From the NCBI RefSeq assembly GCF_900172345.1, contig NZ_FWFY01000002.1:124001-188000 (forward strand): a stretch of 64,000 bases of DNA. The letters run 5' to 3'. Position 1 is the first letter of the stretch. Each line of letters starts with the position of its first letter. The position numbers were made by a program, and so were the translations under genes. Shown here piece after piece: positions 1 through 64,000 of the stretch. The DNA is from Limimaricola soesokkakensis (GTDB lineage: Bacteria > Pseudomonadota > Alphaproteobacteria > Rhodobacterales > Rhodobacteraceae). A model generated the notes under the pieces. It worked only from the letters and a program-made list of their open reading frames with translations, ran no database searches and was not told where the DNA came from.

Positions 1-300
1 CGTGTCGGGGATCGACAGGCAGCCTTCCTCGCGCAGCGCCGTTTCTTCGGAAGCCTCTACCAGCTCGGGGTTCACGAAGACCTTGGGTGCCGGATCGCCG
101 TCGCGCCACGCCACGTCGGTGACGAAGATCCGCATCGGCAGACCCACCTGCGGCGCCGCGAGACCGCGGCCCGGCGCATCGTACATCGTCTCGATCATGT
201 CGGCGGCGAGCTGCGACAGGGTAGCGTCGAACAGCACCACCGGGTCGCAAGTCGCGCGCAGCACCGGCGCCGGGTACCGGACGATGTCGAGCACGGCCAT
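1..300 (-). CDS. peptide deformylase paralogue (partial, 3' end beyond window)
   Basis: The reverse complement encodes the first 100 residues of a second deformylase-family protein, and the rest lies left of the window. Motif I is present at residues 44-51 as GRGLAAPQ and motif II as EEGCLSIPD near residues 91-99. The HExxH motif is not in view. The ATG (298-300) overlaps the stop codon of the upstream def by ATGA, so the two are translationally coupled. Family knowledge: deformylases remove the N-formyl group from nascent proteins using Fe2+ or Zn2+. Motif I has Arg where the neighbour has Ile (GIGLAAPQ), typical of divergent paralogues, so activity is not assured. Confidence 0.85.
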   Translation of the reverse strand, partial: MAVLDIVRYPAPVLRATCDPVVLFDATLSQLAADMIETMYDAPGRGLAAPQVGLPMRIFVTDVAWRDGDPAPKVFVNPELVEASEETALREEGCLSIPDT

Positions 301-821
301 CAGCCGCGCGCCCGCTCGCGCTTGAGCTTGACCATCTTGCGGGTGATCATCTGCCGCTTCATCGGCTTGAGATAATCGATGAAGAGCTTGCCATCGAGAT
401 GATCGATCTCGTGCTGCACGCAGGTCGCCCAGAGCCCCTCGAACCGCTCGGCATGGGTCTTTCCGTCGAGCCCGAGCCATTGCACCTCGACCTTGGCCGG
501 GCGTTCGACCTCGGCGAACTGCTCGGGGATCGAGAGGCAGCCCTCTTCATAGACCGAACGGGCCTCCGAGGCCCACGTAACGGTCGGGTTCACCAGCACC
601 ATGGGCCGGGGCGCACCTTCGTCCTCCTTGGTGGCGTCCATCACCAGCAGCCGGCTCATCTGGCCGATCTGCGGCGCGGCGAGGCCGATGCCGGGGGCGT
701 CGTACATGGTTTCCAGCATGTCGTCGGCCAGCCGCCGGATCTCGTCGGTGATGGAGGCGACGGGATCGGCGACGGTCTTCAGACGCGGGTCGGGATGGAT
801 GAGGATGGGGCGCAATGTCAT
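300..821 (-). CDS. def: peptide deformylase
   Basis: A 173-residue protein of usual family length that removes the formyl group from the initiator methionine of nascent chains at the ribosome. All three family motifs are intact: GIGLAAPQ (44-51), EGCLSIP with metal ligand Cys95, and HEIDH with His137, Glu138 and His141. It is the first gene of a minus-strand unit whose next member is a deformylase paralogue, overlapping by 4 nt. In many alphaproteobacteria fmt follows, but that lies outside this window. The divergent gene at 924 shares the short upstream region (822-923). Confidence 0.97.
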   Translation of the reverse strand: MTLRPILIHPDPRLKTVADPVASITDEIRRLADDMLETMYDAPGIGLAAPQIGQMSRLLVMDATKEDEGAPRPMVLVNPTVTWASEARSVYEEGCLSIPEQFAEVERPAKVEVQWLGLDGKTHAERFEGLWATCVQHEIDHLDGKLFIDYLKPMKRQMITRKMVKLKRERARG

Positions 822-923
822 GGCGCCGATCTAGGGCCAAGCGGCCCGCCTTGCAACATCGCCGCCCCTTGCGCTCGCGGCCCGGCCTGTGCAGCCTCTC
901 GGCTCGAGATGCAGGAGACCGCC

Positions 924-2117
924 ATGAGCCCCGACCGCCAGACCGCCCCCGATTTTGACGAGATCATCGACCGCCGCGGCACCAATTGCTCCAAGTGGGA
1001 CATGATGGAGCCGGTCTATGGCGTCAGCCCCGACGAGGGGCTGGCGATGTGGGTGGCGGACATGGATTTCCGTCCCCCCGCCTGCGTGCAGCGCGCGGTC
1101 GAGGAGATGGCCGCGCATGGCGTCTACGGCTACGCCGCCTCGGACGCGGCGCAGCGCGAGGCGATCGGCTGGTGGATGGACCGCCGCCATGGCTGGCGCC
1201 CCGATCCGGGCGACATCTTCACCACCCACGGTCTCGTCAACGCCACCGGCCTTTGCGTCGACGCCTTTACCGAACCGGGCGAGGGGGTGGTGCTGTTCAC
1301 CCCGGTCTACCACGCCTTCGCGCGGGTGATCCGCGCGGCCGGGCGGCAGGTGATCGAATGCCCGCTGGCGCTGGACGAGGGGCGCTACGTCCCCGATTTC
1401 GAGGCTTGGGACGCGATGATGACCGGGCGCGAGAGAATGATGATCCTGTGCTCGCCGCAAAACCCCGGCGGCCGGGTCTGGAGCCGGGCCGAGCTGGAGG
1501 GCTGGGCCGAGTTCGCGCGGCGCCATGACCTGATCCTCGTCTCCGACGAGATCCATTGCGACCTGACGATGCCGGGCGTGACCCATACCGCGATGACCCG
1601 GATCGACGGCGTGGCCGACCGGTTGCTGATGCTGACCGCGACGACCAAGACCTTCAACATCGCCGGCGCACATATCGGCAACGTCATCGTCTCCGACCCA
1701 AAGCTGAAGGCGCGCTTCGCGGCACGGATGGGCGCGCTGGGACTGTCGCCCAACAGCTTCGGCCTCGCCATGGCGACGGCGGCGATGTCGCCCGACGGGG
1801 TCGAGTGGCTGGAGGCGCTGCGGCGCTATCTCGATGGCAACCGGCGGCTGTTCGAGGAGGGGGTCGCGGCGATTCCGGGCCTCAAGCCGATGCCGCTCGA
1901 ATCCACCTATCTGGAATGGGTGGATTTCTCGGGCACCGGCATGACGCGCGAGGAGGTGCTGGCGCGGATCGAGGGCGAGGCGAAGATCGCGGTGAACCAC
2001 GGCACCAGCTTCGGTCTCGGCGGCGAGAGCTTCCAGCGGTTCAACATCGCGACCCCGCGCGCCCGGGTCGCCGAGGCGGTGGCGCGGCTGAAATCGGCCT
2101 TTGCCGACCTGCAGTGA
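924..2117 (+). CDS. MalY/PatB-type PLP-dependent C-S lyase (putative cystathionine beta-lyase)
   Basis: A 397-residue fold-type I PLP enzyme. The N-terminal DRRGTNCSKWD segment and MWVADMDF are characteristic of the MalY/PatB subgroup, and the PLP-binding lysine lies in TATTKTFNIAG. Members cleave C-S bonds of cystathionine or cysteine conjugates; the substrate here is inferred only. The frame is open far upstream, but ATG 924 is chosen because AGGAG at 913-917 lies 6 nt before it and family similarity starts there. The upstream ATG at 909 lacks such a site. The gene stands alone on the plus strand, divergent from def. Confidence 0.88.
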   Translation: MSPDRQTAPDFDEIIDRRGTNCSKWDMMEPVYGVSPDEGLAMWVADMDFRPPACVQRAVEEMAAHGVYGYAASDAAQREAIGWWMDRRHGWRPDPGDIFTTHGLVNATGLCVDAFTEPGEGVVLFTPVYHAFARVIRAAGRQVIECPLALDEGRYVPDFEAWDAMMTGRERMMILCSPQNPGGRVWSRAELEGWAEFARRHDLILVSDEIHCDLTMPGVTHTAMTRIDGVADRLLMLTATTKTFNIAGAHIGNVIVSDPKLKARFAARMGALGLSPNSFGLAMATAAMSPDGVEWLEALRRYLDGNRRLFEEGVAAIPGLKPMPLESTYLEWVDFSGTGMTREEVLARIEGEAKIAVNHGTSFGLGGESFQRFNIATPRARVAEAVARLKSAFADLQ

Positions 2118-2120
2118 GGC

Positions 2121-2471
2121 TCAGGACGGGGGCAGCCGCAGCGGCGGCTCGTCCTCGATCCGCTCGAAATCGACGGGCGCGGTGTCGGCGACGCGGCTGT
2201 GGCGCTTGAACTCGTAGATCCGCTCGCCCTCCTCCACGCGGCTGGTCATGACCAGGCATTGGTAGAGATGGCGCGGCCCGTCATAGAGATCGACGAAGCC
2301 GTGCAGGATCGGCGCGTCCTTGGCCGCGAGAGCGAAGCCGTCCTCCCACATGCGCAGCACCTGATGCACCTCGCCCGCGTCGTGGATGCACAGCCGCCCC
2401 GAGCGGCGTTGCGCGGCGCGACGCGCGGCTTCCATGGCGTCCTGCAGATCCTTCGTCAGATATTCGGTCAT
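2121..2471 (-). CDS. conserved hypothetical protein, 116 residues
   Basis: I do not recognise a named family. The protein is soluble with no signal peptide or membrane segment, starts MTEYLTKDLQDAMEAARR and ends in a Pro/Glu-rich tail. GGGAG lies 8 nt before the ATG, which supports a real gene. The stop is 3 nt from the stop of the convergent C-S lyase gene. It follows cobM on the same strand after a 73-nt gap, so it may be read with the cobalamin operon, but nothing in its sequence suggests a corrinoid role. Confidence 0.7.
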   Translation of the reverse strand: MTEYLTKDLQDAMEAARRAAQRRSGRLCIHDAGEVHQVLRMWEDGFALAAKDAPILHGFVDLYDGPRHLYQCLVMTSRVEEGERIYEFKRHSRVADTAPVDFERIEDEPPLRLPPS

Positions 2472-2544
2472 CTCGCGTTCTCCCCTGACTCCATCCTGCG
2501 CAGAAGAGTGTGAAATTCAAGCGACGTTCGCGGAAAATTCCCGG

Positions 2545-3312
2545 TCAGGCCCGCGCTTTCGGGCGCAGCACGTGCGGCTGCGCGGGATCGTAGAGCGCGC
2601 TGTCGGGAAAGCCCTGCCCGGCCCCCAGCGCCGGTCCCACGAGGATCAGCGCGGTACGGGTCAGCTTGGCCGCGCGCACCTTTGCATGAATGTCCGAGAG
2701 CGAGCCGCGGATCACCAGCTGATCGGGCCAGCTGGCGCGATAGACCACGGCGACCGGGCAATCCGCACCATAGAACGGCGTCAGCCGCCGCTCGATATCC
2801 CTGAGCGCCCGAATGCCGAGATGGATCGCCAGCGTGGTGCCGGTGGCGGCAAAGTTTTCGAGCGTCTCGCCCGCGGGCATGGAGGTCGATTTCATCGACA
2901 TGCGGGTCAGGACGATGGACTGCGCCAGTTCGGGAATGGTCAGCTCCTGCCCCAGCGCGGCGGCGGCGGCGGTGTAGGCGGGCACGCCCGGCACGATCTC
3001 GTAAGCGATGCCGTCCGCCTTCAGCCTGCGGATCTGCTCGGCGATGGCGCCATAGAGCGAGGGGTCGCCCGAATGCACCCGCGCCACGTCCTCGCCACGC
3101 GCATGGGCCGCTTTGATCTCGGCATGGGTCTCGTCCAGCGTCATCGGCGCCGTGTCCATGACCCGCGCCCCCTCGGGCGCGCCCGCCACCACCTCTTCGG
3201 GCACCAGCGAGCCCGCGTAGAGACAGACCGGGCAGGCCGCGATGAGCCGCGCCGCCTTGAGGGTCAGAAGCTCCGGATCGCCCGGCCCGGCCCCGATGAA
3301 ATAGACGGTCAT
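2545..3312 (-). CDS. cobM: precorrin-4 C11-methyltransferase
   Basis: A 255-residue uroporphyrin/tetrapyrrole methylase-family protein that methylates C-11 of precorrin-4 with S-adenosylmethionine in corrin ring synthesis. It starts VYFIGAGPGDPELLTL, contains the loop HSGDPSLYGA and the late motif VVYRASWPD, and has the length of CobM/CbiF enzymes. It is the last cob gene of the minus-strand operon, separated from the cobJ fusion by 72 nt that hold a copy of the dispersed CAAATACGCA repeat. CbiF is the homologue of the early-cobalt route and cannot be told apart by eye. Confidence 0.92.
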   Translation of the reverse strand: MTVYFIGAGPGDPELLTLKAARLIAACPVCLYAGSLVPEEVVAGAPEGARVMDTAPMTLDETHAEIKAAHARGEDVARVHSGDPSLYGAIAEQIRRLKADGIAYEIVPGVPAYTAAAAALGQELTIPELAQSIVLTRMSMKSTSMPAGETLENFAATGTTLAIHLGIRALRDIERRLTPFYGADCPVAVVYRASWPDQLVIRGSLSDIHAKVRAAKLTRTALILVGPALGAGQGFPDSALYDPAQPHVLRPKARA

Positions 3313-3330
3313 GGCGCGTGCCCTTCGTGA

Positions 3331-3351
3331 CTTTGTTCTTCAAATACGCAA
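3331..3351. repeat. dispersed intergenic repeat, copy 1 (core CTTCAAATACGCA)
   Basis: A 21-nt stretch with the core CTTCAAATACGCA lies between cobM and the cobJ fusion. It matches the site at 55079-55099 at 19 of 21 positions and shares its core with the inverted pair at 27981-28082. All four copies are intergenic. AT-rich stretches like this stand out in such a GC-rich genome. Function is unknown. Confidence 0.6.
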
Positions 3352-3384
3352 GACGACAGGGCTTGGCCGCCGCGCTGCCATGCC

Positions 3385-5178
3385 CTAGCGCGCATCGATC
3401 TTGTTGGCGTAGCCGCGCGGCGTCACCATGCGCGGCCCCTCCCCCAGCGCGACCAGCTTCGACTGCGACGAGCCGACCAGAACCACCGTGAGCATGTCGA
3501 CCTCGTCCACCTCCAGCGCGTCGAGCCGCCGGTAGCGGATCTCCTCTTCGGGCCGACCCAGCGAAGAGGCCAGCAGCACCGGTGTGTCGGCAGGGCGATG
3601 TTGGAGCAGGATGTCCCGCGCCTCGGCCAGCAGCGTGCGCCGCCGCTTCGAGACCGGGTTGTAGAAGGCGATGACGAAATCGCCCACGGCGGCGGCATGC
3701 AGCCGTTTCACGATGTCCTCGCGGGGGGTCAGCAGGTCCGACAGCGAGATGGCGCAGAAATCGTGACCGAGCGGCGCACCGGCGCGCGATGCGGCGGCTT
3801 GCAGCGCTGAGACACCGGGCGTGCAGACCACCTCGACACGGCGTGCGGCCTCCGAGACGCCGCCCTTGTCCGCGTCGCGCCCGAGCAGCTCGAACACCAG
3901 CGCGCCCATGGCGTAGATGCCTGCATCGCCCGAACAGATCAGAGCCACGTCACGCCCCTCGGCCGCGCGTTCCAGCGCGTAGCGGCAGCGATCCTCCTCG
4001 CCGCCCAACGGGAAGTCGGCGCGCGGTTTGCCGGCGGCGAGCGGTCCCAGCAGGTCGATGTAGAGCCCGTAGCCCACCAACTCCTCGGCCTGCGCGATCA
4101 GCCGCGAGGCTTCGGGCGTGCGCCAGCCGGACTGGCCCGGCCCGATGCCCACGACCGAAAGGCGGCCCCGACGGCGGCCGCGCAGCTCAATGATCGGCGC
4201 AGGCGTCATGGCCAGCGCGCAGGTGGCATTGGCGGTCTTGCGCTTGGTGACGACCAGCGTCGCGTCCTTCCCGGCCTGCGCCAGCGCCGCACCCTCCGAA
4301 ACGCCATGGCAACCGACTTCGGCGAAGACGACCTCGGATGGGGTGGCGAGGCGCGGCGCCTCGGCCTCCAGCTCGGCGGCGGAGAAGAGGCGCAGCGGCA
4401 CGCCGAGATCACGGGCGGCCGCGAGGATCGCGGGCTCGTCCGCCTTGAGGTCAATCGAGGCCACGGCCTGCACCGCCTCGGGCGCGATCCCGGCCTCGGC
4501 CAGCACATCGCGCAGCAGCGCGGCCAGTTCCTCGGGCGGGCAGTCGCGGGCGCAGCCGAGGCCCAGCACGGCGCGCTGCGGCGCGAAGTGAAGATGCTCC
4601 GGACCGAGCCCGCGCTGCGGGGCATCCGAGACGGTGATCTTCAGCGCATCGCCCCGGGGCAGCTCGGCCAGCCAAGACGCCTCGCCGATCACCGTGGCGC
4701 CGCCGCCCGACAGCAGCGCCGCCATCGCCCCCTTGGCATCGTCCGGGTTCACCAGCCGGTAGCCCAGGGGCGGCTCGTCGAGCGCCACGCCGAGCGCCAC
4801 GTCGCCCGCAGTGGTGACGGCGGCGGTGCCGCCCAGTGCCTCGGCGATGCGTTTCGCCAAGCGGTTGGCGCCTCGATGCCCGCCGAGCAGCGGCACCACC
4901 ACGCGGCCGTCATCGGAGACCGAGATCACCGGCGGCTCGGCGCGCTTGTCCGATAAAAGCGACGCCACCGCCCGGATCAGGATGCCGCTCGCACAGACGC
5001 CGACGACCGGCGTCCCCGCGGCGAAGAGATCGCGCGCATGTTCGAGCGCATCGGCGAAGAAGGCGTCGGCCCGCTCCACCCGCCCCTCGCGGCCGTGCAA
5101 GGGCGCGCCGAGCGCCTCGGCGATGCTACGGGCCACGGGTTCGCCCGAGCGGGAGAGCGCGAGTACAACGGGGGTCAC
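3385..5178 (-). CDS. cobJ: CbiG-CobJ fusion: cobalt-precorrin-5A hydrolase-like domain plus precorrin-3B C17-methyltransferase
   Basis: Two cobalamin enzymes in one chain of 597 residues. Residues about 1-335 resemble CbiG: the N-terminal part has PLLGGHRGAN and the C-terminal CobE/CbiG_C part has FAEVGCHGVSEGAAL. Residues about 338-597 are a complete CobJ/CbiH methyltransferase starting LSVVGIGPGQSGW, with CSGDAGIYAMG and AFYNPVSKRR. CobJ methylates C-17 with ring contraction; CbiG opens the delta-lactone in the early-cobalt route. Start: GTG at 5176-5178 overlaps the cobI stop as GTGA, which is preferred over TTG at 5184. The pairing with CbiX suggests a hybrid pathway. Confidence 0.9.
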   Translation of the reverse strand: MTPVVLALSRSGEPVARSIAEALGAPLHGREGRVERADAFFADALEHARDLFAAGTPVVGVCASGILIRAVASLLSDKRAEPPVISVSDDGRVVVPLLGGHRGANRLAKRIAEALGGTAAVTTAGDVALGVALDEPPLGYRLVNPDDAKGAMAALLSGGGATVIGEASWLAELPRGDALKITVSDAPQRGLGPEHLHFAPQRAVLGLGCARDCPPEELAALLRDVLAEAGIAPEAVQAVASIDLKADEPAILAAARDLGVPLRLFSAAELEAEAPRLATPSEVVFAEVGCHGVSEGAALAQAGKDATLVVTKRKTANATCALAMTPAPIIELRGRRRGRLSVVGIGPGQSGWRTPEASRLIAQAEELVGYGLYIDLLGPLAAGKPRADFPLGGEEDRCRYALERAAEGRDVALICSGDAGIYAMGALVFELLGRDADKGGVSEAARRVEVVCTPGVSALQAAASRAGAPLGHDFCAISLSDLLTPREDIVKRLHAAAVGDFVIAFYNPVSKRRRTLLAEARDILLQHRPADTPVLLASSLGRPEEEIRYRRLDALEVDEVDMLTVVLVGSSQSKLVALGEGPRMVTPRGYANKIDAR

Positions 5179-5876
5179 AGCCAAGGATCGGCTCCCTTCG
5201 TGAGGATGATCATCGAGAAATAGGGCGCAGTATCAGGCGCCTCGGACAGCGGGCGGACGATCTCCGCCTCCAGGGTGGCGCGTTCGACATAGGTGGCATG
5301 CGATGTCAGGCCGAGACCCTCGATCACCGCGCGCACCTTAGGGAAATGCCGGCCGAGCTTCATGATGGCGACGCTCTCGGCGCCCTCGATCCGGGCGCGC
5401 AGCTCGGCCTCCGGCAGCGGGCCCGGCAGCACTGTCAGCCGCTCGTTGCGCGCGGCCAGCGGCCTGCGGGCGGCGGCCGCGGCCGCCGTGAGCGAGGTGA
5501 CCCCGGGCACGATCTCGACCCGGTGGCGGTCCGCCAGCCGCGCGAAGAGATACATGAAGGAGCCATAGAAGAACGGGTCGCCCTCGCACAGGCAGACCAC
5601 GTCTTCGCCCGTCTCCAGCGCCTCGGCGATCTTTGCTGCACCCGCGTCATAGGCCGCCTGCGCCGGAGCACGCTCGACCGTCATCGGCACATCCATGGCG
5701 ATCTCGCGCGCCCCGGGCGCGATCAGCTCGGCGGCGATCGAACGCGCGAAGCTCGCGCCGCCCGCCAGTGTCGGATAGGCTATGACCCGCGCCCTCTCGA
5801 TCAGCCGCGCGGCGCGCAGCGTAATCAGGTCGGGCGCGCCGGGGCCGAGGCCCACGCCGTAGAGCGTGCCGGTCAT
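5175..5876 (-). CDS. cobI: precorrin-2 C20-methyltransferase
   Basis: A 233-residue tetrapyrrole methylase that adds the C-20 methyl group to precorrin-2, the first committed methylation of the corrin branch. It starts LYGVGLGPGAPDLITL, has the CLCEGDPFFYGS loop and the VPGVTSLTAAAAA segment typical of CobI/CbiL. The frame is open far upstream, but ATG 5874-5876 overlaps the cobL stop as ATGA and matches the family start. It also overlaps the next gene by 4 nt, so it sits inside a coupled operon. Confidence 0.93.
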   Translation of the reverse strand: MTGTLYGVGLGPGAPDLITLRAARLIERARVIAYPTLAGGASFARSIAAELIAPGAREIAMDVPMTVERAPAQAAYDAGAAKIAEALETGEDVVCLCEGDPFFYGSFMYLFARLADRHRVEIVPGVTSLTAAAAAARRPLAARNERLTVLPGPLPEAELRARIEGAESVAIMKLGRHFPKVRAVIEGLGLTSHATYVERATLEAEIVRPLSEAPDTAPYFSMIILTKGADPWL

Positions 5877-7090
5877 CGCTTGATCAGGCTCCACTGCATC
5901 ACCGGCATCGCCGGACGCCAACCGGTGAGCCGGCCCACAGGTGCCGCACGCGCGACCGAGATCCGCACCAACTCGCCGCCATGCTCGGCATGCAGCGCGA
6001 TCAGCGCCGCCTCGCTCTCCAGCGTCACCGCGTTGGCCACGAGCCGCCCCAGCGGTCGCAGCGCCGACCAGGCTGCCTCGAACACCTCGGCTGACAGCCC
6101 GCCGCCGATGAAGATCGCGTCGGGCGCGGGCAGCCCATCGAGCGCGCCGGGCGCCTCGCCCTCGACCAGACGCAGCCGCGGCGTGCCCAGCGCCAGCGCG
6201 TTCTGGGCCGCCATGGCGCGCCGGTCGGCGCGCGGCTCGATGCCGATCGCATTGGCGTAGCGCGCGGCGCGCATCCACTCGATCGCGACTGAGCCCGAGC
6301 CCGCGCCGATGTCCCACAAGAGCGCCCCGCGCATCGGCATCAGCTTGGCCAGCGTCGCGGCGCGCAATTCGCGCTTGGTCATCGTGCCGTCGGAGACGAA
6401 GAGCGCGTCATCGAGCCCCGGCACGCGCGGCAGCAGCGCCGCGTCGGGGGCGGCCACGCAGTCCACGGCCAGCGTGTTGAAGGCGGGCACCTCGTGATCC
6501 CAGCTTTCGGCGATGCCGTCGAAGCGCGCCTCGGCCTCGCCGCCCATGTTGGCCAGCACGGTCATCGGGCTCTTGCCGAAGCCGCGCTCGGTCAGGAACC
6601 GTGCGATCTGGCCCGGCGTCTCGGAGCCGGTGGTGAGGATCAGGAGCCGCGCCTGCGGCTGGATGAAGGCGATCATCTGCTCCACGGGGCGGCCATGCAC
6701 CGTCAGCGTCTCGACATCGGCAAGGCTCCAGCCCATGCGCGCCGAGGCCAGTTGGAAGGCCGAGAGCTGCGGGTGATAGACGATCTCCGAGGCCGGGATC
6801 GCCCGCCCGATCCGCGCGCCCACCGAGAACCACAGCGGGTCGCCCGTCGCCAGCACCACGACGCGGCGGCCCTTGAAGGATTTCAGCCGGTCGATCAGCG
6901 CATCGAATGGGCTGGGCCAGGCGACGCGCTCGGCGCCTACCGCGCCCGCCAGTTCGTGATGCCGGTCGCCGCCGACGATGACCTCGGCCGCCTCGACCAC
7001 GGCACGGGTCGCGGGCAGGAGTCCGTCCATGCCGTCCTCGCCGATGCCGACGACGTGGAGCCAGGGCTCCTGGGCTGCGACCGCGTTCAT
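5873..7090 (-). CDS. cobL: precorrin-6Y C5,15-methyltransferase (decarboxylating), bifunctional
   Basis: A 405-residue fused enzyme. The N-terminal half is a CbiE-type tetrapyrrole methylase (WLHVVGIGEDGMDGL near the start, LATGDPLWFSVG). The C-terminal half from about residue 235 is a CbiT-type SAM methyltransferase with the glycine motif WDIGAGSGSVAIEWMR. The CobL fusion methylates C-5 and C-15 and decarboxylates the acetate side chain at C-12. It overlaps cobH upstream and cobI downstream by 4 nt each. Confidence 0.94.
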   Translation of the reverse strand: MNAVAAQEPWLHVVGIGEDGMDGLLPATRAVVEAAEVIVGGDRHHELAGAVGAERVAWPSPFDALIDRLKSFKGRRVVVLATGDPLWFSVGARIGRAIPASEIVYHPQLSAFQLASARMGWSLADVETLTVHGRPVEQMIAFIQPQARLLILTTGSETPGQIARFLTERGFGKSPMTVLANMGGEAEARFDGIAESWDHEVPAFNTLAVDCVAAPDAALLPRVPGLDDALFVSDGTMTKRELRAATLAKLMPMRGALLWDIGAGSGSVAIEWMRAARYANAIGIEPRADRRAMAAQNALALGTPRLRLVEGEAPGALDGLPAPDAIFIGGGLSAEVFEAAWSALRPLGRLVANAVTLESEAALIALHAEHGGELVRISVARAAPVGRLTGWRPAMPVMQWSLIKR

Positions 7091-7722
7091 CCCCGTTCCT
7101 CCGAAATGCCATTGGCCAGCGCGTTCACCGCCGCCGAGGCCATGGCCGAGCCGCCCTTGCGGCCCCTGAGCGCCACGAAATCGCAGCCGCGCGGATCGCT
7201 CGCGAGCTCGGCCTTGGATTCCGCCGCGCCGACGAAGCCGACCGGAAAGCCGAGGATCAGCGCCGGCTTCGGCCAGCCCGCATCGAGGCGCTCCATGAGA
7301 TAGAACAGCGCGGTGGGCGCGTTGCCGATAGCGATCACGGCGCCCTCGATCCGGTCACGCCACAGATCGACGGCGGCGGCCGAGCGCGTCGTGTCCAGCT
7401 GCTTCGCCATTTCCGGCACCCGCGGATCGTTCAGCGTCACCACGACCTCGGTGTCCGGCAGGTGCCGCCGGATGATCCCCGCCGCCACCATCTCGCAGTC
7501 GCACAGCACCGGCGCGCCGGCGGCCAGTGCCGCCCGCCCCGCCGCCATGGCACCGGGCGAAAAGGCCAGCCTGTCGGCGATCTCGACCATGCCGCAGGCA
7601 TGGATCAGCCGGATCACCATGGGCTGGAGATCCTCGGGAAAGCGATCGAGCCGCGCCTCGGCGCGCACGGTGGCGAAGCTCTGGGCATAGATTTTCGCCG
7701 GATCGGTCTCGTAGGGGCGCAT
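7087..7722 (-). CDS. cobH: precorrin-8X methylmutase
   Basis: A 211-residue CobH/CbiC enzyme that moves the methyl group from C-11 to C-12 to give hydrogenobyrinate. The catalytic histidine is in RLIHACGM (His41), followed by the conserved CDCEMVAAGI and the ALILGFPVGFVGAAESK segment. Start: ATG 7720-7722 has GGAGG 5 nt upstream; the GTG just before it (7725) would leave only 2 nt. It overlaps cobL by ATGA and follows cbiX after about 60 nt. Confidence 0.95.
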   Translation of the reverse strand: MRPYETDPAKIYAQSFATVRAEARLDRFPEDLQPMVIRLIHACGMVEIADRLAFSPGAMAAGRAALAAGAPVLCDCEMVAAGIIRRHLPDTEVVVTLNDPRVPEMAKQLDTTRSAAAVDLWRDRIEGAVIAIGNAPTALFYLMERLDAGWPKPALILGFPVGFVGAAESKAELASDPRGCDFVALRGRKGGSAMASAAVNALANGISEERG

Positions 7723-7783
7723 CACGGCCTCCGTCCCGCCCGGTGCGCGCCGGGAGGTTCAGGTATCAGAAAGGTAACGCCGC

Positions 7784-8941
7784 TCACTTGCGCGACTTCA
7801 GGACGCTGAGCGGTCCCAGCGGATGATCCGCCTGTGGATAGGGCGCGTGGTGGTGGTCGTGATCGTGATCGTGGTCATGACCATGATGGTGATGATGGTG
7901 ACCATGCCCGTGATGATGGTGATTGTTGTCATGCGCGTGATCATGCGGCAGCCCATGCGCATGGGCGTGCGCGTGGCGCGCCTCGGCATCAAGGCGGCAC
8001 ATTCCCGTGCAGAAATCGGCGCAGAGTTCGCAATCCGCCACGTTGGAGCCCGGCGCGTTCGCGCCCTGCCCCTCGACATGGTGGTGGTGGCTTTCCTGCA
8101 CCGCTCCGACCTCGGCCTCGAAGCCCAGCACCTGCGTGCGGTACTTGCACATGCCGCAGGTGGGCGGGACCACCTCGCCCACCAGTTCGGTGATACGCTC
8201 GGAGAAGGTGCCCAGCACCTCGGGATGATCGCCCAGATAGCCCGCCTTGACGAATTCCAGCTCGGGATGCGCCTCGGCCACCTGGTCGGTGAAGCCGTAG
8301 ATCCGGTCGATCAGGATGCCGGAGAACAGGAAGTACGGGAACACCACGACCCGGCGATAGCCCAAGCGTGCCACGTGTTCGAGGCAGGGCTCGACCAGCG
8401 GGAAGGTGACGCCGGAATAGCCGGTCTCGCACCAGCCGAAGCCCATACCCTCCCACAAGAGCCGCGCGACCTTGGCAACGTTTCCATTGGCGTCGGGGTC
8501 GGAGGCGCCGCGGCCGATCACCACGAGGCAGGTCTCGTGCATCGGCACGTCAGAGGGGTTGGCGTCGAGCGCGGCTTGAATGCGGTCGGCGGCGGCGGCG
8601 ACCATGCGCGGATCGACCCCCAACTCGCGGCCATAGATGATCTCGATGCCGTGCTTGGCGGCATAGGTGTTGAGCACGGTCGGGATGTCGTTCTTGGCAT
8701 GCATCGCCGCGAACAGCATGCCCGGCACGGCGAGGATGCGGGTGCAGCCTTGCTCGCGCAGCCGGTCGAGCCCGTCGCGGATCACCGGATTGGCGAATTC
8801 GAGATAGCCGTATTCCACCGGCCAGTCGGGCGGCAGCAGCGCCGGCAGCTTTTGGGCCAGCACCGCGAATTCGTCCACTGCCGACTGGCTGCGCGAACCG
8901 TGGCCGCAGATCATCACGCCGGTCTTGGGCGCGGCGCTCAT
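7784..8941 (-). CDS. cbiX: long-form sirohydrochlorin cobaltochelatase CbiX with Fe-S-type cysteines and His-rich tail
   Basis: A 385-residue chelatase with two CbiX-like halves (MICGHGSRSQS with His14, then VVIGRGASDPD near residue 145). Family role: inserts Co2+ into the tetrapyrrole. The C-terminus carries Cys262 and Cys265 in TCGMCKY and a C-x2-C-x3-C-x3-C cluster at Cys304, 307, 311 and 315. These fit an iron-sulfur site, as described for long CbiX proteins. Residues 323-365 are a His/Asp-rich run that may store or deliver metal. It overlaps the DUF6732-like gene upstream by ATGA. CbiX marks early cobalt insertion, while the neighbours carry Cob-type arrangements. Confidence 0.92.
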   Translation of the reverse strand: MSAAPKTGVMICGHGSRSQSAVDEFAVLAQKLPALLPPDWPVEYGYLEFANPVIRDGLDRLREQGCTRILAVPGMLFAAMHAKNDIPTVLNTYAAKHGIEIIYGRELGVDPRMVAAAADRIQAALDANPSDVPMHETCLVVIGRGASDPDANGNVAKVARLLWEGMGFGWCETGYSGVTFPLVEPCLEHVARLGYRRVVVFPYFLFSGILIDRIYGFTDQVAEAHPELEFVKAGYLGDHPEVLGTFSERITELVGEVVPPTCGMCKYRTQVLGFEAEVGAVQESHHHHVEGQGANAPGSNVADCELCADFCTGMCRLDAEARHAHAHAHGLPHDHAHDNNHHHHGHGHHHHHHGHDHDHDHDHHHAPYPQADHPLGPLSVLKSRK

Positions 8942-9162
8942 GCCTCGGCCTCGTCGCCCTTCGGCTCCGCGTCATGCGCCTCGTCCGTTTCCTTGCTCCC
9001 GCCCTTGAGCGCGCCCCACAGCCCCAGCGCGATCGCGAGGCCGATCGCCGCGCCGGCGACCCAGTGATCATGCCCGGCGAGGCCGGCCATGTGTCCGGGA
9101 TGGGCGAACGCCATACCGGGCGCGGCCGTGAAGGCGGTGGTCGGCAGGAGGATGTGGCGCAT
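8938..9162 (-). CDS. small membrane protein, DUF6732-like, leader gene of the cobalamin operon
   Basis: A 74-residue protein starting MRHILLPTTAFTAAPG. It has an N-terminal signal or membrane segment ending near AFAHPGHM, then GHDHWVAGAAIGLAIALGLWGAL as a second membrane helix, and an acidic C-terminus. His residues in HPGHMAGLAGHDHW could bind metal. I match it from memory to the DUF6732 family found beside cobalamin genes; function is unknown. The ATG at 9160-9162 is preferred over upstream starts because the signal segment begins there. It overlaps cbiX by 4 nt, so a role in cobalt handling is a reasonable guess. Confidence 0.72.
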   Translation of the reverse strand: MRHILLPTTAFTAAPGMAFAHPGHMAGLAGHDHWVAGAAIGLAIALGLWGALKGGSKETDEAHDAEPKGDEAEA

Positions 9163-9194
9163 CGCGGACCTCTCGATCTGGCAATGGCCGGCGC

Positions 9195-9213
9195 CCGCCG
9201 CATCATGCGGCGG
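9195..9213. repeat. perfect 8-bp stem hairpin upstream of the cobalamin operon
   Basis: Arms CCGCCGCA and TGCGGCGG flank a 3-nt loop, 33 nt upstream of the DUF6732-like start. There is no T-run on either strand, so it is not a standard terminator. It may be part of the operon's leader RNA. Confidence 0.5.
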
Positions 9214-9218
9214 ATCTA

Positions 9219-9300
9219 GGACGACGTGGCGCTCCGGTCCCCTGTCTGGGTCGACCCCCGCACCACCGACCGTTCCGGCCACTTCGGGCTTCGTCGGTCC
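9219..9300 (-). promoter_or_regulatory. candidate structured leader RNA upstream of the cobalamin operon
   Basis: Nested complementary segments flank this stretch: GGACGAC at 9219-9225 with GTCGGTCC at 9293-9300 (one bulge), GTGGC at 9226-9230 with GCCAC at 9278-9282, and CCGG at 9234-9237 with CCGG at 9275-9278. The 10-bp palindrome GGGTCGACCC is at 9248-9257. The 181-nt gap from the lipoprotein stop to the operon start would leave room for a riboswitch. I could not find the conserved B12 box or the core of a standard cobalamin riboswitch, so the element is unassigned. Confidence 0.35.
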
Positions 9301-9343
9301 CCTCCATAGCCGGGCGGCGGCGCGGGCGAAACCCCCGGATGCG

Positions 9344-9832
9344 TCACTTCAGGGGAATGTCCCGACGCTGGGCGACGTAACCGATGGCGGGAAAATGCTC
9401 CCAGGCCAGCGGCGCCTGCAGCGCGGCCATCTTGCCGCCGCCATGGGTGACGAAGCCGTCGCCGCCGGTCATCAGGTGAAAGCTCACCCCATGCGTGCCG
9501 CTCACCACATAGGTGTCGCCCGCCTTGGACAGCTGCGCCGGCCGACCGTTGACGCAGATCGCCCGACCCTGCTGGCACGGGATCAACCGCCATGTCGCCA
9601 TGTCGCCCCGCGCATCGGCGCTGATCACCGAGACCGGGCCCTTCTGGAAGGGAGATTCGGTGTATTCGGGCTCGAACGGGTCGGGCTCGGGCAGCACCCG
9701 GACCGGCGCCGTGGGCGGCGAGATCGGCAGAGGCTCGACCGAAGCCAGGAGCGGCATCACCACCGGCTCCACCTCGGCACAGCCCGCCAGCAGGGCCGCC
9801 GCCAAGGCCGCCCCCGTCATCGAAAATCGCAT
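9344..9832 (-). CDS. putative lipoprotein of unknown function
   Basis: A 162-residue protein with a type II signal peptide: MRFSMTGAALAAALLAGC, so Cys18 would be the lipidated residue. A Pro-rich linker follows (about residues 30-58), then a small domain with two cysteines (IPCQQGRAICVNG) and a Gly-rich end. No known domain recognised. ATG 9832 has AGGAG 7 nt upstream and is preferred to the GTG three bases before. It follows mutL on the same strand after about 63 nt, and 181 nt separate it from the cobalamin operon. Confidence 0.75.
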   Translation of the reverse strand: MRFSMTGAALAAALLAGCAEVEPVVMPLLASVEPLPISPPTAPVRVLPEPDPFEPEYTESPFQKGPVSVISADARGDMATWRLIPCQQGRAICVNGRPAQLSKAGDTYVVSGTHGVSFHLMTGGDGFVTHGGGKMAALQAPLAWEHFPAIGYVAQRRDIPLK

Positions 9833-9895
9833 CACACCACTCCTCTTGCCGCCTTACCGATCACGTAGCCGTGAGACAGCGCAAGACAAGCGCCT

Positions 9896-11848
<1,953 letters not shown>

Positions 11849-11890
11849 GAAACCCAACCTAGCACGCGCGCGCCGGGCTCCGCGAGGGGC

Positions 11891-13276
11891 TCACTCGGTC
11901 GGCAGCGCGACCTCGGGCAGCGTCACCCGCGGCGGCACGGCGGCCTCGGCCTCGGCCTCGCCAAGCCCCTCGGGGCGGCCCACCACCACGAAATGCAGCG
12001 CCTCGGGATCGACCAGCTCGCGCGCCACGCGGTTCACCTCCTCGAGCGTCACCGCCTCGATGAAGGCGTTGCGCTCGGTGACGTAGCTTTGCGGCAGCCC
12101 GGTGACCTGCATGCCGACGAGGATCTCGGCGATCGGGCCATTGCCGTCGAAGCGCAGCGGGTACTCGCCTGTGAGATATGTCTTGGCGTCGTCGAGTTCG
12201 ACCTGCGTGACGCCCTCCTCCGCGATCCGGGCCCATTCCTCGCGGATCACCTCGATCGCCCGCGCCATCCGGTCGTTGGCCGAGGCCACCGAACCGATCC
12301 AGAACTCGGCATTCTCCAGCGGCACCAGATCGGTGCTGACGCCGTAGGTGAGGCCGCGTTTCTCGCGCACCTCGGTCATCAGCCGGCTTTCGAAGCCGCC
12401 GCCACCAAGGATGTGGTTGAGCACGTAGGCCGCGAAGAAATCCTCGTCCTCGCGCTTGAGCCCCCTTTGACCGAACAGCGCCACCGATTGCGGCGAGGGA
12501 TAGTCGATCACGTCGATCCCGCCCGAAAGACCGAACTCGACATGGCCGGGCAGCTCCGGACCACTGGCGGGCAGATCGCCCAGCAATTCGTCGAGGAGTG
12601 CGCCGAGCTCATCGGGGGTGATGTCGCCCACCGCGCCGACATGCACGCCCTCGCGGGTCAGCGCCGCCTCATGCGCCGCCAAGAGATCCTCGCGGGTCAG
12701 CGCCGCGACGCTCTCGGCCGTGCCGTTGTCGGGCCGGCCATAGGGGTGATCCCCAAAGGCCGCCTCGTAGAAGGCGCGCCCGGCGATGCGGTTGGGGTTC
12801 TGCGCATCCTGTCGCAGGATCGACTGCACCTGCCCGCGCACCCGCTCGATGGCCTCGGGATCAAACCGCGGCTCCACCAGCGCCGCGCGCAGCAGATCGA
12901 CCGCCGCGTCGCGGTTCTCGCTCAGCATCTTGGCCGAGACCGAAAGCGTATCGGCGCCGACATCGAAACCGAACTGCGCCGCAAGATCCTCGCGCGCGGC
13001 TTGAAAGGCGCGGGCATCCATCTCGGCCGCACCTTCCTCGAGAAGCCCGGTCATCAGGTTCACCGCGCCGAGGCTATCGGGATCATCGAGACCGGTGCCG
13101 CCTTCGAAACGGATTTCCAGGGCGGTGAAGGGGATCGAGTGATCCTCCACCAGCCATGCCTCGATCCCGCCCGGCGAGGTCACTTCCTGGATCTCGATCT
13201 CGGCCCGTGCCAGCCCGGCGAGCCCCATGAGCAGCGCCGCGCCCAGGCCCATCTTCGTGCAGATGTCGCGGATCAT
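11891..13276 (-). CDS. M16 family peptidase-like protein without the zinc motif (partner subunit)
   Basis: A 461-residue secreted protein with an N-terminal signal sequence (about residues 1-25, ending LARA). It has the two-domain M16 fold, but the region that should hold HxxEH reads VNLMTGLLEEGAAEMD, so the zinc site is missing. The later FESRLMTEVREKRGLTYGV segment, typical of M16 C-terminal domains, is kept. The gene overlaps the active M16 gene by ATGA, so the pair probably forms a periplasmic heterodimer like mitochondrial processing peptidase, with this chain binding the substrate. Confidence 0.9.
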   Translation of the reverse strand: MIRDICTKMGLGAALLMGLAGLARAEIEIQEVTSPGGIEAWLVEDHSIPFTALEIRFEGGTGLDDPDSLGAVNLMTGLLEEGAAEMDARAFQAAREDLAAQFGFDVGADTLSVSAKMLSENRDAAVDLLRAALVEPRFDPEAIERVRGQVQSILRQDAQNPNRIAGRAFYEAAFGDHPYGRPDNGTAESVAALTREDLLAAHEAALTREGVHVGAVGDITPDELGALLDELLGDLPASGPELPGHVEFGLSGGIDVIDYPSPQSVALFGQRGLKREDEDFFAAYVLNHILGGGGFESRLMTEVREKRGLTYGVSTDLVPLENAEFWIGSVASANDRMARAIEVIREEWARIAEEGVTQVELDDAKTYLTGEYPLRFDGNGPIAEILVGMQVTGLPQSYVTERNAFIEAVTLEEVNRVARELVDPEALHFVVVGRPEGLGEAEAEAAVPPRVTLPEVALPTE

Positions 13277-14637
13277 TGGTCTGTCTCCTCGCGGCTCGGA
13301 ACCACGGTCATGGTGACGCTGCGATCGGGGGCGAACAGCTCGCGCCCGGCCGCGACCACATCCTCGGCCTCGACCGATTGCAGGATCTCGGGCCAGGCCT
13401 GCACGTCCTCGACGGTGAGGCCTTGGCTCAGCGCCGCGCCGTAGCGCCGCGCCAGCCCTTCGACCGAATCGCGGGCATAGATCTCGGAAGCGCCGATCTG
13501 GGTACGGATGCGCTGCATCTGCGCAGCGGTCGGGCCAGTTTCCAGAAATTCGTCCACGGCCGCGTCGAGCGCCGCCTCGGCCTCCTCGAGCGACACGCCG
13601 GGCTTGGGTACCACCGACAGCGAGAAGGTGGTGTCGTCGAGCGACATGCCGTCATAGCCGGCCCCGGCATGCAGCGCGATGTCCCGCTCGAACACCAGTT
13701 CCTCGCCCAGTACCGAGGTGAAGGAGGAGCCGCCGAGGATCTCGGCCAGGAAGGTCAGCGCCGCCGCCTTTTCCTGCGCGCCCGAATCGCGCTCGGGCGC
13801 GAGATAGCTGCGCACGAGATAGGGTTGCGACACCCGCTCGTCGGCATAGCTGAGGCGCCGCGCGGCGCGCTGCGGCGGCTCCTGCGGGCGCGCCCGCTCG
13901 GGCAGGTCGGGCTCGGCCGGGATCGGGCCGTAATGCTGCTCGGCCAGCGCCAGCACCTCCTCGGGCTCGACGTCACCCGCCACCACGAGGATCGCGGCGT
14001 TCGGGGAATAATAGGTCTCGTAGAAGTCGCGCACCTCTTCGCGGCCCAGCCCCTCGATCTCGTGCATCCAGCCGATCACCGGGGCGCCGTAGGGGTGGTT
14101 GAGATACTGCGCCGCGGTCATCTGCTCGCGCGCCAGCGCGCCGGGGCTGCTCTCGGTGCGCTGGTTGCGCTCCTCGATGATCACCTGCCGCTCGGTTTCG
14201 ATATCCTCGTCGGTCAGCCGCAGATCGTTCATCCGCTCGGCTTCCATCTCCATCATCAGCGGCAGCCGGTCGGCCGAGACGCGCTGGAAATAGGCGGTGT
14301 AGTCGGTCGAAGTGAAGGCGTTGTCGGAGCCGCCATTGGCAGCGACCGTCGCCGAGAACTCGCCCGCTTCGAGATCGTCGGTGGCCTTGAACAGCAGGTG
14401 TTCGAGAAAATGCGCAACGCCGGAGGCGCCCTGCGGCTCGTCGGCGGAACCGGTGCGGTACCACAGCATCTGGGTGACCACGGGGGCACGGTGATCCTCG
14501 ATCACCACCACCTCGAGGCCGTTGTCGAGGGTGTAGGTCGTCACCGCGTCATCCGGCGCCGCCACGGGGGCGGCTTCCTGCGCCGAAGCGGGCAGTGCCA
14601 GAATGAGAGGGGCGGCCAAAGCCAGTCTGCGCAGCAT
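13273..14637 (-). CDS. M16 family zinc metallopeptidase, periplasmic
   Basis: A 454-residue pitrilysin/insulinase-family protease with a signal peptide (MLRRLALAAPLILALPASAQ). The inverted zinc motif HxxEH is intact in VAHFLEHLLFK, with the downstream acidic ligand region ERQVIIEERNQR. It overlaps the gene for an M16 protein lacking the zinc motif by 4 nt, so the two likely act as one complex. Neighbouring bamF and lspA place it in an envelope-maintenance operon. Substrate unknown. Confidence 0.93.
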   Translation of the reverse strand: MLRRLALAAPLILALPASAQEAAPVAAPDDAVTTYTLDNGLEVVVIEDHRAPVVTQMLWYRTGSADEPQGASGVAHFLEHLLFKATDDLEAGEFSATVAANGGSDNAFTSTDYTAYFQRVSADRLPLMMEMEAERMNDLRLTDEDIETERQVIIEERNQRTESSPGALAREQMTAAQYLNHPYGAPVIGWMHEIEGLGREEVRDFYETYYSPNAAILVVAGDVEPEEVLALAEQHYGPIPAEPDLPERARPQEPPQRAARRLSYADERVSQPYLVRSYLAPERDSGAQEKAAALTFLAEILGGSSFTSVLGEELVFERDIALHAGAGYDGMSLDDTTFSLSVVPKPGVSLEEAEAALDAAVDEFLETGPTAAQMQRIRTQIGASEIYARDSVEGLARRYGAALSQGLTVEDVQAWPEILQSVEAEDVVAAGRELFAPDRSVTMTVVPSREETDQ

Positions 14638-14722
14638 GAAGTGCCTCCTTCGCTGCGCTCAACCTACGATGCAGCGCCGCCACCGCAAGCGTTGCCACGG
14701 CTTCGTGAGCCGCCGCGAGCGC

Positions 14723-14959
14723 TCAGAAGGGCGGCTGCAACGCCGTCTGGGCGGCGCGGGCGCGCAGCGCGATCTCGGCGGGGGCCGGATCGGCACGGTT
14801 CGGCGTGCCCGGCGCCGGCTCCGGCAGGTCGAGCCGCGCCGGGACCTCGAGCGGCTGCTGCGGGACCACGGTGGTGGGATCCGGCCCGGCCGGGCCGTCG
14901 CCACCGCCGCAGGCCGCGAGTGTCAGCGCGGCCAATCCCGCCGCCAGAGCCAGTCGCAT
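14723..14959 (-). CDS. bamF: BamF-type outer-membrane assembly lipoprotein (DUF3035)
   Basis: A 78-residue lipoprotein with signal MRLALAAGLAALTLAAC, so Cys17 is the lipid site, followed by a short Pro-rich body (PLEVPARLDLPEPAPG then TPNRADPAP). This PL-x-P...LP-x-P-x-PG-x-x-NRADP pattern matches the DUF3035 family, whose Caulobacter member was described as a subunit of the beta-barrel assembly machine. It lies between lspA, which matures lipoproteins, and the M16 pair, on the same strand. Assignment is by pattern memory. Confidence 0.75.
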   Translation of the reverse strand: MRLALAAGLAALTLAACGGGDGPAGPDPTTVVPQQPLEVPARLDLPEPAPGTPNRADPAPAEIALRARAAQTALQPPF

Positions 14960-15014
14960 CAGTCGTCCCCGTCTTCTTGTCCGATCAACTGCCTAGCGCA
15001 TGACGCGATCCGGG

Positions 15015-15524
15015 TCACGGGCTCTTTGCCCCGCGCCGGCGCGTCGGGCCGGAACGTCGCTCCGGCCCCGCCTTGTCGCCGCCGAACAGCACCAGCCCCA
15101 CGGCACCCAGAAAGATCGCGATATCGGCGATGTTGAAGGCATAAGGGTTCTCGATGCCGCAGCAGCTCACATTCAGGAAATCCGCGACCGCGCCGTAGAG
15201 CACCCGGTCGATCACATTGCCCAACGCGCCGCCCACCAGCAGCCCGGCCGAGAACCGCGCCAGCCAGCTGCCGCCGTCGCGGGCGATCCATGCCAGCACC
15301 GCCGCCGAGATGGCCAGCGCCAGCCCGACCAGCACCCAGCGCATGTCGAACCCGGCGAAAAGGCCGAAATTGACGCCCCGGTTCCAAGCCATGCGAAAGC
15401 TCAGGATGCCGGGGATCACCTCCATCTGGAGCCGCTCCATCAGCCCGAGCGCGTGTACCACCAGGTATTTCGTCGCCTGATCGGCGAGAAACACCCAGAA
15501 GCCGGTCCAGAGGGTCAGTCGCAC
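15015..15524 (-). CDS. lspA: lipoprotein signal peptidase (signal peptidase II)
   Basis: A 169-residue inner-membrane aspartyl protease that cuts prolipoproteins before the lipidated Cys. Four hydrophobic segments are visible. The catalytic aspartates are Asp115 (GAVADFLNV) and Asp134 (FNIADIAI), 19 residues apart as in the family. GTG at 15522-15524 is the start, with GAGGAG 6 nt upstream overlapping the purH stop. It is the second gene of the purH-lspA-bamF-M16-M16-mutL run. The C-terminus is a basic tail. Confidence 0.95.
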   Translation of the reverse strand: MRLTLWTGFWVFLADQATKYLVVHALGLMERLQMEVIPGILSFRMAWNRGVNFGLFAGFDMRWVLVGLALAISAAVLAWIARDGGSWLARFSAGLLVGGALGNVIDRVLYGAVADFLNVSCCGIENPYAFNIADIAIFLGAVGLVLFGGDKAGPERRSGPTRRRGAKSP

Positions 15525-15534
15525 CGCGCGCTCC

Positions 15535-17121
15535 TCAGTGCCGGAAGTGGCGCATGCCGGTCAGCACCATCGCCAGTCCCGCCGCGTCAGCCGCGGCGAT
15601 CACTTCGTCGTCGCGCATCGAGCCACCGGGCTGGATCACCGCGGTGACGCCCGCGCCCGCGGCCTCCATGAGACCGTCGGCGAAGGGGAAGAAGGCGTCG
15701 GAGGCCACCACCGAGCCCTTGGCCGGGCTTTCGGCCAAGCCCAGCGCCTCGCCCATGCGCCCCGCTTTCGCCGCCGCGATCAGCGCCGAATCAAGCCGGC
15801 TCATCTGGCCTGCACCGACGCCGACGGTCTGGCCGCCCTTGGCATAGACGATGGCGTTCGACTTGACGTGGCGCGCCACGGTCCAGGCGAACATCAGGTC
15901 GTCCAGCTCCTGCGCCGAGGGCGCGCGCTTGGTCACCACCTTGAGGTCGTCGCGCGACACGAAGCCCGAATCCTGATCCTGCACCAGCAGGCCGCCCGCG
16001 ACCTGCCGGAAGGCCAGGCGGGGCGCGCGCGGATCGGGCAGCGCCTCGGTCACCAGAAGCCGAAGGTTCTTCTTGGCGGCGAAGACGGCGCGGGCGTCGT
16101 CATCGGCGCCCGGCGCGATCACCACCTCGGTGAAGATCCTGGCAATTTCCTCGGCGGTGGCGCCGTCGAGCGGGCGGTTCAGCGCGACGATGCCGCCGAA
16201 GGCCGAGGTGCGGTCGCAGTCGAAGGCCCGCGCATAGGCCTCCTTGAGCGAGCCGCCGGTGGCGACGCCGCAGGGGTTGGCGTGCTTGATGATCGCGCAG
16301 GCGGGCTGGTCGCCGCCGAACTCGGCCACCAGTTCGTAGGCCGCGTCGGTGTCGTTGATGTTGTTGTAGCTCAGCTCCTTGCCCTGGATCTGCCGCGCGG
16401 TGGCGACGCCGGGCCGGTTCGAGCCGTCGGTGTAGAAGGCCGCGTTCTGATGCGGGTTCTCGCCGTAGCGCAGCGTCTGGGCGAGCGTGCCGGCAAAGGC
16501 GCGGCGGCGCGGCGCGGCCTCGCCGATGGCGGAGGCCATCCAAGTCGAGACGGCGGCGTCATAGGCGGCGGTGCGGGCATAGGCAGTCTGAGCGAGCCGC
16601 TTGCGGAACGGCAGGTCGGTCTGGCCGTCGTTGTTCTCCAGCTCCGACAGCAGCGCCTCGTAATCCTCGACATCCGTCACCACGCAGACATCGGCGTGGT
16701 TCTTGGCGGCGGCGCGGATCATCGCCGGGCCGCCGATGTCGATGTTCTCGATGCAGCTGTCGTAGTCACCGCCCTTCGCGACGGTTTCCTCGAACGGGTA
16801 GAGGTTGACCACCAGCAGGTCGATCGCCGGGATGCCGTGCTCCTGCATCGCCGCGACATGGCCCTCGTCCGAGCGCACCGCCAGCAGGCCGCCATGCACC
16901 TTGGGGTGCAGCGTCTTGACGCGGCCGTCCATCATCTCGGGAAAGCCGGTGACCTCGGCCACGTCCCGGACGGGCAGACCCGCATCGCGCAGCGTCTTGG
17001 CGGAGCCGCCGGTGGAGAGCAACTCGACGCCGCGCGCATCGAGCGCCCGGGCGAGGTCCACGAGGCCGGTCTTGTCGGAAACGGAGAGCAGCGCGCGGCG
17101 CAGCGGGGCAAGCGAGGTCAT
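15535..17121 (-). CDS. purH: bifunctional AICAR transformylase/IMP cyclohydrolase
   Basis: A 528-residue enzyme for the last two steps of IMP synthesis. The N-terminal MGS-like IMP cyclohydrolase domain starts [17 protein letters not shown] with [13 protein letters not shown]. The C-terminal transformylase carries [11 protein letters not shown] and ends in the conserved [14 protein letters not shown] region. ATG 17119-17121 has AAGGA 6 nt upstream; the longer upstream frame is not needed. lspA follows after 10 nt, and the heparinase-like gene precedes by about 30 nt. Confidence 0.96.
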
Positions 17122-17153
17122 GGGTCGTCCTTCCTGGTCCTGGTCCGCGGGAC

Positions 17154-18902
17154 TCATGCCGGATCGTCCTCCCCACGCCACAGGTCGCGCGGGGCCGGCA
17201 CGCCGTCGCCCAATCGGACGAGCGACCAGCGGACGAGCGTCGCATAGGCCATCGCGCGACCGGATAAAACCACCTGTTGCGTCGGCACGGGTCTGGGGCG
17301 GCTCTTTTCGAGATAGACCGACGGCGCCAGCGCCAGCCGCGCGCCGCCATCATGGGTCAGCCGCCAGACCTCGCCCGAACGCAGCCGCAACAGCGCCGAT
17401 GTCGCCTGCGCGTCAAGCTCGGGCACCACGTCGGGATGCAGGTGGAACCGGATCACGAAGGAAACACCCGGATCGCGCCCGGCATGGCTCGCGGCATCGA
17501 AGGCGCGCTCATCGGCCGGGCCCAGTGTTGTCAGAAGGTCCTCGCCCACCAGCGCGCCGCCATCGCGGTCGAGGCCGAGCCTGCGGTCATGGGTCAGCCC
17601 GAACCCGGCGCGCCAAGCGTCGTGGCTGGCCTCGATTCGTTGCAGCCCGTCGGCGTCGGTCCGGTGCGACAGCACTTCTCGCGGCCCCTCGACCAGCGGC
17701 TCGGCGCCATCCGCGCCACGGCCCAGCCGGGCCGACGAGAGTCCTTCGAGGCAGAGCGTCGAATGCGACAGCGTGGCCCGCCCCGCCCGGCGCCAGTCGG
17801 GCCCGTGATGCAGCCCCGACCCGCAATTCACGATCAGGGGGCGACGGCCGCAGGTCATCTCGAAGGCCAAGGTCGAGGCGTGCGCCCCCGTCGCGCGCGG
17901 ACCGCTGGGCGGCTTGGCCGCATCCAGCAGCACGGTGCTGCGGCCCACCGCGAGGCGCGCATAGCCCATGCAGGACCCGCTGAGCGGCGGCACGCCGGGT
18001 CCGCCGGCCCGGGCCAGCGCCCGGTCGAGCCGCCCCGGCGCGCCGCGGCCGCCACCATGAAACCGCGCTAGCCCGCCATCGGCATGGCGCAGCGCCCGCA
18101 ATAGCGGCGCGATGCGGTTGATGGCGTCGCGATGCTCCGGCGTCGTGTCCGGGCCGAGGATCGCGGCCGCCTCGCCCAGCGCGCAAAACAGGTCAAGGAG
18201 CGCCTCGGGCGCACGCGAGGCGATGCCGCCGTCGGGACCGACCGCCTCCGTGACCGCGCGCGCCAGGGCCGCGGCGCGCTGCGTCGGCTGGCGCGGTTCG
18301 CCATGCAACGCCGTCTCTGCCCAGAGCAGCGCCGTGAGCGCCGCGATCCGCTCCGGCGCACCTGAGGCCCGGGGCCAATGCCGCGCCAGCCAGCGCGACT
18401 GGAGCGACAGACTGCGCAGGAAGCTCGGCATGTCGGCCCGGGGCGAGGCCGTTTCGCTCAGCCAGCCGGCCTGCGCCACCCAGCGCGACAGCCGCGCCGC
18501 CGTGGCCTCGGGCGTCCAGCCCGGGCCGCGCCCGTCCCCGTAGCGGTCGATCCAATCGAGAAGCCAGTACCAGGCGAGATCGCGCGCCACCGGGCCGCCA
18601 AGGCTGGACAGGTCGTCGATCCAGCCGAAGCGATGCAGCGCCGCACCCTGCGGATCGGTATCGGGGCCCAGCGCCCAGATCGAGCGGTCCCCGGTCTCGA
18701 CCAGCTGGCCGGCGCGGTGGTGCCGTCCCGCCAAAAGGTCGCGGCCGCGCGCGGGATCGCCGAAGCCGTCCGGCTCGGCCAAGCGCGCCAAGGCGTCTGG
18801 CACCGGGGCGCGCGCGTCCGCGCGCCACCTCAGGCGCTCCAGTCCCCAGATCCGCTGCATGACCGCCACCGGCCAGCTCCCCCTGCCCCGCATCCGCGCC
18901 AT
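17154..18902 (-). CDS. heparinase II/III family protein
   Basis: A 582-residue protein with the two-part layout of the heparinase II/III family: an alpha-helical N-terminal half ([16 protein letters not shown], then [18 protein letters not shown]) and a C-terminal beta-rich part ([34 protein letters not shown]). No signal peptide is seen. Family members cleave acidic polysaccharides, but in alphaproteobacteria this gene commonly sits beside rsmB and purH and its substrate is unknown. It is 24 nt from rsmB on the same strand. The start could instead be one of the Met codons at about 18893 or 18860. Confidence 0.85.
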
Positions 18903-18926
18903 GCTAGGGCCGGGACCCCGCGCTTG

Positions 18927-20228
18927 TCACCCGTCGCGCGCGCCCGGTCGCAGGCAGGCGATGAAGAAGCCGTCCATGCCGCCTCGCTCGGCCCAGAAAT
19001 CCGGCCTGAGCCGCAGCCCCTCCGGCCCGATCCAGTCCGGCGCGATGCCGGGTCGGGCCAGAACCTCGCGGTCGTTGACCAGCCCCGGATGCCGGGCCAG
19101 CGCCTCCTCGACCTGCACTTCGCCCTCGTCGGGCAGCAGCGAGCAGGTGCAGAAGACCAGCCGCCCGCCGGGCTTCAAGAGCCCCAGCGCGTGATCGATC
19201 ATCTCCGCCTGCAGCGCGATCAGCGCCCCGAACTCCGAGCCGTCCTTGGCATGCGGAAGGTCCGGGTGGCGGCGGATCGTGCCGGTCGCCGAACAGGGTG
19301 CGTCCAGAAGGATCGCATCGAAGCCGGTCTCGTCGAACTCCAGCGCGTCGGCCTGCACCACGCGCGCCGCAAGCCCGGTGCGGTCGAGATTCTCGCGCAG
19401 CCGCGCCAGCCGCGCCTCAGAGAGGTCGAGCGCCGTGACATCGGCGCCGGTCGCAGCGAGCTGCATCGTCTTGCCGCCCGGTGCGGCGCACAGGTCGAGA
19501 ACCCGCTCGCCCGGCCGCGCATCGAGCACGCGCGCCGCCACCGCGGCGGCGGCGTCCTGCACCCACCAATCGCCCGCGGCGAAGCCCGGCAGCGCCGAGA
19601 CCTGCCCGGCCTCTCGCAGCCGGACCGAGCCGGTGGGCAGCAGTTCGCCACCCAGCGTCGCGGCCAGTGCTGCCGCGTCGCCTTTCGCGGTCAGATCGAG
19701 CGGCGGGAGCTGCGCCTGCACCGCCTCCATCGCCTCGACCGGCTTGCGGCCCCAGGCCTCGACCAGCGGACCGCGCAGCCAGTTCGGCAGCTTCGGCGCC
19801 GGCAGCTTGGCCCATGCCTCGCCCGGCTGCTCGCCGATCTTGCGCAGTACCGCGTTGACGAGGCCCTTGTAGCTCTGGGTGCGTTTGCCCTTGGACATGA
19901 TCTGCACCATGGCGTTGACGACGCCATGGGCCGCGGCGCCCTCCATGATCTCGACCGCGCCGAGGCGCAGCGCGTTGCGCACCGCGAGCGGCGGTTGTTT
20001 CACGAGAAACGGCTTGAGCGCCCGGTCGGCGCGCGGCAACTGCCGCAGCACCTGGGTGGCAAGACGCTGGGCGCGGGCGCGATCGGGGGGCGACAACCGC
20101 TCCAACGCCCCGGCGGCGATGCTCTCCGACAGCAGTCGCTGCGCGCCCGTCGCCTGCTCGATGAGATGCAGGGCCGCGCGGCGCGCGGCGATGCCGTCGT
20201 TGGGGGACGTGGCGCGAGCTTGGGTCAT
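18927..20228 (-). CDS. rsmB: 16S rRNA (cytosine(967)-C(5))-methyltransferase
   Basis: A 433-residue RsmB/Fmu-type enzyme. The N-terminal NusB-like RNA-binding domain (residues about 10-140, RLATQVLRQLPRADR) is followed by a SAM methyltransferase domain with LCAAPGGKTMQLA, DAPCSATGTIRRHPDL and the catalytic cysteine in FCTCSLLPDEGE. ATG 20226-20228 is chosen because family similarity starts there; the longer frame upstream lacks it. It heads the minus-strand run through mutL and is divergent from sdhAF4, with an 85-nt intergenic region. Confidence 0.93.
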   Translation of the reverse strand: MTQARATSPNDGIAARRAALHLIEQATGAQRLLSESIAAGALERLSPPDRARAQRLATQVLRQLPRADRALKPFLVKQPPLAVRNALRLGAVEIMEGAAAHGVVNAMVQIMSKGKRTQSYKGLVNAVLRKIGEQPGEAWAKLPAPKLPNWLRGPLVEAWGRKPVEAMEAVQAQLPPLDLTAKGDAAALAATLGGELLPTGSVRLREAGQVSALPGFAAGDWWVQDAAAAVAARVLDARPGERVLDLCAAPGGKTMQLAATGADVTALDLSEARLARLRENLDRTGLAARVVQADALEFDETGFDAILLDAPCSATGTIRRHPDLPHAKDGSEFGALIALQAEMIDHALGLLKPGGRLVFCTCSLLPDEGEVQVEEALARHPGLVNDREVLARPGIAPDWIGPEGLRLRPDFWAERGGMDGFFIACLRPGARDG

Positions 20229-20242
20229 GACGGGTCCGGGGC

Positions 20243-20270
20243 TTGTTGGAGACGCGTCAGCACGTATATC
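20243..20270 (+). promoter_or_regulatory. candidate promoter upstream of sdhAF4
   Basis: TTGTTG at 20243-20248 and TATATC at 20265-20270 are separated by 16 nt, a plausible vegetative promoter 44 nt before the sdhAF4 start. The -35 element matches TTGACA only in part. Confidence 0.3.
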
Positions 20271-20313
20271 CCAAGCATCCGCCGCACAAGCGCCGCCCCC
20301 GAGGAGAGCCGCC

Positions 20314-20511
20314 ATGGCCGACGACAGCCCGACCCCCGACATGCCCGCCGACCTGCCGCCCGCCGCGCGGCGGGCGCTGGAGGAAGCCCGCGCCCGGCGC
20401 GCAGCGCTCGATGCCGCGTCGAAGCTGCCGACCGAGCTCGGCGGCCGTGACGGCCCCGAGCCGGTGCGCTATGGCGACTGGGAAAAGCAGGGCCTCGCCA
20501 TCGACTTCTGA
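20314..20511 (+). CDS. succinate dehydrogenase assembly factor 4 homologue (DUF1674)
   Basis: A 65-residue protein whose C-terminus carries the family signature ELGGRDGPEPVRYGDW followed by GLAIDF at the very end. Family knowledge: SdhAF4 proteins help mature flavinated SdhA before complex II assembly. The N-terminal half is charged and probably disordered or helical. GAGGAG at 20301-20306 lies 7 nt before ATG 20314. The gene stands between divergent rsmB and convergent dapB. Confidence 0.88.
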   Translation: MADDSPTPDMPADLPPAARRALEEARARRAALDAASKLPTELGGRDGPEPVRYGDWEKQGLAIDF

Positions 20512-20530
20512 CGGCGCGGCTTCTAATTGC

Positions 20531-21349
20531 TCAGCGATCGAGGCCCAGCACGTCGATCATGTCGTAATGACCGGGCGAGCGCCCCTGCCCCCAGAGCGCG
20601 GCCCGCACCGCGCCGCGGGCGAAGATCATCCGGTCGGTCGCCATGTGGCGCAGCACGATGCGCTCACCCTGACCGGCGAAGATCACGTCATGCTCGCCGA
20701 CGATGTCGCCGCCGCGAATCGCCGAAAAGCCGATACGCCCCTCGACCCGCGCGCCGGTGATGCCGTCGCGGCCCCGATCGGCGACCTCCGACAGCTTGAC
20801 GCCGCGCCCCTCGGCTGCCGCCTCGCCCAGCATCAGGGCGGTGCCGGAGGGGGCATCGGCCTTGCGGTTGTGATGCGCCTCGACCACCTCGATGTCCCAG
20901 CCCTCCTCCAGCGCCGCCGCGACCATCTTGGTCAGGCCGGTCAGGAGGTTCACGCCGAGGCTCATGTTGCCGGCGCGCACCTGCACCGAATGCCGCGCCG
21001 CCGGGACCAGCCGCTCGATCTGGCCTGCGTCGAAGCCGGTGGTGCCGATCACGTGCACCGCGCGGGCCTGCGCCGCGAGATGCGCAACGTCCAGCGTGGT
21101 TTCGGGGGTGGTGAAGTCGATCACCGCCTGCGCGCGCGCCATCGCCTCGAGCGGATCGTCCGAGACGGTGACGCCCATCGCGGGCCCGCCCATGGCATGG
21201 CCGACATCCTGGCCCACCCAGTCATGGCCCGCGCGCACCACCGCGCCGGCGAGCCGCGCCCGGTCGCTGTCGCAGACGGCCTGCACGAGCATCCGGCCCA
21301 TCCGGCCCGCCGCTCCCATGATCACGATTCCCGGTGCCGTCTCGGTCAT
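20531..21349 (-). CDS. dapB: 4-hydroxy-tetrahydrodipicolinate reductase
   Basis: A 272-residue enzyme of the diaminopimelate/lysine pathway using NAD(P)H. The nucleotide motif is [15 protein letters not shown]; the catalytic segment is [15 protein letters not shown] with the conserved His pair and Lys; FTTPETT and GTTGFDAGQ are also present. ATG 21347-21349 is the family start, although the frame is open upstream. The gene is divergent from rbfA, with 86 nt between starts, and convergent with sdhAF4. Confidence 0.96.
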
Positions 21350-21435
21350 GCGTCCGTTCCCTTGCTGTGCCGCCCCTTCCTCGCCCGCGCCGCGCCCGCT
21401 TGGCAAGCCCGGTCGCGGAGACTAGATGGTGCGGC

Positions 21436-21861
21436 ATGAGCAAAACCCGCGCCTCCGAACCCCGTGGCCCGTCGCAGCGCCAGCTGCGCGTGGGCGAACT
21501 GATCCGCCGCAGCCTCTCCGAGCTGCTGAGCCGTGGCGACCTGCACGAACCCGAGCTGTCGGCGATGTCGATCACCGTGGGCGAGGTCCGGGCCACGCCC
21601 GACCTGAAGCGCGCCACCTGCTTCGTGCTGCCGCTGGGCGGCGGCGACGAGACGGTGATGCTGGACGCGCTGCGCCGTGCCAAGCCCGAGATCCGGCATC
21701 AGCTGGCCCGGACCATGAAGCTCAAGCACGCGCCGGACCTGAAATTCGAGATCGACCGCACCTTCGACCGGATGGACGAGACGCGCCGCCTGCTCTCGGA
21801 CGAGAAGGTCCGCCGCGACGTCGAAGCCGCGCGCGACGCGACGGAGGGGGACGGGGAATGA
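21436..21861 (+). CDS. rbfA: 30S ribosome-binding factor A
   Basis: A 141-residue KH-like protein that helps mature the 16S rRNA 5' end in cold and normal growth. Family features are SQRQLRVGELIRRSLSELL near the N-terminus and TPDLKRATCFVLPLGG in the middle, with KHAPDLKFEIDRTFDR near the C-terminus. The start at ATG 21436 is chosen by family length; the ribosome site is weak. It overlaps the next gene by ATGA, and truB follows, recalling the common rbfA-truB pair with one gene inserted. Confidence 0.94.
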   Translation: MSKTRASEPRGPSQRQLRVGELIRRSLSELLSRGDLHEPELSAMSITVGEVRATPDLKRATCFVLPLGGGDETVMLDALRRAKPEIRHQLARTMKLKHAPDLKFEIDRTFDRMDETRRLLSDEKVRRDVEAARDATEGDGE

Positions 21862-22622
21862 TCCCCCGTCTGGCGCTGGCCACCCTTGGTCTCGGCGCGG
21901 CCTGCGCCCTGCCGGTGCCGTCGCAGGCGGCGGCCTGCGAGGACGTCGATTACGAGGGCCTGTCCTACACGATCTGCGAGGTCGATCCGGCGAGTGACGA
22001 CCTGCGGCTGTTCCTCACCGATGGCAATGGCGGCCTCTATGGCAGCTTTCAGGCGATCGACCGCGAGATCGACGGCGAGGCGCTGGTCTTCGCGATGAAC
22101 GCCGGCATGTATCACCCCGATCGCCGCCCGGTGGGACAGTATCTCGAGAATGGCGAAGAGGTGATGCGCCTCGTCACCAATGCCGGGCCCGGCAATTTCG
22201 GCATGCTGCCCAACGGCGTGTTCTGCATCAACGACGACACGGCGCAGGCGATCGAAACCCTGCGCTACGAGCGCGAGGCGCCCGAATGCCGCTACGCCAC
22301 GCAATCGGGGCCGATGCTGGTGATCGACGGCGAACTGCACCCGCGGTTTCTGCCCGACAGCACCTCGCGCAACATCCGCAACGGCGTCGGCACTACCGAT
22401 TCCGGTGATCGCGCCGTTTTCGCCATCGCCAACCAGCCGGTGACCTTCCACGAGTTCGGCTCGTTCTTCCGCGACCATCTGGAGCTGCCGCAGGCGCTTT
22501 ATTTCGACGGCAATGTCAGCCGGTTGCACGCGCCGGGACTGGGCCGCTCGGATTTCGGCTTCGCGATGGGTCCGATCGTCGGGGTGCTGGCCCCCGTTGA
22601 CGAGGCACGTCCCGACGGCTAG
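21858..22622 (+). CDS. phosphodiester glycosidase family protein (NAGPA/DUF2233), secreted
   Basis: A 254-residue protein with an N-terminal signal peptide (MIPRLALATLGLGAACALPVP, cut near SQAAA). The body has the NAGPA-type pattern: FAMNAGMYHPDRRPVG, NFGMLPNGVFCI, ATQSGPMLVIDGELHPRF, and the later ALYFDGNVSRLHAP. Family members hydrolyse sugar phosphodiester bonds, though the bacterial substrate is unknown. The ATG overlaps the rbfA stop, so it is coupled to rbfA-truB, an odd place for a secreted glycosidase-like protein. Confidence 0.85.
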   Translation: MIPRLALATLGLGAACALPVPSQAAACEDVDYEGLSYTICEVDPASDDLRLFLTDGNGGLYGSFQAIDREIDGEALVFAMNAGMYHPDRRPVGQYLENGEEVMRLVTNAGPGNFGMLPNGVFCINDDTAQAIETLRYEREAPECRYATQSGPMLVIDGELHPRFLPDSTSRNIRNGVGTTDSGDRAVFAIANQPVTFHEFGSFFRDHLELPQALYFDGNVSRLHAPGLGRSDFGFAMGPIVGVLAPVDEARPDG

Positions 22623-22658
22623 GCCGCGCGCCTCGCACGCAGGCATCAGGAGGGCCGC

Positions 22659-23564
22659 ATGGCACGCAAGCGCAAGGGCCGCGACATCTCGGGTTGGCTG
22701 GTGGTGGACAAGCCCGCGGGCATGACCTCCACGGCGGTCGTCAACAAGGTCAAATGGGCCTTCGACGCCAAGAAGGCGGGCCATGCCGGCACGCTCGACC
22801 CCGACGCCACCGGCGTGCTCGCCGTGGCGCTGGGCGAGGCGACCAAGACCGTGCCCTTCATCACCGACGCGCTGAAGGCCTACGAGTTCACCGTGACCTT
22901 CGGCGCCGCCACCAACACCGACGATGCCGAGGGCGAGGTGATCGCCCGCTCCGACGCGCGCCCTTCGGATGCCGAGATCAAGGAGGCGCTGCACGGCTTC
23001 GTCGGCGACATCGAGCAGGTGCCGCCCGCCTTTTCGGCGGTGAAGATCGACGGCCAGCGCGCCTATGCCAAGGCCCGCGCCGGCGAGGAGGTCGAGCTTG
23101 CCGCCCGCCCGCTCTGGGTCGAGAGCCTGATCCTGCTGGAGCGGCCCGATACCGATCACGCGAAGCTGGAGATGGTCTGCGGCAAGGGTGGCTATGTCCG
23201 CTCGATCGCCCGCGATCTGGGCGAGAAGCTCGGCTGCCTCGGCCATGTGCGCGAGCTGCGCCGGATCTGGTCGGGGCCATTCACGGCAGCCGAGGGCGTG
23301 ACGCTCGAGCAGATCGAGGCCGAGGCAAAGTCCGAAGCACTCGACCGCTTCCTGCGCCCGCTCGAGGACGGGCTGGCCGATCTGCCGCGCGTCACCTGCT
23401 CGGCCGAAGCGGCGGGGCGCCTCAGGAACGGCAACCCGGCTCCGGTGATCGCCTCGGGGCTCGACTACGGCGAAGAGGCCTGGGCTGCGCATGAGGGTCG
23501 GGCCGTGGCGGTGGGCCGAGTGATGGGGCCCGAGCTGCATCCGAACCGGGTCTTCGTGATCTGA
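22659..23564 (+). CDS. truB: tRNA pseudouridine(55) synthase
   Basis: A 301-residue TruB that makes pseudouridine 55 in the T-loop of tRNAs. It starts with the family pattern [15 protein letters not shown]. The catalytic aspartate is Asp47 in [16 protein letters not shown], and [17 protein letters not shown] lies in the middle. AGGAGG 5-6 nt before ATG 22659 supports the start. It follows the glycosidase-like gene after 36 nt. The usual rpsO partner is not seen downstream; a transporter on the opposite strand follows. Confidence 0.96.
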
Positions 23565-23629
23565 CGTCGGGCGCGCCGGCTTGGAGGCAGGGCGGACCCT
23601 ACGCCTCAGAACACTGTGAGCCGAACCCT

Positions 23630-24394
23630 TCAGAAGACCGCGCGCCGCACGAGGTTCAGCCCGGCGATCAGCAGCACCGCCAGCGTCACCCGGCGGAACG
23701 CCTGCTGGTCGATCCGGTCATGCACCAGCCCGCCCAGCATCATTCCCGCCACGGCGGGGACGATCATGAACAGCGAAAACGGCAATGTCGCACCGTTGAG
23801 CACCCCCGATTGCAGATGCGCGCCCGATAGCGCCAGCGCGCCGAGGCCGTAGATTACCCCCTGCACCCGGATCGAATCGCCCTTGGGCGTGTCGATCGCG
23901 GTGAGATAGGCCACCGTTGGCGGCCCCCAGACCCCCGACACCCCGCCCACGAAGCCCGAAAAGCCGCCGATCAGCGCTTCGATGCCGTTGGTCTTCTCGG
24001 GGAGCTTCGGCTTCCATCCCGACAGCTGCAGCAGCGCGAAGGCCGAGACCGGCGCGCCGATCAGCAAGAACAGCGCCTCGGCCGACAGCACCCGCACCAG
24101 CTGCGCGCTGATTGCCAGCATCACGCCCCCGACGATCAGGTAGACTCGGAAGCGCTTTACCGTCGACGCCGCCGCGCGGCTGCCCTGCCGCAGCGCCTGC
24201 ATGCCGTTGGTCACCAGCGTCGGCGCGATCAGCGCCGCGAGCGCCAGCTCGGGCGGCAGGAACAGCGACATGGCCGAGATCATGATCATCGGCATGGCGA
24301 ACCCCACCATGCCCTTCACGATGCCCGCGCCGAAGCCCACGAGGACGGAAAGCAGCAGCAGCTGCGGCGGCATCAGCTCGGCGAAGGGAAGCAT
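23630..24394 (-). CDS. sulfite exporter TauE/SafE family membrane protein
   Basis: A 254-residue polytopic membrane protein with about eight hydrophobic segments in two similar halves, typical of TauE/SafE (LVGFGAGIVKGMVGFAMPMIMI in the first and IGGFSGFVGGVSGVWGPPTVAY in the second). Members are thought to move sulfite or other small organic anions. Substrate not predictable here. It follows the MFS gene on the same strand after 45 nt, so the two may be co-transcribed. Confidence 0.85.
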   Translation of the reverse strand: MLPFAELMPPQLLLLSVLVGFGAGIVKGMVGFAMPMIMISAMSLFLPPELALAALIAPTLVTNGMQALRQGSRAAASTVKRFRVYLIVGGVMLAISAQLVRVLSAEALFLLIGAPVSAFALLQLSGWKPKLPEKTNGIEALIGGFSGFVGGVSGVWGPPTVAYLTAIDTPKGDSIRVQGVIYGLGALALSGAHLQSGVLNGATLPFSLFMIVPAVAGMMLGGLVHDRIDQQAFRRVTLAVLLIAGLNLVRRAVF

Positions 24395-24439
24395 GCGCTC
24401 TCCGGGGGTTGCGATGCTGCCCCTGTGGCCCGGCGCCGC

Positions 24440-25678
24440 TCAGACGGCAAGGGGACGCGGCGCGCCGAGCCGCGGGTGCAGCTTGGCCGCAATGGCCGAG
24501 GCCGCGGCCATGCCGGCGCCGCAGGCCGCGAACACCCCCGCCACCGGCGCCACGGTCAGCACCAGCCCGGCCACCGCCGGGGTGAGGATGCCCGATACGT
24601 CGCGAAAGCTCGCATAGACCGCGGCCATCTCGGTGCGCTCTGACGGCTTTACCGCCATTAGGAAGGGCAGCCCGGCACAGACGTCGAGCATCACCAGGCA
24701 GACCGATCCTGCCATCAGGGCGGCAAGCGCCGCCCATGGCGCGCCGGAAAGCAGCGTCGCCGCGACGAATAGTGCCGCCGCGACGGCGAAGCTGCCGCGC
24801 ACCGCGAAGCGGACGCTGGTGCGCTGCACCAGTCGCAACATCAGCGGCGTGGTGAACAGCAGCGCGTTCGACAGCGACAGCATCACCCCGCCGAGCCGGT
24901 CGCCCAAGCCCTGTTCGATGCAAAAGATCGGCAGGTAGACGATGTAGACCCACCAGCCACAGGAGCGGATCACCGCGAAGAGCCAGCCCGCCACGAGGCG
25001 CGGCTGCGCGCCGAAGCGTCCGAGAAACGCCAGCGGGTTCGGCGCCGGTCCCCGGGCCCGGACGATCTGCCGGCCATTGCCGAGCCGCATCCGCCAGAAC
25101 GCGGCCACCACCGCGAGCGCCATCGCGCCCGCCAGCAGGAATGGCGCCGGGTACCACCAGTCCAGCAGGATCACCCCCAGCGCCGGACCGACCATCCACG
25201 ACGCAGCCGAGTAGACCAGCCGCGTCGATTCGTTGCGCCCCAGATCGCTGCGCGCGATGTGATCGAGCACATAGGCATTGAAGCAGACCATCCACAGCAC
25301 CGTCGCCAGCGCGTTCGACGCGAGCCCCAGCGCCAGCAGCCCGGGCCGCCCGGTCAGGGCGAGCCCGGTGCCCAGCCCGTAGAACAGCCCGACCCCGGTG
25401 AACAGCCAGCGCCGCGGCACGCGCCTGTTCACCCAAGGCAGCAGCAGCCCGCCGCAAAGCGACGAGATCCCTACCGCGAAGTAGATCACGCTCACCAGCG
25501 CGGCGTCGCCGAAGGCGCGGTAGAGCGCCAGCGGCATCACCGAGAGCAGGATGCCCCGCACCCCGGCCTCCAGCGCCGCCAGCCTTGCGAAATCCTCGAC
25601 GCGTGGCGTCGGCGAATGGGTAAGGAAGATCGGGGCGCGGGGGGTGACCATGAGGCGACTCGCATCGACGGCAGACAC
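24440..25678 (-). CDS. MFS transporter
   Basis: A 412-residue major facilitator with about 12 hydrophobic segments and a basic loop between helices 2 and 3 (WVNRRVPRRWLFTG). Substrate unknown. The start is uncertain. GTG at 25676-25678 has AGGAGG only 2 nt upstream, while ATG at 25649-25651 (MVTPRAPIFLTHS) has no good site. The gene precedes the TauE-like gene and follows recO by about 97 nt on the same strand. Confidence 0.8.
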   Translation of the reverse strand: MSAVDASRLMVTPRAPIFLTHSPTPRVEDFARLAALEAGVRGILLSVMPLALYRAFGDAALVSVIYFAVGISSLCGGLLLPWVNRRVPRRWLFTGVGLFYGLGTGLALTGRPGLLALGLASNALATVLWMVCFNAYVLDHIARSDLGRNESTRLVYSAASWMVGPALGVILLDWWYPAPFLLAGAMALAVVAAFWRMRLGNGRQIVRARGPAPNPLAFLGRFGAQPRLVAGWLFAVIRSCGWWVYIVYLPIFCIEQGLGDRLGGVMLSLSNALLFTTPLMLRLVQRTSVRFAVRGSFAVAAALFVAATLLSGAPWAALAALMAGSVCLVMLDVCAGLPFLMAVKPSERTEMAAVYASFRDVSGILTPAVAGLVLTVAPVAGVFAACGAGMAAASAIAAKLHPRLGAPRPLAV

Positions 25679-25775
25679 TTCCTCCTTGCGCCCGCCGCTC
25701 CCGTTCCGGCTGTGCCGGACGCGACATCGCGATGTCGCATCGGGACCAAACGCACGCGGCGGCGGAACCGCGCCG

Positions 25776-26504
25776 TCATCCGTTTCGTGCGATCGCCTCG
25801 ATCAGCCGGCCGCGCGCGGGGGGCAGCGGCCGGTCGCCGGACCCCGGCAGCAGCCGGTGCTCGATGAACCAGCCGGTGGTGCCCAGCGCCGCGACGATGT
25901 CCTGCGGTCCGGCCTCGCCCTCGCCGCGCAGCACCGGCGGCAGCGGCAGCAGCTTCGCGGCCCAGGCCCCCGCCCCCGCCCGGCTTACGGCGCGGCCCGA
26001 TTTCGGGCTGACCAGTTCCAGCCCCTCGGTCTCGCCAGTGACCGCGCAGCGCGTGAGGTCGAGTGCGAAGCCCATCTCCTCCAGGAGCGCCATTTCCCAG
26101 TGCAGGTAGGCCAGCGGCCAGAGCTCGCTCTCGCCCAGCAGATCCAGAAGCGCCATGGTCCGGTCGTAAAGCGGCGGGTGTGGGTCGCGCTCGGGCAGCA
26201 CGCTGACCAGCAGCGCCGCGACCGCGTTGAGCCCGGCCAGCGCCAGCCGGTCCTCCATCACCTGCGCGGCGCGCGAGCGCAGCGGCTCGAAGGTGAAATT
26301 GCCCAGATGCTCGCCCAATCGCGCCTTCCAGGTGAGGTCGAGCTGCGCGCCGGGCTGCAGCAGCGGCGCGATGCGGCGCGAGCCGCCGCCACGAACCACG
26401 CCCGCATGCAGCCCGTGGCCGCGGGTGAACACCTCGACGATGGCCGATCCCTCGCCATGGCGGCGCACCCGCAGGAGCGCGCCCTCCTCGCGCCACTCGA
26501 TCAT
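25776..26504 (-). CDS. recO: DNA repair protein RecO
   Basis: A 242-residue recombination mediator that loads RecA with RecF/RecR. The N-terminal OB-fold starts [20 protein letters not shown], which is followed by the [20 protein letters not shown] region typical of RecO. A zinc-finger-type CxxC is absent, as in many alphaproteobacteria. ATG 26502-26504 is chosen on family similarity; it lies 7 nt after the rnhA stop. In relatives recO usually sits in the era operon, which here (39825-41187) lacks it. Confidence 0.92.
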
Positions 26505-26511
26505 GCGCGGA

Positions 26512-26979
26512 TCACGCGCGAGCGCGGCCCGGCTTGAACGGCGCCATGCCGGCGCGGGCCAGCTCGTCGGCGCGCTCGTTCTCGGGATGGCCGGCATGAC
26601 CCTTGACCCAGGTCCAGGTCACGTCGTGCCGCGCCGCCGCCTCGTCGAGCCGGCGCCACAGGTCCTCGTTCTTCACCGGCTTGCCGGTCGAGGTCCGCCA
26701 GCCCTTGCGCTTCCATCCCGCCATCCACTCGGTGATGCCCCCCTTCACATAGGCACTGTCGGTCACGACGGTAAGCTTGGAGGGCTTGCCCAGCGCCTCG
26801 AGCGCCGCGATCGCCGCCATCAGCTCCATGCGGTTGTTGGTGGTCATCGCCTCGCCGCCCTTGAGCTCGCGCTCCTTGGTGACTGTGTCGCCGTCCTTGG
26901 CCTGCAGCAGCGCGCCCCAGCCGCCGGGGCCGGGATTGCCCGAGCAGGCGCCGTCGGTGAAGGCGAAGATCTTGGCCAT
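26512..26979 (-). CDS. rnhA: ribonuclease HI
   Basis: A 155-residue RNase H that cuts RNA in RNA-DNA hybrids with two Mg2+ ions. The catalytic set is complete: Asp9 ([16 protein letters not shown]), Glu52 (NRMELMAA), Asp74 ([11 protein letters not shown]) and Asp138 (NERADELA), with His128 in [14 protein letters not shown] sits 7 nt before ATG 26979; the frame upstream lacks similarity. recO follows after 7 nt, so the two are probably one transcript. Confidence 0.97.
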
Positions 26980-27116
26980 GAGGGCGTCCTTGGTCAGGGG
27001 GTCGGGGGCGTTCCCTTTAAGCGAAGCTCCGCCGTCCGGCAACGTACCATGCGGAACTCGCCTCCCGGGTGAGGATGTTCAAACAGGGTGACTTAACCGA
27101 ATGCGGAGCCCTTCCC

Positions 27117-27941
27117 ATGTTCCACCACTCCTCCAAGCTTCAGTACCAAGTGCGCGTCGACAAGCCCTCACCGGCCTTCGCCAAATATCTTCAGCAGGCG
27201 ATCGGCGGCGTCGAGGGCGAGATTCGCGTGGCCATGCAGTACTTCTTCCAGGCGATGGGCGCGCGCGGCGACAGCAAGTACCGCGACATGCTGATGATGA
27301 CCGCGACCGAGGAACTGAGCCATATCGAGTTTCTCGGCCATGCCGTGGCGCTGAACCTCGAAGGCGCGCCGGTCGAGGTACAGGACGAGGCCGCGAAGGA
27401 CCCCGTCGTGCACGCGATCCTGGGGGGCATGAACCCGCGCCACATCCTCAGCTCGGGCCTTTCGGCGATGCCGGTGAACGCCAACGGCGTGCCGTTCGAC
27501 ATGAGCCATGTCTATGCCACCGGCAACCTCGCCGCCGACATGATGGCCAATGCCACCGCTGAATCCGGTGGCCGGGTACTGGCCTCGCGGCTCTACAACA
27601 TGACCGACGATGCCGGCATGAAGGACATGCTGTCCTTCCTGATCGCGCGCGACACGATGCACCAGCAGCAGTGGCTGGCGGTGATCGAGGAGCTGGGTGG
27701 CTGGGAAAAGGCGCTGCCGATCCCGAACTCGACCCCCGAGGAGCACGAGGCGACCGAGCACAGCTACTACTTCCTCAACACCTCGCTCGACGAGCCGACC
27801 CCCGAGGGCCGCTGGACCTCCGGCCCCTCGCTCGACGGGCGCGGCACCTTCTCGAAGAAGGACAAGCCCGAACCGCTGGGCCAGAAGCCCGATCTCGGCA
27901 AGGCCAAGTCGAAATCCGGCACCCAGACCGAGCAGCAGTAA
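27117..27941 (+). CDS. manganese catalase
   Basis: A 274-residue non-haem catalase that splits H2O2 with a dimanganese site. Metal ligands match the family almost residue for residue: Glu35 (VEGEIRVAMQY), Glu66 and His69 (TATEELSHIEF), Glu149 (ATAESGGRV) and His182 (RDTMHQQQW). The C-terminal 60 residues are a Lys/Pro-rich tail. ATG 27117 matches the usual family start; GTG 27069 would add 16 residues. It stands alone, divergent from rnhA, and ends before a long inverted repeat (27981-28082). Confidence 0.96.
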   Translation: MFHHSSKLQYQVRVDKPSPAFAKYLQQAIGGVEGEIRVAMQYFFQAMGARGDSKYRDMLMMTATEELSHIEFLGHAVALNLEGAPVEVQDEAAKDPVVHAILGGMNPRHILSSGLSAMPVNANGVPFDMSHVYATGNLAADMMANATAESGGRVLASRLYNMTDDAGMKDMLSFLIARDTMHQQQWLAVIEELGGWEKALPIPNSTPEEHEATEHSYYFLNTSLDEPTPEGRWTSGPSLDGRGTFSKKDKPEPLGQKPDLGKAKSKSGTQTEQQ

Positions 27942-27980
27942 GTTCACGAGGGGCGGGCTTCCGAGCGCGCCCCTTCCCAT

Positions 27981-28082
27981 TCATCTTTCTTCAAATACGC
28001 AGATCCGACACCAGCCGCACGCGAGACGCCGAAAGTGGTGCCCGCCGCCAGCCGGGGGATTTGCGTATTTGAGGAAAGATGA
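27981..28082. repeat. inverted pair of the CAAATACGCA repeat between convergent genes
   Basis: Two 21-nt arms, 27981-28001 and 28062-28082, are inverted copies with one mismatch and share the core TTCAAATACGCA / TGCGTATTTGA. The 60 nt between them is GC-rich. In RNA they could form a long stem. The pair lies between convergent genes (manganese catalase and DUF3429), so a two-way terminator is plausible, but the same core also occurs singly at 3331 and 55079. The remaining bases of 27942-28098 hold no gene. Confidence 0.65.
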
Positions 28083-28098
28083 ACCCCATGGGGCACTT

Positions 28099-28533
28099 TC
28101 AGAGCAGTGGCAGCGCCAGACAGATCACGACGAGACCGGTGAGCAGCAGCCGCAAGCGCAGCCACCAGGCCGGCGCGAGGCCATGTTTCTGGAAGCCCGC
28201 ATCGAGCGCAAGAAGGCCAAGAAAGCCGGCGATCAGCACCAGGCTCGACCGCTCCCAGCCGCCACCGACGAGAAAGGCGACCCAGAGCGCAGGGAGGGTC
28301 GAGACGGCATAGCCAATGGCAGCGGCGCGGCCGCTGGCCCTGGTCGCAAAGCCCCACAGCACGCCGGACATGAAGCTCAGGATCACGCTGCCATAAAACA
28401 CTTGGACGTAGGGTCCGACCAACCGTTGCGGCAGCCAGCCCGGCACGAGACCGGGAAACCACGTCGTCAGGGTGCCCCAAGCGAAGGGAAGCACCCCTGC
28501 GAGCCCGAGGAGCAGGGCCGCGCGCGGGATCAC
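28099..28533 (-). CDS. DUF3429 domain membrane protein
   Basis: A 144-residue integral membrane protein with about five hydrophobic segments. The central [18 protein letters not shown] is typical of DUF3429, a family of unknown function. The start is GTG at 28531-28533, overlapping the ispH stop as GTGA, so it is translationally coupled to ispH. It ends just after the inverted repeat at 27981-28082. Confidence 0.82.
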
Positions 28534-29489
28534 GCAGGTTCGCGCAGGATGCGGGGCACCTTGAACTCGACGTTTTCCTGCGCTGTCTCGACCAGCTTAA
28601 CGGTGACGTCGAAGCGGGCGCGGAAGGCATCGATCACCTCCTGCACCAGCACCTCGGGCGCACTCGCCCCGGCCGTGAGGCCGAGCGAACGGATGCCATC
28701 CAGCGCGCGCCAATCGATCTCGGTGGCGCGCTGCACCAGCTGCGCGTAGCCGCAGCCCGCCTTGGCCGCGACTTCGACCAGCCGCTTGGAGTTCGATGAG
28801 TTCGGCGCGCCCACCACGAGCAGCGCGTCGCACTGGGGCGCCATCGCCTTCACCGCTTCCTGCCGGTTGGTGGTGGCGTAGCAGATGTCCTCTTTTCCGG
28901 GTCCCTTGATCGCTGGAAAGCGCGCCTTGAGCGCCGCGACGATACCGGCGGTATCATCGACAGACAGGGTGGTCTGGGTGACGAAGGCGAGCCGCTCGGG
29001 ATCGCGCACGGCGACGGTGGCGACATCGGCCTCGGTTTCGACCAGCAGCACCTCGCCCTCGGGAAGCTGGCCCATCGTGCCGATGGTCTCGGGGTGGCCC
29101 GCATGACCGATCATGATCATCTGCAGCCCCTCGGCCGCGTGCCGCGCCGCCTCGTTATGAACCTTAGTCACCAGCGGGCAGGTCGCGTCGACCGCGATCA
29201 TCTCGCGCCGCGCCGCCTCGGCCGGTACCGATTTCGCCACGCCATGCGCCGAGAAGATCACCGGCCGGTCATCGGGCGCCTCGTCCAGTTCCTCGACGAA
29301 GACCGCCCCCTTGGCGCGCAGGTCATCGACCACGAAGCGGTTGTGCACGATCTCGTGGCGCACATAGACCGGCGCCCCCCATTTCTCGAGCGCCATCTCG
29401 ACGATCTTAATGGCGCGGTCGACGCCGGCGCAAAAGCCGCGCGGCGCGGCCAGATGGAGCGTCAGGGGCGGCAGGGTGGTCTCGGGCAT
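28530..29489 (-). CDS. ispH: 4-hydroxy-3-methylbut-2-enyl diphosphate reductase
   Basis: A 319-residue iron-sulfur enzyme, last step of the MEP pathway giving IPP and DMAPP. The three cluster cysteines are in [22 protein letters not shown] and [25 protein letters not shown] and [11 protein letters not shown] are also conserved. ATG 29487-29489 (MPETTLPPL) is the likely start; the longer frame upstream is poorly conserved. It is coupled to the DUF3429 gene and follows the NYN gene on the same strand after about 106 nt. Confidence 0.96.
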
Positions 29490-29595
29490 CGGGGGCCTCC
29501 GGGGCGCGCTGGCCGGTGGATTGCGATGCCGCACAGCTAAGCCTTCCGACGCCCGAGGTCCAGCGGCCACCCCGGCGGCACACCCGCGCGGCGGC

Positions 29596-30156
29596 TCACT
29601 CCTCGTTCGCGGCCGCCGCACCGTTCTGGCGCGGCGCCCGGCCGATCACCTCGCGCAGCTCCTCGAGCTCGATGAAATTGTCGGCCTGGCGGCGCAGTTC
29701 GTCGGCGATCATCGGCGGGGTCGAGCGGATCGACGACACCACCGAAACCCGCACGCCGCGGCGCTGCAACGCCTCGGCCAGCGCCCGGAAATCGCCGTCG
29801 CCGGAGAAGAGCACCGCATGGTCGATGCGATCCGCGAGGTCGAGCGCATCGACCGTCAGCTCCACATCCATGTTGCCCTTGATCTTGCGCCGCCCCTGCG
29901 CGTCGGTGAACTCCCGCGCGGGCTTGGTGCGCATCGCGAAGCCATTGTATTGCAGCCAGTCGACCAGTGGCCGGATCGGCGAATACTCATCGCCATCGAG
30001 CAGCGCGGTATAGTAGTAGGCCCGGATCAACCGACCCCGCCGCAGGAACTCCTGCCGCAGCAGCTTGTAGTCGATATCGAATCCCAGCGCCTTGCCGGTG
30101 GCATGCAGATTGGCGCCGTCGATGAACAGGGCCAGTCTTTCGTCCCGATAAAACAT
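29596..30156 (-). CDS. NYN domain protein, LabA/DUF88 family (putative RNase)
   Basis: A 186-residue PIN-like NYN domain. Acidic residues that would bind metal are in [13 protein letters not shown] (N-terminus), [11 protein letters not shown] (middle) and [15 protein letters not shown]. Such proteins are predicted RNases. The last 25 residues are a low-complexity tail. ATG 30154-30156 is followed by a family-typical start. A second NYN protein of a different subtype is encoded at 46551. It is divergent from folK. Confidence 0.88.
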
Positions 30157-30257
30157 TGTGGAAAATTCCTTGATAAAATATCGCCGAAGCTTGCCGGATC
30201 GATCTCTTGTCGGACCTTCCGCACTCCTGCCCCTCTTTGTCTGGGAAAATCAAGCGA

Positions 30258-30851
30258 ATGGCGCAAGATACACATATCGACACCTCGCCCGGTGGGCAGC
30301 GGGCGCTGATCGCGCTGGGCGCCAACGCCGCCTCGCCCGCGGGGGTGCCGGAAGCGACGCTGCGCGCCGCCATGGCACGGATCGAGGCCCTCGGCACCGG
30401 TGCGCGGCACAGCCGCCTGTGGCGTAGCCCGGCTTTCCCGGTGGGCAGCGGGCCGGACTTCGTCAACGCGGCGACGGCGATCGAGACAGAGCTCGGCGCC
30501 GAGGCGCTGCTTGCGGCATTGCATGAGATCGAAGCCGAGTTCGGCCGCGAGCGGCGCACTCGCTGGGGACCGCGCAGCCTTGATCTCGACCTCCTGGCAC
30601 TCGGCGATCTGCTCTGCCCCGACCTCGCCGGCTGGTCGCTCTGGCGCGACCTGCCGCTCGACCGTCAGGCCCGCGAGGCGCCCGACCGGTTGGTCCTGCC
30701 GCATCCGAGGTTGCAGGATCGCGGCTTCGTACTGCTGCCGCTGTCGGAGGTCGCGCCGGACTGGCGCCACCCTGTTACCGGCTTCGACGTGTTGGCGATG
30801 CGCGATGCGTTGCCGCCCGCCGCGCGCGAGGGGCTGGAGCCGCTGGGCTGA
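30258..30851 (+). CDS. folK: 2-amino-4-hydroxy-6-hydroxymethyldihydropteridine pyrophosphokinase
   Basis: A 197-residue HPPK that transfers pyrophosphate from ATP to the pterin in folate synthesis. The family signature RWGPRSLDLDLLALG is intact, as are ALIALGANAASPAG near the start and LPHPRLQDRGFVLLPL late in the protein. ATG 30258 is chosen by similarity; its ribosome site is weak, and a TTG at 30207 would add 17 residues. It is the first plus-strand gene before rpoZ and rel. Confidence 0.94.
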   Translation: MAQDTHIDTSPGGQRALIALGANAASPAGVPEATLRAAMARIEALGTGARHSRLWRSPAFPVGSGPDFVNAATAIETELGAEALLAALHEIEAEFGRERRTRWGPRSLDLDLLALGDLLCPDLAGWSLWRDLPLDRQAREAPDRLVLPHPRLQDRGFVLLPLSEVAPDWRHPVTGFDVLAMRDALPPAAREGLEPLG

Positions 30852-30989
30852 ACCGGGCCGTCCGCCCCGCCCCGCCCCTGCCCCACCTTGTGTTCCGCCG
30901 CCCGGCGCTGTATGCGTGCGCTTTCGAGGCCGTGCCGCGCGATTCCGCGTGCGGCCGCCCTTTGCCCAACCCGAGATGGGAGTCGTCCG

Positions 30990-31343
30990 ATGGCCCGCGT
31001 GACAGTCGAAGATTGCGTTGACAAGGTTCCGAACCGGTTCGAGCTGGTGATGCTCGCCGCGCATCGCGCCCGCGAAATCACCTCCGGCGCGCCGCTCACG
31101 GTCGCCCGCGACAACGACAAGAACCCCGTCGTGGCGCTGCGCGAGATCGCCGACGAGACCCAACAGGCCGATGATCTGCGCGAGCGGATGATCGAGGCGC
31201 ACCAGACCCAGATCGAGGTCGACGAGCCCGAGGCCGATTCGATGTCGCTTCTGATGAGCCAGGAAGCCGACAAGCCGGCGCAGGACGACATGAGCGAAGA
31301 GCGCCTGCTGCGCGAGCTGATGCAGGTCCAGAAAGAGGGCTGA
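30990..31343 (+). CDS. rpoZ: RNA polymerase omega subunit
   Basis: A 117-residue omega subunit, which stabilises beta-prime in RNA polymerase and can bind ppGpp. It starts with [20 protein letters not shown] and [17 protein letters not shown], both family hallmarks. A C-terminal acidic extension is usual in alphaproteobacteria. GGGAG lies 7 nt before ATG 30990. It is followed after 37 nt by the (p)ppGpp synthetase/hydrolase gene, the classic rpoZ-spoT order. Confidence 0.96.
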
Positions 31344-31380
31344 TCGCAGCCCGCACCAGGCCGGGGGGTAGGACGCCCAG

Positions 31381-33537
31381 ATGACATCCGCAGACGAGCT
31401 GATCGCTCTGGTCCGCAGTTACAACCCGGCCACCCGCGACGCGTTGATCCGCGACGCCTATGCCTTCGGCGAAGAGATGCATGAAGGGCAGTTCCGCAAG
31501 TCGGGCGAGCCCTATTTCATGCATCCGGTCGCCGTGGCGGTGATCCTCGCCAAGCAGCAGATGGACGATGCCACCATCGTCACGGCACTTCTGCACGATA
31601 CGATCGAGGACACCCGCGCCTCGTTCTCGGAGGTCTCCAAGCGCTTTGGCCGCGAGATCGCCGAGTTGGTCGATGGCGTCACCAAGCTGACCAACCTGCA
31701 GCTCTCCTCGACCCGCACCAAGCAGGCCGAGAACTTCCGCAAGCTGTTCATGGCGACCTCGCGCGACCTGCGAGTGACGCTGGTCAAGCTTGCCGACCGG
31801 CTCCACAACATGCGCACGATCCGCTCGATGCGGCCCGAGAAACAGGCCCAGAAAGCGCGCGAGACGATGGAGATCTACGCGCCGCTGGCAGGCCGGATGG
31901 GCATGCAGTGGATGCGCGAGGAGCTCGAGGACCTGTCCTTCCAGGTGCTCAACCCCGAGGCGCGCAACTCGATCATCCGCCGCTTCATCATGCTCCAGAA
32001 GGAGGCCGGCGACGTCGTCGAGCGGATCACCTCCGACATGCGGCTCGAGCTCGATCGCGCCGGCATCAAGGCCGACCTGTTCGGTCGTGCCAAGAAGCCC
32101 TACTCGATCTGGCGCAAGATGCAGGAGAAGGATCAGGGCTTCTCGCGGCTCTCCGACATCTACGGCTTTCGCGTCATCACCGACAACGAGGCCGACGCCT
32201 ACCGCGTGCTCGGCGTGATCCACCAGCGCTGGCGCGCCGTGCCGGGCCGGTTCAAGGATTACATCAGCCAGCCGAAATCCAACGGCTACCGCTCGATCCA
32301 CACCACCGTCTCGGGGCGCGACGGCAAGCGGGTCGAGGTGCAGATCCGCACCCGCGAGATGCACGAGGTCGCCGAGACCGGGGTGGCCGCGCATTGGTCC
32401 TACCGCGACGGCCTGCGGGTCGAGAACCGCTTCGCGGTCGACCCGGCGCGCTGGATCGCGCAGCTGACCGAGCGGTTGGAAACGGGGCATGACGACGAGG
32501 ATTTCCTCGAGGCCGTGAAGCTCGAGATGTACCAGGACCAGGTGTTCTGCTTCACGCCCAAGGGCGAGGTCATCAAGCTGCCGCGCGGCGCCACGCCGAT
32601 CGACTTCGCCTTCGCGATCCACACCCGGATCGGCTCGGCCTGCGTCGGTGCCAAGGTCGACGGGCTGCGCGTGCCGCTCTGGACCCGGCTGAAGAACGGC
32701 CAGTCGGTCGAGATCATCACCGCCGACGGGCAGCGCCCGCAGGCGAGCTGGATCGAGATCGCGGTCACAGGCCGCGCCAAGGCCGCGATCCGCCGGTCCT
32801 TGCGCGAGGAGGACCGCGAGCGCTTCGTGAAGCTCGGCTCCGAACTGGTGCGCGTGGCCTTCGAGAACGTGGGCCGCCGCGCCACCGACAAGGCGCTTCG
32901 GACCGCGGCCAGGACGATGGGGCTGGAGAGCGCCACCGAGCTTCTGGCGCGGTTGGGCTCGGCCGACATCACCACCCGCGAGGTGGTGCAGGCGCTCTAT
33001 CCCGAGCTGGCCGCGCGCGGCGACACCCAGGAGGTCGCGCAGGAGCGCGCCGTCGCGGGCCTCGCCGCCGGGCAGAGCTTTCGCCGCGCGCCCTGCTGCC
33101 AGCCAGTGCCGGGCGAACGCATCGTCGGCATCACCTTCCGCGGTCAGGGCGTGGTGATCCACGCGATCGACTGCCCGACGCTGGCGCATTACGAGGAACA
33201 GCCCGAGCGCTGGGTCGATCTGCGCTGGCAGGACGGCACCCACGGCGCCGTCAACACCGTGAGCCTCGACCTGACGATCACCAACGACGCCGGCGTGCTG
33301 GGCCGGATCTGCACGCTGATCGGCGAGCAGTCGGCCAACATCTCGGACATGACCTTCCTCGACCGCAAGCCCGACTTCTACCGCATCCTCGTCGATGTCG
33401 ACCTGCGCGATGCCGAGCATCTGCACCGGGTGATGACAGCGCTCGAGGCCGAAAGCCACGTCTCCTCGATCGAGCGGCACCGCGACCCGTCGCGCGCCCT
33501 GCCCCACACCCACTCCCCGGCCCCGGCCGGGGGCTGA
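31381..33537 (+). CDS. rel: bifunctional (p)ppGpp synthetase/hydrolase
   Basis: A 718-residue Rel/SpoT protein. The hydrolase HD domain has FMHPVAVAVIL (His48) and LLHDTIEDT (His72, Asp73). The synthetase domain has GYRSIHTTVSG and the RFKD motif typical of bifunctional enzymes, rather than the EXDD of monofunctional RelA. A TGS domain (CFTPKGEVIKLPRGATPIDF) and a C-terminal ACT domain follow. It controls the stringent response and lies just downstream of rpoZ. Confidence 0.96.
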   Translation: MTSADELIALVRSYNPATRDALIRDAYAFGEEMHEGQFRKSGEPYFMHPVAVAVILAKQQMDDATIVTALLHDTIEDTRASFSEVSKRFGREIAELVDGVTKLTNLQLSSTRTKQAENFRKLFMATSRDLRVTLVKLADRLHNMRTIRSMRPEKQAQKARETMEIYAPLAGRMGMQWMREELEDLSFQVLNPEARNSIIRRFIMLQKEAGDVVERITSDMRLELDRAGIKADLFGRAKKPYSIWRKMQEKDQGFSRLSDIYGFRVITDNEADAYRVLGVIHQRWRAVPGRFKDYISQPKSNGYRSIHTTVSGRDGKRVEVQIRTREMHEVAETGVAAHWSYRDGLRVENRFAVDPARWIAQLTERLETGHDDEDFLEAVKLEMYQDQVFCFTPKGEVIKLPRGATPIDFAFAIHTRIGSACVGAKVDGLRVPLWTRLKNGQSVEIITADGQRPQASWIEIAVTGRAKAAIRRSLREEDRERFVKLGSELVRVAFENVGRRATDKALRTAARTMGLESATELLARLGSADITTREVVQALYPELAARGDTQEVAQERAVAGLAAGQSFRRAPCCQPVPGERIVGITFRGQGVVIHAIDCPTLAHYEEQPERWVDLRWQDGTHGAVNTVSLDLTITNDAGVLGRICTLIGEQSANISDMTFLDRKPDFYRILVDVDLRDAEHLHRVMTALEAESHVSSIERHRDPSRALPHTHSPAPAGG

Positions 33538-33551
33538 GCGGGAGCGCGCGC

Positions 33552-34208
33552 GTGGTCTTCAAGCGGCGCGACAGGCGGTCGGTAGGCCGCGCGGTGGCCG
33601 AAGCGCTCTATCCGAGGGGCGGCTGGCGCCGCGCCTTCGGCTATGTGAAGCACCGGTTGCAGCGCCTGCCCGACACGCCCGAGAAGATCGGGCGCGGCAT
33701 CTTCGCCGGGGTGCTGGCGAGCTGGACCCCGTTCTACGGGCTGCATTTCATCATCGCCGTGATCTTTGCCAAGATCGGCCGGGGCAACATGCTGGCGGCG
33801 CTGCTCGGTACCTTCTTCGGCAACCCGCTCACCTATGTGCCGATCGGCGTGGTGGCGTTGCAGACCGGCTATTTCATCATGGGCCGGCCGCCGCATCGCG
33901 ACATCGAGACATCCCTGATGGGCAAGTTCGGTGCCGCCGGGCAGGATCTGTGGCACAATTTCGGGGCGCTGTTCGGCCCCGATCGCGCCGATTGGCGGGG
34001 GCTGGCGCTGTTCTATGACGACGTGTTCCTGCCCTATCTGGTGGGGGGCATCCTGCCGGGGCTGATCTCAGCCTTCGCCTGCTACTGGCTCTTCGTGCCG
34101 GTGATCTCGGCCTACCAGAACCGCCGCCGCCGCAAGCTGCGCGCCAAGCTGCAGGCGCTTGGAAAAAACCCGTCCGCCCCGGCTGACGGGGCGGCGGGAC
34201 CGGACTAG
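33552..34208 (+). CDS. DUF2062 domain membrane protein
   Basis: A 218-residue protein with a basic N-terminus and two or three membrane segments (FAGVLASWTPFYGLHFIIAV, FFGNPLTYVPIGVVALQ, and one near the C-terminus). DUF2062 proteins have no defined role. GTG 33552 is the start, with CGGGAG 7 nt upstream. It sits between rel and pdxJ with short gaps on both sides, likely in one transcript, and ends in a Lys/Arg-rich tail. Confidence 0.86.
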   Translation: MVFKRRDRRSVGRAVAEALYPRGGWRRAFGYVKHRLQRLPDTPEKIGRGIFAGVLASWTPFYGLHFIIAVIFAKIGRGNMLAALLGTFFGNPLTYVPIGVVALQTGYFIMGRPPHRDIETSLMGKFGAAGQDLWHNFGALFGPDRADWRGLALFYDDVFLPYLVGGILPGLISAFACYWLFVPVISAYQNRRRRKLRAKLQALGKNPSAPADGAAGPD

Positions 34209-34229
34209 TCTGCGCCCCAAAGGAGACAG

Positions 34230-34982
34230 ATGATGACGGATCTCAGGCTCGGCGTGAACATCGACCACGTGGCCACGGTGCGCAACGCGCGCGGCGGCGA
34301 CACCCCCTCCCCGGTGCGCGCGGCGAAGCTCGCCGAGGAGGCGGGCGCCGACGGCATCACCGCGCATCTGCGCGAGGATCGCCGCCACATCTCCGATGCG
34401 GATATCGAGGCGCTGGTGGCGGCGCTGAAGGTGCCGCTCAACTTCGAAATGGCCGCCACCGACGAAATGCAGGCGATCGCGCTGCGGCACCGGCCCCACG
34501 CCGTCTGCATCGTTCCCGAAAAGCGCGAGGAGCGCACCACCGAAGGCGGGCTCGAAGTCGCGAAGGACGAGAACCGGCTGGCGCATTTCATCGCGCCCCT
34601 GCGCGAGGCGGGCTGCCGGGTATCGATCTTCATCGCCGCCGACCGGCCGCAGATCGACGCCGCTGCCCGGATCGGCGCGCAGGTGGTGGAGCTGCATACC
34701 GGCGCCTATTGCGATGCCCATGCGGCCGGAGATACCGCAACGCGCGACGCCGAGCTTGCGAAGATCACCGAAATGGCGACCCATGCCCATGCGCTCGGGC
34801 TCGAAGTGCATGCCGGGCACGGGCTGACCTATGACACGGTCGGGCCGATCGCCGGACTGCCGGAAGTCCGCGAACTGAACATCGGGCATTTCCTGATCGG
34901 CGAGGCGATCTTCCGCGGGCTATCGCCCGCCATCGCCGAAATGCGTCGCCGGATGGAGGCTGCGCGGCGAGTGTTGCGCTGA
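34230..34982 (+). CDS. pdxJ: pyridoxine 5'-phosphate synthase
   Basis: A 250-residue TIM-barrel enzyme, final step of the DXP-dependent vitamin B6 pathway. It starts [19 protein letters not shown] and has [27 protein letters not shown] and [10 protein letters not shown], all signature segments. ATG 34230 is directly followed by another ATG at 34233, so the exact start may be either. In related genomes pdxJ is followed directly by acpS; here two extra genes and their signals (34983-36597) lie between. Confidence 0.96.
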
Positions 34983-35115
34983 ACGGGTTCCCGCTCCGGG
35001 CTATCACGATTTCCCCCTTCACGAAGCAATGGCCGGTTTTCGCAAGTCTTCGCCAAGGCCTTGGCAACTTTCTGCCAGATGACAGCGCATCGCGGCGCTG
35101 CCTGAAAAACCGGCA

Positions 35116-35140
35116 GGAACGAGACGCCGTCGCAACCGTT
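35116..35140 (+). promoter_or_regulatory. predicted EcfG (general stress sigma) promoter for the chaplin-like gene
   Basis: GGAAC at 35116-35120 and CGTT at 35137-35140 are separated by exactly 16 nt, matching the alphaproteobacterial EcfG consensus GGAAC-N16-CGTT. The expected start of transcription is about 70-80 nt before the ATG at 35220. The rest of 34983-35219 has no gene; a 14-bp palindrome GCCAAGG-CCTTGGC lies at 35052-35065. Confidence 0.6.
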
Positions 35141-35219
35141 CTGCCCTCCGAGACCGCCGGGGCCCACTCACCCCCCTAACTGCCCCGGCCGGTCAGAATA
35201 CTGGAGGAAAGGAACGATT

Positions 35220-35870
35220 ATGTTCATGAAGTCCAAGAGTCTCGTCGCCGCCGCTGCCCTCACCGTCGCCGCGTCGGGTGCCTTTGCCCAGGGCCAGGAG
35301 GGCCTCGTCAACGTATCCGTGGACGACAACACCGTGCAGGTGCCGGTGAGCGTCGCGGCCAATGCCTGCGATCTCGACGTCAACGTGCTGTCCGGCCAGT
35401 TCGTGGGCTCCGACAAGACCGCCTGCGAAATCGATCAGGAAACCGCTGCCGCGAACGGCATCGATACCGGCTCGAATGGCGGGTCGGGCAACGGCCAGCA
35501 GGAAGGCCTCGTCAACCTCTCGGTCGATGGCAACACCGTTCAGGTGCCGGTGGGCGTGGCCGCCAATGTCTGCGACGTCGACGCCAACGTGATCGCCCAG
35601 CAGATCAAGGGCACCGACGAGAGCGCCTGCGAGATCGATCAGGAGACCGCCGCCGAGAACGGCATCGACACCGCGGGCCTGAGTGACAGTGACATGACCA
35701 ACGCAACGGATGCGGCCGAGGACGCGGCGGAGAACACGGTGGAGAACGCCGAGGAAGCCGCCGAGAACACGGTCGAGGCTGGCGAGAACGCCCTCGATAA
35801 CGTCGAGGAAACCGCCGAGGATGCGCAGGACGACCTCGAGGAGACCGTCGAGGACGCGACCGACAGCTGA
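35220..35870 (+). CDS. secreted protein with two chaplin-like repeats and an acidic Ala/Glu-rich tail
   Basis: A 216-residue protein. A signal peptide (1-23, ending SGAFA) is followed by two 58-residue repeats, 26-83 and 94-151. Each repeat has the frame QEGLVN-x-SVD-x-NTVQVPV, then AAN-x-C, an 18-residue gap and a second Cys (Cys50/Cys69; Cys118/Cys137). The NTVQVPV...N-x-C pattern resembles Streptomyces chaplin domains by eye. Residues 152-216 are Glu/Asp/Ala-rich, LEA-like and probably helical. AAAGGA lies 6 nt before ATG 35220; ATG 35226 is an alternative. It has its own EcfG-type promoter and terminator. A surface or stress-protective role is inferred. Confidence 0.8.
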   Translation: MFMKSKSLVAAAALTVAASGAFAQGQEGLVNVSVDDNTVQVPVSVAANACDLDVNVLSGQFVGSDKTACEIDQETAAANGIDTGSNGGSGNGQQEGLVNLSVDGNTVQVPVGVAANVCDVDANVIAQQIKGTDESACEIDQETAAENGIDTAGLSDSDMTNATDAAEDAAENTVENAEEAAENTVEAGENALDNVEETAEDAQDDLEETVEDATDS

Positions 35871-35893
35871 TCCGTACAGTACGACCTCAAGGG

Positions 35894-35925
35894 AGCGTCC
35901 GGCCACGGGCCGGACGCTTTCTTTT
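35894..35925 (+). terminator. intrinsic terminator after the chaplin-like gene
   Basis: A perfect 11-bp stem AGCGTCCGGCC / GGCCGGACGCT with loop ACG (35894-35918) is followed by TTCTTTT. It lies 24 nt after the stop at 35870 and would insulate the gene from what follows. Confidence 0.85.
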
Positions 35926-35969
35926 GCCCTCAAACACCTATGGATACGGCAATTTTTTTCACCGAATCA

Positions 35970-35994
35970 GGACCGATCATCGGTGGGAGGCGTT
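35970..35994 (+). promoter_or_regulatory. predicted EcfG-like promoter for the PA2169-family gene
   Basis: GGACC at 35970-35974 and CGTT at 35991-35994 are 16 nt apart, one mismatch from GGAAC-N16-CGTT. It is 48 nt before the start codon at 36042 and behind the terminator at 35894, which fits an independent promoter. Confidence 0.45.
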
Positions 35995-36041
35995 GTTATC
36001 CCGAAGCCCCTTGCGGGCGAAAACATGACATGGAGGACATC

Positions 36042-36482
36042 ATGGCCGACCATCTCGACACTCTCAAGAAACTGCATACCCGCGTCATCGACAGCCGTGA
36101 CGGCTACAAGCGCTCGCGCGAGGAAGTGAAGGACGAGCGCGGCTTCGTCGGATTCTTCGACCGCCGCATCGCCGAGCGCGAGCAGTTCCACACCGTGATC
36201 CATCGTCAGCTTGGCGCCGAGGGCGTCGAGGTGAGCGAGAGCGGCTCCACCGCCGCCGCCGCGCATCGTGGTTGGCTGTCTCTTAAGGATTCGCTGACCG
36301 GCGACGACGAGGCGGTCTATGACGAGATCATCAACGGCGAAGAGCAGCTCCTGAAGCTCTATGACGAGGCGATCGAGGCCACCGCCGGCAAGCCGGAATG
36401 GTCCTTCCTCGCCGCCCAGCGTGCCGATGTCGAAAAGGCGCTGAGCGAGGCGCGCTCCGAAAAGATGCGCCACGCCGCCTGA
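36042..36482 (+). CDS. PA2169/DUF2383 family four-helix-bundle protein
   Basis: A 146-residue soluble, highly charged helical protein ([20 protein letters not shown] at the N-terminus, then [32 protein letters not shown] and [13 protein letters not shown]). The spacing of these helices matches the ferritin-like DUF2383/PA2169 family, often linked to stress. GGAGG 5 nt before ATG 36042 decides the start over the ATG at 36030. The gene has its own EcfG-like promoter and a terminator. Confidence 0.82.
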
Positions 36483-36503
36483 TCCACCGTCCTTTCGGTT
36501 CCG

Positions 36504-36535
36504 AAAGCGCCGTCCCCGTCGGGGGCGGCGCTTTT
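36504..36535 (+). terminator. intrinsic terminator after the PA2169-family gene
   Basis: Arms AAAGCGCCGTCCCC and GGGGGCGGCGCTTT (with one G-T pair) flank loop GTC and end in a TTTT run. It lies 22 nt after the stop and before acpS. Confidence 0.85.
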
Positions 36536-36597
36536 CGTCGTCGCCCCCGCTCCCCACACAGATTGCCCGCCCTCCCGGCATCGGCTACCCAAGGCCC

Positions 36598-37005
36598 ATG
36601 ATACTAGGCATCGGCACCGACCTCGCGAATATCGACCGCATCGCCGGCGTCCTCGAACGCCACGGCGACCGGTTCCGCAATCGCGTCTTCACCCCAGTCG
36701 AACAGGCCAAGGCCGAGCGCCGCCGCGACGTGGCCGGCACCTATGCCAAGCGCTGGGCCGCCAAGGAGGCCTGCTCCAAGGCGCTGGGCACCGGCCTGCG
36801 CATGGGCATCGCCTGGAAGGACATGGCGGTGTCGAACCTTCGCACCGGCCAACCGGTGATGGAGGTGACGGGCTGGGCCCGGGAACGGCTCGACGCGATG
36901 ACCCCCGTGGGCCACGAGGCGATCATCCACGTCACGCTGACCGACGACCACCCTTGGGCCCAAGCCTTCGTGGTGATCGAGGCACGGCCCCTCGCAGGGC
37001 ATTGA
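36598..37005 (+). CDS. acpS: holo-[acyl-carrier-protein] synthase
   Basis: A 135-residue AcpS that transfers 4'-phosphopantetheine from CoA to acyl carrier protein. It starts [20 protein letters not shown], with the metal-binding Asp in GTDL and the [16 protein letters not shown] motif. It follows the stress cassette terminator by 62 nt, so a promoter may lie in 36536-36597, though I see no clear one. It shares 1 nt of its stop with the start of the MFS gene. Confidence 0.95.
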
Positions 37006-38222
37006 TGCTCGCGGCGACGCGCAGACGGATCGGGGGCAATCGCGGTCTCGGACCGCTTCTCCTCGCGCAGCTGCCCGCCGATTTCGCCGATTGGCTCGAT
37101 TTCGTCGCCGTGACCGCGCTTCTGACCTTCACCTGGTCCGCGCCGACCCATGCCTATGCGTGGCTCGCGGTGGGGCTGGGCCTGCCCTATCTGACGGTCG
37201 GTCTCTTCGCCGGCGCGCTGGTCGACCGGCTCGATCTGAACCGGGTGCTGATCTGGTCCAATATCGGCCGCGCGGTGGCGACGGCGGCGCTGATCCTCGC
37301 ACCGAACTGGCAGGTGCTCGTCGCCATCATCTTCGCGCGTGGTTGCGCCGATGCCTTCTTCTCGCCCGCCAAGCAGGCGGCGCTGCAGGCCCGCACCATG
37401 GAAGCCGATCTGGTCTTTGCCAACGGGCTCAGCCATTCGATCAATCAGTCGAGCAAGATCGCCGCACCCGCGCTGGGCGGCGCGATGCTGGCTTTTCTCG
37501 ACCCGCAAGGGGTCTTCGCCTTCAACGCCGCCGTTTCGGTGCTGGCGGGCATGGTGCTGTCGCGTCTCGATCCGTTCGAGCGTCCGGGCGCGGCCCGGAC
37601 GCCGCGCCCGATCCTGTACGACATTGCCGAAGGGATGCGGCTGGTGCGCCAGAGCCCGGTGCTGCGCGCCGCGATCACGCTGATGGCGCTCGGCTTCTTC
37701 GCGATGTTCTTCTACGACACGCTGATCGCGCCGTTGATCGAGGCGCTGGGGCAGGACGCGACGGCGCTCGGCCTGTGCCTTGCCGCCCTCGGGACCGGTG
37801 GTGTTCTGGGCGGGCTGCTCCTGGGTGGCACGCGCGGCACATCCGACGCCTTCAGCACCGTCGCGGCGGGCAATCTCGCTTCGGCGCTGATTCTCGGCGG
37901 CATCGGCTTGGCCGAGATCGCGGGCTGGATCGCGCCCTTGCCGCTGCTTTTGGCGTTGTTCGCGCTGGCAGGCGTGGTGTCGGCGCTGGCGCTCGTACCC
38001 TACAGGGCGCTGATCCAGTCGGGGGCGGGCGCGGGCGGTGTGGGCCGGGTCTCGGCGCTCTCGGAGGCCGCGAACATGGCGGCGCTGCTGATCGCGCCAT
38101 TCCTCGGGGCGGCGCTGGCCGAGGCGGTATCCGTCGGCGCGGCCTTCGTCGCGGGTGCCGCGATCACGCTCGTGATCGCGCTGGCGGCGCTGGGGCTGGC
38201 CTTGCGGTTTCGCGCACGCTAG
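37005..38222 (+). CDS. MFS transporter (major facilitator, enterobactin-exporter-like fold)
   Basis: A 405-residue protein with about 12 hydrophobic segments, including PYLTVGLFAGALVDRLDLNRVL, the A-like motif between helices 2 and 3. The frame is open upstream into acpS; ATG 37005 overlaps the acpS stop by 1 nt (TGATG) and is the likely start. Substrate unknown. It breaks the usual acpS-lepB neighbourhood and probably is co-transcribed with acpS. Confidence 0.84.
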   Translation: MLAATRRRIGGNRGLGPLLLAQLPADFADWLDFVAVTALLTFTWSAPTHAYAWLAVGLGLPYLTVGLFAGALVDRLDLNRVLIWSNIGRAVATAALILAPNWQVLVAIIFARGCADAFFSPAKQAALQARTMEADLVFANGLSHSINQSSKIAAPALGGAMLAFLDPQGVFAFNAAVSVLAGMVLSRLDPFERPGAARTPRPILYDIAEGMRLVRQSPVLRAAITLMALGFFAMFFYDTLIAPLIEALGQDATALGLCLAALGTGGVLGGLLLGGTRGTSDAFSTVAAGNLASALILGGIGLAEIAGWIAPLPLLLALFALAGVVSALALVPYRALIQSGAGAGGVGRVSALSEAANMAALLIAPFLGAALAEAVSVGAAFVAGAAITLVIALAALGLALRFRAR

Positions 38223-38243
38223 ATGGCGCCTCTGGCGGTTTCC

Positions 38244-38272
38244 TTGACTAATCCCCCCGCCCCCCGCATGTA
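38244..38272 (+). promoter_or_regulatory. candidate vegetative promoter for lepB-rnc-era
   Basis: TTGACT at 38244-38249 and CATGTA at 38267-38272 are 17 nt apart. The -35 box is good, the -10 box is weak, and the spacer is a run of C. It lies 28 nt before the lepB ATG. Confidence 0.4.
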
Positions 38273-38299
38273 GCCCCGAAACCCCGAGGGACCCTTCGC

Positions 38300-39151
38300 A
38301 TGGCCAGCAGATCCGATACCGAGAAGCAGGGCTTCGTCCACAGCGTGTGGGAAACCGTCAAAACGGTGTTCTGGGCGCTGCTGATCGCGGGCATCTTCCG
38401 CACCCTGTTCTTCCAGCCCTTCTGGATTCCCTCGGGTTCGATGAAGGACACGCTGCTGATCGGCGATTTCCTCTTCGTCAACAAGATGGCCTATGGCTAC
38501 TCTTACGCCTCATGCCCCTCGGTACGGCTGGATTCGATCGGCATCGACATCTCGGCCGAGGATGTCTGCGGCTGGGCCAAGGGCGACAATGACCGGCTCT
38601 GGGGCGAATACCCCGAGCGCGGCGACGTGGTGGTGTTCCGCCATCCCGTGACCGGCGAGGATTTCATCAAGCGCGCGATCGGCCTGCCGGGCGACCGGAT
38701 CCAGGTCCGCGATGGGCGGCTCTTCATCAATGACGAGGCGGTGGGCCTCGAGCCCGCCGGCACCTTCACCGAGGTGATGGAGCGGCAGGGGCCGCAGGGC
38801 TTGCTGCCGCGCTGTCGCAATGGTGCGGTCGGCATGGGAGCCATTTGCGAGAAGACCCGCTATACCGAGACGCTGCCCAACGGGCGCAGCCATGACGTCC
38901 TCGACATTACCACCCAGTCGTCGGACAATACCGGCGTCTACACCGTTCCCGAGGGGCATCTGTTCTTCATGGGCGACAATCGCGACAACTCGACCGACAG
39001 CCGGGTGCCGCAGAACGCGCGCGGCGTGGGCTTCGTGCCCTTCGAGGATCTCGTGGGCCGGGCCGACCGGATCATGTTCTCCTCGGCGGGACGCTCGATG
39101 CTGGCCTTCTGGACCTGGCGCTCCGACCGCTTCTTCAAGGCGGTCGAGTGA
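38300..39151 (+). CDS. lepB: signal peptidase I
   Basis: A 283-residue inner-membrane protease that removes signal peptides of exported proteins. One N-terminal membrane segment ([17 protein letters not shown]) leads to the active-site serine in [14 protein letters not shown] (Ser47). The catalytic lysine is in [14 protein letters not shown], and [11 protein letters not shown] is the box E motif. The extra cysteine-bearing insert in the middle is longer than in E. coli-like short forms. rnc follows with a GTGA overlap. Confidence 0.96.
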
Positions 39152-39828
39152 AGCTTTCGGCTGAACTCCGCGCCTTCGCGGCCCGGCTGGGGCACGAGTT
39201 TTCGCGGCCCGAGCTGCTGTCGCGCGCCGTCACCCATGGCTCGATCTCCGGGCCGATGCGCGACGACAACCAGCGGCTCGAATTCCTAGGCGACCGGGTG
39301 CTGGGCCTGGTGATGGCCGAGGCGCTGCTCGAGGCGGACCGGAACGCCACAGAAGGACAGATCGCGCCGCGCTTCAACGCGCTGGTGCGCCGCGAGACCT
39401 GCGCCGAGGTGGCCCGGGAGATAGAGATCGGGGCGGTGCTGCGGCTGGGACGCTCCGAGATGAAGTCCGGTGGCCGCCGCAAGGAAGCGCTGCTCGCCGA
39501 CGCGATGGAGGCGGTGATCGCCGCGGTCTATCTCGATGCGGGTTTCGAAGCGGCCAAGCGGGTGGTGCGCGGGCTCTGGGGCGACCGGGTGAACCGGGTC
39601 GAGGAAGATGCGCGCGACCCCAAGACGGCGCTTCAGGAATGGGCTCAGGCGCGCGGCGAGCCGCCCCCCGCCTATGCCGAGACCGGCCGCGAGGGACCGG
39701 ACCATGCGCCGGTCTTCACCATCGAGGTCAGGCTGGCTTCCGGCGCCAGCGAGAACGCCACCGCCGGGTCGAAACGACAGGCGGAACAGGCGGCGGCAGC
39801 CGCGCTTTTGAAACGGGTGAGCGAATGA
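39148..39828 (+). CDS. rnc: ribonuclease III
   Basis: A 226-residue double-stranded RNA endonuclease with the signature [16 protein letters not shown] and a C-terminal dsRNA-binding domain ([17 protein letters not shown] at the start, [13 protein letters not shown] at the end). GTG 39148 overlaps the lepB stop as GTGA. era overlaps its stop as ATGA. This is the conserved lepB-rnc-era operon. Confidence 0.96.
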
Positions 39829-40856
39829 GCGACCAAGATCAGACGCCGGAAGGCGACGAGACCCCGGACGCCGCTCGGGGGCCCGAGGCGCTGCACGAGG
39901 ATGGCCTGCCGGGCGCGCCGATCGGCGGCGACCAGGAGGGCGAGGCCGGCCCGACCCGCGCCGGCTATGTGGCGCTGATCGGCGAGCCCAATGCCGGGAA
40001 ATCGACGCTGTTGAACCGCATGGTCGGCGCCAAGGTGTCGATCGTCACTCACAAGGTGCAGACCACCCGCGCCCGCATCCGCGGCGTCGCGATGGAGGGG
40101 CGCTCGCAGATCGTCTTCGTCGACACGCCGGGGCTGTTCCGGCCGCGCCGCAGGCTCGACCGCGCAATGGTCGCCGCCGCCTGGAGCGGTGTTGCCGATG
40201 CCGACATGGTGGTTCTGCTGATCGAGGCGCATCGCGGCATTACCGACGGCGTGAGGGCGATCCTCGACTCCCTGCCCGAGCGGCTCGGTCGCAAGCCGGT
40301 GGCGCTCGCCATCAACAAGATCGACAAGGTGAAGTCTGAGGTGCTGCTGAAGCTCGCGCAGGACTGCAACGCCGCGCATCCCTTCGTGAAGACCTTCATG
40401 ATCTCGGCCGAGCGCGGCCACGGTGCCGCCGACCTGAAGGAATGGCTTGGCACCGAAATGCCCGAAAGCCCCTGGCTTTATCCCGAGGACCAGCTCGCCG
40501 ACCTGCCGTTGCGGATGATCGCCGCCGAGATGACGCGCGAAAAGCTGACGCTCAGGCTGCACCAAGAGCTGCCTTACGAGCTCACGGTCGAAACCGAGAG
40601 TTGGCAGGAGCGCGAGGACGGCTCGGCCCGTATCGACCAGATGATCTATGTCGCCCGCGAGGGCCACAAGGGCATCGTTCTGGGCAAGGGCGGCGAGACG
40701 ATCAAGGCCGTCTCCAAGGCCGCACGCGAGGAGCTGGCGGAGTTTCTCGGGCGCAAGGTGCACCTGTTCCTGCAGGTGAAGGTGCGACCGAACTGGCTCG
40801 AGGAAAAGGAACGCTATTCCGAGATGGGCCTCGATTTCCGCGACGGGAATGGCTGA
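39825..40856 (+). CDS. era: GTPase Era
   Basis: A 343-residue GTPase that helps assemble the 30S subunit. The G domain has GEPNAGKST (Gly53 on), DTPGLF and NKIDKV; the C-terminal KH domain includes [23 protein letters not shown]. About 48 residues precede the G1 motif, rich in Asp, Glu, Gly and Pro, longer than typical Era. ATG 39825 overlaps the rnc stop and is the only coupled start. It overlaps the DUF1491 gene by 8 nt. Confidence 0.96.
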
Positions 40857-41187
40857 GCCGCGGCTTGCCTCGGGCATCTGGGTTTCCGCCTATCTGGCCC
40901 GCCTCAGGCTGCACGACATCCCCGCCTTCGTCACCGCAAAGGGCGACGAGACGGCAGGTGCGGTGCTGATCAAGTCCAACACGCTCGACGGGCAGGCGCG
41001 GCTCCACCAGCGCAGCCTCGACCTGATGACCGGTGCTCGGGCTTGGATCACGCTGGCCGAGGGGCCGGAGCCTGAGGTCGATGCGAGCATCGAGAAGCAG
41101 AAACGCTTCGACCCCGACCTGTGGGTGATCGAAGTCGAGGACCGCGCGGGCCGGACGCTTCTGGACGAGCCGGGGCTGGCCGACTAG
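40849..41187 (+). CDS. DUF1491 family protein
   Basis: A 112-residue small soluble protein (ASGIWVSAYLARLRLHDIPAFV, then KRFDPDLWVIEVEDRAGRTLLDEPGL), a family of unknown function that commonly follows era in Rhodobacterales. It overlaps era by 8 nt. The usual next gene recO is not here but at 25776. Confidence 0.88.
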   Translation: MAEPRLASGIWVSAYLARLRLHDIPAFVTAKGDETAGAVLIKSNTLDGQARLHQRSLDLMTGARAWITLAEGPEPEVDASIEKQKRFDPDLWVIEVEDRAGRTLLDEPGLAD

Positions 41188-41271
41188 GCGAGGCCGTCCC
41201 GGCCTCCGACCGCTCATGCGGGCGGCGGGGCGATCTCATTACCTGTCGATGTCCCGCCTCCCGAGCCCGGC

Positions 41272-42171
41272 TCAGGCCGACCGCCAGCGCTCAAGGATGT
41301 GGCGCGCAACCATCAAGTCGAGATGCGCGCCGCCGCCGTTCTTGAACAGCGTGATCTCCTCCTCGCTCTCGCGCCGGAACAGCTCCGGCTCCGAGAACTC
41401 GGCCACCACATCCTCGCGCGCGATGGCACCTGTCCCCAGCGGGATCTTCAGCTCGCCGATATGGTCGAGCGTGGTGGCGCGCGCATCGACGAAGATCCGC
41501 GCCCGCTGCAACGCCCGGTCGTCGGCCTCGCGCATATGCGGGGTGAAGGCCCCGATCAGGTCGAGATGCGTGCCGGGGCGCAGCCAGTCGCCCCGCACCA
41601 CCGGCGCCTTCGCCATGGTCGCGCAGGTAACGATATCAGCTTGGCCCACGGCCCGCTCAAGATCCTCGGCGATCTCGATATCCGGATGCTGCGCCTTGAG
41701 CCGCTCCGCCCCCTCGCGCGAGCGGTTCCAGACCGTGAAACGGGCTTCGGGGAAGGCCGCCCCGTAAGCCTCGCGCAGCGACGAGGCGACGTTGCCTGCC
41801 CCGACGATCAGGATCTCGCGGCTGTCGGGCCGCGCGAGCTTCATCGCGCCTAGCAGGCTGTCGGCGGCGGTCTTCCACTTGGTGACGAGGTGGAAGTCCA
41901 CCACCGCCTCCAGCGTGCCGTCAGCATCCGAGAGCAGGTTCACCGCGCCATTGATGCTGGGGCCGTCATTGCCCGGAAAGATCGTCGCGACCTTCACCGC
42001 GATCCCCAGCCCCTCGATCCAGGCGGAGCGGTTCAACAGCGTATCCTCGCCCCGGTAGAGGAAGGTGTCGGTGACCTGAGCGGGCGGCAGGTCGTGCCCC
42101 GCCTCGATCGCGCGGGCCATGGCGATCCAGTCGAGCTTCGCTTCGGCCTCGAAGGGGACGATCTCGGTCAT
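41272..42171 (-). CDS. ornithine cyclodeaminase/mu-crystallin family protein
   Basis: A 299-residue NAD(P)-dependent dehydrogenase-like protein. The core has AVKVATIFPGNDG, then a Rossmann motif ILIVGAGNVASSLREAYG and GTHLDLIGAFTPHMREADD. Family members make proline from ornithine or reduce cyclic imines such as pyrroline-2-carboxylate; which one cannot be decided here. It is the last gene of a five-gene operon and overlaps the HAD gene by ATGA. Confidence 0.85.
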   Translation of the reverse strand: MTEIVPFEAEAKLDWIAMARAIEAGHDLPPAQVTDTFLYRGEDTLLNRSAWIEGLGIAVKVATIFPGNDGPSINGAVNLLSDADGTLEAVVDFHLVTKWKTAADSLLGAMKLARPDSREILIVGAGNVASSLREAYGAAFPEARFTVWNRSREGAERLKAQHPDIEIAEDLERAVGQADIVTCATMAKAPVVRGDWLRPGTHLDLIGAFTPHMREADDRALQRARIFVDARATTLDHIGELKIPLGTGAIAREDVVAEFSEPELFRRESEEEITLFKNGGGAHLDLMVARHILERWRSA

Positions 42172-42788
42172 GCGGCCTCCGCCTCGCTGAGCAGCCCCTC
42201 GGCCACCAGCCTATCGGCCAGCCCCTCGGGTCCGGTGAAATGATGGGTGTGCCAGCCGCGCGCATGGGCAGCGGCGATGTTGTCGGCGCGGTCGTCGGTG
42301 AACAGGAGCCGCTCCGGCGCCATGCCGGTGTCGCGCTCCAGCCGCTCGTAGATCGGCGCGTCGGGCTTGGCCATGCGCAGGTGCCCGGAAACGAAGAGCG
42401 CGTCGAACTCGGCGAAGACCGGGTAATGGGCGCGGGCGATCTCGAAGGTCTCGACCCCGAAATTCGACAGCGCGAAGACCGGGACGCCGCGCGCCTTCAG
42501 CGCCCTGAGAAGCCGCCCCGAGCGCGGGATCTCCGGGCTCGCCATCTCGATCCAGCGGTCGTGCCAAAGCATGATCTCGGCCGCGCGCTCCGGGTGTGCC
42601 TCGACCAGAGCCGAGACCTGCCCGTGGAAGCTCTCGCCCAGATCGACGCGCTCGTTCATCCCGTGCAGGTCGACCTCGGCGAAGAGTTCGGCCCGCCGCT
42701 CGGGCTCGATCACCGCGTCATAGACCCGCTCTGGGTTCCACTCGATCAGCACGTTGCCGATGTCGAAGACCACCGCATCGATATTCAC
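42168..42788 (-). CDS. HAD family phosphatase
   Basis: A 206-residue haloacid-dehalogenase-like hydrolase. Motif I is VVFDIGNVLIEW, with Asp followed by Gly-Asn as in YihX-type sugar phosphatases; motif II is ALSNFG, motif III is MAKPDAPIYERL and motif IV is FTDDRADNI. The frame is open far upstream. GTG 42786-42788 overlaps the YaiI stop as GTGA and starts exactly at the domain, so it is the likely start. Substrate unknown. Confidence 0.87.
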   Translation of the reverse strand: MNIDAVVFDIGNVLIEWNPERVYDAVIEPERRAELFAEVDLHGMNERVDLGESFHGQVSALVEAHPERAAEIMLWHDRWIEMASPEIPRSGRLLRALKARGVPVFALSNFGVETFEIARAHYPVFAEFDALFVSGHLRMAKPDAPIYERLERDTGMAPERLLFTDDRADNIAAAHARGWHTHHFTGPEGLADRLVAEGLLSEAEAA

Positions 42789-43243
42789 GAACCCATCCCT
42801 TCCGTCTTGGCCTTGCGCAGGGCCCGCTCCAGCGCGTCGAGAAACCGCGAGCGGTCGGATTTGGTGAAGCCCTTGCCGCCGCCCTGCCGGAACGGATCGG
42901 CGGCGCGCAGATCGGCCATCAGGTCGCGCGTCGCCAGCACGTTGCCGATATTGGCCTGCGTCAGTGGCTCGCCATTGTGCTTGAGCACCTGCGCCCCCGC
43001 CTCGACGCATTTCGCGGCGAGCGGGATGTCGTTGGTGATGACCACGTCGCCCGCCTTGGCGCGGTCGGCGATCCACATGTCGGCCACGTCCGGCCCCTCG
43101 GATACGATCACCGTCTCGACATAGGGGTTCTGCGACGGGCGCAGCCCGCCATTCGAGACGATGGCCACCTTGACCTTGTGGCGCGTACCCACCGTCTCGC
43201 ATTCGGCCTTCACCGGGCAGGCATCGGCATCGACATAGATCAT
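42785..43243 (-). CDS. YaiI/YqxD family protein (DUF188)
   Basis: A 152-residue PIN-related protein starting MIYVDADACPVKAEC, with IVSNGG, VSEGPDVADMWIADRAK and VVITNDIPLAAKCVEAG, all typical of the family, and a conserved QGGGKGFTKSDRSRFLDALE end. A nuclease-like role is suspected from the fold but not proven. Overlaps of 4 nt at both ends place it in the middle of the nitroreductase-fghA operon. Confidence 0.9.
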   Translation of the reverse strand: MIYVDADACPVKAECETVGTRHKVKVAIVSNGGLRPSQNPYVETVIVSEGPDVADMWIADRAKAGDVVITNDIPLAAKCVEAGAQVLKHNGEPLTQANIGNVLATRDLMADLRAADPFRQGGGKGFTKSDRSRFLDALERALRKAKTEGMGS

Positions 43244-44070
43244 GACCAGAGCGCCGCGGCGTGGAAATCGACATGGTCCTCGATGAAGGACGACACGAAG
43301 AAATAGCTGTGGTCGTAGCCGCGCTGGAGCCGCAGCGTGCCGGGCTGGCGCCGCTCGGCCATGGCGCGGGCGAAATGCTCGGTACCGAGCTTGTCGCCGA
43401 ACTGGTCGGCGGTGCCAGTGTCCACCAGAAGCGGCCCGTCGAAGCCGGTCTTGGTCATCAGCAGGGTCGCGTCGTGCCGCGCCCAGGCGGCCTCGTCCTC
43501 GCCGAGATAGGCCGCGAACTGCCGCCGTCCCCACTCGCTCTGCGTCGGGTGGCAGATCGGCGCGAAGGCCGAGACCGAGCGGTATCGTCCCGGCAGCCGC
43601 ATCGCCATGGTCAGCGCGCCATGCCCGCCCATCGAATGGCCGGTGATCGACTGGCGCCCCTCGTCGATGGCGAACTGCCCTTCGAGCAGGCCGGGTAGTT
43701 CCTCGGTCACGTAGTCCCACATCTGGTAGTGCTCGGCCCAAGGATCTTCGGTGGCGTTGAGGTAGAACCCCGCCCCCTGCCCCATGTCGAAGCCGTCATC
43801 GTCGGCCACACCCGCTCCACGGGGCGAGGTGTCGGGAAACACCAGCGCGATGCCCTGTTCGGCGGCCCAGCGCTGCGCGCCCGACTTGGTCATCGCGTTC
43901 TCGTGGGTGCAGGTGAGACCCGAGAGGAACCACAGCACCGGCACCGGCCCCTCCTGCGCCTCGCTCGGGAGGAACAGCCCGAAGGTCATCTCGGTGCCGG
44001 TCGCCTCGCTGGCATGGGAATAGACCCCCTGCACGCCCCCGAAACAGGTGTTCTCGCTGATCGTCTTCAT
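43240..44070 (-). CDS. fghA: S-formylglutathione hydrolase
   Basis: A 276-residue esterase-D family hydrolase that releases formate and glutathione in formaldehyde detoxification. The nucleophile serine is in ITGHSMGGHGALT, with WFLSGLTCTHENAMTKSGAQ, DTSPRGAGV and a catalytic histidine near RGYDHSYFFVSSFIEDH. The partner dehydrogenase gene lies 3.3 kb away at 47394-48524 rather than adjacent. Here it is inside an operon with nitroreductase (4-nt overlap) and YaiI. Confidence 0.95.
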   Translation of the reverse strand: MKTISENTCFGGVQGVYSHASEATGTEMTFGLFLPSEAQEGPVPVLWFLSGLTCTHENAMTKSGAQRWAAEQGIALVFPDTSPRGAGVADDDGFDMGQGAGFYLNATEDPWAEHYQMWDYVTEELPGLLEGQFAIDEGRQSITGHSMGGHGALTMAMRLPGRYRSVSAFAPICHPTQSEWGRRQFAAYLGEDEAAWARHDATLLMTKTGFDGPLLVDTGTADQFGDKLGTEHFARAMAERRQPGTLRLQRGYDHSYFFVSSFIEDHVDFHAAALWS

Positions 44071-44774
44071 GTCGTCTCCGTCTGCGCCCCGATCACCGTC
44101 AGGATCTCTTCGAGCGGTTTCTTGTTCAATGCCGCCGCCGGCACGGTGGCGTCACCCGCGGGGTGGCCGACGGCGAGGATCATCACCGGTTTTTCGGCCA
44201 CCGGGCGGTCGCAAAGCTCGGTGAGGAACTTCATCGGGCTCGGCGTATGGGTGAGCACCGAGAGCCCCGAGAGATGCAGCGCGCCGATCAGGAAGCCGGT
44301 GGCGAGGCCGACGCTTTCGGGCACGTAGTAGTGCTTGTAGCGCGAGCCGTCGGACCGGGTGCCCCAGCGCTGCGCGAAGACCACGATAAGCCAGGGCGCC
44401 ACTTCGAGATGCGGCTTCGAGGCCCCGGTGCCGATCGGCTCCAGCGCGGCGATCCATTCGTCGGGCGCGCCACCGCCGTAGAAGGCGCGCTCTTCCTCCT
44501 CGGCCGCGGCGCGGATCCGCGACTTCATGTCCGGGTCCGAGATCGCGACGAAATGCCAAGGCTGCTGGTTCGCGCCCGAGGGCGCACGCCCGGCCGTGGC
44601 GATCGCCGTCTCGATCACCTCGCGCGGCACGGGGCGGTCGCAGAATTCCCGCACGCTGTGGCGCGTCGCCATCGCGTCGAAATGCACGCGGGCGGCCTCG
44701 ATCATCGCCGCGTCGGACATCTCGCGCCGGTCCGGCAATGGCGTGGGCCTGTAATTCGTCGTCTCGAAGCTCAT
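44067..44774 (-). CDS. nitroreductase family protein
   Basis: A 235-residue FMN-binding protein with the N-terminal RHSVREFCDRPVPREVIE and APSGANQQPWHFVAI, close to the nitroreductase group that includes iodotyrosine-deiodinase-like enzymes. It reduces nitro or quinone compounds with NAD(P)H; substrate unknown. It is the first gene of the operon leading into fghA, so it may respond to the same stress. Confidence 0.88.
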   Translation of the reverse strand: MSFETTNYRPTPLPDRREMSDAAMIEAARVHFDAMATRHSVREFCDRPVPREVIETAIATAGRAPSGANQQPWHFVAISDPDMKSRIRAAAEEEERAFYGGGAPDEWIAALEPIGTGASKPHLEVAPWLIVVFAQRWGTRSDGSRYKHYYVPESVGLATGFLIGALHLSGLSVLTHTPSPMKFLTELCDRPVAEKPVMILAVGHPAGDATVPAAALNKKPLEEILTVIGAQTETT

Positions 44775-44833
44775 CGCGCCCTCCCCTTGCGAGTGGGCAG
44801 TCTCTCCAATGCCCCTGCCGGGCGCAACCCGCC

Positions 44834-45811
44834 TCAGCCGCCGCCGATCAGCACCCCCGCCGCGAAGACCAGCGAGCCGCCCAGCACCACTTGGAAGGCA
44901 GCGCGGAAGAACGGCGTGTCCATGTAGCGGCTCTGGATCCAGGCGATGGCCCAGAGCTCGATAAAGACGATCACGATGGCGGTGATCGTCGCGGTCCAGA
45001 AATGCGGGATCAGGTAGGGCAACGCGTGGCCCAACCCGCCGATCGTGGTCATGATCCCCGTGGCGAAGCCGCGCTTGACCGGGGAGCCGCGCCCCGAGAG
45101 CTGCCCGTCATCCGAGGCGGCTTCGGTGAAGCCCATCGAGATGCCCGCGCCGACGCTGGCGGCAAGTCCGACGAGGAAAGTGGTGTGGGTGTCCTGGGTG
45201 GCAAAGGCGGTGGCGAAGATCGGCGCCAGGGTCGAGACCGAGCCATCCATCAGCCCCGCCAGCCCCGGCTGCACGTAGGTCAGCACGAACTGCCGCCGCG
45301 CCGCGTGGTCCTCGTCGGCACGGGCCTCGTGGTGCAAATGCTCCGCCGCCAGCGTCTGCGCGGTGTTCTGGTGCCCCGCTTCGGCGGCGGCGAGATCGCC
45401 CAAAAGCGTGCGGGTCGCGGCGTCGCGCGCATTGGCGGCAGCGCGCGCGTAGAAGGCCCCGGCCTCGCGCTCCATCTCAGCGGCCTGGGCGCGGATCGTC
45501 TCGAGCCCGAGATTCTCGACCAGCCAGACCGGACGGCGGGCGTGGAACCCGGCCACGTGCTCGCGGCGGAGCAGTGGGATCACTTCGCCGAAACGGTCGC
45601 GGTGCAACTCGATCAGCTGCCGGCGATGGTCGTCCTCCTCGGCCGCCATGCCGTCGAATATCGCGGCCGTGGCCGGGTAGCCCGTGCGCAGTCGCTCGGC
45701 ATAGAGCCTGTAGATCCGTGCATCGTCCTCCTCGGAGGAGATCGCCAGCGCGAGGACCTCCTGTTCGCTGAGATCGTTGAAACGGCGTCGGGAGGAGAAT
45801 CCGGGAATCAT
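44834..45811 (-). CDS. mbfA: membrane-bound ferritin-like iron exporter MbfA (rubrerythrin-VIT1)
   Basis: A 325-residue protein made of a cytoplasmic rubrerythrin-like di-iron domain (residues about 10-150, EEDDARIYRLYAERL and MAAEEDDHRRQLIELHRDRF) fused to a CCC1/VIT1-type membrane domain with about five helices (GLAGLMDGSVSTLAPIFATAF, GISMGFTEA). In Agrobacterium and Bradyrhizobium MbfA exports iron and protects from H2O2 and acid stress under Irr control. An Irr-box-like site lies just upstream (45824-45840). ATG 45811 begins the rubrerythrin domain and follows AGGAG-like sequence only weakly. Confidence 0.92.
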   Translation of the reverse strand: MIPGFSSRRRFNDLSEQEVLALAISSEEDDARIYRLYAERLRTGYPATAAIFDGMAAEEDDHRRQLIELHRDRFGEVIPLLRREHVAGFHARRPVWLVENLGLETIRAQAAEMEREAGAFYARAAANARDAATRTLLGDLAAAEAGHQNTAQTLAAEHLHHEARADEDHAARRQFVLTYVQPGLAGLMDGSVSTLAPIFATAFATQDTHTTFLVGLAASVGAGISMGFTEAASDDGQLSGRGSPVKRGFATGIMTTIGGLGHALPYLIPHFWTATITAIVIVFIELWAIAWIQSRYMDTPFFRAAFQVVLGGSLVFAAGVLIGGG

Positions 45812-45823
45812 AACCGCACCTTC

Positions 45824-45840
45824 TTTAGAACGATTCCAAT
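45824..45840 (-). promoter_or_regulatory. candidate Irr box (ICE-type) in front of mbfA
   Basis: TTTAGAA-N3-TTCCAAT reads close to the palindrome TTTAGAA-N3-TTCTAAA expected for an iron-control element, with two mismatches in the right half. It is 12 nt upstream of the mbfA ATG. Known mbfA genes are repressed by Irr in low iron, so the position fits. Confidence 0.45.
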
Positions 45841-45856
45841 CTATCGCGGCATCCGG

Positions 45857-45876
45857 GTGACGCAACCCGGCGTCAC
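45857..45876. promoter_or_regulatory. candidate TetR operator
   Basis: A perfect inverted repeat GTGACGC-N6-GCGTCAC lies between divergent mbfA and the TetR gene. Its size fits a TetR-family operator, and autoregulation is likely by analogy. Nothing here proves which protein binds. Confidence 0.4.
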
Positions 45877-45936
45877 GGCATGGCTGGCCGTCGCCCGGCG
45901 GGATGCCTATGCTGTCGATGATCCACAGGAGACGAG

Positions 45937-46554
45937 ATGACCGCCGAGGCGCAAGAGATCCGCAAGGGCCGCAAATACGACCAGGTGCTTGAAGGGGCAC
46001 GCGAGGTGTTTCTCGGAGAAGGTTTCGAAGGCGCCAGCGTCGACGACATCGCCCGCGCGGCGGGCGTCTCGAAGGCGACGCTCTACAGCTATTTCCCCGA
46101 CAAGCGGCTGTTGTTCCTGGAAGTGACGCGCAACGAGTGCCGGCGCCATGCCGACAATGCGCTGTCCGAGGTCAAGGGTTCGGGCCCGCCGGACAAGGTG
46201 CTGCGCATGACGGCGCGGCGGATGATCGCCTTCTACACCTCCGATTTCGGGCTGCGGGTCTTCCGCGTCTTCGTCGCCGAAAGCGCGCGTTTTCCCGATA
46301 TCGGTCGCGCCTTCTATCGCAGCGGTCCGGAGATGGGCCGCGCGCTGCTCGTGGATTACTTCCGTGAGGCGGTGGAGCGCGGCGAACTGGTGATCGAGGA
46401 TTTCGAACTGGCGGCCGACCAGTTCCACGAACTGTGCCGCGCCGACCTGTTCTACCGCGCGATCTTCAGCGTCACCGACCAGTTCACCACCGAGGAGTGC
46501 GACCGCGTCGCGGATGGCGCGGTCGATACCTTTTTGGCCCGCTACGGCGCCTAG
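45937..46554 (+). CDS. TetR/AcrR family transcriptional regulator
   Basis: A 205-residue regulator. The N-terminal helix-turn-helix is ILEGAREVFLGEGF-like (VLEGAREVFLGEGFEGASVD) with GVSKATLYSYFPDKRLLFL; the C-terminal domain is a ligand-binding type with a TetR_C_33-like or AefR-like pattern (FVAESARFPDIGRAFYRSG). AGGAG is 5 nt before ATG 45937. It is divergent from mbfA, with a perfect 20-bp inverted repeat between them, and convergent with the NYN gene (4-nt overlap). Confidence 0.9.
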   Translation: MTAEAQEIRKGRKYDQVLEGAREVFLGEGFEGASVDDIARAAGVSKATLYSYFPDKRLLFLEVTRNECRRHADNALSEVKGSGPPDKVLRMTARRMIAFYTSDFGLRVFRVFVAESARFPDIGRAFYRSGPEMGRALLVDYFREAVERGELVIEDFELAADQFHELCRADLFYRAIFSVTDQFTTEECDRVADGAVDTFLARYGA

Positions 46555-47282
46555 TCCTTGCGCCGCACCTGCAGCTGGTTGCCCTGCTTGCGGGTCTCGA
46601 AGCGCTTGAGCTCCTGCACCAGCTCGGACAGCTTGCGCTTGCCGTAGCTGCGGACGTCGAAATCGGGGTTGTCGGCGGTGATATATTGGCCGATCGGCCC
46701 GAGCGGGTACCACTCGTCGTCATCCTGCTCGATCTTGTCCATCGCCCGCAGGATCAACGGCACCGCCTCGAGCGGCGACTTCTTGCCCGCCGGCGCGGCC
46801 GGCGTCTCGCCCGGCGCGGCGTCGGGCTTGGTGGCCGGCGGCTCGTCCACGATGTTCTCGATCAGCACAAAGCGGTTGCAGACGTTGCGCAGGCTCTCGG
46901 GCGCCTTGGCCTCGCCGATGCCGATCACGTCGAGCCCCTGCTCGCGGATGCGGTTGGCCAGGGCGGTGAAATCGCTGTCCGAGGACACCAGCACGAAGCC
47001 GTCGAAACGGCCCGTATGCAGGATGTCCATGGCATCGATCACCAGGCCGATATCGGAGGCGTTCTTGCCCTTGGTATTGGCGGTTTCCTGATGCGCCACG
47101 AGCCCGAGCGCCCGGACATTGTCGGCCCAGCCACGCAGCCGCTCGGCCGACCAGTCGCCATAGACGCGGCGCAGCGCCGGCTCGCCGAAGGAGGTGATCT
47201 CCTTGAGGATCGGCTTGGCGAAGCGCGCCGGGATGTTGTCGGCGTCGATCAGCACGGCATAGAGCGGGCGGGTCTCGGGCAT
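46551..47282 (-). CDS. NYN domain protein with C-terminal OST-HTH/LOTUS domain
   Basis: A 243-residue protein: an NYN PIN-like nuclease domain (residues 1-150; AVLIDADNIPARFA, then GLVIDAMDILHTGRFDGFVL and SSDSDFTALANRIREQG) followed by a LOTUS/OST-HTH-like region (YPLGPIGQYITADNPDF, RKLSELVQELKRFE). A linker rich in Ala and Pro separates them. The set suggests an RNA-targeting nuclease. It is convergent with the TetR gene. Confidence 0.86.
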   Translation of the reverse strand: MPETRPLYAVLIDADNIPARFAKPILKEITSFGEPALRRVYGDWSAERLRGWADNVRALGLVAHQETANTKGKNASDIGLVIDAMDILHTGRFDGFVLVSSDSDFTALANRIREQGLDVIGIGEAKAPESLRNVCNRFVLIENIVDEPPATKPDAAPGETPAAPAGKKSPLEAVPLILRAMDKIEQDDDEWYPLGPIGQYITADNPDFDVRSYGKRKLSELVQELKRFETRKQGNQLQVRRKD

Positions 47283-47346
47283 CTGGTCCTCCTGGGTTTC
47301 ACTCGCCCATCGCGCCCCCGCCCCGCGGCGTCAAGCCGGGCGGGGG

Positions 47347-47391
47347 CAAAACTCTTGCAAGAGTTTTGGCAAGGATCTTCGAAGATCCTTG
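47347..47391. repeat. two adjacent perfect 22-bp palindromes
   Basis: 47347-47368 is a perfect palindrome with half-site CAAAACTCTTG; 47370-47391 is another with half-site CAAGGATCTTC. One base (47369, G) separates them. They start 3 nt after the stop of adhC (minus strand; stop at 47394-47396) and lie before the NYN gene. The first could form a terminator-like hairpin flanked by A and T runs, but two perfect palindromes in tandem is unusual. From memory, similar sequences recur in some Rhodobacteraceae. Confidence 0.75.
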
Positions 47392-47393
47392 TC

Positions 47394-48524
47394 TCAGTAG
47401 ACCACGACCGAGCGGATGCTTTCACCCGCATTCATCAGGTCGAAGCCTTTGTTGATCTCCTTGAGCTTCAGCTGATGGGTGATCATCGGGTCGATCTCGA
47501 TCTTTCCTTCCATGTACCAGTCGACGATCTTCGGCACGTCGGTGCGGCCGCGCGCGCCGCCGAAAGCGGTGCCCTTCCAGGTGCGGCCGGTGACCAGCTG
47601 GAACGGCCGGGTCGAGATCTCGGCTCCCGCTGGCGCCACGCCGATCACCACCGAGACGCCCCAGCCGCGATGCGCCGATTCCAGCGCCTGCCGCATCACC
47701 GTGACGTTGCCGGTGCAGTCGAAGGTGTAGTCCGCACCGCCGATCAGGTCGCCGCGCCGCTTGGTCATGTTCACCAGATGAGGGACGATGTCGCCGTCGA
47801 TCTCCTTGGGGTTCACGAAATGGGTCATGCCGAAGCGCTCGCCCCATTCCTTCTTGTCGTTGTTGAGATCGACGCCGATGATCATGTCGGCGCCGGCCAG
47901 CCGCAGCCCCTGGATCACGTTGAGGCCGATGCCGCCCAGCCCGAACACCACCGCCGTGGAGCCCACCTCGACCTGCGCGGTGTTGATCACCGCGCCGACG
48001 CCGGTGGTGACGCCGCAGCCGATGTAGCAGATCTTGTCGAAGGGCGCGTCCTCGCGCACCTTGGCGAGCGCGATCTCGGGCAGCACGGTGTGGTTCGAGA
48101 AGGTCGAGCAGCCCATGTAGTGCAGGATCGGGTCGCCATCGAGCGTCGAGAAGCGCGAGCTGCCATCGGGCATCAGCCCTTGACCTTGGGTGGCGCGGAT
48201 CGAGGTGCACAGATTGGTCTTCTGGCTCAGGCAGGACGGGCATTGCCGGCATTCGGGGGTGTAGAGCGGGATCACGTGATCGCCGGGCTTGAGCGAGGTC
48301 ACGCCTTCGCCGACCTCGACCACCACGCCCGCGCCCTCATGCCCGAGGATCGCCGGGAACAGCCCCTCGGGATCGGCGCCCGACAGGGTGAATTCATCGG
48401 TATGGCAGATGCCCGTGGCCTTGATCTCGACGAGGACCTCTCCCGCCTTGGGGCCTTCGAGATTGACCTCCATGATCTCGAGCGGCTTACCGGCCTGGGT
48501 GGCGACTGCGGCACGTGTGCGCAT
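47394..48524 (-). CDS. adhC: S-(hydroxymethyl)glutathione dehydrogenase/class III alcohol dehydrogenase
   Basis: A 376-residue zinc-dependent medium-chain dehydrogenase. The catalytic zinc ligand region is [14 protein letters not shown] and [12 protein letters not shown]; structural zinc cysteines are in [15 protein letters not shown]; the Rossmann motif is [15 protein letters not shown]. It oxidises S-hydroxymethylglutathione, made from formaldehyde and glutathione, to S-formylglutathione, which FghA then hydrolyses. Start ATG 48524 has GGAGG 7 nt upstream. The tandem palindromes follow its stop. Confidence 0.96.
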
Positions 48525-48653
48525 GGGATGACCTCCGTGTTGGCACGCGCCGGGGAGGCGACGCGCTTCGCGCGTCAAGGTCGCGGAAAGCGGGGCTGAG
48601 ATCAATGCCGCAGCCTCTTGCGCGGGACCGTGCGCCGGGTCAGGCTCGGCCCC

Positions 48654-48935
48654 ATGCGATACCTGATCCTGCCCCTACTCCTCGCGGCCTGCGCCGCCTA
48701 TCCTCCGGCGCCCGAACCGGTCCCTTCCCCGCCGGCGGCGGAGCCCGGCGCCTGCGGCGCCGCCGAGCGGCAGAGACTTGTCGGTGCGCCGGTCACCGCG
48801 CTCGAGCGCGAGCTGATCCTCGGTCCGGTGCGGATCATCCGGCCCGGAGACGTGGTGACGATGGATTTCCGCCCCGACCGGATTAATTTCGAGATCGACG
48901 CCATGGAGCGGATCGCCCGGGTCTATTGCGGCTGA
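48654..48935 (+). CDS. I78 family peptidase inhibitor, lipoprotein
   Basis: A 93-residue protein. Signal peptide [13 protein letters not shown] gives a lipid site at Cys13, then a Pro-rich linker and the I78 pattern [20 protein letters not shown] followed by [16 protein letters not shown] and a C-terminal VYCG. Members inhibit serine proteases such as subtilisin or chymotrypsin. ATG 48654 is chosen because the signal peptide begins there; the longer frame has no ribosome site. It stands alone, divergent from adhC. Confidence 0.8.
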
Positions 48936-49238
48936 ATGGCCGTGGCCGGGCTCGCCTCGCCCCGTCCCGGAGACGAGGACGGCCCGGAGGCAAGGTTGCT
49001 GCCCCCGGGCCGTGTCGGATCTGCAAACAGGCCCCGCCCCATCGCGGGTCAGGTGGGGGCTATTATCGCCACGAAGGGACGGTTGGCCTGCCGCTGAACC
49101 CTTTGTGCCGATGATCCGCGGCACGGGTGGGGTGCGCGGTGGCCAAGGGAAGGGTGATTTCGCGGCATTCGCATGGCGCACCGTCCCGTGACGGCGGCCG
49201 GGCTTGAAAAGAGGCCCCGCCCGCGTAACTCTGAGGGC
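48936..49238. other. 303-nt gap with a strong hairpin and no gene found
   Basis: The gap between the I78 gene and the DUF2794 gene holds no convincing ORF and no tRNA fold. A hairpin at 48979-49013 has a 9-bp outer stem (ACGGCCCGG/CCGGGCCGT), one mismatch, a 4-bp inner stem (GGCA/TGCC) and loop of 7. No T-run follows on either strand. It lies 43 nt after the I78 stop and may act as a terminator or be part of a small RNA. Confidence 0.45.
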
Positions 49239-49580
49239 ATGACGCTTCAGCCCCCCACGCCGTTTCCCGGCCGCCTGCCAGAACAGGTCGCATTTCACCG
49301 GACCGAGCTGGGGCCCATCCTCTCCGTATACGGGCGCATGGTCGCGGCGGGCGAATGGCGCGACTACGCGATCTCCTCCCTGCGCGAGATAGCGGTGTTC
49401 TCGGTGTTTCGCCGCACCGCCGAAACGCCGCTCTACCGCATCGAGAAACGTCCGAAGTTGCGGCACCGGCAAGGACAGTTCTCGGTGCTTGGCCCCGAGG
49501 GGCAGGTGCTGCGCCGGGGCGACGAGCTGGCCCAAGTGCTCAAGGTCTTCGACACGCGCCGCTTCCGGGTGATCGAATAG
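49239..49580 (+). CDS. DUF2794 domain-containing protein
   Basis: A 113-residue soluble protein (AFHRTELGPILSVYGRMVAAG, then REIAVFSVFRRTAETPLYRI, KRPKLRHRQGQFSVLGPEG and LKVFDTRRFRVIE). It matches by pattern the DUF2794 family of alphaproteobacteria, of unknown function. ATG 49239 is chosen by family start; the ribosome site is poor (GAGGG directly before it). It is convergent with the NlpC/P60 gene. Confidence 0.82.
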   Translation: MTLQPPTPFPGRLPEQVAFHRTELGPILSVYGRMVAAGEWRDYAISSLREIAVFSVFRRTAETPLYRIEKRPKLRHRQGQFSVLGPEGQVLRRGDELAQVLKVFDTRRFRVIE

Positions 49581-49583
49581 CCT

Positions 49584-50408
49584 TCAGAGCCTGCGGCGAT
49601 GCGTCACCGGTCCGCCGCCTTGCGCCTCGATCCGAAGCGCGGCCTTGGTCGCGCCCTCATAGGTCACGGCCATGGCATGACCATTGGCATGGATGATCGT
49701 CTCGGCATCCACCATCAGCGCCACGTGCCCCTTCCAGAACCACAGGTCGCCGCGCTGCGGCGCCTTGCCTTCGACATCACGGCCCAGCGCCTGCTGCAGG
49801 TCGCTGTCACCGGGGCAGGCCACGCCGCAGGCCAGTAGCGCCGCCTGCACCAGCCCCGAGCAATCGATGCCCAGCCGCGAGTTTCCGCCCCAGAGATAGG
49901 GCGTGCCGAAGAACATCTGCGCCACCGTCACCGGATCCGAAAAGGGCCGGTCGATCTCGCGCAGGTGCTTCTTGGGGATGAAGCCCTCGGGCGTCTCGAA
50001 CAGTTCGCGCCGCTCGTGCAGCACGGTGACCCGGCTGCCGAAGCTCAGATGTGCGAGGTCAGGCGACTTGATGCTCTCCTCGGCATAAAGATGGGTGGCC
50101 GGCGTCGCGACGATATGGGTCGCCGCGCGGGGCGCGCCGAGGCCCGGCTCTTCGACATAGCCGCAATAGCCATCGCGCCCGGCGCGGATGAAGGCCCAGC
50201 CATCGCGCCGCTCGTAGACCTCGACGCCTTCGCCCAGCAGCAGCTGCCGCTCGCGCGCGCCGCCGGGTGCGGCCAGCAGGTCGAGCACAGGACGCGTCAC
50301 CCGCGCCCCCTCGGCCGGGACATAGCGCTCGGCGTCGATCTTGCCCGCCAGTTCCAGCGCCGCGACACGGCCGTTGGCCGGGGTCAGTCGGCGGTCCATG
50401 GCAGTCAT
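49584..50408 (-). CDS. NlpC/P60 family peptidoglycan endopeptidase with bacterial SH3 domains
   Basis: A 274-residue C40 hydrolase. The N-terminal half has SH3b-like repeats (VLDLLAAPGGARERQLLLGE, HLYAEESIKSPDLAHLSFG), the C-terminal half is the NlpC domain with the catalytic Cys in LGIDCSGLVQAALLACG and His in FWKGHVALMVD. It cuts peptidoglycan stem peptides, such as gamma-D-Glu-diaminopimelate bonds. No signal peptide is seen, so it may recycle muropeptides in the cytoplasm. It overlaps the aminopeptidase gene by ATGA, which supports that idea. Confidence 0.9.
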   Translation of the reverse strand: MTAMDRRLTPANGRVAALELAGKIDAERYVPAEGARVTRPVLDLLAAPGGARERQLLLGEGVEVYERRDGWAFIRAGRDGYCGYVEEPGLGAPRAATHIVATPATHLYAEESIKSPDLAHLSFGSRVTVLHERRELFETPEGFIPKKHLREIDRPFSDPVTVAQMFFGTPYLWGGNSRLGIDCSGLVQAALLACGVACPGDSDLQQALGRDVEGKAPQRGDLWFWKGHVALMVDAETIIHANGHAMAVTYEGATKAALRIEAQGGGPVTHRRRL

Positions 50409-51799
50409 TCCAGCCCGAGGAGATCGGGCATCGCCTCGAGCAGCGCCCGCGCGCCCATGCCGACGCCGCCCTTGGGCCGCGCCGGGGCCGGTTTGGGGTT
50501 CCAGCCGTAGATATCGAAATGCGCATAGCGCGTGGGTTCGGCAAAGCGACGCAGGAACAGCGCGGCGGTGATCGAGCCCGCCATGCCGCCCGAGGGCGCG
50601 TTGTCGAGATCGGCAATGCCCGGCTCGATCATCGCCTCGTAGGGGGCGTGGAACGGCATCCGCCAGACCGGGTCGGCCGCTTTCGCCGCGCCGCGCGAGA
50701 TCGCCGCCGCGTCGGCATCCGCATCGGTATAGAACGGCGCGAGGTCGGGGCCGACCGCGACCCGCGCCGCCCCGGTGAGCGTCGCCATCGAGATCATCAG
50801 ATCGGGGCTCTCCTCGGCCCCCATGGCCAGCGCATCGGCCAGCACCAGCCGCCCCTCGGCATCGGTGTTGTTGACCTCGACGCTGAGCCCCTTGCGCGAG
50901 GCGAGGATATCGCCTGGGCGGAAGGCATCGGCCGAAACCGAATTCTCGACCGCCGGGATCAGCACCCGCAGCCGCAGCTTCAGCCCCAGCGCCATGATCA
51001 TCTGCGCGAGCCCCAGCACGGTGGCGGCGCCGCCCATGTCTTTCTTCATCAGCCCCATGGAGCTGCCCGGTTTGAGATTGAGCCCGCCGGTGTCGAAGCA
51101 GACCCCCTTGCCGACCAGCGTCAATGTCGGGCCGCTCTCGCCCCAGCGCATGTCAATCAGCCGGGGCGCGCGATCGGCGGCTGCGGCCCGGCCTACGGCA
51201 TGGATCAGCGGCAGGTTGCGCGCCAGAAGCTCCTCGCCGGTGGTCACCGCCATCCGCGCGCCAAAGCGCTCCGCCAGAGCGGCGGCGGCAGCCTGCAGTT
51301 CGGCCGGACCCATATCCGAAGCGGGGGTGTTGATCAGGTCGCGGGTCAGCACCTCGCCCGCCGCGATGGCGCGCAGCCGCTCCGCATCGACGCCCTTCGG
51401 CGACACCAGCCGCGCCTTCGGCGCGGCCTGCTTGGCATAGCGGTCGAAGCGGTAGCTCTCCAGAAGCCATCCCAAGGCGGTTTCCCGGGCGAGATCGGGA
51501 TCGGTGGCGGCGTCGAGCGCATAGGTCCCCTCGGGCAGTTTCGAGGCGGCACCCCCCGCGACGAAGCGGCCTCGCGCCCGTGCCTTGTCGTCGCCCAGGC
51601 CCACCAGCGCCCCCCACAGCCCGCCCGTGGCGTCGGGCAGCGGCAGCACCGCGCCCGCCCCGGCGTTGAAGCCCTGCGCCACGGCCCAGCCGCGCGCGGT
51701 CTCGGGCAGATCGGCCAGTGCCCCGTCCAGTCCCTCGGGCGTCACGAGGCGCAGCGGCAGGGCGGACGGGTCGGGGGCGGCGAAATCGGGCATGGGCAT
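50405..51799 (-). CDS. M17 family leucyl aminopeptidase
   Basis: A 464-residue metalloaminopeptidase. The metal and active-site motifs are LVGKGVCFDTGGLNLKPG, MKKDMGGAATVLGLA and NTDAEGRLVLADAL. Two metal ions cut N-terminal residues from peptides. ATG 51799 has AGGAG 7 nt upstream; ATG 51793 is an alternative. Coupling to the NlpC/P60 gene suggests a role in muropeptide or dipeptide turnover. Confidence 0.94.
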   Translation of the reverse strand: MPMPDFAAPDPSALPLRLVTPEGLDGALADLPETARGWAVAQGFNAGAGAVLPLPDATGGLWGALVGLGDDKARARGRFVAGGAASKLPEGTYALDAATDPDLARETALGWLLESYRFDRYAKQAAPKARLVSPKGVDAERLRAIAAGEVLTRDLINTPASDMGPAELQAAAAALAERFGARMAVTTGEELLARNLPLIHAVGRAAAADRAPRLIDMRWGESGPTLTLVGKGVCFDTGGLNLKPGSSMGLMKKDMGGAATVLGLAQMIMALGLKLRLRVLIPAVENSVSADAFRPGDILASRKGLSVEVNNTDAEGRLVLADALAMGAEESPDLMISMATLTGAARVAVGPDLAPFYTDADADAAAISRGAAKAADPVWRMPFHAPYEAMIEPGIADLDNAPSGGMAGSITAALFLRRFAEPTRYAHFDIYGWNPKPAPARPKGGVGMGARALLEAMPDLLGLE

Positions 51800-51881
51800 G
51801 GGCGTGCTCCTTGGGCGGCTTGGGCGGCGGTGTCGGGGCGAGACTAGCCCGCCCCGCCGCAGCCGCAACCGGGATCGCGGC

Positions 51882-52274
51882 TCAGCCCGGGCGGCGCAGC
51901 GCCGCCAGCGCCCCGGCGCCGATGCGCCACAGCCGCGCCACCACCGCCCCGAGCGCCGCCGCGTCGCCGGAGGCGGCGCAATCCTCGACGCTGGCCGCGA
52001 CGCGGGACATTTCGGACAGGCCGAGCCGCAGCGCCAGCCGGTGCAGCCCCCGCGCCTCGATGCGCAGCCGACCAAAGGCGCAGGCGGCGAGCTGCGCCTC
52101 GATCCGGCTCAGCCGCACCGACAGGTCGCGTGCTGGCGACAGCCCGCGCCGCCGGCCCGATCCCGCCGCGCCCAGCCGTCGTGCCCGCATCAGCGCCTCC
52201 GGCGGTGGCTCCGGCAGCGGCAGGCGCGGCGCGAGCGCGCATGGCGGGGCAAGGGATCGGTCGACATCTCTCAT
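51882..52274 (-). CDS. hypothetical protein, 130 residues
   Basis: Not recognised. The N-terminus is Pro-rich (residues 1-30), the centre is Arg-rich and helical (LSVRLSRIEAQLAACAFGRL, EARGLHRLALRLGLSEMSRV) and the C-terminus is hydrophobic. It sits just upstream of the aminopeptidase gene on the same strand, 82 nt away, and is transcribed divergently from the carbonic anhydrase gene. Codon use looks coding. It could still be a false call in a GC-rich region. Confidence 0.5.
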   Translation of the reverse strand: MRDVDRSLAPPCALAPRLPLPEPPPEALMRARRLGAAGSGRRRGLSPARDLSVRLSRIEAQLAACAFGRLRIEARGLHRLALRLGLSEMSRVAASVEDCAASGDAAALGAVVARLWRIGAGALAALRRPG

Positions 52275-52386
52275 GCGTCGAGTCTGACGCCACCCAATGT
52301 GGAAAGCGTTGCCCGGACCGCGAGATATGTCTCGAATCCGAGTTCAATTCCGCCTATTTGCAACGGGACGACGCATGGAGACGCTG

Positions 52387-53034
52387 ATGACCATCGCCAG
52401 ACCCCTCCCCGACTATCTCGTGAAACGCTATCACGGCTGGAAGGCGACCGCCTATGCGGAGAACAGCGCCTGGTACCGCAAGCTGGCCGATGACGGCCAG
52501 CATCCGCGCGCCATGGTGATCTCGTGCTGCGACAGCCGGGTGCATGTCACCTCGATCTTCGGCGCGGATCCGGGCGAATTCTTCATTCACCGCAACATCG
52601 CCAACCTCGTGCCGCCCTTTGCCCCCGACGGCAATCAGCACGGCACCTCGGCGGCGATCGAATACGCGGTGACCGCGCTCAAGGTGCCGCATCTCATCGT
52701 GATCGGCCATTCCAGCTGCGGCGGCGTGCGGGGCTGCTTCGACATGTGCGAGGGCCACGCCCCGGCGCTCGAGGAGAAGTCGAGCTTCGTGGGCCGCTGG
52801 ATGGACCTGCTGCGTCCCGGCTATGCGCGGCTGCCCGAGGGCACCGAGGCCGAGCGCGTCGCGGCGCTGGAAAAGCAGGCAGTGCTGGTCTCGCTCGAGA
52901 ACCTGATGAGCTTTCCCTACGTAAAGGAGGCGGTCGAGCAGGGCAAGCTGACGCTGCACGGGCTCTGGACCGACATCGGCGCCGGCGGGCTCGAATGCTA
53001 CGATTCCGATCGCGGCGATTTCGTCCCGGTCTGA
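52387..53034 (+). CDS. can: beta-class carbonic anhydrase
   Basis: A 215-residue zinc enzyme interconverting CO2 and bicarbonate. Zinc ligands are Cys47, His108 and Cys111 in ISCCDSRVHV and GHSSCGGVRG, with Asp49-Arg51 as the active-site dyad. GGAG 6 nt before ATG 52387 decides the start over the ATG at 52375. The 3' end overlaps the convergent AbrB-family gene by 37 nt, an unusually long antisense overlap. Confidence 0.95.
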   Translation: MTIARPLPDYLVKRYHGWKATAYAENSAWYRKLADDGQHPRAMVISCCDSRVHVTSIFGADPGEFFIHRNIANLVPPFAPDGNQHGTSAAIEYAVTALKVPHLIVIGHSSCGGVRGCFDMCEGHAPALEEKSSFVGRWMDLLRPGYARLPEGTEAERVAALEKQAVLVSLENLMSFPYVKEAVEQGKLTLHGLWTDIGAGGLECYDSDRGDFVPV

Positions 53035-54104
53035 TCCCTCTCCGATCTGGGCCGCGTCAGCCGGAACACCGGCTGCGCGGCGAAGATCACCAGCATGATC
53101 CGCACCAAGTGCAGGACCGAGACATAGGCCACGTCCTGCCCCATCGCCAGCGCCAGCAGGCTCATCTCAGTGAGCCCGCCCGGCGAGTAGCCCAGGAAGC
53201 TGAGCGACAGCGGCAGCCCGGTGATCGCGGTCAGCCCCCAGGCGAAAATCACCGCGACACCGATCATCACCACCGATGACAGCGCTCCCAGCGACAGGTC
53301 GCGGCCGATCTGGCGGGCGCTGACCCCGATGAAGCGGCAGCCGATCACCGTGCCGATCACCAACTGCGCCACCACGATCAGAAATCCCGGCGGCGCCACG
53401 GTGACGAGCCCGGCAAGATGCAGCGCCCCGCTCAGCAGCATCGGCCCGGTGATCTGCGGCGCCGGCAGCCGCAGCGACTTGCCCAGCGGCACCCCGGCCA
53501 CGGCAGCGGCCCCCAGAAGCGCCCAGTCGAGCGGCGACAGCGACGAGGCGGCAGTGCCGCGCGCTACCTCGCCCGAGCTGACATCGAGCGCGTAGCCGTA
53601 AAACAGAACCACGAAGAGGATGACGAGCAGCACCCGCGCGGCATGGGCCAGCGCGATCCGCTTCTCATTGCCGCCCGCCGCGCCGCCGAGGATCAGCATG
53701 TCGTTGAGCCCACCCGGCATCGCCGAGAAGAAGGCGGTGACCGGGTCGTAGCGCCCGATCCGGCGATAGACCGCATAGGAGGCCAGCGCCGTCAGCGCGA
53801 GGAACGGCAGCAGCAGCGCGAAGCTCGCGGCATAGCGCGAGGCGGCGGCGAACATCTCGGGCCGCATCGCCGAGCCGAGCATCACGCCGATGACCGGGAT
53901 CACAAAGGGCCGCAGCCGATCCGGCCCCCGCACCGGCAGCGACAGAACCGCCGCCAACGTGTTGCCGATCATCGGCCCCAGCATCCAGGGCAGCGGCATG
54001 CCCGCGAGACTCGCAAGCCAGCCCGACAGTGCGCCGATGGCCAAGGCAAAGACGGCGCGGCGCCCCGGCACGAGGCCGCGCAGATACATGACGACATCAT
54101 CCAT
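52998..54104 (-). CDS. AbrB family transporter (putative ammonia monooxygenase superfamily)
   Basis: A 368-residue polytopic membrane protein with about ten hydrophobic segments in two repeats, each with a Pro-Gly motif (FSAMPGGLNDMLILG and SFLGYSPGGLTEMSLLAL). The AbrB/PF05145 family name is historical and the function is unknown. The last 12 codons lie antisense to the end of the carbonic anhydrase gene. ATG 54104 is clear. Confidence 0.88.
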   Translation of the reverse strand: MDDVVMYLRGLVPGRRAVFALAIGALSGWLASLAGMPLPWMLGPMIGNTLAAVLSLPVRGPDRLRPFVIPVIGVMLGSAMRPEMFAAASRYAASFALLLPFLALTALASYAVYRRIGRYDPVTAFFSAMPGGLNDMLILGGAAGGNEKRIALAHAARVLLVILFVVLFYGYALDVSSGEVARGTAASSLSPLDWALLGAAAVAGVPLGKSLRLPAPQITGPMLLSGALHLAGLVTVAPPGFLIVVAQLVIGTVIGCRFIGVSARQIGRDLSLGALSSVVMIGVAVIFAWGLTAITGLPLSLSFLGYSPGGLTEMSLLALAMGQDVAYVSVLHLVRIMLVIFAAQPVFRLTRPRSERDQTGTKSPRSES

Positions 54105-54145
54105 ACCGCCTGCTTAACGTCGCGGCGGGTGGAGGTGTAGGGGGA

Positions 54146-55018
54146 TCAGCGGTGCAGTTGCCGCTGCCGCTCGGCATAGCGGGCCCGGTCGGCATCGCTC
54201 CGCTCGTCGATGCAGCCGGGACAGGAGATGCCCTCCACATAAGCCGGGTCCTGCATCGCCCGCGGCGAGACCGGCATCCGGCAGGCCCGGCACAGCACGT
54301 GGGAGCCGGGCTCCAGCCCGTGGCCCACCGCGACCCGCTCGTCGAAGACGAAGCATTCGCCGCGCCACAGGCTCTGCTCGGCGGGCACCTCCTCGAGGTA
54401 TTTCAGGATACCGCCCTTGAGGTGAAAGACGTCCTCCACCCCCTGCGCCTTGAGAAAAGAGGTCGATTTCTCGCAGCGGATGCCGCCGGTGCAGAACATG
54501 GCGATGCGCTTGCCCGCGAGCGCCTCGCGGTTGGCCTCCCACCAGTCGGGAAACTCGCGGAAGCTCGCGGTACCCGGATCCACCGCGCCCTCGAAGCTAC
54601 CCACCGCGACCTCGTAGCCGTTGCGGGTGTCGATCACCGCGACATCGGGGGCGGAGATCAGCGCGTTCCACTCGGCTGGATCGACATGGGTGCCGACCTG
54701 CCCCAGCGGGTCGACGCCGGGCTGGCCCATTGTGACGATCTCTCGTTTGAGCCGGACCTTGAGACGGCGGAAGGGGGCGATCTCGGCGTCGCTCTCCTTC
54801 CATTCGAGCCCCGCGAATCCCGGCCAGCCACGCAGATGCGCGATCAGTTCGAGGATCGCGTCGCGGTCCGGGGCAGCGACGGTGCCGTTGATCCCCTCGG
54901 CCGCGAGGATCAGCGTGCCGATGATCCCGCGCGCGGCGCAGAATTCGAGCAGCGCCTCGCGGCGCTCGGGCGCGTCCCCGAGGGGCGCGAAATGATAGAG
55001 GGCGGCGACGGTGAACAT
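54146..55018 (-). CDS. trhO: tRNA uridine(34) hydroxylase (rhodanese family, UPF0176)
   Basis: A 290-residue TrhO/YceA protein that makes 5-hydroxyuridine at tRNA position 34. The rhodanese active cysteine is in [17 protein letters not shown], preceded by [15 protein letters not shown]; the N-terminal domain starts [15 protein letters not shown]. The C-terminus has cysteine pairs ([17 protein letters not shown]). ATG 55018 is the family start; MPRA at 55030 is possible. It follows the AbrB gene on the same strand after a short gap. Confidence 0.93.
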
Positions 55019-55078
55019 GGCGCGCGGCATTACGCCGGGGACGGCGCCTGCGCAAGCCGGGGCGCGCGCCATGGGCAA

Positions 55079-55099
55079 CTTTGTTCGACAAATACGCAA
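55079..55099. repeat. dispersed intergenic repeat, copy 4 (core CAAATACGCA)
   Basis: This 21-nt site matches copy 1 (3331-3351) at 19 of 21 positions. It lies between trhO and selD. Nothing else is evident in 55019-55146. Confidence 0.6.
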
Positions 55100-55146
55100 T
55101 CCGCCGGCTCACCCATGCACCCCGCAGGGCAGGTCGCCGCATCGGT

Positions 55147-57300
55147 TCAGACCAGCCGCAGCCCCTGCCCTTCGGTCATCCGCCCGATCAGCGCCGCCGG
55201 GTAGCCCGCCGCGCGCAGCTCGGCGAGCAGCCGCTCGGCCTGCGCCGCATCGACGGCGGCGAGCAGCCCCCCGGCGGTCTGCGGGTCGAACATCAGGTCG
55301 ACGCGCGGACCGCCTGCGCCGATGATGACCGCCCCCGCCCCGGCCATGTTGTCGGCGAAGAGCGTCGAGCGCGTGCCCGTCTCGGCCAGCTCCAGCGCCC
55401 CCTCCATCAGCGGCACATCGGCGACGCGCAGTTCGGCGCCGCAGCCGCTCGCCTCGCAAATCCCCGAGAGATGGCCCGCGAGGCCGAAGCCGGTCACGTC
55501 GGTCATCGCCTGCGCGCCTGCAAGGATCGCCGAGGCCCGGCCCTGCGGCTGCAGCATCGCCTCCCATGCCCCGACTACGACGCGCCCCGGCGCGGCGCGC
55601 GCCATTTCGGCGGCCATGATCGTACCCGAGCCCACCGGCTTGGTGAGGATCAGCGCGGCGCCGGGCCGCGCGCCCGCCAGCGTCACCGGCTCGCCCTCGC
55701 AGAGGCCGGTGACGGTAAACCCCACGGTCAGCTCCGAGCCGAGCGAGCTGTGGCCGCCGAGGATATGCGCGCCGGCCGCATCCATCACCTCGCGCGTCGC
55801 GGCCATGATCTCGGCCATGGTGCGGCGCTGCATCTCGGCGCTCATGCGCGGCAGGATCAGGCTCACCGTCGCGGCCTGCGGCTTCGCGGCCATGGCCCAG
55901 ACATCGCCCAGCGCGTGGATCGCCGCGATCCGGGTCATCAGATCGGGATCCTCGACCATGGCGCGCAGGTGGTCGGTTGAGATCACCTGCTTCGCGCCGC
56001 CGGTGACGATCAGCCCGGCATCGTCGCCGGGCAGCGGCAGCACGTCTTCGCAGGCGCGCATGGGCAGACCGGCCAGCGCCTCGCGCAGCGCGCCGCGCCC
56101 GACTTTGGCACCGCAGCCGCCGCACATCGGCTTGTCCCCCAGCGCCTCGACCACCCCTTCGGCCAAGGGGTCGGGCAGCTTCGGCGCGCCCATCTCCGGC
56201 AACTCGGACAGCTTGTTCATGAACTTGCGGTCGATCCGGTCCTTCCAGAGCCAGAGCACCGGATGCGCCACGGCGCGCCCCCATTTCTCGGCCATCGCGG
56301 ATTTGCCGCCCAGCGAGACCAGCTTGAGATAGTCCTTCTGCGGCCGGTAATCGCGCATCGTCCCGCCCGAGAGCGCGGCGCGCAGGTTGTGGTGCAGGAT
56401 CGGTGCCTGCCGCACCGCATAGACCCCGGCCTTGGGACGCGGGGTCCGGGCCATATGCGCGCAGTCGCCCACCGCGAAGACACCGGCCGCGCTGGTCTCC
56501 AGCGTCGGCGCGACCCGGATGAAGCCGTCATCGAGCGCCAGCCCGGTCCCGGCCAGCCAGCCCTGCGGCCGCGCCCCGGCGGCGCCGATGGTAAAGTCGG
56601 AGGCGATCTCGCGCCCGTCTTCGAGCAGCACCCGGTCCGCTTCGATCCGCGCGACGCCGGCATTCTCGATCACCTCGATGCCGAGCCGCGCCATCCGGTC
56701 AAGCACGAGGCGGCGGGCGCCGTCGGAGGTCTCCGAAAGCAACCGGTCCTTGTCGATCACCGTCACCTGCGCCTCGCGGTGCCGCAGCCCGAAGGCGGCC
56801 GCCATGGTCAGCTCGGCCCCGGCGACGCCGCCGCCGATCACCGCGACGCGGGCCGGTCCATCGCCCGCCCGAAAGACACCCCAGTCGCGGGCCAGCCGCC
56901 CCAGCGGCTTGGCCGGCACACCGTGTTCGGCAAAGCCCGCCACCTGCGGCATCTGGCTGGTCACGCCGACATCGAAGGAGGCCGCGTCGAAACCGATACG
57001 CCGCGCGCCGACAATCACTTCGCGCGCGGCGAAATCCAGCCCTTCGGCCCGGCCGAGGATCAGCCGCGCCCCCGCGAAGCGCGCCAGTCGCACCAGATCG
57101 ATCTGCGGGGTGTCGGCGTCGTAATGCCCAGCCACATAGCCCGGCAGCATGCCGGAATAGGCGGTGAGCGGGCCGGGATCGATCAGTGTCAGGCGCACGC
57201 CCGGCAGCGGGTCCATGCCCCACCGCTTGAGCACCAGCGCATGGGCGTGGCCGCCGCCGATCAGAACGAGGTCGCGGGTCAGGGGGATGAGCGGCGTCAT
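55147..57300 (-). CDS. selD: selenide, water dikinase SelD with N-terminal NADH dehydrogenase-like domain
   Basis: A 717-residue fusion. Residues 1 to about 380 form a two-dinucleotide-motif flavoprotein oxidoreductase (LVLIGGGHAHALVL, VAVIGGGVAGAELT, GVFAVGDCAHMA). Residues about 390-717 are SelD, which makes selenophosphate from selenide and ATP, with Cys396 and Lys399 in GGCGAKVG aligned to the catalytic pair, and PGDDAGLI, THLRAM-like SISTDHLRAM and GHSSLGSELT. ATG 57300 starts the flavoprotein. No other selenium genes lie nearby. Confidence 0.93.
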   Translation of the reverse strand: MTPLIPLTRDLVLIGGGHAHALVLKRWGMDPLPGVRLTLIDPGPLTAYSGMLPGYVAGHYDADTPQIDLVRLARFAGARLILGRAEGLDFAAREVIVGARRIGFDAASFDVGVTSQMPQVAGFAEHGVPAKPLGRLARDWGVFRAGDGPARVAVIGGGVAGAELTMAAAFGLRHREAQVTVIDKDRLLSETSDGARRLVLDRMARLGIEVIENAGVARIEADRVLLEDGREIASDFTIGAAGARPQGWLAGTGLALDDGFIRVAPTLETSAAGVFAVGDCAHMARTPRPKAGVYAVRQAPILHHNLRAALSGGTMRDYRPQKDYLKLVSLGGKSAMAEKWGRAVAHPVLWLWKDRIDRKFMNKLSELPEMGAPKLPDPLAEGVVEALGDKPMCGGCGAKVGRGALREALAGLPMRACEDVLPLPGDDAGLIVTGGAKQVISTDHLRAMVEDPDLMTRIAAIHALGDVWAMAAKPQAATVSLILPRMSAEMQRRTMAEIMAATREVMDAAGAHILGGHSSLGSELTVGFTVTGLCEGEPVTLAGARPGAALILTKPVGSGTIMAAEMARAAPGRVVVGAWEAMLQPQGRASAILAGAQAMTDVTGFGLAGHLSGICEASGCGAELRVADVPLMEGALELAETGTRSTLFADNMAGAGAVIIGAGGPRVDLMFDPQTAGGLLAAVDAAQAERLLAELRAAGYPAALIGRMTEGQGLRLV

Positions 57301-57349
57301 GCGCGGGGATCTATCGCCCCGCCCATCTTCGCGCCAGAGCCGCCCGTGC

Positions 57350-57904
57350 TCACGGCACCAGCCAGCTGCCCTGCCAGCCCTCCTCGCGCTCGTAGCGGGC
57401 GCGGCGGTGGATGTCGCCCAGATGCAGTGCCTCGATCCGGAGCACCCGCGCGCGCAGCACCGCGAAGCGCGCCGGGCGCGGGTTCGGATGCCAGGCCTCG
57501 GCCGAGGCGATCGGCGTGCCGGGCGGCGGTACCGTGCCGTAGCGGGCGCGGGCCTCCTCGGGGACCTCTTCCCAGAGCGTCTTCTCCTCCTCATGCGGCA
57601 GCCTCACGACATGCGCCCGCATCCGCACCTGCAACGACGCTTCGGCGTCCCAGACATGCAGCGCCGCACGCGGTCCGTCGGTCAGCTGCAGCACCTTGGC
57701 GGCGTCGGCATCGGAATGCAGGTCGAGCGTCCAGTCGGCCGCGTCGAAGCCGCGCAGCACCATGGTGCGCGCCGAGGGCCAGCCCTGCGCGTCGCGCGTC
57801 GCCAGCACCGGCAGCCGCGCCGCCGCGTCGCGGTCCACGAGACCCGCCCCGATGCGCGCGCGCACCAGATCGAGCAACCCCGAAAGCGTCGTGATGTCAC
57901 TCAT
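57350..57904 (-). CDS. pyridoxamine 5'-phosphate oxidase family protein (Alr4036-like FMN-binding)
   Basis: A 184-residue FMN-binding split-barrel protein: LPVLATRDAQGWPSARTMVL, WTLDLHSDADAAKVLQLTDG and SLQVRMRAHVVRLP fit the PNPOx-like Alr4036 group. It lacks the full pyridoxine oxidase length and signature, so its substrate is unknown. It overlaps the CrtC/AttH-like gene by 8 nt and precedes selD by 49 nt on the same strand. Confidence 0.85.
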   Translation of the reverse strand: MSDITTLSGLLDLVRARIGAGLVDRDAAARLPVLATRDAQGWPSARTMVLRGFDAADWTLDLHSDADAAKVLQLTDGPRAALHVWDAEASLQVRMRAHVVRLPHEEEKTLWEEVPEEARARYGTVPPPGTPIASAEAWHPNPRPARFAVLRARVLRIEALHLGDIHRRARYEREEGWQGSWLVP

Positions 57905-58931
57905 AACCCGTCATCTCCAGATATCCCCTGCCCTCATGGCTTCCCGTTATCGTCACCGGCCCCTCCCAGTAAGGGGGCGACAGCGCGTTCCATGCCGCCG
58001 GGTTCAGCGCGGTCACATCGACCGCGACCTCCCTTTGCGGCAACCGCACCGCCCAGCGCACCGGCACCTCCACGCCGTCGAGCGACGCCATCTCCAGCGG
58101 TTCGGCCTCGAAGTCGCCCACATAGGGGGTGAGCGTTCCGTCCGGCGCGATCCAACTGGCGTAACTGTAGCCTGCCGCATCGTTTTCGCGAAGCTGGAAG
58201 CCCATCAACTTGGCACCGCCCTCGAAGGAAAGGGAGAACCAGTCCCAGCCGGTCTGGCGATCCGACAGCGGCTGCGAGGACCACTCATGGTCGAACCAGG
58301 CATGGCCGCTGACCTCGACCGCGCCGTCGGGCAGCCTCAGCACCCCCTCTACCGCGAAGAAGGGCTGCGAGTAGTAATAGGAGGCCTGCCCCTTGCCGGA
58401 CTTCACCGAGTAGCCCGCCTCGCCATGCAGGACCAAGGGCCCGGTGGCGGACATCGACAGATCATAGGCGAAGTCCGGACCGCTGGCCGCGAGGTCGAGA
58501 TTGTCGAAATCCGGCCCCGCCATGCGCCAATCATCGATCCATGCGGCGAAGGGCGCAGCCTCGACCCCCGCCTGACCGATGCCGCCCCGCGCCAGTCGCT
58601 GGGTGAAGAGGTGGCTCTCGGGCGTGGTGACGGCGGCATGACCGAGCCAGTTCTGCGGGCTGGCGAAACCCGTGGCTTCGCGCGGGGCCAGCGCCGAGCG
58701 GAACAGGGTCCATTGCAGCCCGTAGGGCGTGCCGTCGGGGCCGGTGAGGTTGGCGGTGACGTACCACCACTCGATCCGGTAGTCGGGATGGGCCCCGTGA
58801 TCGTCGGGAAATGCCGGGGCGACGGAGGGGTCCGGCAGGGCGAAGCCGCCCGCCTCGCCGCCGAGGCCCGCGAAGCCCTGCGCATGGGCGAGGCCCGGCA
58901 GGCAGAGGAGAACGAGAACCCTAGCGTTCAT
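57897..58931 (-). CDS. secreted lipocalin-like protein, AttH/CrtC (carotenoid 1,2-hydratase-like) family
   Basis: A 344-residue exported protein. A short signal peptide (MNARVLVLLCLPGLAHAQ) leads into a beta-rich body with IEWWYVTANLTGPDG, GYSVKSGKGQASYYYSQPFF, HAWFDHEWSSQPL and GWDWFSLSFEGGAKLMGFQL. These are AttH/CrtC family hallmarks. It directly follows the ABC permease gene (11-nt overlap), the layout of AttEFGH cassettes. It may handle lipids or a small molecule that the transporter moves. ATG 58931 is chosen by the signal peptide. Confidence 0.85.
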   Translation of the reverse strand: MNARVLVLLCLPGLAHAQGFAGLGGEAGGFALPDPSVAPAFPDDHGAHPDYRIEWWYVTANLTGPDGTPYGLQWTLFRSALAPREATGFASPQNWLGHAAVTTPESHLFTQRLARGGIGQAGVEAAPFAAWIDDWRMAGPDFDNLDLAASGPDFAYDLSMSATGPLVLHGEAGYSVKSGKGQASYYYSQPFFAVEGVLRLPDGAVEVSGHAWFDHEWSSQPLSDRQTGWDWFSLSFEGGAKLMGFQLRENDAAGYSYASWIAPDGTLTPYVGDFEAEPLEMASLDGVEVPVRWAVRLPQREVAVDVTALNPAAWNALSPPYWEGPVTITGSHEGRGYLEMTGYE

Positions 58932-61302
58932 TGGCGAAGACCCCCAGCAGGGCGGCGGGCGGCGTGCGCGCCAGCCGAATCGCGGGCCACAGCGCCGCAA
59001 GCCCGGCCGCGACCAGCGCGAACAGGCCGAGCCGCGCATAATCCCATGGGAACAGGAACATCGGCAGCCGCCAGCCGAAGGCCGCGACATTGACCACCGA
59101 GAGCAGCACCCAGGCCAGCGCCAGCCCGAGCGGCAGCGCCATCAGCGCGGTCAGCGCCGCCAGCAGCACCGCGCGGACCATCTCCAGCCCCGCAAGCCGC
59201 CGCCGCGTCAGGCCCAGCGCCCAGACCGGAGCAAGCTGCGGCAGGCGCAGCGCCGCCAGCGTCAGCAGCGACATCAAGATCGCAAAGCCCGCGACGGCGA
59301 GTGTCAGCACGTTGAGCGCCGCCGTCACGGCGAAGGTGCGCTCGAAAACCTGCATCGAAAAGCGCTTCACCGCCGCCTGATCGGTGATCGCGCCCTCCGG
59401 CAGCCCCTCGGCCACCAGCGCGGCGCGGATCGCCGGCACCTCGTCCGGGTCGAGCCGGAGGCCGAAGCGGCGGGGCACCACCTCCGGGTGCAACTCGGCG
59501 AATAGGGCCTCGGTGACGATCACCTGACCCACCGGGTTGCCGTAATCTCCGTGGATGCCCAGCACCGGCAGCACCGTGTCCGGCCCGAGCCGGACCGGAT
59601 CGCCCAGACCCAGCCCGGCGCGGCGCGCGAGCTGCTCGTTGACGAGCACCCCCTCCCCCGCGGCGTGCCGCTCCCAAGGGCGGTCCACCGCCTGCAGGAA
59701 GCGCCAGTTCTGCGGATAGGTCGGGTCCGGCCGCGCGAGATTCAGCTCCACCGGCAAACCCGCGACCTCGGTTTCGACCGAGGCCAGCGGCAGGACCGCG
59801 CGCACGCGAGGTTCGAGAAAGGCCTCGATCGCGCGGGCCTGGTCGTCGTCGGCGGTCTCGATGTAGAGCTCCGGCGCGAGGCGCTGGTCTAGAAAGCCGG
59901 TAAAGGTCTGGCGGAACGAGCTGACCATGGTGGAGACACCGATATTGGCGGCCATCGCCAGAAGCAGCGCCATCAGCGCCAGCGACAGCCCCGGAAGCTG
60001 CTGGCGCGTATCGGCCCAGAACCACTGCGCCAGCGGTCCGCGTGCCAGTCGTGCCGCGATGGCAAGCCCCGCACCCAGCACCACCGGCAAGGCCAGCGCC
60101 GCGCCGACCAGCCCTGCGCCCAGAAGGCCGAAGCCCGCCACCAGCCCTTCGCCCCAAAGCGCCAGCCCCACCGCCACGCCGATCAGCACCAGCGCCGCGC
60201 CGCCCTGCCAGCGGGCGGAGCGCGCATCGGCCATGGCCCAGGCCCGGCGTCCGCCTGCGGCCAAGAGCGGCATTCGCGCCAGCCGCCACAGCGCCGCCCC
60301 GGCGGCGAAGCCGGTGCCCAGAACCGCGATGCCCAGCCCCGAGAGCCACCAGACCGGGCGCAGCCGCAGCCCGCCCGTCACCTCGGCCCCGTACAGCCCG
60401 CGCAGCGTTGCCGCCACGTCGGGCAGAAGCTGCGCCGCCAGCAGCCAGCCGAGCCCGACGCCAAGCGTGCCCGCGATCAGCGCGAAGCCCAGAAGCTCGG
60501 CCATCATCAGCGCCACGAGGCGGCGCAGCGGCACGCCCAGCGCCCGCATCGTGCGCAACACCGGGCGGCGTTGCTCGAAGGCGAGGCCGACCGCGCCATG
60601 CACGATGAAGATGCCGACCGCGAAGCACAGCAGGCCGAAGGCGGTGAGGTTGAGGTGGAAGCTGTCGGTGAGCCGGCCCACCTCGGAGCCCGCCTGCGGC
60701 GGGCGCAGCGCCAGATCGGGGGCGATCTCCTCGAGCGCGGGGCGGCCCAGAGGCTGCTCGGGCGCAACGATCAGCGCGTCGAAGCCGACCCGGTCCAGAA
60801 GCCGGAGGGCGACCGAGACGTCGGTGACCACGGTGCCCGGCGCGGTGTCAGGCGCGACCACCTTCTCGGCATCGATCCCGGGCAGCGCCTCCAGCGCCTC
60901 GGCCCGGCCGAAGACCTGCCCGGCACCGGTGAGAAAAGCGGCGATGTCGGCGTTCTCAGTCGCCGGGCCGATGCCGCCGGGCGCAGTCAGCGGCTCGATC
61001 CCTACCAGCCTGACGCCGCCGAGCCGTCCCTGCACCACCGGGCTCACCTGCCAGCCGGCGCGGCGCAGTGTCACGTAATCCGCCAGAGCGATCTCGCCGC
61101 CCGCCGCCGCCTCGATCCGCGCATAGCGCCCCTCGCCCAGCGTCGCGGCGGCGACGTCGTAGCTCGCGCGGGCCTCGGCGTTGATCGCCTGCACCCCGGA
61201 CCACAGCCCGGTGGCCAGCGCCAGACCGGCGATCAGGGTGAAGAGTTGCAGCGGCGCGCGGTGCCAATGCGACAGGAGCGCCAGCAGGACCGCCCGGGTC
61301 AC
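58921..61302 (-). CDS. ABC transporter permease, FtsX/MacB type
   Basis: A 793-residue permease with a first membrane helix (APLQLFTLIAGLALATGLW), a large periplasmic domain, two FtsX domains and about eight to ten hydrophobic segments overall. It is the AttFG-like double permease in one chain. GTG 61302 overlaps the ATPase stop as GTGA. With the ATPase and the AttH-like protein it forms a three-gene transporter, probably moving a lipophilic substrate or lipoprotein at the inner membrane. Confidence 0.9.
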   Translation of the reverse strand: MTRAVLLALLSHWHRAPLQLFTLIAGLALATGLWSGVQAINAEARASYDVAAATLGEGRYARIEAAAGGEIALADYVTLRRAGWQVSPVVQGRLGGVRLVGIEPLTAPGGIGPATENADIAAFLTGAGQVFGRAEALEALPGIDAEKVVAPDTAPGTVVTDVSVALRLLDRVGFDALIVAPEQPLGRPALEEIAPDLALRPPQAGSEVGRLTDSFHLNLTAFGLLCFAVGIFIVHGAVGLAFEQRRPVLRTMRALGVPLRRLVALMMAELLGFALIAGTLGVGLGWLLAAQLLPDVAATLRGLYGAEVTGGLRLRPVWWLSGLGIAVLGTGFAAGAALWRLARMPLLAAGGRRAWAMADARSARWQGGAALVLIGVAVGLALWGEGLVAGFGLLGAGLVGAALALPVVLGAGLAIAARLARGPLAQWFWADTRQQLPGLSLALMALLLAMAANIGVSTMVSSFRQTFTGFLDQRLAPELYIETADDDQARAIEAFLEPRVRAVLPLASVETEVAGLPVELNLARPDPTYPQNWRFLQAVDRPWERHAAGEGVLVNEQLARRAGLGLGDPVRLGPDTVLPVLGIHGDYGNPVGQVIVTEALFAELHPEVVPRRFGLRLDPDEVPAIRAALVAEGLPEGAITDQAAVKRFSMQVFERTFAVTAALNVLTLAVAGFAILMSLLTLAALRLPQLAPVWALGLTRRRLAGLEMVRAVLLAALTALMALPLGLALAWVLLSVVNVAAFGWRLPMFLFPWDYARLGLFALVAAGLAALWPAIRLARTPPAALLGVFANER

Positions 61303-61955
61303 GCGATCCGCCCCGCATGCAGGTGCAGCCGGCGCCCCATGCGGGCGGCATGATGCTCGGAATGGGTGACCATCAGCAGCGCCGCGCCGGTCTCGGAGAC
61401 GAGCTCCAGCATCGCGCCCAGCACCGCCTCGGCGGTGGTCTCGTCGAGATTGCCGGTGGGTTCGTCCGCCAGCACGAGACGCGGGCGCGCGGCAAGAGTG
61501 CGGGCGATCGCGGTGCGCTGCTGCTGCCCGCCCGAAAGCTGTTCGGGGTATTTCGACAGGTGCGGCGCGAGGCCGAGCCGCTCGGCCAGCATCATCGCCC
61601 GCCTTGCGTCATGCCGACCGGCAAGCCGCGCCTGGAAGGCGATATTGTCGCCGACGCTGAGCGACGGGATCAGGTTGAACTGCTGGAACACCACGCCCAC
61701 GGTGCCGCGCCTGAGCGCCGCGCGCCCCGAATCGTCGAGCGCCTCGACCCGGGCGCCGTCGAGCGCGATGCTGCCCGCATCGGGCCGGTCAAGCCCGCCC
61801 ACGAGATGCAGCAGCGTCGACTTGCCGGAGCCGCTTTCACCGGTCAGGGCGAGGCTCTCGCCGGCCTCGAGATCGAGATCGACGCCCCGCAGCACCGGCA
61901 CTGGCCCTTCGGCTCCGGTGAAACTCTTGTGCAGGTCTCGCAAGCGCAACAGCAT
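61299..61955 (-). CDS. ABC transporter ATP-binding protein, LolD/MacB type
   Basis: A 218-residue ATPase with Walker A GESGSGKSTLLHLV, Q-loop VFQQFNLIPSL, signature LSGGQQQRTAIARTL and Walker B LVLADEPTGNLDETT. It is the first gene of the AttEFGH-like unit, coupled to the permease by 4 nt. ATG 61955 starts the conserved MLLRLRDLHKSF segment. The 176-nt gap to the divergent heme oxygenase gene contains candidate promoters. Confidence 0.93.
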   Translation of the reverse strand: MLLRLRDLHKSFTGAEGPVPVLRGVDLDLEAGESLALTGESGSGKSTLLHLVGGLDRPDAGSIALDGARVEALDDSGRAALRRGTVGVVFQQFNLIPSLSVGDNIAFQARLAGRHDARRAMMLAERLGLAPHLSKYPEQLSGGQQQRTAIARTLAARPRLVLADEPTGNLDETTAEAVLGAMLELVSETGAALLMVTHSEHHAARMGRRLHLHAGRIA

Positions 61956-62076
61956 GCGGCGAAGCTAAGCCGATCCGCGGTGCCGGAAACAGCGGCATCG
62001 CGCCGCAATGCATCGGAAACAAAAAACCTCACCTGCCGGAACCACTTGATCTGCTCCGGCGTTGACAAGTTTGCTG

Positions 62077-62087
62077 GTGTGAAACAC
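62077..62087 (+). promoter_or_regulatory. small inverted repeat and -35-like box upstream of heme oxygenase
   Basis: GTGT-GAA-ACAC (62077-62087) is a perfect short inverted repeat just after a TTGACA at 62062-62067. No good -10 box lies 17 nt downstream, so a vegetative promoter is unproven. It could be an operator for the heme oxygenase-phytochrome pair. Confidence 0.3.
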
Positions 62088-62131
62088 GAGCTTTCGACGT
62101 GTTCACCGACGAGGGACCACCGATCTTGACG

Positions 62132-62710
62132 ATGCACCAGAAGCCGCTGCGAAGCCGGTTGCGAGAGGATCTCGCCCCGCGTCACGAGCGGCTCGATGCC
62201 TGCTTCTCCCGCTTTGACCTGACGACCCGGCCCGGCCTGTCAGGCTTTCTCGCCGCGCATCGCGCCGCCTTCGCGGCGATCCGCCCCGCACCCGGCGGCC
62301 TGACCGGCGAGGCGCTGCTCGACCGGATGATCGCGGCGCTCGACGCCGATCTCGACCGGCTCGGCCACGAGTCTTTGCCAGTGCTTGCGCCCTATAGGCT
62401 GAGCCGGCCGATGGCGCAGGACTACGTACTGCTCGGCTCGCGGCTGGGTAGCCAGATCTTGCGGCGGCGCTGGGAGGCAGGGGGCGATCCGGAGCTGCAC
62501 GCTGCCGGCAGCTACCTGTCGTTACCGCCGATGGCCGCAGAGTGGCGCGCCTTCTGCTTGCGGGCGAGCGCGCAGCCCGGCCTCGGTACGGAAGCGGACC
62601 GCGTGATCGCCGAGGCCGGTGGGTTGTTTGATCTCTTTCTGACGGCGGGGCAGGATGCCGCCCTGCCTCCTCGGGCAACGCCCGCCCCTCTGACCGAACG
62701 GACCGCCTGA
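62132..62710 (+). CDS. biliverdin-producing heme oxygenase (BphO/HmuO-like)
   Basis: A 192-residue helical protein of the heme oxygenase family. The candidate proximal histidine is in DLAPRHERLDACFSRFDL, and YRLSRPMAQDYVLLGSRLGS is a conserved helix. It opens heme to biliverdin, the chromophore of the phytochrome encoded directly downstream (stop TGA directly followed by ATG). ATG 62132 is preferred; a GTG 33 nt upstream has no better site. Confidence 0.88.
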   Translation: MHQKPLRSRLREDLAPRHERLDACFSRFDLTTRPGLSGFLAAHRAAFAAIRPAPGGLTGEALLDRMIAALDADLDRLGHESLPVLAPYRLSRPMAQDYVLLGSRLGSQILRRRWEAGGDPELHAAGSYLSLPPMAAEWRAFCLRASAQPGLGTEADRVIAEAGGLFDLFLTAGQDAALPPRATPAPLTERTA

Positions 62711-64000
62711 ATGACCGATTCCCTGGCCGATGCGCCGGTCGACCTCAGCAATTGCGAGAAGGAACAGATCCAGTTCCTCGGCCATGTGCAGCCCTATGGC
62801 TGCCTGATCGCCGTTTCGCGGGACTGGATGGTCCGGCATGCCTCGGCCAATACCGGCGAGATGCTCGGCCACGAGGCGCAGGCGATGATCGGGACGTCGC
62901 TGGCCGATCTGTTCCCGCGGGACGTGACGCATGATCTGCGCGGTCGGCTGCAGATGCTGGGCCACGGCGCCGGGGCGGCGCGGATCTACGGGATCGACCT
63001 GTTCGAAGACGGCCGGGCCTTCGACGTCTCGGTGCATCTGTCCGAGCCTCATTACCTGTTCGAGTTCGAACCCAAGACCGAGGGTGGCGCACGGGACGAG
63101 ATGTCGCTCGTGCAGCCGCTGGTGGCCCGGCTGCGCCGCCAACCAGATATCGGCCGCATGGCGCGCGAAGCGGCGCGGGCGATGAAGGCGCTCACCGGCT
63201 TCGACCGGGTGATGATCTACCAGTTCCAGCGCGACGACAGCGGCAAGGTGATCGCCGAATCGGCCGCGCCGGGCCTGACGCCCTTCCTCGGGCTGCGCTT
63301 CCCCGCGAGCGACATTCCCCCGCAGGCGCGCGCGCTTTACGTGCGCAACCCGATCCGGCTGATCCGCGACGTCGATGCGCCGCCGCAGCCGATCCTCTCC
63401 GCCCCCGAGGCGGAGGGCGAGCGGATCGACCTGTCGCATTCCGTGACCCGGGCGGTCTCGCCGATCCATCTCGAATACCTGCGCAACATGGGCGTCGCGG
63501 CCTCGATGTCGGTGTCGATCCTGCGCGACGGCAAGCTGTGGGGGCTGATCGCCTGCCACCACGGCACGCCGCATTACCTCGACTACGAAAAGCGCTCGGC
63601 GGTAGAGCTGTTCACGCAGCTGCTCTCCTACGAGATCGCCGCGCTGGAGAACGAGGCCGAGCGCGCGCAGGCCACAAAGGCACGGGTGCTGCATACCTCG
63701 CTTCTGGCGCGGATGACCGACAGCACCGCCATCGCCGACAATTTCAAGAAGATCGCCGAAGAGATCGGCGAGGTAATCCCTTTCGACGGCATCGCGATCT
63801 GGATCAATGACCGCTACCACGCGATCGGCGCGACCCCCACCGGCGAGGAGTTCGCGGGGCTGTTGCGCCACCTCCATTCCACCCATGCCAGGCATGCCGG
63901 GGCCACCGATCGGCTGATCGATCGCTATCCGGCGGCCGAGAGCTTTGCCAACCGCGCCGCCGGGATCCTGGCGCTGCCGATCAGCCGGGGCCCGCGAGAC
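62711..64000 (+). CDS. bphP: bacteriophytochrome (partial, runs off right edge)
   Basis: 430 residues are visible. A PAS domain with the biliverdin-binding Cys15 (SNCEKEQIQFLGHVQPYG) is followed by a GAF domain containing FPASDIPPQARALY and HLEYLRNMGVAASMSVSI, and the start of a PHY domain. The output domain, often a histidine kinase, lies outside the window. Biliverdin from the preceding heme oxygenase would attach here, giving a red/far-red switch. Spacing to the preceding gene is 0 nt, so the two are one transcript. Confidence 0.95.
   Translation, partial: MTDSLADAPVDLSNCEKEQIQFLGHVQPYGCLIAVSRDWMVRHASANTGEMLGHEAQAMIGTSLADLFPRDVTHDLRGRLQMLGHGAGAARIYGIDLFEDGRAFDVSVHLSEPHYLFEFEPKTEGGARDEMSLVQPLVARLRRQPDIGRMAREAARAMKALTGFDRVMIYQFQRDDSGKVIAESAAPGLTPFLGLRFPASDIPPQARALYVRNPIRLIRDVDAPPQPILSAPEAEGERIDLSHSVTRAVSPIHLEYLRNMGVAASMSVSILRDGKLWGLIACHHGTPHYLDYEKRSAVELFTQLLSYEIAALENEAERAQATKARVLHTSLLARMTDSTAIADNFKKIAEEIGEVIPFDGIAIWINDRYHAIGATPTGEEFAGLLRHLHSTHARHAGATDRLIDRYPAAESFANRAAGILALPISRGPRD

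Follow-up and report, generated by a model that had tools for sequence, protein, structure and literature searches.

A probably exported, distantly chaplin-like two-repeat protein behind an EcfG-type promoter-like site in Limimaricola soesokkakensis

Can a protein of a Gram-negative bacterium carry a chaplin-like core, and what might it do there? The question is raised by one gene in a 64,000-nucleotide stretch of contig NZ_FWFY01000002.1 of the alphaproteobacterium Limimaricola soesokkakensis (hereafter the window). An earlier note, made from the letters alone, had proposed that this gene encodes a secreted protein with two repeats resembling those of chaplins, the amyloid surface proteins of Streptomyces, and an acidic tail resembling LEA proteins. 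In the available part of PMC4255298, chaplins are described only from Actinobacteria and presumed to have been gained by gene transfer. Our search of the open-access literature found no description of chaplins or chaplin-like proteins in Proteobacteria; Pfam or UniProt may list some.

The gene, its repeats and its periodic tail

The features of the locus are collected in Table 1. The start codon is preceded by a GGAGG-like ribosome site, and the strong hairpin with a T-rich run behind the stop codon suggests that the gene is probably transcribed alone; a simple terminator scan listed none at this place. Its neighbours are, by Pfam, a DUF2062 gene, pdxJ and the gene of a DUF2383 protein and, by reading of the translations, relA/spoT upstream and acpS, an MFS transporter gene, lepB, rnc and era downstream. 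The DUF2383 neighbour (window 36042-36482, downstream of the gene) is a PA2169-type four-helix-bundle protein; a protein of this type was read likewise downstream in locus L014, and in Oceanicola granulosus a different small protein, whose start resembles a signal peptide, stands there instead. When the gene was compared with four orthologues (L014, L016, L017 and L018), dN/dS was 0.09-0.19 in repeat 1 and 0.30-0.61 in repeat 2. Both repeats are under purifying selection, and with these low ratios the open reading frame behaves as a real, selected gene.

Table 1. Positions of the chaplin-like gene, its parts and related features (window coordinates unless a locus is named)
Feature	Position	Strand	Basis or remark
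EcfG-type promoter-like site GGAAC-N16-CGTT	35116..35140	+	exact match, ~80 nt before start codon
Chaplin-like two-repeat gene, 216 aa	35220..35870	+	ORF; ATG start; probably exported product
Probable Sec signal peptide, 23 aa, ending AFA before Q	35220..35288	+	judged by eye
Chaplin-like repeat 1, residues 26-83, Cys50 and Cys69	35295..35468	+	DNA repeat, HMM, hhalign
Chaplin-like repeat 2, residues 94-151, Cys118 and Cys137	35499..35672	+	Pfam, DNA repeat, HMM, hhalign
Acidic tail, five 11-residue repeats, residues 162-216	35703..35867	+	lag-11 identity; 11-mer division by eye
Terminator-like hairpin and T-rich run	35889..35923	+	~18 nt past stop; fold z -4.33, 0/200 shuffles
Adjacent single-repeat pair	L010:602-1956, contig C20 ~146-147 kb	-	long acidic tails

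The 216-residue protein begins with MFMKSKSLVAAAALTVAASGAFA, judged by eye to be a signal peptide followed by Q, and no lipobox was seen in it on reading. The two 58-residue repeats of the earlier note are exactly the residues delimited by a direct DNA repeat (35295-35469 and 35499-35673, 82% identity, spacing 204 nt). NTVQVPV, named there as their core, is present in both; the two Cys of each (50/69 and 118/137) can be read from the translation, and the pair is kept in all 13 family repeats of alignment A4. The acidic tail was likewise as described (residues 152-216, net charge -24) and could be refined to an 11-residue repeat. The mature protein has a net charge of -43, and the eight two-repeat proteins of the family range from -20 to -48. 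At the DNA level repeat 2 is closer to repeat 1 in L. soesokkakensis (81%) than in five relatives (63-75%), and both repeats end in DQETAA, as they do in a genome of another genus, G057; this likeness may be ancestral or due to partial gene conversion. No solved structure matched either of our profiles at E<=1. Two structure models had low confidence (pLDDT 35 and 55), not good enough for comparing folds, and the two strands that both draw over about LVNVSVDDNTVQVPVSV are not to be relied on.

By eye, the tail divides into five 11-mers (ATDAAEDAAEN, TVENAEEAAEN, TVEAGENALDN, VEETAEDAQDD and LEETVEDATDS), the fifth ending at the last residue of the protein. Identity at lag 11 is 0.44, a value reached by 0 of 2000 shuffles, and spacings of 33 nt in the DNA repeat listing agree with units of this length. 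The period recurs in all seven tailed orthologues, with lag-11 identities of 0.43-0.65: in six orthologues none of the 2000 shuffles reached the observed value and in L006 p was 0.0005, while correction for all lags from 3 to 25 gave 0.03 in L006 and 0.0025 in L018. Lag 11 had the top identity in six of the seven (lag 22 being level in L004) and was the top hydropathy lag in four. The tails are written in A, E and D in the L. soesokkakensis protein, L003, L008 and L018, and in T, D, A and V in L004-L006; L003, nearly identical to the L. soesokkakensis protein, is counted separately in the family sets. A period that is kept while the letters are not is as expected for an amphipathic helix. The G057 protein (L007) is without the 11-residue tail, and no 11-residue period was found in the tails of two paralogues on contig C20, described below.

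A rare family and its relation to chaplins

Matches to the gene were found in seven of 147 related genomes, L. soesokkakensis included: six belong to the genus and one, G057, to another genus. Two of the eight Limimaricola genomes searched, G003 (92% complete) and G005, gave no match. Among named contigs there were six loci, in five Limimaricola records and in O. granulosus, the closest being that of Limimaricola sp. G21655-S1 (99% over a 160-residue query). The position behind pdxJ was seen in both loci read for synteny, L014 and L018 of O. granulosus; the G057 copy sits elsewhere. In a profile search of 385 genomes of the class only L. soesokkakensis itself matched, and among 394 genomes of the family six did at E<=0.01, of which three were opened and rejected, leaving L. 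soesokkakensis, G057 and G558. The last encodes a single-repeat relative of 107 residues. Contig C20 of L. soesokkakensis carries two further relatives side by side (Table 1), each with a single repeat and a long acidic, Pro-containing tail. The stop and start codons of this pair appear to overlap (TGATG), and upstream of it a gene encodes a small membrane protein whose motifs are SPW-like. As judged from these searches, the family is rare and patchy and occurs in two-repeat and single-repeat forms.

Several candidate relatives were discarded when their frames were read: L031 looks like an enoyl-CoA hydratase, and L044-L046, L021-L024 and L049 are unrelated. Single-repeat relatives, expected to be widespread in Alphaproteobacteria, did not prove so in the class and family searches. 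A mobile origin of the family was also considered and dropped, there being no match in plasmids, phages or viral contigs; PHROGs offered no family for the three proteins scanned.

The best Pfam match of the window protein is ChpA-C (PF03777), in two stretches, with 19.6 bits against a cut-off of 21 (E 8.4e-4). All three two-repeat orthologues scanned passed this cut-off (33.4, 28.2 and 28.0 bits, whole-protein scores); of the single-repeat relatives, one C20 paralogue scored 14.2 bits, and the other paralogue and L043 had no match. When ten whole genomes were searched, all 11 ChpA-C matches at E<=0.1 fell in family genes and none in the genomes G003, G005 and G558, and in this mode the cut-off was passed by only one genome of the ten. 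Matches at E<=0.1 that stay below the cut-off also came from two control genomes out of 14, E. coli and Caulobacter, and in four of the 385 class genomes unrelated frames scored 18.3-20.1 bits. Taken singly, a repeat thus has a Pfam score no better than noise, and the argument rests on the paired repeats, the orthologues and a two-way test.

For this test, a chaplin HMM without any proteobacterial sequence was built from 13 domains encoded on plasmid records of Streptomyces, Embleya and one more member of the Streptomycetaceae. It gave 22.9-35.6 bits for all eight two-repeat proteins, two of which, those of L. soesokkakensis and L003, are nearly identical; the best decoy over this set, with 500 shuffles and the reverse (501 decoys) per protein, reached 10.2 bits. 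The C20 paralogues scored 10.7 and 10.2 bits and L043 was unlisted, with decoy maxima of 4.4 (L010a), 5.2 (L010b) and 7.4 (L043). Among the 796 ORFs of the window, the chaplin-like gene was the sole match at E<=10. In the reverse direction, an HMM of the 13 family repeats was run against the 1,879 ORFs of 14 Streptomycetaceae loci that had been chosen because they carry chaplins or rodlins and of which some overlap: 18 ORFs were listed at E<=50, the last at E 15, all chaplin-bearing, three being second copies from overlapping loci. Profile alignment by hhalign related the two-repeat profile to chaplins with 93.9% probability (score 34.4); 300 column shuffles stayed at or below 21.4 (43.5%) and the reversed alignment gave 13.4. 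For the single-repeat set the probability was 65.5% (score 25.4, shuffles at or below 17.5). Rodlins, which a DINVL string had suggested as relatives, were rejected (hhalign 0.8%; the rodlin HMM listed only L043, at E 610). One of the Streptomyces plasmid proteins (L058:714-2150) has a long, extracellular-looking region ahead of its chaplin domain.

The shared core can be described closely. All 13 family repeats have P-x5-N-x-C, against 12 of the 13 chaplin domains, with the same counts for two Cys per domain, and the distance from Cys to Cys is 17-18 residues in both. Chaplin hallmarks, as given in parts of PMC7766987 and PMC5618241, are the chaplin domain, strong hydrophobicity, three GN motifs and two Cys. 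Three conserved GN motifs were not found in the family, its 13 repeats having 0-2 each vs 3-4 in the 13 chaplin domains, and none of 11 family proteins has a sortase-like motif. Comparing whole repeats of 53-54 residues with chaplin domain excerpts of 41 residues, mean charge was -7.5 vs -0.3, mean GRAVY 0.20 (-0.02 to 0.47) vs 0.52 (0.07 to 0.90), with overlapping ranges, and the share of hydrophobic residues 0.46 vs 0.43. Of the chaplin link proposed earlier, a remote relation of the core thus stands, by HMMs in both directions, hhalign and the orthologues, while the window protein itself remains below the family threshold (19.6 vs 21). Because the hhalign alignment covers only about 25 columns, and because GN motifs and a sortase signal are missing, we call the protein distantly chaplin-like and not a chaplin: its core is probably a distant relation of the chaplin core.

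An EcfG-type site and the general stress response

Upstream of the gene lies a site of the EcfG type. Sources seen in part give the EcfG consensus as GGAAC-N16-CGTT in Rhizobium etli (PMC3892343) and GGAAC-N17-20-GTT in Sphingomonas melonis (PMC6599016), and among the regulon members listed in the latter are a small protein predicted to be secreted and many hypothetical ones. Allowing one mismatch, we found a site within 200 nt upstream of every one of the ten family genes tested, exact in five; the consensus had been spotted by eye in the upstream alignment of the gene, and three distant upstream regions had also been viewed, before this count was made. The ten are the L. soesokkakensis gene, L013-L018, L007, L010a and L043, leaving aside the second C20 gene and the pair copies of G007, and as they represent four genomic settings they are not ten independent events. 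In all six orthologues from named contigs the sites stand at a like distance and align; before all three family genes in other settings they stand at other positions. In controls on the ten upstream regions, 2.8-6.2% of shuffles had a site, and the reversed pattern occurred in none of the ten. Over the whole window the count is two, as many as in 12 of 100 shuffles and so not unusual; the second is an exact GGAAC-N17-CGTT at 62038-62063. Upstream of the first gene of the C20 pair the site reads GGAAC-N17-GGTT. Exact sites number 73 in the whole genome, where the reversed pattern occurs 38 times.

The regulators are also at hand. PhyR, NepR (both by Pfam), an ECF sigma factor and an HWE/HisKA_2 kinase occur together in the L. 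soesokkakensis genome, where the sigma factor is taken as EcfG from its position behind nepR, and a GGAAC-N17-CGTT site, on the same strand as phyR, immediately precedes the probable start of that gene (L072). NepR was above cut-off in all ten genomes tested, among them two of Limimaricola that lack a match to the chaplin-like gene (one 92% complete). The regulator is thus general, and its regulon would include the chaplin-like gene only as an optional member. A second NepR-like match in L. soesokkakensis (C16:84141-84197, 23.1 bits against a cut-off of 25.7), also present in G007, is perhaps a second anti-sigma factor. The idea that this promoter form is shared with Streptomyces chaplins was rejected, as a site was found within 300 nt at none of nine chaplin starts and at one of five rodlin starts. 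The earlier suggestion of a stress protein gains support from the promoter-like site together with the PhyR-NepR-EcfG module.

Possible roles and comparison with known systems

The computation supports the gene, its repeats, the period of the tail, the promoter-like sites, the EcfG module and the remote profile similarity; the EcfG-type site recurring before the family genes tested and the 11-residue period are new. The explanation that we favour, with about even confidence, is that the gene encodes a probably exported protein with a chaplin-like core that belongs to the alphaproteobacterial general stress response and acts on the envelope. Under stress, PhyR would take NepR off EcfG, and the freed sigma factor would transcribe the gene from the site at 35116-35140. 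The signal peptide would carry the product across the inner membrane, where each repeat may form, by folding or assembly, a beta-rich unit held by disulphides. In most species the tail may form an amphipathic helix or a hydrated stretch, and could act as a spacer, an envelope anchor or a layer holding water or cations, taking the place that the sortase anchor has in long chaplins. Overall, the protein would protect or remodel the envelope when cells face drying, osmotic or similar stress. Export and final location, control by EcfG, the disulphides, assembly and any protective effect are what we infer from these sequence features.

Other readings have to be weighed, which overlap with one another and with the favoured one, so that their probabilities are not meant to add up. 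It may be, with a lower but appreciable probability, that the repeats represent a small periplasmic domain unrelated to chaplins, within a soluble acidic stress protein, and that V-Q-x-P-[VI]...N-x-C is a short convergent motif of two secreted, disulphide-bearing, beta-rich proteins. The shortness of the aligned core would fit such convergence, as would the loss of the GN motifs, the very different charge, the noise-level Pfam score of single repeats and the lack of any linking sequence (among the 385 class genomes only the L. soesokkakensis gene itself, among the 394 family genomes that gene, G057 and G558); yet the specificity of the HMMs in both directions, the column-shuffle control and the motif spacing exceed what short motifs usually yield, and rodlins, also secreted Streptomyces coat proteins with two Cys, score just 0.8%. 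That the repeats are instead mere folded spacers, and that the acidic tail does the work, by binding metal or calcium or by serving hydration, seems improbable: the strong acidity of all eight two-repeat proteins speaks for it, but the repeats are the conserved part of the protein, and the tail differs in sequence and length from protein to protein and is missing from L007.

The proposal of the earlier note, a hydrophobic amyloid surface coat just like that of chaplins, has become quite unlikely. Core similarity and conserved Cys pairs agree with it, as do a hydrophobic share close to that of chaplin domains and the arrangement of two repeats and a hydrophilic tail found in long ChpA-C (~225 aa, by part of PMC5618241). 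Against it stand the net charge and the lower mean hydropathy, the absent sortase-like motif and mostly missing GN motifs, and an outer membrane that must be crossed. A chaplin-like film is possible; the strong negative charge (-43) argues for a hydrated or cation-bridged state and against a hydrophobic film. Returning to the favoured envelope protein of the stress response, a bolder form of it may be stated, which we regard as rather doubtful: the family would be a Gram-negative counterpart of the chaplins, with two-repeat 'long' and single-repeat 'short' proteins, those tested all behind EcfG-like sites, forming a disulphide-linked, cation-dependent envelope layer under general stress, with the acidic 11-residue-repeat helix replacing the sortase anchor. 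More generally, a relative of chaplins in an outer-membrane bacterium, apparently linked to the general stress response, would mean that the chaplin core is of greater age or mobility than has been assumed, and that its function needs neither aerial hyphae nor cell-wall sorting. A few stress-regulon candidates also gain a concrete, testable hypothesis.

Known systems share parts of this design. The consensus of group 3 LEA proteins is an 11-residue repeat, and the period, the hydrophilic character and the probable stress setting of the tail studied here are the same; unlike theirs, this tail was read to be without Lys or Arg, and no LEA family profile matched the window protein at E<=1. The tail proposed earlier as LEA-like is so in its period only. 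Rodlins are likewise small secreted coat proteins with two Cys and a DINVL-like string. With EcfG regulon genes of Alphaproteobacteria the gene shares GGAAC-N16-CGTT upstream. Similar in layout are the long chaplins ChpA-C, which have about 225 residues, two domains and a sortase signal (PMC5618241, in the part available). Signal peptide, similar length, hydrophilic linker and tail are common to both, and so are two domains with a VQVPV-x5-N-x-C core and a Cys pair 17-18 residues apart. The family differs in its strong acidity, its Gram-negative host and a tail of 11-residue repeats; and whereas chaplins are reported under BldN (part of PMC4255298), the family gene has an EcfG-type promoter-like site.
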